The notes beneath the pieces are model-generated. The model made no database searches and was not told where the DNA came from. It was given only the letters and a program-made list of their open reading frames with translations. The translations under genes were made by a program, and so were the position numbers. From positions 1 through 12,900 of the forward strand of contig ONXZ01000079.1 in assembly GCA_900321905.1 (NCBI GenBank): a DNA stretch of 12,900 nucleotides, read 5' to 3'. Shown piece by piece: positions 1 to 12,900 of the stretch; within the stretch, counting starts at the first letter, position 1, and each line of letters starts with the position of its first letter. This stretch comes from an uncultured Eubacteriales bacterium. Lineage in GTDB: Bacteria; Bacillota; Clostridia; Oscillospirales; Acutalibacteraceae.

Positions 1-574
1 TACTCCTGTTGGTCCGTACTTCAAGGGCGGCGCAAAGCCTATCACAATCCGTGTATCTGACCTTGACAGAGCAGCGCCTCACGGCACAGGCCACATCAAG
101 GCGGGTCTTAACTATGCAATGTCGCTTTACAATATTGTTGACGCGCACAACAACGGTTTTGACGAGAATATGTACCTTGACCCTGCTACAAGAACTAAGG
201 TTGAGGAAACAGGCGGCGCAAACTTCCTTTTCGTTACAAAAGACGGCAAGGTTGTCACACCAAAGAGCGGTTCAATTCTTCCTTCAATCACACGCCGTTC
301 GCTTATGATTGTTGCCGAAAAATATCTCGGTCTTACAGTTGAACACAGGGAAGTTACTCTTGAAGAAGTTAAAGATATGGCTGAATGCGGTCTTTGCGGT
401 ACTGCAGCAGTTATTTCACCTGTCGGCAAAATCGTTAACCACGGCGAGGAAATCTGCTTCCCGTCGGGTATGGACGAAATGGGTCCTGTTACAAAGAAAC
501 TTTACGACACACTCACAGGTATCCAGATGGGCAGAATCGAAGCGCCTGAAGGCTGGATAGTTGAAATTGACTAA
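1..574 (+). CDS. ilvE: Branched-chain amino acid aminotransferase, C-terminal part (5' end outside window)
   Basis: PLP enzyme of the class IV aminotransferase fold that interconverts leucine, isoleucine and valine with their 2-keto acids, using glutamate/2-oxoglutarate; cytoplasmic. The visible 190 codons (frame starting at base 2) cover the C-terminal half. The sequence GHIKAGLNYAMSL at about 92-130 matches the family's Lys-x-Gly-x-Asn-Tyr segment, so the Lys codon at 98-100 is the likely Schiff-base lysine. It is followed by the EETGGANFLFV strand, the SILPSITRRS cofactor-phosphate region and the GTAAVISPV segment, all as in eukaryotic-type BCATs. The tail IQMGRIEAPEGWIVEID is a normal C-terminus. 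The first in-frame ATG in the window (119) is internal and not a start. The gene ends just before a strong hairpin terminator. Which upstream genes it is transcribed with cannot be seen. Confidence 0.93.
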   Translation, partial: TPVGPYFKGGAKPITIRVSDLDRAAPHGTGHIKAGLNYAMSLYNIVDAHNNGFDENMYLDPATRTKVEETGGANFLFVTKDGKVVTPKSGSILPSITRRSLMIVAEKYLGLTVEHREVTLEEVKDMAECGLCGTAAVISPVGKIVNHGEEICFPSGMDEMGPVTKKLYDTLTGIQMGRIEAPEGWIVEID

Positions 575-592
575 ATTACAATAAAAACATTA

Positions 593-624
593 ACGGAGTA
601 GTTGATTAACTACTCCGTTTTTTT
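593..624. terminator. Bidirectional Rho-independent terminator between ilvE and the HTH regulator
   Basis: A perfect 11-bp stem (ACGGAGTAGTT / AACTACTCCGT, 593-603 and 608-618) with a GATT loop is followed by seven T on the plus strand. On the minus strand the hairpin is followed by a weaker GTTTTTAT tract. The two flanking genes converge on it (stops at 574 and 628), so it probably serves both. Confidence 0.9.
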
Positions 625-627
625 GCG

Positions 628-2010
628 CTATTTTTCTTCAATTTCAGCAGAAAAGTTCTCTATCGCCTGCATTAGCCTCGGGTGACGTATAACAAAGTGA
701 ATGTTCGGGCTGCTCTTTTTTGAAATCAGCACCCATTTGCCGTGGCAGATACGAACTTCAATGTTGTTAAACACCTTTTGTGCTTCCTCGAGCAGATATG
801 ATTCTTCGCTTTCTTCGTTTTTTATAAATGCGTCAAATTCGTTCTTCCTGTCGGCGGTGTAAATTTCCATCAGCGGCGACGCTTTTGACAGCAAATCATC
901 TGCCTTTTGGCGGTAGTACGCAATTTCGTCTTTGCTTTTGGTCAGGTAATATTTGCCGTTTTCAAAACAGCCGTTTACACATTCGCCGCTCATTGCAGCA
1001 GCGCCCGATACATAGTTTATATGATGATAGATGTTAGTTTTAATAGTTTTAAAGTAGTAGGGATGTACCTGACCTGTCATGTATATAGGAATCCACGCCT
1101 GCAGACCGAGCATCATTTCATCCCACGGACGGTCAAGGTTATGCACAATGTTTATTTCAAGTCCTTTTTTCAGCATAACCGCAATGGACATCATCCATTT
1201 TTTATCAAACTCAATGTCTTTTGCCATCGTCGCCATAGGCATATCGCTGCACATAAATACACAGTCTTTTGAGCGCGAAAGAAATGTGGTTCTGAAAAAG
1301 TCAAGTTCGCACTGTTTCATTCTGTCGCGTCCGTAGTACATTTTGCTTGTGGGCAGCGTAAACGGCAATGTCGGCACTTTGATATCGTTAAAATGAATAG
1401 CCCGTATGTATTCGTCAAGATTAAAAGATTCAAGCGAATACAGCAGTTTGGCAACAGCGTCGTCCTTTTTTGTCTGACCGCTGCAAAGCCATTTGTACAG
1501 GTCGTTTTTCAGGTTTTCACCGTCACTGTCTGTCAGTGTTTTAAGGCTTTCCGTTTCATCGGGATTGCAGTGCTTTTGTACAACGTAATCACTGATTTGC
1601 CTTGCAAAATCGTCAGGCTTTGTAATATTGCGGTTGCCTGAGCGTATGCGCGACAGATGTGATGGGTCATAGTTAATCGCCTGCGCAAGTTTGCCGTTGC
1701 TGATGGCAAGCAGGTTCATAAGCGTGTTAAGGTTTTCAACCAACGCGCTTGTATCAATACCGTCGCTGTCGGCACACGCCTGTAAATCGGCGTAAACAGT
1801 TTCAAAATCTGCGTCTATGCCGTTGTTTTGCTCAAGCATAGTTAAACCTTTTGCAAGTTTTTCAAGCGTTTTGCTGTTTCTTGACGGCGCACGTTCTCCG
1901 TTTTTATAGCGGCTTATGCTACTTTGCGATATTCCGCTTGCGGCGGCAAGTTCTTTGGCGCTGCAACCGCACTTTTTCATATGCTCCTTCAAAGCCTGTC
2001 CAAATGTCAT
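628..2010 (-). CDS. XRE-family transcriptional regulator with two HTH regions and a large C-terminal domain
   Basis: Predicted 460-residue cytoplasmic DNA-binding protein. Residues about 2-55 form a classic Cro/C1-type HTH (KELAAASGISQSSISRYKNG). Residues about 85-145 look like a second, divergent HTH (GKLAQAINYDPSHLSRIRSG). The remaining ~300 residues have no catalytic motif I recognise. A stretch with MYYGRDRMKQCELDFFRTTF, a Cys-containing strand and a DRPWDEMMLGLQAWIPIYMTG segment resembles, from memory, the C-terminal domain of a family of clostridial HTH proteins, and may be a ligand-sensing or dimerisation domain. A GTG at 2019 and an ATG at 2016 also lie in frame. I chose the ATG at 2010 because GGTGAT (2020-2015) then sits at normal Shine-Dalgarno distance. 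The gene is divergent from the secreted-protein gene at 2172, has its own consensus promoter, and carries a palindrome at the predicted start site, suggesting autoregulation. The physiological signal is unknown. Confidence 0.85.
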   Translation of the reverse strand: MTFGQALKEHMKKCGCSAKELAAASGISQSSISRYKNGERAPSRNSKTLEKLAKGLTMLEQNNGIDADFETVYADLQACADSDGIDTSALVENLNTLMNLLAISNGKLAQAINYDPSHLSRIRSGNRNITKPDDFARQISDYVVQKHCNPDETESLKTLTDSDGENLKNDLYKWLCSGQTKKDDAVAKLLYSLESFNLDEYIRAIHFNDIKVPTLPFTLPTSKMYYGRDRMKQCELDFFRTTFLSRSKDCVFMCSDMPMATMAKDIEFDKKWMMSIAVMLKKGLEINIVHNLDRPWDEMMLGLQAWIPIYMTGQVHPYYFKTIKTNIYHHINYVSGAAAMSGECVNGCFENGKYYLTKSKDEIAYYRQKADDLLSKASPLMEIYTADRKNEFDAFIKNEESEESYLLEEAQKVFNNIEVRICHGKWVLISKKSSPNIHFVIRHPRLMQAIENFSAEIEEK

Positions 2011-2021
2011 AATCATCACCG

Positions 2022-2041
2022 CTGTAATTATATCATTACAG
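2022..2041. promoter_or_regulatory. 20-bp palindrome, candidate operator of the HTH regulator
   Basis: Perfect 7-bp arms CTGTAAT / ATTACAG flank the 6-bp spacer TATATC. The palindrome starts 12 bp upstream of the chosen ATG (2010) and covers the transcription start (about 2039) predicted from the adjacent minus-strand promoter. A repressor bound here would block its own transcription. Its lower strand contains GATATAATT, which also occurs in both copies of the 18-bp repeat at 2106-2141. The operator role is inference. Confidence 0.6.
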
Positions 2042-2045
2042 GCAC

Positions 2046-2074
2046 ATTATATGTGACGATTTCCGATTTGTCAA
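2046..2074 (-). promoter_or_regulatory. Consensus sigma-A promoter for the HTH regulator
   Basis: On the minus strand, TTGACA (2074-2069) and TATAAT (2051-2046) match consensus exactly with a 17-bp spacer. The predicted start near 2039 gives a leader of about 30 nt before the ATG at 2010. A second TTGACA lies immediately upstream (2080-2075). Such a strong core promoter on a regulator gene suggests that it is normally repressed. Confidence 0.8.
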
Positions 2075-2105
2075 TGTCAAAAATTCAATAGTATTGCGCC
2101 AACAG

Positions 2106-2141
2106 TCTATTACACGATATAATTCTATTACACGATATAAT
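2106..2141. repeat. Perfect tandem 18-bp repeat (two copies) carrying two -10 boxes
   Basis: TCTATTACACGATATAAT occurs at 2106-2123 and again at 2124-2141 with no mismatch. Each copy ends in TATAAT (2118-2123 and 2136-2141). Transcription from the second would start near 2148, 24 nt before the ATG at 2172. No good -35 stands before either box; the best is a weak TTGCGC at 2094-2099, 18 bp before the first. The repeats may be tandem promoters, regulator half-sites, or both. Confidence 0.75.
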
Positions 2142-2171
2142 TTACTTAATCTAATAAAGGAGATGATTAAA

Positions 2172-4187
2172 ATGAAAAAAATTATTGCATTACTGATGAC
2201 GGCTATGCTTGCACTCGCGATGTTTCCGATGTCGGTTTTTGCCGACAACGGACCGAGCGAGGCGCCTTACGCTTTTCTCTACGCAGAGCAACTTGACGAA
2301 AAAGGCGCGCAGACAGGCAACAGATATGATTTTTACAGCGAATCTACCGCCCACACAAGTACATATCCCGGCATTACTTATGTTAAAAGCGCAAATGAGT
2401 TAAGGTTTGACAGCGATGTTGCGGACACAAAACTCCGCGTCTGCGCAAATATGATGGGCGATGATTTTACCATCAGGATTGACGGTAAAACTTCGCTTGA
2501 ACAGATTGTTGTATGGGGCGACGGCTACGGCGGCAACCTCACTGTTACGGGTAACGGTGAACTCACCGTCAACAAGCGCAAAAACTTTGACAGTGCAATT
2601 TTTGTCCAGGCAGAAGGCACGGCAGGCAAGGTGACATTCGGCAGCGATATTAAGGTTAATCTTTACGGTAACGACTGCGTTGCGGAAATTGTCGGCTCAA
2701 CTGCAAAAAGTATTGGCGAATCATTCTCGTTTGAAAACTCGCAGAGCGTTAACGTAACAAAGAGCGACTGCGTACTGGAACGCACAGAATCTATTGACGG
2801 CGTTTACCTTTCCGGTTATCAATTTTGGGGCGGATTAGTGTGCGATTCTGTTTCTGACCCTGACGGTGTTTATGCAGTTTCACAGGGCTTCAAAGGCGAT
2901 GATGAGGATACTGTGTTCTTCTGGGTACACCGCTATGTCTACCTGCCAAAATATGATACATATATTGAAGATAACAGTTTTGGCGAACATGGCAGCCTTG
3001 AATACACAGAGGATGAATGGGGTCAGCAGACCGAGTATGCTCCGCGTCAGGAGCCGTCAGAAGAACCTGCACAGGTTGCCTTCTACGACGAGGACAACCT
3101 TGACGCAGATTGGCACTACAGCGCCGACCAGGTACGAAATCCCGACGACGCCAACGGTATTTACGGATGTTCCAGATATTCTTCCGAGTCCGGCGGCGTG
3201 ACCGTTTACGGCTATGCAATCAGCCGCTATGTGCCTGCTCAGGGCAGCACAAAACTCATTAAGGACAAAACCTTTAAAACTATCTATTTAACCGATGAGG
3301 AGTTTGCCGCGTCAGGCTGGGAAATCGTTACGGGAATGGCGGATGTATATCTTGAACGTGATAACGGCGTCAACTATTCGTGGATGCAGGTTTATACCGA
3401 CGCAAATGGCAAAAAATATGCTGTTCAGTGGGGCGAAGAAGTATACGACTTCACAGCAAACGACGGCGTTCAGGCGGGAGATACTTTCTATTATTATCTT
3501 GAAAAGAACGACAGCGTTTCCGCTTCGTCGCTCACTCCGTCGTATGTTAAAGTTCCGGTTGAGGGTCAGTATAACTACAGGATTGCCGCAACCGAGTTTG
3601 TTTATAACGGCGACAAGCAAACGCCTGTTACACCAACTCCCGACGTGCCGTCACCTGTAACGCCGCCCGTTGTTAAAACAAGCATTGCTAAGGCAACGGT
3701 TTCAGGCATTAAAAACAAAGTTTATACCGGCAAAAACATTACGCAGAGCATAACGGTTAAACTCGGCAGCAAAACGCTCAAAAACGGAACCGACTACACA
3801 GTTAAGTACACTGCAAATAAAAACGTCGGCACAGCAACTTTCACCGTAACAGGCAAGGGCAACTACACAGGCGCTGTTAAAAAGACATTTAAAATCAATC
3901 CTAAAGCAACCGCGATTTCAAAACTTACAGCAGGCAAAAAACAGTTTACAGTACAGTGGAAAAAACAGGCTGCACAGACAACAGGCTACCAGATTCAGTA
4001 TAGTCTGAAGAGCAATTTCGCCTCTGCAAAAACTGTTACAGTAGCCAAAAACAGCACGGTTAAATCAACTGTTAAAAAACTTAAATCAAACAAAAAATAT
4101 TTTGTCAGAGTTCGCACATACAAAACTGTCGGCAAAACAAAATACTATTCTTCGTGGTCTGCTTCAAAGAACATAAAAATCAAATAA
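2172..4187 (+). CDS. Secreted surface protein with bacterial Ig-like and fibronectin type III-like C-terminal domains
   Basis: Predicted 671-residue exported protein. The start at 2172 has AAAGGAG (2156-2162) 9 bp upstream and opens a typical signal peptide (MKKIIALLMTAMLALAMF..., cleavage likely after VFA at about residue 25). An in-frame TTG at 2094 would place 26 charged residues before the signal and overlap the promoter repeats, so it was rejected. Residues about 26-480 are beta-rich and acidic with no domain I recognise. Residues about 482-503 are a Pro/Thr/Val-rich linker (TPVTPTPDVPSPVTPPVV). Residues about 504-576 form an Ig-like module with the LKNGTDYTVKYTANKNVGTAT and VTGKGNYTGAVKKTF signatures common in clostridial surface proteins. 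Residues 577-671 resemble FN3 (WKKQ...GYQIQYSL...YFVRVRTY). There is no LPxTG anchor, so it is either released or held non-covalently. It is a single-gene unit, divergent from the HTH regulator, which is the obvious candidate controller. Substrate or partner unknown. Confidence 0.85.
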   Translation: MKKIIALLMTAMLALAMFPMSVFADNGPSEAPYAFLYAEQLDEKGAQTGNRYDFYSESTAHTSTYPGITYVKSANELRFDSDVADTKLRVCANMMGDDFTIRIDGKTSLEQIVVWGDGYGGNLTVTGNGELTVNKRKNFDSAIFVQAEGTAGKVTFGSDIKVNLYGNDCVAEIVGSTAKSIGESFSFENSQSVNVTKSDCVLERTESIDGVYLSGYQFWGGLVCDSVSDPDGVYAVSQGFKGDDEDTVFFWVHRYVYLPKYDTYIEDNSFGEHGSLEYTEDEWGQQTEYAPRQEPSEEPAQVAFYDEDNLDADWHYSADQVRNPDDANGIYGCSRYSSESGGVTVYGYAISRYVPAQGSTKLIKDKTFKTIYLTDEEFAASGWEIVTGMADVYLERDNGVNYSWMQVYTDANGKKYAVQWGEEVYDFTANDGVQAGDTFYYYLEKNDSVSASSLTPSYVKVPVEGQYNYRIAATEFVYNGDKQTPVTPTPDVPSPVTPPVVKTSIAKATVSGIKNKVYTGKNITQSITVKLGSKTLKNGTDYTVKYTANKNVGTATFTVTGKGNYTGAVKKTFKINPKATAISKLTAGKKQFTVQWKKQAAQTTGYQIQYSLKSNFASAKTVTVAKNSTVKSTVKKLKSNKKYFVRVRTYKTVGKTKYYSSWSASKNIKIK

Positions 4188-4200
4188 TTTCACAATTTAT

Positions 4201-4240
4201 ATACAGTACTGCAGAATTTTCTGCAGTGCTGTATTTTTTT
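4201..4240 (+). terminator. Rho-independent terminator of the secreted-protein gene
   Basis: A 14-bp stem (4201-4214 with 4221-4234, one G-U wobble) around an AATTTT loop is followed by a run of T to 4240. It starts 14 bp after the TAA at 4185-4187. Confidence 0.9.
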
Positions 4241-4241
4241 C

Positions 4242-4269
4242 TTGTAATATTGCTGTGATATGTTATAAT
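4242..4269 (+). promoter_or_regulatory. Promoter of the PIG-L family gene
   Basis: TTGTAA (4242-4247), a 16-bp spacer, then consensus TATAAT (4264-4269) preceded by TG at 4261-4262, making an extended -10. The predicted start near 4276 gives a ~30-nt leader with an AGAGGG ribosome binding site. It lies directly behind the preceding terminator, so the gene is a separate transcription unit. Confidence 0.7.
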
Positions 4270-4306
4270 ACAAGGGAAATATATAAAAAGAAAGAGGGCG
4301 ATAGCT

Positions 4307-5035
4307 ATGTTAGAAAAACCAAGCAATACGGTGATTTATTTTGCACCGCATCAGGACGATGAACTTTTGACGATGGGCATTGATATTGCCGCGTCTGTCA
4401 AAAACGGCTACGATGTTCACGTTATCATCGTAACGGACGGCGCAAGCTCAAATGTAAGACTGCGTCTCGGTAACCGCGAATTCTGCGACCAGTGCGGCGA
4501 GCAGCACGTTTTTGACCTTACAAAGGAGGATTTCACCGCAACGCGCGACCAGGAGCTTTTCGGCTGTTGTGCCGCTCTCGGCGTAAAGCGTGAGAACGTT
4601 CACTTCCCTGAGGAGAGAATTGTTGACGGCAACATTACGCTTGACAGAGCAAAGGAAATTATAAAGGGCTTTGTTGCGAGCATTGACCCCGAGGCTACGG
4701 TTTGCTCAATCTATCCGAACAAGCCGGAGGCGCACCACAAGGACCACAGAACTCTCGGCCTTGCAGTGAAAGAGCTTTACGAAGAGGGCGTAATTAAGCA
4801 TATTGTGCTTATGGAGGAGCCTTACGTTGCAGTTGAGGTTGACCACGAGCCGGGCGAGGAGCCGACAATTTTCTATGCTCCCGACGATATTGCAAAGCAG
4901 CTTGAGGAGGCTGTTGCTTCCTACTTCCTCTGGGACCCTGCAAACAAGCGCTATGCAGTCGGTTTCCACAGCGTTCCCGATGAGATGAACCAACTCAAAA
5001 CTGAAAAAGCGCTGTACTATCATACATACGAATAA
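4307..5035 (+). CDS. PIG-L/LmbE-family zinc-dependent de-N-acetylase
   Basis: 242 residues, the usual size for this family of metal-dependent deacetylases, which remove acetyl groups from N-acetylglucosamine-type substrates such as GlcNAc-PI, GlcNAc-inositol or the bacillithiol precursor. The N-terminal motif APHQDDE (residues 13-19) is the family's PHxDDE signature: His15 and Asp18 are likely zinc ligands and Asp17 the likely general base. The second motif HKDH (144-147) supplies the third zinc ligand (His147). The Rossmann-like strands VIYFAP and DVHVIIVTDG fit the fold. No signal peptide or membrane segment, so cytoplasmic. An unusual CxxC pair (Cys60, Cys63) follows the DGASSNVR loop and might bind metal or sense redox state. 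The actual substrate cannot be deduced: no glycosyltransferase or thiol-cofactor gene is adjacent. It is monocistronic between its own promoter and terminator. Confidence 0.88.
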   Translation: MLEKPSNTVIYFAPHQDDELLTMGIDIAASVKNGYDVHVIIVTDGASSNVRLRLGNREFCDQCGEQHVFDLTKEDFTATRDQELFGCCAALGVKRENVHFPEERIVDGNITLDRAKEIIKGFVASIDPEATVCSIYPNKPEAHHKDHRTLGLAVKELYEEGVIKHIVLMEEPYVAVEVDHEPGEEPTIFYAPDDIAKQLEEAVASYFLWDPANKRYAVGFHSVPDEMNQLKTEKALYYHTYE

Positions 5036-5040
5036 AAAGC

Positions 5041-5069
5041 AAAAAGCGGAGACCTTCTCCGCTTTTTTT
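5041..5069 (+). terminator. Rho-independent terminator of the deacetylase gene
   Basis: Stem GCGGAG / CTCCGC (5046-5051 with 5057-5062), extended by A-T pairs, with an ACCTT loop and seven T at 5063-5069. It begins 5 bp after the stop codon. Confidence 0.9.
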
Positions 5070-5078
5070 AATTATGTA

Positions 5079-5106
5079 TTGCATTTTTTGTTAAACAGTA
5101 TATAAT
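5079..5106 (+). promoter_or_regulatory. Likely promoter of the MATE transporter gene
   Basis: A consensus TATAAT (5101-5106) lies 16 bp downstream of a weak TTGCAT (5079-5084). The predicted start is near 5113, giving a leader of about 28 nt with GAGGT (5128-5132) before the ATG at 5141. The -35 is poor, so confidence rests mainly on the -10 and the position between a terminator and a gene. Confidence 0.5.
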
Positions 5107-5140
5107 GTATATTAATCCTATACATTTGAGGTCAAATGTC

Positions 5141-6451
5141 ATGAAAAGTAAAACTGATATGCTTAGCGGCAACGCCATAAAAAGTATCATAGTTTTTGCG
5201 CTTCCGATTATGCTGTCATCGCTGTTGCAGTATAACTATGCGCTTGTTGACAACATCATCGTCGGCAGGTATGTCAGCACTGACGCACTTGCCGCCGTTG
5301 GCAATGTCGGCTCCATTAATTCTTTTATTATCGGTGCTGCGCTCGGACTGACAAGCGGATTTACAATTCCTGTTGCTCACGCGTTCGGCGCGGGCGACAA
5401 ACGCAAAGTCGCGCACTATTCAGGTAGCAGCATTGTTGTTGCGCTTTTGGTGGGCATTATAATTGTCATTACGGCGCATTTGCTGTCAACACCTTTGCTC
5501 AAACTTATAGGTACGCCTGCAAAGATTATCAATCTTTCATCTGCGTATGTTAATATACTGTATTTCGGCGTGCCGTTTCAAATGCTTTCAAACAATTTTA
5601 CTGCGATTTCAAGGGCAGTCGGCGAAAGCAGAAAGCCGCTGTATTTCTTTATGATAAGCGTGTTTGTGAACTTCTGTCTTGATATGCTGTTTGTCAAAAC
5701 ATTTGGCTGGGGCGTTGAGGGCGCAGCAGCTGCAACGCTGATTTCACACATAACTGCAGCGTCGCTCACGGGATTTTATATCATAAAACTCAACGACGAT
5801 GTGCAGATTACAAAAGAGGATTTAAAGTTCCACCCAAAAACTGCTCTCAAACAAATCGGACTCGGTATTCCTGTGTCCCTGCAGTTTACAATAACTTCTG
5901 TCGGTTCAATGTGCCTGCAGAGCGCCGTTAACTCGTTTGGCGCAAACGTAATTGCAGGATTTACCGCCGCAAGCAGGGTTGAAAATCTTACAAACCTGCC
6001 TATGTCGGGCCTGGGTGTTGCTACACAAACTTTCGTGGGGCAGAATTACGGCGCAAAAAATTACGACAGGATTGTGAAGTCGGTCAAAAGGATATTCCTG
6101 CTCGACCTCTGCGTGTCGATTGCAATGAGCATAATTCTGTATTTAATCAGCAAACCGATGGTGTCGCTGTTTATGACTTCGCCGAATGCAGAAATGATTA
6201 CAGCGGCAAACAGGTACATACTTGCGACCTGCCAGTGTTACAGTCTCGTCGCTGTACTGTTTGTGCTTCGTAACACCTTGCAGGGACTTGGCTTTACATA
6301 CGCCAATATGGTTGCGGGCGCAGGTGAACTTGCAGGCAGAATACTCATAGCCTTTGTGTTCAGCCGCACCGGCAGCGTGGCTGCTTGCAGATATTCCGCT
6401 TGCGTTAATCTATCTTTCAAAACACCGCAAGTTCAAAAAACTCGCGCTTGA
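5141..6451 (+). CDS. MATE-family multidrug/Na+ antiporter, C-terminus frameshifted
   Basis: Multipass inner-membrane exporter of the MATE family, which uses H+ or Na+ gradients to expel cationic drugs and metabolites. The ATG at 5141 has GAGGT 8 bp upstream and gives the typical start MKSKTDMLSGNAIKSIIVF. The ATG at 5105 overlaps the -10 box and was rejected. Family signatures are clear: LPIMLSSLLQ, VDNIIVGRYV, LAAVGNVGS, the GESRKPLYF region at mid-protein, and the second-half repeat with LGIPVSLQFT and GVATQTFVGQNYGAKN. The protein reads normally to about residue 407 (GRILIAFVFS). It then ends in 29 residues unlike any MATE tail, while the expected last helix and basic tail are present in another frame (see 6351-6476). 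As written it lacks part of its final helix, so it may be inactive or the base sequence may contain an error. Monocistronic. Confidence 0.88.
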   Translation: MKSKTDMLSGNAIKSIIVFALPIMLSSLLQYNYALVDNIIVGRYVSTDALAAVGNVGSINSFIIGAALGLTSGFTIPVAHAFGAGDKRKVAHYSGSSIVVALLVGIIIVITAHLLSTPLLKLIGTPAKIINLSSAYVNILYFGVPFQMLSNNFTAISRAVGESRKPLYFFMISVFVNFCLDMLFVKTFGWGVEGAAAATLISHITAASLTGFYIIKLNDDVQITKEDLKFHPKTALKQIGLGIPVSLQFTITSVGSMCLQSAVNSFGANVIAGFTAASRVENLTNLPMSGLGVATQTFVGQNYGAKNYDRIVKSVKRIFLLDLCVSIAMSIILYLISKPMVSLFMTSPNAEMITAANRYILATCQCYSLVAVLFVLRNTLQGLGFTYANMVAGAGELAGRILIAFVFSRTGSVAACRYSACVNLSFKTPQVQKTRA

Positions 6452-6476
6452 ACAAGCAGAAACTGCTCAAAACTAA
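6351..6476 (+). pseudogene. Out-of-frame remnant encoding the true MATE C-terminus
   Basis: In the frame whose codons start at 6351, 6354 and so on (shifted by one base from the main reading), the sequence translates to PLCSAAPAAWLLADIPLALI followed by a basic tail (YLSKHRKFKKL...) and a TAA at 6474-6476. This matches the usual end of clostridial MATE proteins (a ClaxPxAW-AD helix, then a Lys/Arg-rich tail). The frame is closed upstream by TAG at 6348-6350, so the change of frame must fall between about 6348 and 6380. The joined protein would still be several residues short of the usual GF-containing loop before this helix, which points to a small deletion of 3n+2 bp rather than one extra base. 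Confidence 0.65.
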
Positions 6477-6488
6477 AAACTCAAAATT

Positions 6489-6513
6489 AAAACAGGCTAC
6501 GAAAGCCTGTTTT
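6489..6513. terminator. Bidirectional terminator between the MATE gene and the YerB-family gene
   Basis: Perfect 10-bp stem AAAACAGGCT / AGCCTGTTTT (6489-6498 with 6504-6513) with an ACGAA loop. A-rich sequence on the left and T-rich on the right supply U-tails in both directions. The two genes converge here (6451/6476 and 6521). Confidence 0.8.
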
Positions 6514-6520
6514 AATAATG

Positions 6521-7573
6521 CTATGAAATTGCAACGTTTCCGCCGTTGTTGGTGGAAGAAAACGCTATATAAGATTTGCCGATGTTAAACGCAATATCCT
6601 TGCCGTCAGCCGAGCGGATATTAAGTTTATCGCCTGCAACATCCCACTTGATTTTGGTGTATGAACCCATAGAAATCAGGTAACCTTCGCCGCCTTTGTA
6701 ATCGTAGTTAAGATAGGTGGTCGAGCCGCCTTTGTACGGTGTGGTGATGTATGTGCTGCTGTCCTGCAGAACAATAAGGTTTTTGAACTTAACGTCTGTC
6801 TGCCAGTCGTTTGTATGATATTTAAGGTCTTTTGAATTATAGGTGAATGTTCTTGTGTTTGTTCTTGATGAGAACGTTACGCCAACATTGTTTGCGGCGT
6901 CTTTGCCGACTTTTTTGTTTTTAACGTTGAACGTGAAGGAAGTCTTATCTTTCTTCTGTTTAACGCGGAAGCCCTTATTTTTGATTGTATCCGAAATATT
7001 GTTGCCGTAAAGAATTCCGCGGTGTTCAAGGCTTGTGCCTCTTGTCTGGTCTCTGCCAAACAGCGAGCCGCCGTTAATTCCGTCGATATCGTCAACTTTC
7101 AGCCTTTTGATTGTTGAGTAACCGCCCTCATATCCCGCTTTGCTGTGGCTGCCGCCCCAGTGGATAAATATTGCGTCAAACAGAGTTGAAAATCTTACAT
7201 ATGACGGACGTGCCGAACGCAGCGGACCTACCTTTTCAGGCACGCTTTTGTAGTCCGCATATATCCAAAGCATACGGCTGATACCGCCTTCAACTTCGCC
7301 CTCAACAATGATATCGGGTGTTTCAATACCCCACTGCGGTCTTGCGGGCTCCGCATTTTCAACAACAATTGCCACAGGGCGTTTGCCTTTTGCGGATTTT
7401 GCAAATTTCTTTTGACCTGTCAGCGGATTGCCGCCTGTAACAAACGGGCTGGTTGTCGTTTCCGTAGTAGTTGTGGTGGTTGTTGCAGTTGTGGTTTCCT
7501 CCTCGGGTTTGGAACATCCAAAGAGCGTAAGCACCAAAATAACTGCAAGTATTAACGAAATATATTTTTTCAT
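6521..7573 (-). CDS. YerB-type DUF3048-family lipoprotein
   Basis: 350-residue predicted lipoprotein anchored to the outer face of the membrane. The start at 7573 follows AAAGGA at good distance; an in-frame ATG at 7615 would sit inside the promoter dyad and was rejected. Residues 1-20 are a lipoprotein signal with lipobox LFGC (Cys20 lipidated). Residues 23-42 are a Thr/Glu-rich spacer with a run of Thr. Residues about 55-210 carry the DUF3048 N-terminal signature: RPVAIVVENAEPARPQWGI, then an EGGISRMLWIYAD strand and the basic VGPLRSARPSYV motif, close to the B. subtilis YerB pattern. Residues about 240-350 fit the C-terminal domain (FKNLIVLQD, GGEGYLISMG, ADGKDIAFNIGKSYIAF). The biochemical role of the family is not established. 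No operon partner; its promoter is divergent from the two-component operon. Confidence 0.9.
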   Translation of the reverse strand: MKKYISLILAVILVLTLFGCSKPEEETTTATTTTTTTETTTSPFVTGGNPLTGQKKFAKSAKGKRPVAIVVENAEPARPQWGIETPDIIVEGEVEGGISRMLWIYADYKSVPEKVGPLRSARPSYVRFSTLFDAIFIHWGGSHSKAGYEGGYSTIKRLKVDDIDGINGGSLFGRDQTRGTSLEHRGILYGNNISDTIKNKGFRVKQKKDKTSFTFNVKNKKVGKDAANNVGVTFSSRTNTRTFTYNSKDLKYHTNDWQTDVKFKNLIVLQDSSTYITTPYKGGSTTYLNYDYKGGEGYLISMGSYTKIKWDVAGDKLNIRSADGKDIAFNIGKSYIAFSSTNNGGNVAIS

Positions 7574-7589
7574 AATCGGGTGTCCTTTC

Positions 7590-7617
7590 ATATGGTATAG
7601 TAAACAATATACCATAT
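7590..7617. promoter_or_regulatory. 28-bp dyad over the core promoter of the YerB-family gene
   Basis: Perfect 10-bp arms ATATGGTATA / TATACCATAT (7590-7599 and 7608-7617) around GTAAACAA. The dyad covers the -10 and most of the spacer of the predicted minus-strand promoter, a classic repressor position. Its ligand is unknown, and AT-rich dyads can arise by chance. Confidence 0.45.
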
Positions 7618-7625
7618 ATCGTCAA
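7597..7625 (-). promoter_or_regulatory. Promoter of the YerB-family gene
   Basis: On the minus strand, TTGACG (7625-7620), a 17-bp spacer and TACTAT (7602-7597). The predicted start near 7590 gives a leader of about 17 nt containing AAAGGA before the ATG at 7573. The -35 is near consensus and the -10 matches 4 of 6. Confidence 0.6.
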
Positions 7626-7627
7626 AT

Positions 7628-7648
7628 TTTGCAATACATTATTGCAAA
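7628..7648. repeat. Inverted repeat TTTGCAAT-N5-ATTGCAAA
   Basis: Perfect 8-bp arms (7628-7635 and 7641-7648) lie just upstream of the -35 of the YerB-family promoter. A closely related dyad, TTTGCAAC-N8-GTTGCAAA, occurs at 7826-7849 in front of the response regulator. Possible binding sites of one regulator; not proven. Confidence 0.5.
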
Positions 7649-7663
7649 GACACAACATAATGT

Positions 7664-7706
7664 TTTAATGCTTTTTAATGTTCGTTTAATATTCGTGTTG
7701 TATTAT
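7664..7706 (+). promoter_or_regulatory. Response-regulator box with -10, distal promoter of the two-component operon
   Basis: TTTAAT half-sites start at 7664, 7674 and 7685, about one helical turn apart. The core TTTTAATGTTCGTTTAA (7673-7689) is followed after 11 bp by TATTAT (7701-7706), with no separate -35. A second site with the same core (one mismatch) and the same distance to TATTAT lies at 9873-9906. Direct repeats at 11-bp spacing are typical of OmpR/PhoB-family activators, so the regulator encoded at 7897 is the natural candidate. Transcription would start near 7713, leaving a leader of about 184 nt. Confidence 0.65.
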
Positions 7707-7714
7707 TCAGACAA

Positions 7715-7809
7715 GGGAAGTAACCCCCTTCCCCAAAAAAGGCTCAAAGCCTTTTAAACACTCTCCTTTCATACAGCGAGTCTGCGGTGTCCCCCCACTG
7801 CGGGCTCGC
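7715..7809 (+). other. Structured leader: three consecutive hairpins upstream of the two-component operon
   Basis: This stretch has no gene. It holds GGGAAG / CTTCCC (7715-7720 with 7728-7733), then AAAAGGCT-CAA-AGCCTTTT (7737-7755), a short terminator-like hairpin. A long GC-rich 14-bp stem with three G-U wobbles follows (7776-7789 with 7796-7809, six-base pyrimidine loop). If the distal promoter is used, all three would lie in the 5' leader and could act as an attenuator or processing site. I do not recognise a known riboswitch. Confidence 0.5.
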
Positions 7810-7825
7810 GCTCTTTAAAACCCCA

Positions 7826-7849
7826 TTTGCAACTTAACTTAGTTGCAAA
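7826..7849. promoter_or_regulatory. Inverted repeat TTTGCAAC-N8-GTTGCAAA before the response regulator
   Basis: Perfect 8-bp arms (7826-7833 and 7842-7849) separated by TTAACTTA. The repeat ends just before the proximal promoter candidate at 7853-7881, a suitable place for a regulator site. It resembles the dyad at 7628-7648, with T/C and A/G swaps next to the spacer. Confidence 0.5.
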
Positions 7850-7852
7850 ATG

Positions 7853-7881
7853 TTTACTATTTTTCAAATATATGCTAATAT
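7853..7881 (+). promoter_or_regulatory. Possible proximal promoter of the two-component operon
   Basis: TTTACT (7853-7858), a 17-bp spacer and TAATAT (7876-7881) preceded by TG (7873-7874), an extended -10 form. The predicted start near 7888 is very close to the GGCGGTGATT ribosome binding site, leaving almost no leader, which weakens the call. Confidence 0.35.
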
Positions 7882-7896
7882 ATAGGCGGTGATTAT

Positions 7897-8580
7897 ATGC
7901 GTATTTTAGTAGTAGAAGATGAATATAAACTTGCTGACGTAATTGCTGCAAGGCTAAAAAAGGAAAAGTATGAGGTTGATATTTCCACCGACGGCGAGGA
8001 CGGACTCTATAATGCCGAAAGCGGAATTTACGACCTTATTATTCTTGATGTTATGCTGCCGGGCGTAAACGGGTTTGAAATTCTCAGCCAGATACGCGAG
8101 GAGGGTATAACTTCAAAGGTAATTATGCTCACCGCAAAAAGTATGCTTGAGGATAAACTCGAGGGTCTGACAGGCGGCGCAAACGACTATGTCACAAAGC
8201 CGTTTCATATGGACGAACTCCTCGCAAGGGTTAATATTCAGTTGCGTCAGGACTCATCAAACGTGCAAAAGGACTATATTGAGTTTGGCGATATCAGACT
8301 CGGCACCGAAACATCAAGCCTCACCTGCACTTCAACAGGCGAGAGCATTAATGTAATTAATAAGGAGTTTCAACTCCTTGAATACTTTATCAACAACCCT
8401 GACAGAATTCTGTCAAAAGAGCAGATTTACGACAAGGTATGGGGTTACGATAACGAGATTGAGTCAAACAACCTTGAAGCGTATTTGTCCTTTATCCGCA
8501 AAAAGTTAAAGGCAATCGGCGCAGGCGTTAACATCAAGGCAGTTCGCGGTATGGGTTACAGAATGGAGATTAAAGAATGA
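7897..8580 (+). CDS. OmpR/PhoB-family response regulator
   Basis: 227 residues, normal length for the family. The receiver domain (about 1-118) has all key residues: acidic pocket E7/D8, phospho-acceptor D51 in the LIILDVMLP strand, switch residue T79, and K101 in the YVTKPF motif. The winged-helix DNA-binding domain (about 128-227) has NKEFQLLEYFINNPDRILSK, the recognition-helix region SNNLEAYLSFIRKKL, and the wing VRGMGYRM. The ATG at 7897 is preceded by GGCGGTGATT, a ribosome binding site form also used by the HTH gene. The stop overlaps the kinase start by 4 bp (ATGA), so the two are translationally coupled. Boxes with 11-bp-spaced TTTAA repeats upstream of this operon and before the gene at 9938 are its likely targets (inference). 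Confidence 0.96.
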   Translation: MRILVVEDEYKLADVIAARLKKEKYEVDISTDGEDGLYNAESGIYDLIILDVMLPGVNGFEILSQIREEGITSKVIMLTAKSMLEDKLEGLTGGANDYVTKPFHMDELLARVNIQLRQDSSNVQKDYIEFGDIRLGTETSSLTCTSTGESINVINKEFQLLEYFINNPDRILSKEQIYDKVWGYDNEIESNNLEAYLSFIRKKLKAIGAGVNIKAVRGMGYRMEIKE

Positions 8581-9812
8581 ACAAACTAAGATTACAGGTC
8601 TTTGGTGTGATTTTTCTGATTCTCACGCTTATAACCACCGCTATTTTCTGCGGATATAATATGGTTATATATAATCATCAGTATCAATCTGTAAAACGTT
8701 GCCTTGACCAGACTTCTCATATGAACATCAGCGGTTTTGGGCAAAAAAAAGGCGATTTTGAGCCTGACGGCAGCGCAGTCAACCGCAAACCCGAAAACGT
8801 GGACGACATCCGTTTTATCGACTTTACGGTTTATACGGTTAAACTCAACAGCGACAACACTGTTTCAGAAGTTATCAACCATTCTGGTGACGGTACAAGT
8901 GATGAAGATATTGAAAAAATTGCTACTGTAATGATTTCGCAAAGTTATCAGAGCAGTATCGGCAATTTGTACTTTGCCGATTACTCGTATTCGTACCTTT
9001 CAGGCGAGGCTATTACAATTGTAAACAACGAAGGCACAAAGCAAACGCTGCGCAATACGCTTTTGTATTCTCTTATTCTGTATTTTCTTATTGAGGGTAT
9101 TATTTATCTTGCCGCAAGAATACTCACCCTGCGTATCACAAAACCTGTGGCCGACAGTTTTGACAAGCAAAAGCAGTTTATCGCTGACGCTTCGCACGAA
9201 CTTAAAACGCCGCTGTCGGTTATCATAGCAAGCGCGGACGCACTCGAAACAAATCCTACTGAGCACAAGTGGCTTGAAAATATCAAGAGCGAGAGCGACA
9301 GAATGAACAAACTCGTCGCCGACCTGCTTGAACTTGCTAAAAGCGAAGAAGTTGCCGACAAAAGCGAGTTTGCCGCAGGCGATTTATCTAAGGTTGTGGA
9401 AAAATCGGCGCTCACCTTTGAGGGCGTTATGTTTGAAAAAGGCGTTTTTCTAACCGATGATATTCAAAGCGGAATTGAGATGAAAATGAGCGAATACAAG
9501 ATTCAGCAACTTATTGCAATTCTGCTTGACAATGCAGTAAAACACAGCGAAAAAGGCTCGACAGTAAATATCGCTCTCAAAAAGGACAAGGACATTATCC
9601 TGACTGTAACCAACGAGGGCGAGGGCATACCGAAAGGTGAGGAGGAAAAAATCTTTGAGCGTTTCTACCGTGCAGACGAGTCGCGTAACAGGAACGAAAA
9701 CCGTTACGGATTAGGTTTGGCAATTGCAAAAAATATCTGTCAACTCCACGGTGGCACAATCTCCGCAAAGTCTGAAAACGGCAAAACAACATTTAAGGTA
9801 ATATTTAAATAG
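8577..9812 (+). CDS. Membrane sensor histidine kinase, partner of the adjacent response regulator
   Basis: 411 residues. Membrane segments at about 8-29 and 160-180 bracket an extracytoplasmic sensor region of about 130 residues that I cannot assign to a known sensor fold. The second helix is followed by only about 20 residues (RITKPVADSFDKQKQ) before the H-box FIADASHELKTPLSVI, with phospho-acceptor His207, so a full HAMP domain is absent. The ATPase domain has the N-box LLDNAVKHS (Asn319), an NEGEGIP G1-like box, the F-box FERFYRADESR and the G2 box GLGLAIAKN (Gly378, Gly380). It autophosphorylates and passes phosphate to D51 of the regulator. It overlaps the regulator gene by 4 bp and is followed by a terminator, so the operon is two genes. 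Signal unknown. Confidence 0.95.
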   Translation: MNKLRLQVFGVIFLILTLITTAIFCGYNMVIYNHQYQSVKRCLDQTSHMNISGFGQKKGDFEPDGSAVNRKPENVDDIRFIDFTVYTVKLNSDNTVSEVINHSGDGTSDEDIEKIATVMISQSYQSSIGNLYFADYSYSYLSGEAITIVNNEGTKQTLRNTLLYSLILYFLIEGIIYLAARILTLRITKPVADSFDKQKQFIADASHELKTPLSVIIASADALETNPTEHKWLENIKSESDRMNKLVADLLELAKSEEVADKSEFAAGDLSKVVEKSALTFEGVMFEKGVFLTDDIQSGIEMKMSEYKIQQLIAILLDNAVKHSEKGSTVNIALKKDKDIILTVTNEGEGIPKGEEEKIFERFYRADESRNRNENRYGLGLAIAKNICQLHGGTISAKSENGKTTFKVIFK

Positions 9813-9822
9813 TATAGTGTAG

Positions 9823-9853
9823 GGACCGCTGACCACAGCGGTCCGCTTTTTTT
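9823..9853 (+). terminator. Rho-independent terminator of the two-component operon, hairpin-repeat family member
   Basis: Perfect 9-bp stem GGACCGCTG / CAGCGGTCC (9823-9831 with 9836-9844), ACCA loop, then GC and seven T. The sequence around the stem (TGTAGGGA...CCACA...TCCGC) matches the hairpin at 11968-11996 with paired changes in the stem, so it appears to be a member of a dispersed intergenic repeat. Confidence 0.88.
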
Positions 9854-9872
9854 ATCAAAAATTATTTTTGCG

Positions 9873-9906
9873 TTTTAATATTCGTTTAAGGAAGGCGGTG
9901 TATTAT
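9873..9906 (+). promoter_or_regulatory. Activator-type promoter of the beta-helix protein gene (response-regulator box plus -10)
   Basis: TTTTAATATTCGTTTAA (9873-9889) followed after 11 bp by TGTATTAT with the -10 TATTAT at 9901-9906. The region normally holding the -35 is occupied by the direct repeat, as in PhoB-activated promoters. The predicted start near 9913 gives a 25-nt leader with AAAAGGAG before the ATG at 9938. Sequence and geometry match the site at 7673-7706. Confidence 0.65.
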
Positions 9907-9937
9907 GTGCTCAACAAAACAAAAGGAGATGGCAATT

Positions 9938-11932
9938 ATGACAAAGAAACGCAGAACATTACGAAATATAATAATGATATTAATGATTGTAGCCTTTGCC
10001 GCTTGCGGATATATGACGTATGACGCGGCGACAAGCAACAATACACCGCAGATTGGTATGCAAATGCAGGGCGGACAGCAGTCCGACAGCAATGCGCAGC
10101 CACCCGAAATGCCGAGCGGCGATAGCCAGAACGGCAACTCAAACGGTCAGCCGCCTGAAATGCCGAGCGGCGATAATCAGAACGGCAACTCAAACGGTCA
10201 GCCGCCCGAAATGCCGAGCGGCGATAACCAGAGCGGTGACTCAAACGGTCAGCCGCCTGAAAAACCGGACGGCGACAACCAAAATGGCAACTCAAACGGT
10301 CAACCGCCTGAAAAACCGGACGGCGATAACCAAAACGGTGACTCGAACGGTCAGCAGAAATCCGCTGACTCAAACAGCACAAACAACAGTCAAAACAGCG
10401 ACGGCAACTCCGCAAACAACACGCAAAACAGAAAGCAGATGAGCGGCGATAAAATGGGCGGTAGGCACAGCAAGTCGGTATCACCGATTTACTACGTTGC
10501 ATTCGCTATTGAAGGCATTGGCATAGCAGCACTTCTGCTATATCTCATTATGTCGCATATGAACAAACGCGGCGCACGCGAATCGCTCAAAGGCGGCAAG
10601 CGCATAGCGGTATTCGTGCTCGCAACAATCGTCATTGCTTCAGGTCTTACATTTGCAGGTTCGTCGGCAGTTTGCAGCGCATCACCTCAACAAATGGGCG
10701 GAGGTATGCATCAAATGGGCGGAGCGCCCGGCGGCAACTCGCAGTCATCTGAAAGCGTTGAGGCAAACGGTGCAACCACGGTTGACGGCAAGGAGCAGAC
10801 GCTCGCCGACAGTTACACTTCAACCACGGCTGACGAAAGTCCGATTCTCGTAACAAACGGCGGTAACGCCACAATTACAGGTACAGTCAACAAAAAATCA
10901 GGCGACAGCACTAACACAGAAACGTCCGAGTTTAACGGTATTAACGCAGGTGTACTCGTTCAGGCTGACTCAACTGCAACTATTGAGGGCGCAACAATCA
11001 CCACAAGCGCAAAGGGCGCAAACGCTGTGTTCTCAACAGGCGAAAATTCAAAGGTTTACGTTAAAAACACAACTATCAAAACTACAGGCGCTTCATCGTC
11101 AAGGGGACTTGATTCTACCTATGGCGGATATATTGAAGCCGACAACGTAACAATCACAACGCAGGGCGGGTCTTGCGCGACTCTTGCAACCGACAGGGGC
11201 GAGGGTACGGTTATTGCAAACAACTCTACCCTTGAAACCAACGGCGCAGGTTCACCGATAATTTACTCAACGGGCAATATCAGCATTGACAACACAACAG
11301 GCACGGCAAACGGTGCGCAGAACGTTGTTATCGAGGGTAAAAATTCCGCAACTGTCACAAACTCAACACTTACCGCAAGCGGCGCAGGCAACCGCGGCAA
11401 CGTTGATCAGGCAGGCGTTATGATTTACCAGTCAATGAGCGGTGACGCAGGCGAGGGAACAGGCACATTTACTGCAAAGAATTCCTCTCTGTCAATTCAG
11501 AAGAACAGCGATTACTACAAAACAGCGCCTATGTTCTTTATCACAAACACAGACGCAGTAATCAATCTCACAAACACAAAACTTGCTTTTGGCAGCGGCA
11601 CACTTATCAGCGCCACGGGTACAAGCGAGTGGGGCAACAGCGGCTCAAACGGCGGCAATGTAACGCTCAACGCAACAAGCCAGACTCTCAAGGGTAATAT
11701 CGAAGTTGACAAAATTTCAACAGCGAACATCACGCTCAAAAAATCGACTTACGAAGGTACGATTAACGGCGACAACACTGCAAAAGAGATTAAACTCACA
11801 CTCGATAAAGACTCAAAAATCACCCTCACAGGCGATTCATATGTAACCTCGCTCGACAATGCCGACTCAACAAACAGCAACATCGACTTTAACGGCTACA
11901 CCCTTTACGTCAACGGCAAGGCGGTTAACTAA
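9938..11932 (+). CDS. Membrane-anchored beta-helix surface protein with Pro/Gly/Asn-rich repeat stalk
   Basis: 664 residues. The ATG at 9938 has GGAG (9925-9928) 9 bp upstream; an in-frame ATG at 9905 lies inside the -10 box and was rejected. Residues 11-27 are a membrane segment ending near Cys23 (FAAC, only a marginal lipobox). Residues 51-135 are five copies of a 17-residue repeat (SNGQPPEMPSGDNQNGN type), then an Asn/Ser-rich stretch. Two more hydrophobic segments follow at about 184-204 and 222-243, then a Met/Gly-rich patch (QQMGGGMHQMGGAPGG). Residues about 270-664 are repetitive, rich in Thr/Asn/Gly and nearly Cys-free. Turns such as ATITGTVN, ATIEGATITTSAKGANA and VYVKNTTIKTTG recur, typical of a right-handed parallel beta-helix like those annotated as carbohydrate-binding or adhesin-like proteins in clostridia. 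No catalytic motif is visible. It directly follows the two-component operon and carries the matching promoter box, so it is probably an output of that system. Ligand and exact topology are uncertain. Confidence 0.8.
   Translation: MTKKRRTLRNIIMILMIVAFAACGYMTYDAATSNNTPQIGMQMQGGQQSDSNAQPPEMPSGDSQNGNSNGQPPEMPSGDNQNGNSNGQPPEMPSGDNQSGDSNGQPPEKPDGDNQNGNSNGQPPEKPDGDNQNGDSNGQQKSADSNSTNNSQNSDGNSANNTQNRKQMSGDKMGGRHSKSVSPIYYVAFAIEGIGIAALLLYLIMSHMNKRGARESLKGGKRIAVFVLATIVIASGLTFAGSSAVCSASPQQMGGGMHQMGGAPGGNSQSSESVEANGATTVDGKEQTLADSYTSTTADESPILVTNGGNATITGTVNKKSGDSTNTETSEFNGINAGVLVQADSTATIEGATITTSAKGANAVFSTGENSKVYVKNTTIKTTGASSSRGLDSTYGGYIEADNVTITTQGGSCATLATDRGEGTVIANNSTLETNGAGSPIIYSTGNISIDNTTGTANGAQNVVIEGKNSATVTNSTLTASGAGNRGNVDQAGVMIYQSMSGDAGEGTGTFTAKNSSLSIQKNSDYYKTAPMFFITNTDAVINLTNTKLAFGSGTLISATGTSEWGNSGSNGGNVTLNATSQTLKGNIEVDKISTANITLKKSTYEGTINGDNTAKEIKLTLDKDSKITLTGDSYVTSLDNADSTNSNIDFNGYTLYVNGKAVN
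10088..10354 (+). repeat. In-frame 51-bp tandem repeat (five copies plus a partial)
   Basis: The coding units start at 10088, 10139, 10190, 10241 and 10292 with exact 51-bp period, each encoding S-N-x-Q-P-P-E-[MK]-P-[SD]-G-D-x-Q-[NS]-G-[ND], followed by a partial SNGQ. The first three copies carry EMPSG and the last two EKPDG, suggesting stepwise duplication. The repeat forms an extended hydrophilic stalk and could vary in copy number. Confidence 0.9.
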
Positions 11933-11955
11933 GTTTTGGGTATTCAGTTGTCGAG

Positions 11956-12015
11956 CCTACGGTGAACTGTAGGGAGCGATGCCCACATCGCTCCGCGGAC
12001 GGGTTGGGAAACCCG
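11956..12015. repeat. Intergenic hairpin cluster (dispersed repeat type)
   Basis: Three stems lie side by side: CCTAC / GTAGG (11956-11960 with 11969-11973), GGAGCGATG-CCCA-CATCGCTCC (11973-11994), and CGGGTT-GGGA-AACCCG (12000-12015), the last with a GNRA-type loop. The middle stem is the counterpart of the hairpin at 9823-9844: flanks and loop are conserved and the stem changes are compensated. The region contains no open reading frame of note. Confidence 0.65.
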
Positions 12016-12021
12016 CCCCTG

Positions 12022-12062
12022 CAAAAAAGAAAAAACGCAACCGATTTTCTCGGTTGCGTTTT
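12022..12062. terminator. Terminator between the beta-helix gene and the CobW-family gene
   Basis: Perfect 11-bp stem AACGCAACCGA / TCGGTTGCGTT (12034-12044 with 12050-12060) with a TTTTC loop. On the minus strand it is followed by a T-rich tail (TTTTTTCTTTTTT type), making it strong for the minus-strand gene ending at 12066. On the plus strand the tail is only four T, so it is weaker for the beta-helix gene. Confidence 0.85.
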
Positions 12063-12065
12063 GCT

Positions 12066-12900
12066 TTATAATTCAACTTGTTCTGCGATGCAGTCGTCGA
12101 GTGCGCGGATAATCGCCTCTTTGTCCATACCTCTGCCGATGAACACAAGTTTGTTAACTCTGTCACCGTAAATCGGATGCCAAGCCTCGGCAATGTCGGG
12201 GTTCATACGCAGCACTTCGTTCCTGTCCTTTTCAGGGAAGCAGGCAATCCAGTAGCCGTCGTCAGTAGCGGTTTTCTGCTTGCCGCTCTGTTCAAAGATG
12301 AACGCAATGTTCGGCTCCTCGTTAATCCAGAACAGACCCTTTGCGCGGATAACTTCTTTCGGCCATCTTGCAAAAACAAAGTCCTCAAATTTCTTTTTGT
12401 CAAACGGCTTAACGTTCTGGTAAACAAAGGTCGAAATGCCGTATTCCTCAGCCTCGCCCTCCTCGTGGTGATGATGGTGATGGTGATGATGACCGCCGTG
12501 GTGTTCTTCGTGGTCATGGTCGTGATGATGTTCATGTTCATCGTGGTCGTGATGTTCATGATGGTGCTCATCGTGGTGGTCATGGTGGTCGTGGTGTTTT
12601 TCGAGGTCGTCAGAATTTTCGCCCTCTTCACGCTCCATTGCCTGAATCCAGCCGGCGCTTTCAAGAATCTTCTCGTAGTCAAATCTGCCTGTTGACAGGA
12701 TATCTTTAACGTCAACCTTACCGTAGTTTGTTTCAATAATCTTTGCAGTCGGTTGCAGCGCTCTGATAACTTCAAGCACCTCGTCGTGCTCTTTTTCGGT
12801 AACGTCGTCGACTTTGTTGAGCACGATTGTTGTGCAGTATTCAATCTGCTGAATCAGCAGGTTTTCAATATCGTCCTCGTCAAGATTGTCGTTCATCAGC
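12066..12900 (-). CDS. COG0523 (CobW/P47K)-family metal-handling GTPase, C-terminal part; N-terminus outside window
   Basis: G3E-family P-loop GTPase of the CobW/ZNG1/YeiR type, which delivers metals, often zinc, to target proteins or helps in cofactor insertion; cytoplasmic. The frame stays open past the right edge, so the Walker A, CxCC and switch regions are not visible. Visible parts are the G4 box NKVDD (12804-12818), the end of the GTPase domain (PTAKIIETNYGKVDVKDIL), and a His/Asp/Glu-rich insertion (12465-12596). The CobW_C domain follows, with TFVYQNVKPFDKKKFEDFVF, WPKEVIRAKGLFWI and the closing NKLVFIGRGMDKEAIIRALD. The internal Met at 12896 is not the start, since NKxD proteins of this family have about 150 residues before this point. 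The gene ends 4 bp from a strong terminator. Promoter and any Zur-type operator lie outside, so the metal is not proven. Confidence 0.92.
   Translation of the reverse strand, partial: LMNDNLDEDDIENLLIQQIEYCTTIVLNKVDDVTEKEHDEVLEVIRALQPTAKIIETNYGKVDVKDILSTGRFDYEKILESAGWIQAMEREEGENSDDLEKHHDHHDHHDEHHHEHHDHDEHEHHHDHDHEEHHGGHHHHHHHHHEEGEAEEYGISTFVYQNVKPFDKKKFEDFVFARWPKEVIRAKGLFWINEEPNIAFIFEQSGKQKTATDDGYWIACFPEKDRNEVLRMNPDIAEAWHPIYGDRVNKLVFIGRGMDKEAIIRALDDCIAEQVEL
12465..12596 (-). repeat. Low-complexity His-codon tract (metal-binding loop of the CobW-family protein)
   Basis: The 44 codons encode about 29 His mixed with Asp and Glu, ending in nine consecutive His. It lies between the GTPase and CobW_C domains, where COG0523 proteins commonly carry a His-rich metal-binding loop, but this one is long. 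CAC/CAT runs make the DNA repetitive and prone to length change. Confidence 0.9.

Follow-up and report, generated by a model that had tools for sequence, protein, structure and literature searches.

We propose that two copies of a tandem direct repeat in the window (the whole stretch of 12,900 nucleotides analysed here) are probably sites for the response regulator encoded at 7897, and that they drive a surface protein gene and a small RNA within an envelope and surface regulon resembling CiaRH. Comparison across genomes supports the box, its spacing, its co-occurrence with the regulator, the recurrence of putative targets, the predicted RNA structure and the conservation of the RNA seed. The features concerned are as follows:

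7674..7690, + strand, proposed response-regulator box 1, direct repeat TTTAAT-N5-TTTAAT (sequence)
7701..7706, + strand, -10 box TATTAT of promoter 1, predicted start A7713 (fixed offset from the core)
7713..7812, + strand, probable small RNA (predicted fold; both ends predicted)
7757..7774, + strand, anti-Shine-Dalgarno seed AACACTCTCCTTTCATAC with unpaired ACUCUCCUUU (sequence conservation, predicted fold)
7853..7881, + strand, proximal sigma-A-like promoter of the kinase operon, TTTACT-N17-TAATAT, TG at 7873-7874 (sequence)
7897..8580, + strand, OmpR/PhoB-family response regulator (Pfam Response_reg, Trans_reg_C)
8577..9812, + strand, sensor histidine kinase (Pfam HisKA, HATPase_c)
9823..9844, + strand, intrinsic-terminator-like hairpin after the kinase gene (sequence)
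9874..9890, + strand, proposed response-regulator box 2, direct repeat TTTAAT-N5-TTTAAG (sequence)
9901..9906, + strand, -10 box TATTAT of promoter 2, predicted start A9913 (fixed offset from the core)
9938..11932, + strand, surface protein (hydropathy, AlphaFold model)

The original prediction of a 17-bp core present twice with one difference was borne out: TTTTAATRTTCGTTTAA lies at 7673-7689 (with G) and 9873-9889 (with A), a third core-like place in the window appears only with three mismatches, and none of 200 shuffled windows held at least three core matches. The half-sites, TTTAAT at 7674 and 7685 in one box and TTTAAT at 9874 with TTTAAG at 9885 in the other, give the 11-bp repeat period that had been claimed, and TATTAT begins at 7701 and 9901, the 12th base past the core in both copies. 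A further TTTAAT at 7664-7669, upstream of box 1, may be a third half-site. Box 1 also falls inside a mechanical ORF of 109 aa, which the greedy ORF script dropped.

The genome of origin (1.76 Mb in 274 contigs, 84% complete) contains two exact core matches, one with one mismatch and one with two; at three mismatches the scan returned noise (39 matches in all versus 51 in the backward control). The one- and two-mismatch sites lie upstream of an exported protein and a small membrane protein, and each of these has stretches rich in Pro and Gly. The exported protein looks esterase-like by eye and has no Pfam match.

Across 80 genomes of the same genus, 22 encode this response regulator and 58 do not. 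Exact copies of the core number 49, spread over 21 of the 80 genomes. All 21 encode the regulator, so the core is present in all but one of the 22 regulator-positive genomes and in none of the 58 regulator-negative ones (Fisher p 2e-18, in a test that ignores ancestry), with no occurrence in the backward control. Upstream of the regulator itself, a box with at most two mismatches was found in all 21 regulator-positive genomes with enough upstream sequence. A script sorted the 49 exact sites into classes, with G003:C124 and G036:C115:282 set by hand where the contig ends; five 'other' proteins were filed as beta-helix by their N-termini or another result of the analysis, G073:C52 was left without a class, and 'inside an ORF' refers to the greedy script's list of ORFs of at least 80 aa. 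On the opposite strand, a 91-aa ORF of this list overlaps the exact site G020:C202.

The overall consensus is TTTAAT-N5-TTTAAN-N10-TATNAT, and a -10-like hexamer stands at the predicted offset in 48 of the 49 exact genus sites, in a search that did not require one. In an alignment of 74 sites, the sixth base of half-site 1 is T in 70, with C six nucleotides after the -10 in 82% and A seven nucleotides after it in 86%. The TG directly before TATTAT, noted originally for both places, is absent from this 74-site consensus and does not hold as a rule. Sites with one mismatch are partly noise: 26 of 57 have a -10, nine were classed inside ORFs and six precede nothing. A receiver and winged-helix regulator, together with 11-bp tandem half-sites at the place of the -35, suggests an OmpR/PhoB-family regulon, and the comparison supports reading the box as an activator-type promoter element, linked to the regulator, that would replace the -35.

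Box 1 at 7673 lies 207 nt before the regulator, and the gap holds an element that is probably a small RNA. The predicted fold of 7713-7812 (-42.2 kcal/mol, z -6.7) consists of hairpins at 7715-7733 and 7737-7755 and a stable terminal hairpin at 7776-7809, with the unpaired seed before the last; CTCTCCTT is unpaired with a probability of 0.99. This interval contains no ATG and has no Rfam 15 match at E-values up to 5. The 18-nt seed block is invariant in all seven aligned subclade members, and the hairpins vary. By eye, CAU lies 5' of the anti-Shine-Dalgarno stretch in several free-standing RNAs and 3' of it in the window.

We count 19 such RNAs in 18 of the 22 regulator-positive genomes, and found none in the other four (G003, G016, G072 and G073). 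Full-length fold z ranges from -3.8 to -8.6 across the 19, with the seed poorly exposed in three (0.29, 0.45 and 0.51). All 18 exact sites that lack a close same-strand gene have TCTCCT within 110 nt of the -10, and the remaining 31 do not. Of the 80 genomes, 17 contain a composite of box, -10 and TCTCCT; 16 of these encode the regulator, and the control gave none. G032, which is regulator-negative, carries a similar element behind a degenerate box. Because TCTCCT in the leader was the criterion for choosing 18 of the 19 RNAs, and was part of the pattern that yielded the 19th, the seed itself is not independent evidence. Independent of that selection are the hairpins, the absence of close genes, the compensatory pairs and the invariant 18-nt block. 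In the terminal stem, four of 11 pairs changed on both sides; the covariation score was reached by 4 of 500 shuffles, the double-change count by 25 and the pair-type count by 112, on an alignment of trimmed sequences with a structure set by the analyst from those same sequences. A target search with TATGAAAGGAGAGTGTT, allowing up to three mismatches in seven genomes, gave 62 matches, including the seven RNAs themselves, versus 37 backward, and the loci viewed (21 of 23 others) showed scattered candidates with no convincing conserved set of target mRNAs. These candidates include what we take to be pheT-like and RnfE-like genes.

A less probable reading is that box 1 directly autoregulates the kinase operon through a long structured 5' leader, which would have a role in cis or none, and that no RNA works in trans. 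The terminal hairpin has a weak T-tail in the window subclade, so the element could be a leader instead of a discrete RNA, and in nine sister genomes the box lies only 33-49 nt before the regulator. However, seven of the 19 elements are found at a distance from the regulator gene, and for the six of these inspected no same-strand ORF of at least 80 aa was kept within 1.8 kb or as far as the contig end. The conserved seed, by eye, does not match the regulator's own GGCGGTGA, and a promoter-like sequence (also judged by eye) separates element and regulator in seven of the 12 genomes with an intervening RNA. Since a probable small RNA comes first after box 1 and the regulator has a promoter-like sequence of its own, the autoregulation originally predicted is doubtful in the window; it is plausible in the nine sister genomes.

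Related regulators (64-74% identical) in other lineages, mostly titled Bacilli, extend the association. Their 59 loci, 368 kb in total, contain 113 boxes on the regulator's strand and two on the opposite strand, with one backward match. Counting a box for a gene when it lay within -350..+60, we found one at 29 of 30 permease-like genes, 14 of 15 beta-helix genes, 34 of 59 regulators and nine of 17 HtrA genes, compared with 0 of 59 kinases and six of 135 other genes. No TCTCC-type leader followed any of 117 boxes, nearly all from other lineages. Regulators 46-49% identical, from genomes of the same order, were tried separately: in six loci (L044-L049), TTTA[AC]-N6-TTTA[AC] was found once, at position 226 of L047.

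It is quite improbable that a different OmpR-family regulator acts on the boxes and that the neighbouring kinase system is merely a regulated gene. The box does resemble OmpR-family direct repeats in general, and the co-occurrence would be compatible with a second regulator gained and lost alongside, but that co-occurrence is near-perfect in the genus, boxes accompany the same regulator in the other lineages, and three regulators with this DNA-binding domain were found in the genome of origin, at its 84% completeness. Chance, or a mobile repeat with no regulatory role, would fit a pattern no commoner than its backward control at three mismatches but is hardly credible given the 49 exact sites against none, the fixed-distance -10 and the diverged flanks.

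The gene at 9938 encodes a protein with an N-terminal hydrophobic helix, Pro-rich QPPEMPSGD repeats, two further hydrophobic helices and a C-terminal beta-helix, modelled by AlphaFold over residues ~278-664, mostly at pLDDT >85. Pfam gave no match for this protein itself, and matched Beta_helix (E 1e-6) in a homolog at L255. A Foldseek search of the PDB with the model returned no match at E <=0.001; its best rows were beta-helical adhesins and polysaccharide-acting enzymes, and thus support just the fold class. ATG 9905 precedes the predicted transcription start, so 9938, the start assumed originally, is the likelier start codon.

Besides the kinase operon and the beta-helix surface protein, the putative targets include a small membrane protein rich in proline, HtrA and a VTC operon. 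HtrA-like genes follow the box in five genus genomes (one exact site, four with one mismatch); that of G034 is Trypsin_2 plus PDZ by Pfam, and the remaining ones were assigned by BLAST clustering. Behind a box in G034, a Pfam scan placed VTC (PF09359), DUF4956 (PF16316) and Cthe_2159 (PF14262) in that order, which recurs in G001 (first and third genes by Pfam scan, the second by likeness). The idea of a dedicated surface-protein target survives insofar as the box marks the beta-helix gene as a conserved partner of the kinase system, but the regulon exceeds one target. A scan of viral contigs for the box plus TA came to 16 stretches.

In the mechanism that we infer, as to binding, phosphorylation dependence, transcription, RNA function and signal, the histidine kinase (two hydrophobic helices with ~140 residues between them, by hydropathy) would be paired with the regulator from 7897, which when phosphorylated would occupy the tandem TTTAAT half-sites, these standing in for a -35. 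From there it would bring sigma-A RNA polymerase to TATTAT, 10 bp downstream, with starts at 7713 and 9913. Box 2 would activate the beta-helix surface protein gene and box 1 a small RNA of ~100 nt, which may act in trans on target mRNAs, its unpaired seed covering their Shine-Dalgarno sequences. The kinase operon may receive some of its transcription by read-through of the terminal hairpin, which is poor in T, and would otherwise be served by its own promoter at 7853-7881. The resulting envelope and surface regulon would take in surface proteins, HtrA, and the VTC/DUF4956/Cthe_2159 and HlyD-ABC-MacB operons.

More broadly, we see about even chances that a CiaRH-type surface-stress regulon with a core of HtrA and beta-helix proteins and the same promoter geometry did not originate in streptococci but is widespread in uncultured gut Firmicutes, and that one rumen genus gained or kept a csRNA-like post-transcriptional arm, often between the box and the kinase operon. 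For families in gut bacteria whose role is unclear, namely the beta-helix proline-rich surface proteins and the VTC/DUF4956/Cthe_2159 operons, these findings name a regulator, a box and a regulon open to testing. They would also extend the kinase-to-small-RNA design of streptococci, and bear on the question of a single or a repeated origin of such RNAs.

The module was originally put forward as not recognised as described. That may hold for this lineage, and none of the titles and abstract openings listed in a search of open-licence papers describes this regulon, but it fails for the design because of the close resemblance to CiaRH of streptococci. The CiaRH papers (PMC3091779, PMC8186281, PMC8317062, PMC9603419) describe a direct repeat TTTAAG-N5-TTTAAG with an 11-bp period, ten nucleotides to TATAAT and a C before the start; htrA as a target; feedback on its own operon; and strongest promoters that drive csRNAs, many with two stem-loops and an unpaired anti-Shine-Dalgarno stretch, whose Streptococcus nonamer is [A/C]UCCUAAA[A/C]. 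A 2010 paper describes the streptococcal CiaRH/csRNA system as apparently lacking in other bacteria. Our system is similar in box geometry, HtrA, feedback and anti-Shine-Dalgarno RNAs: the repeat-to--10 distance is likewise ten with a -10 near TATAAT in the 48 of 49 exact sites, HtrA-like genes follow the box both in the genus and in other lineages, and the box-driven RNA is predicted to share the stem-loops and the unpaired stretch. A by-eye alignment of 13 recognition-helix residues, VVEVYVSKVRKKL in CiaR (as printed in PMC3091779) and NLEAYLSFIRKKL here, has seven identities; among solved structures, the 60 best rows for our regulator were response regulators of the OmpR/PhoB type and others, with no CiaR by name among them. 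In contrast, the sixth base of half-site 1 is an invariant G in the CiaRH description and mostly T here, and many of our putative targets are beta-helix or proline-rich surface proteins. Compared at the RNA level, the LisRK-controlled LhrC sRNAs of Listeria (PMC4132741), which use a C-rich motif to bind an mRNA for a surface protein close to its ribosome-binding site, are likewise linked to a kinase system, but carry UCCC at three sites whereas ours has a single UCUCCUU.

The original prediction placed one 17-bp direct repeat with TTTAAT-like half-sites (the box, a proposed response-regulator site) twice in the window, each time with TATTAT. Both copies are present, TATTAT starting 12 bases past each, and the whole-genome motif scan that it called for returned this pair as the only exact matches in the window's own genome (1.76 Mb, 84% complete). 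The features concerned are:

7673-7689: box 1
7713-7812: predicted small RNA
7853-7881: promoter-like sequence TTTACT-N17-TA-rich, between RNA and regulator
7897-8580, plus strand: OmpR/PhoB-family response regulator
8577-9812, plus strand: kinase
9873-9889: box 2
9938-11932, plus strand: beta-helix surface protein

The same genome holds one site with one mismatch and one with two, upstream of genes for an exported esterase-like protein (labelled by eye; a Pfam scan gave no match) and a small membrane protein; each has Pro/Gly-rich stretches resembling the window's surface protein. Three-mismatch matches were noise (39 versus 51 in a backward control).

Across the genus, box and regulator occur together. 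A regulator 81-95% identical was present in 22 of 80 genomes, and the exact core, TTTAATNTTCGTTTAA, had 49 matches in 21 of the 80, every one regulator-positive, with none in the 58 regulator-negative genomes or in a backward control (Fisher p 2e-18, shared ancestry ignored). The 22nd regulator-positive genome, G072, has one-mismatch sites only, and such matches were also seen in regulator-negative genomes. The motif could have been missing upstream of orthologous operons; a box with at most two mismatches precedes the regulator in all 21 genomes with enough upstream sequence (G073, whose contig ends too early, was left out). Additionally, in 60 genomes searched, a surface-protein copy at least 57% identical was found in 18 of 19 regulator-positive versus 1 of 41 regulator-negative genomes, counting a contig-end fragment in G036; relatives of 41-43% identity occur in six further regulator-negative genomes. 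The regulator-negative exception, G071 (locus L092), keeps a 62%-identical beta-helix surface gene without a recognisable box before it.

We examined 106 sites, comprising all those with at most one mismatch in 19 regulator-positive genomes and the exact ones in G084-G086. At 74 of them a -10-like hexamer (at least 4 of 6) sits precisely 11 nt past the core, against 32 sites at the next best offset; the 74 comprise 48/49 exact and 26/57 one-mismatch sites. By script-assigned classes, a few set by hand, the exact sites precede a probable small RNA then the regulator (12), a free-standing probable small RNA (6), the regulator directly (3), a beta-helix surface gene (16), a small membrane protein (8), and a VTC operon, HtrA, a DUF815 ATPase and an unknown protein (1 each). 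The predicted surface-protein target recurs, but it is not the single dedicated one. Among the 57 one-mismatch sites are 5 VTC, 5 regulator, 4 small membrane protein, 4 HtrA, 3 DUF815, 2 HlyD-ABC-MacB and 1 Cthe_2159; 9 were classed within ORFs, 6 have nothing downstream, and others precede unrelated genes. Pfam scans of representative proteins confirmed VTC, DUF4956, Cthe_2159, Trypsin_2+PDZ, DUF815, HlyD, ABC and MacB.

VTC-DUF4956-Cthe_2159-type operons carry a box at L161, L145 and L179 (G034, G002, G001), which ties these families to the kinase system. Box-like sites also precede a DUF815 AAA ATPase gene at L178, L146, L156 and L236, together with a second promoter-like stretch, GTGAACAAAT..TAAAAT. 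Many regulon mRNAs in the genus seem to open with CAAC and then a small hairpin (L051, L170, L141), for example CCTC-GAAA-GAGG, whose stem sequence varies between genomes; this is possibly a conserved 5' mRNA element. The surface-protein model (mean pLDDT 68 over the whole protein) combines hydrophobic helices with a proline-rich stretch predicted as disordered and, at residues about 278-664, a beta-helix modelled with confidence; its PDB matches support the fold class only. A MATE transporter lies at 5105-6451 of the window; its family match ends near residue 411 and its C-terminus looks unusual by eye.

Box 1 was said to stand before the regulator/kinase operon; it does precede the regulator, but the 207 nt between them hold a probable small RNA. 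Eighteen of the 49 exact sites lack a close same-strand gene, and TCTCCT lies at most 110 nt from the -10 in 18/18 of these and 0/31 of the remainder. A composite pattern (box, -10, then TCTCCT 26-56 nt on) matched 17 of 80 genomes, 16 of them regulator-positive and the other being G032, and nothing in a backward control; it added one element in G001, for a total of 19 in 18 of the 22 regulator-positive genomes, seven sitting away from the regulator gene. Typically a 5' hairpin, an unpaired anti-Shine-Dalgarno (anti-SD) seed, CUCUCCUU, and a terminal hairpin follow one another; full-length fold z-scores run from -3.8 to -8.6 (window element, -42.2 kcal/mol, z -6.7), and in 16/19 predicted folds the seed has an unpaired probability of at least 0.72.

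Across seven members of the window's subclade an 18-nt block, AACACTCTCCTTTCATAC, is invariant and the hairpins vary. In the terminal stem 4 of 11 pairs changed on both sides, and 94.6% of alignment cells are paired versus at most 43.1% when slid; of 500 shuffles, 4 reached the covariation score, 25 the number of doubly changed pairs and 112 that of pair types. In this subclade a poor T-tail follows the terminal hairpin, and termination may therefore be incomplete. The promoter-like sequence between RNA and regulator was seen by eye in 7 of the 12 genomes with that arrangement; in nine other genomes the box lies only 33-49 nt before the regulator. A search for seed-complementary mRNAs gave no convincing conserved target. 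Regulator-negative G032 has an RNA-like element (L331, C37:11663-11746) with a degenerate box, ATCTCTCCTTTC and a strong terminal hairpin, which could be a remnant or belong to a diverged sister system.

Searching a genome collection with the regulator gave 167 relatives. Among the best 80, 21 are 81-95% identical, many from ruminants, with submitter titles Eubacterium sp., Oscillospiraceae, Ruminococcaceae, Clostridiales or Clostridia; the remaining 59, at 64-74% identity, are titled mostly uncultured Bacilli, a minority being Erysipelotrichaceae, Clostridia and others. TTTAA-N6-TTTAA occurs at most 420 nt upstream of the regulator at 36 of these 59 loci, and in 11 of the remaining 23 (counted by eye) a boxed beta-helix gene precedes the regulator. 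Over 368 kb, TTTAA[TC].TT..TTTAA matched 113 times on the regulator's strand, twice on the other and once backwards. With neighbour genes found by phmmer, a box lies within -350..+60 of 29/30 permease-like, 14/15 beta-helix, 34/59 regulator, 9/17 HtrA, 0/59 kinase and 6/135 other genes. The permease-like gene (MFILKNAWISIKRNKGR..; our reading), shortly 3' of the kinase gene at loci L265-L315, had no Pfam match in its first 106 residues. Eight aligned regulators all share the recognition-helix residues S-N-N-L-E, Y, S-F and R. Kinase system, box, beta-helix protein and HtrA thus look long associated. Boxes are present in these other lineages without such an RNA.

From these sequence patterns we propose that the box is the regulator's binding site and drives transcription, and that the RNA would regulate targets; we infer that predicted box use would depend on phosphorylation. 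The site geometry (TTTAAT-N5-TTTAAN-N10-TATNAT), the C preceding the predicted start, the anti-SD RNAs (predicted here), the HtrA target and the feedback all agree with the streptococcal CiaRH/csRNA system as portrayed in excerpts of published accounts (PMC3091779, PMC8317062, PMC9603419). The G of TTTAAG, a defining feature of CiaR, is mostly replaced by T in the first half-site here. Thus, by analogy, we describe the regulon as appearing to work like CiaRH, a likeness of features, and do not equate the two.
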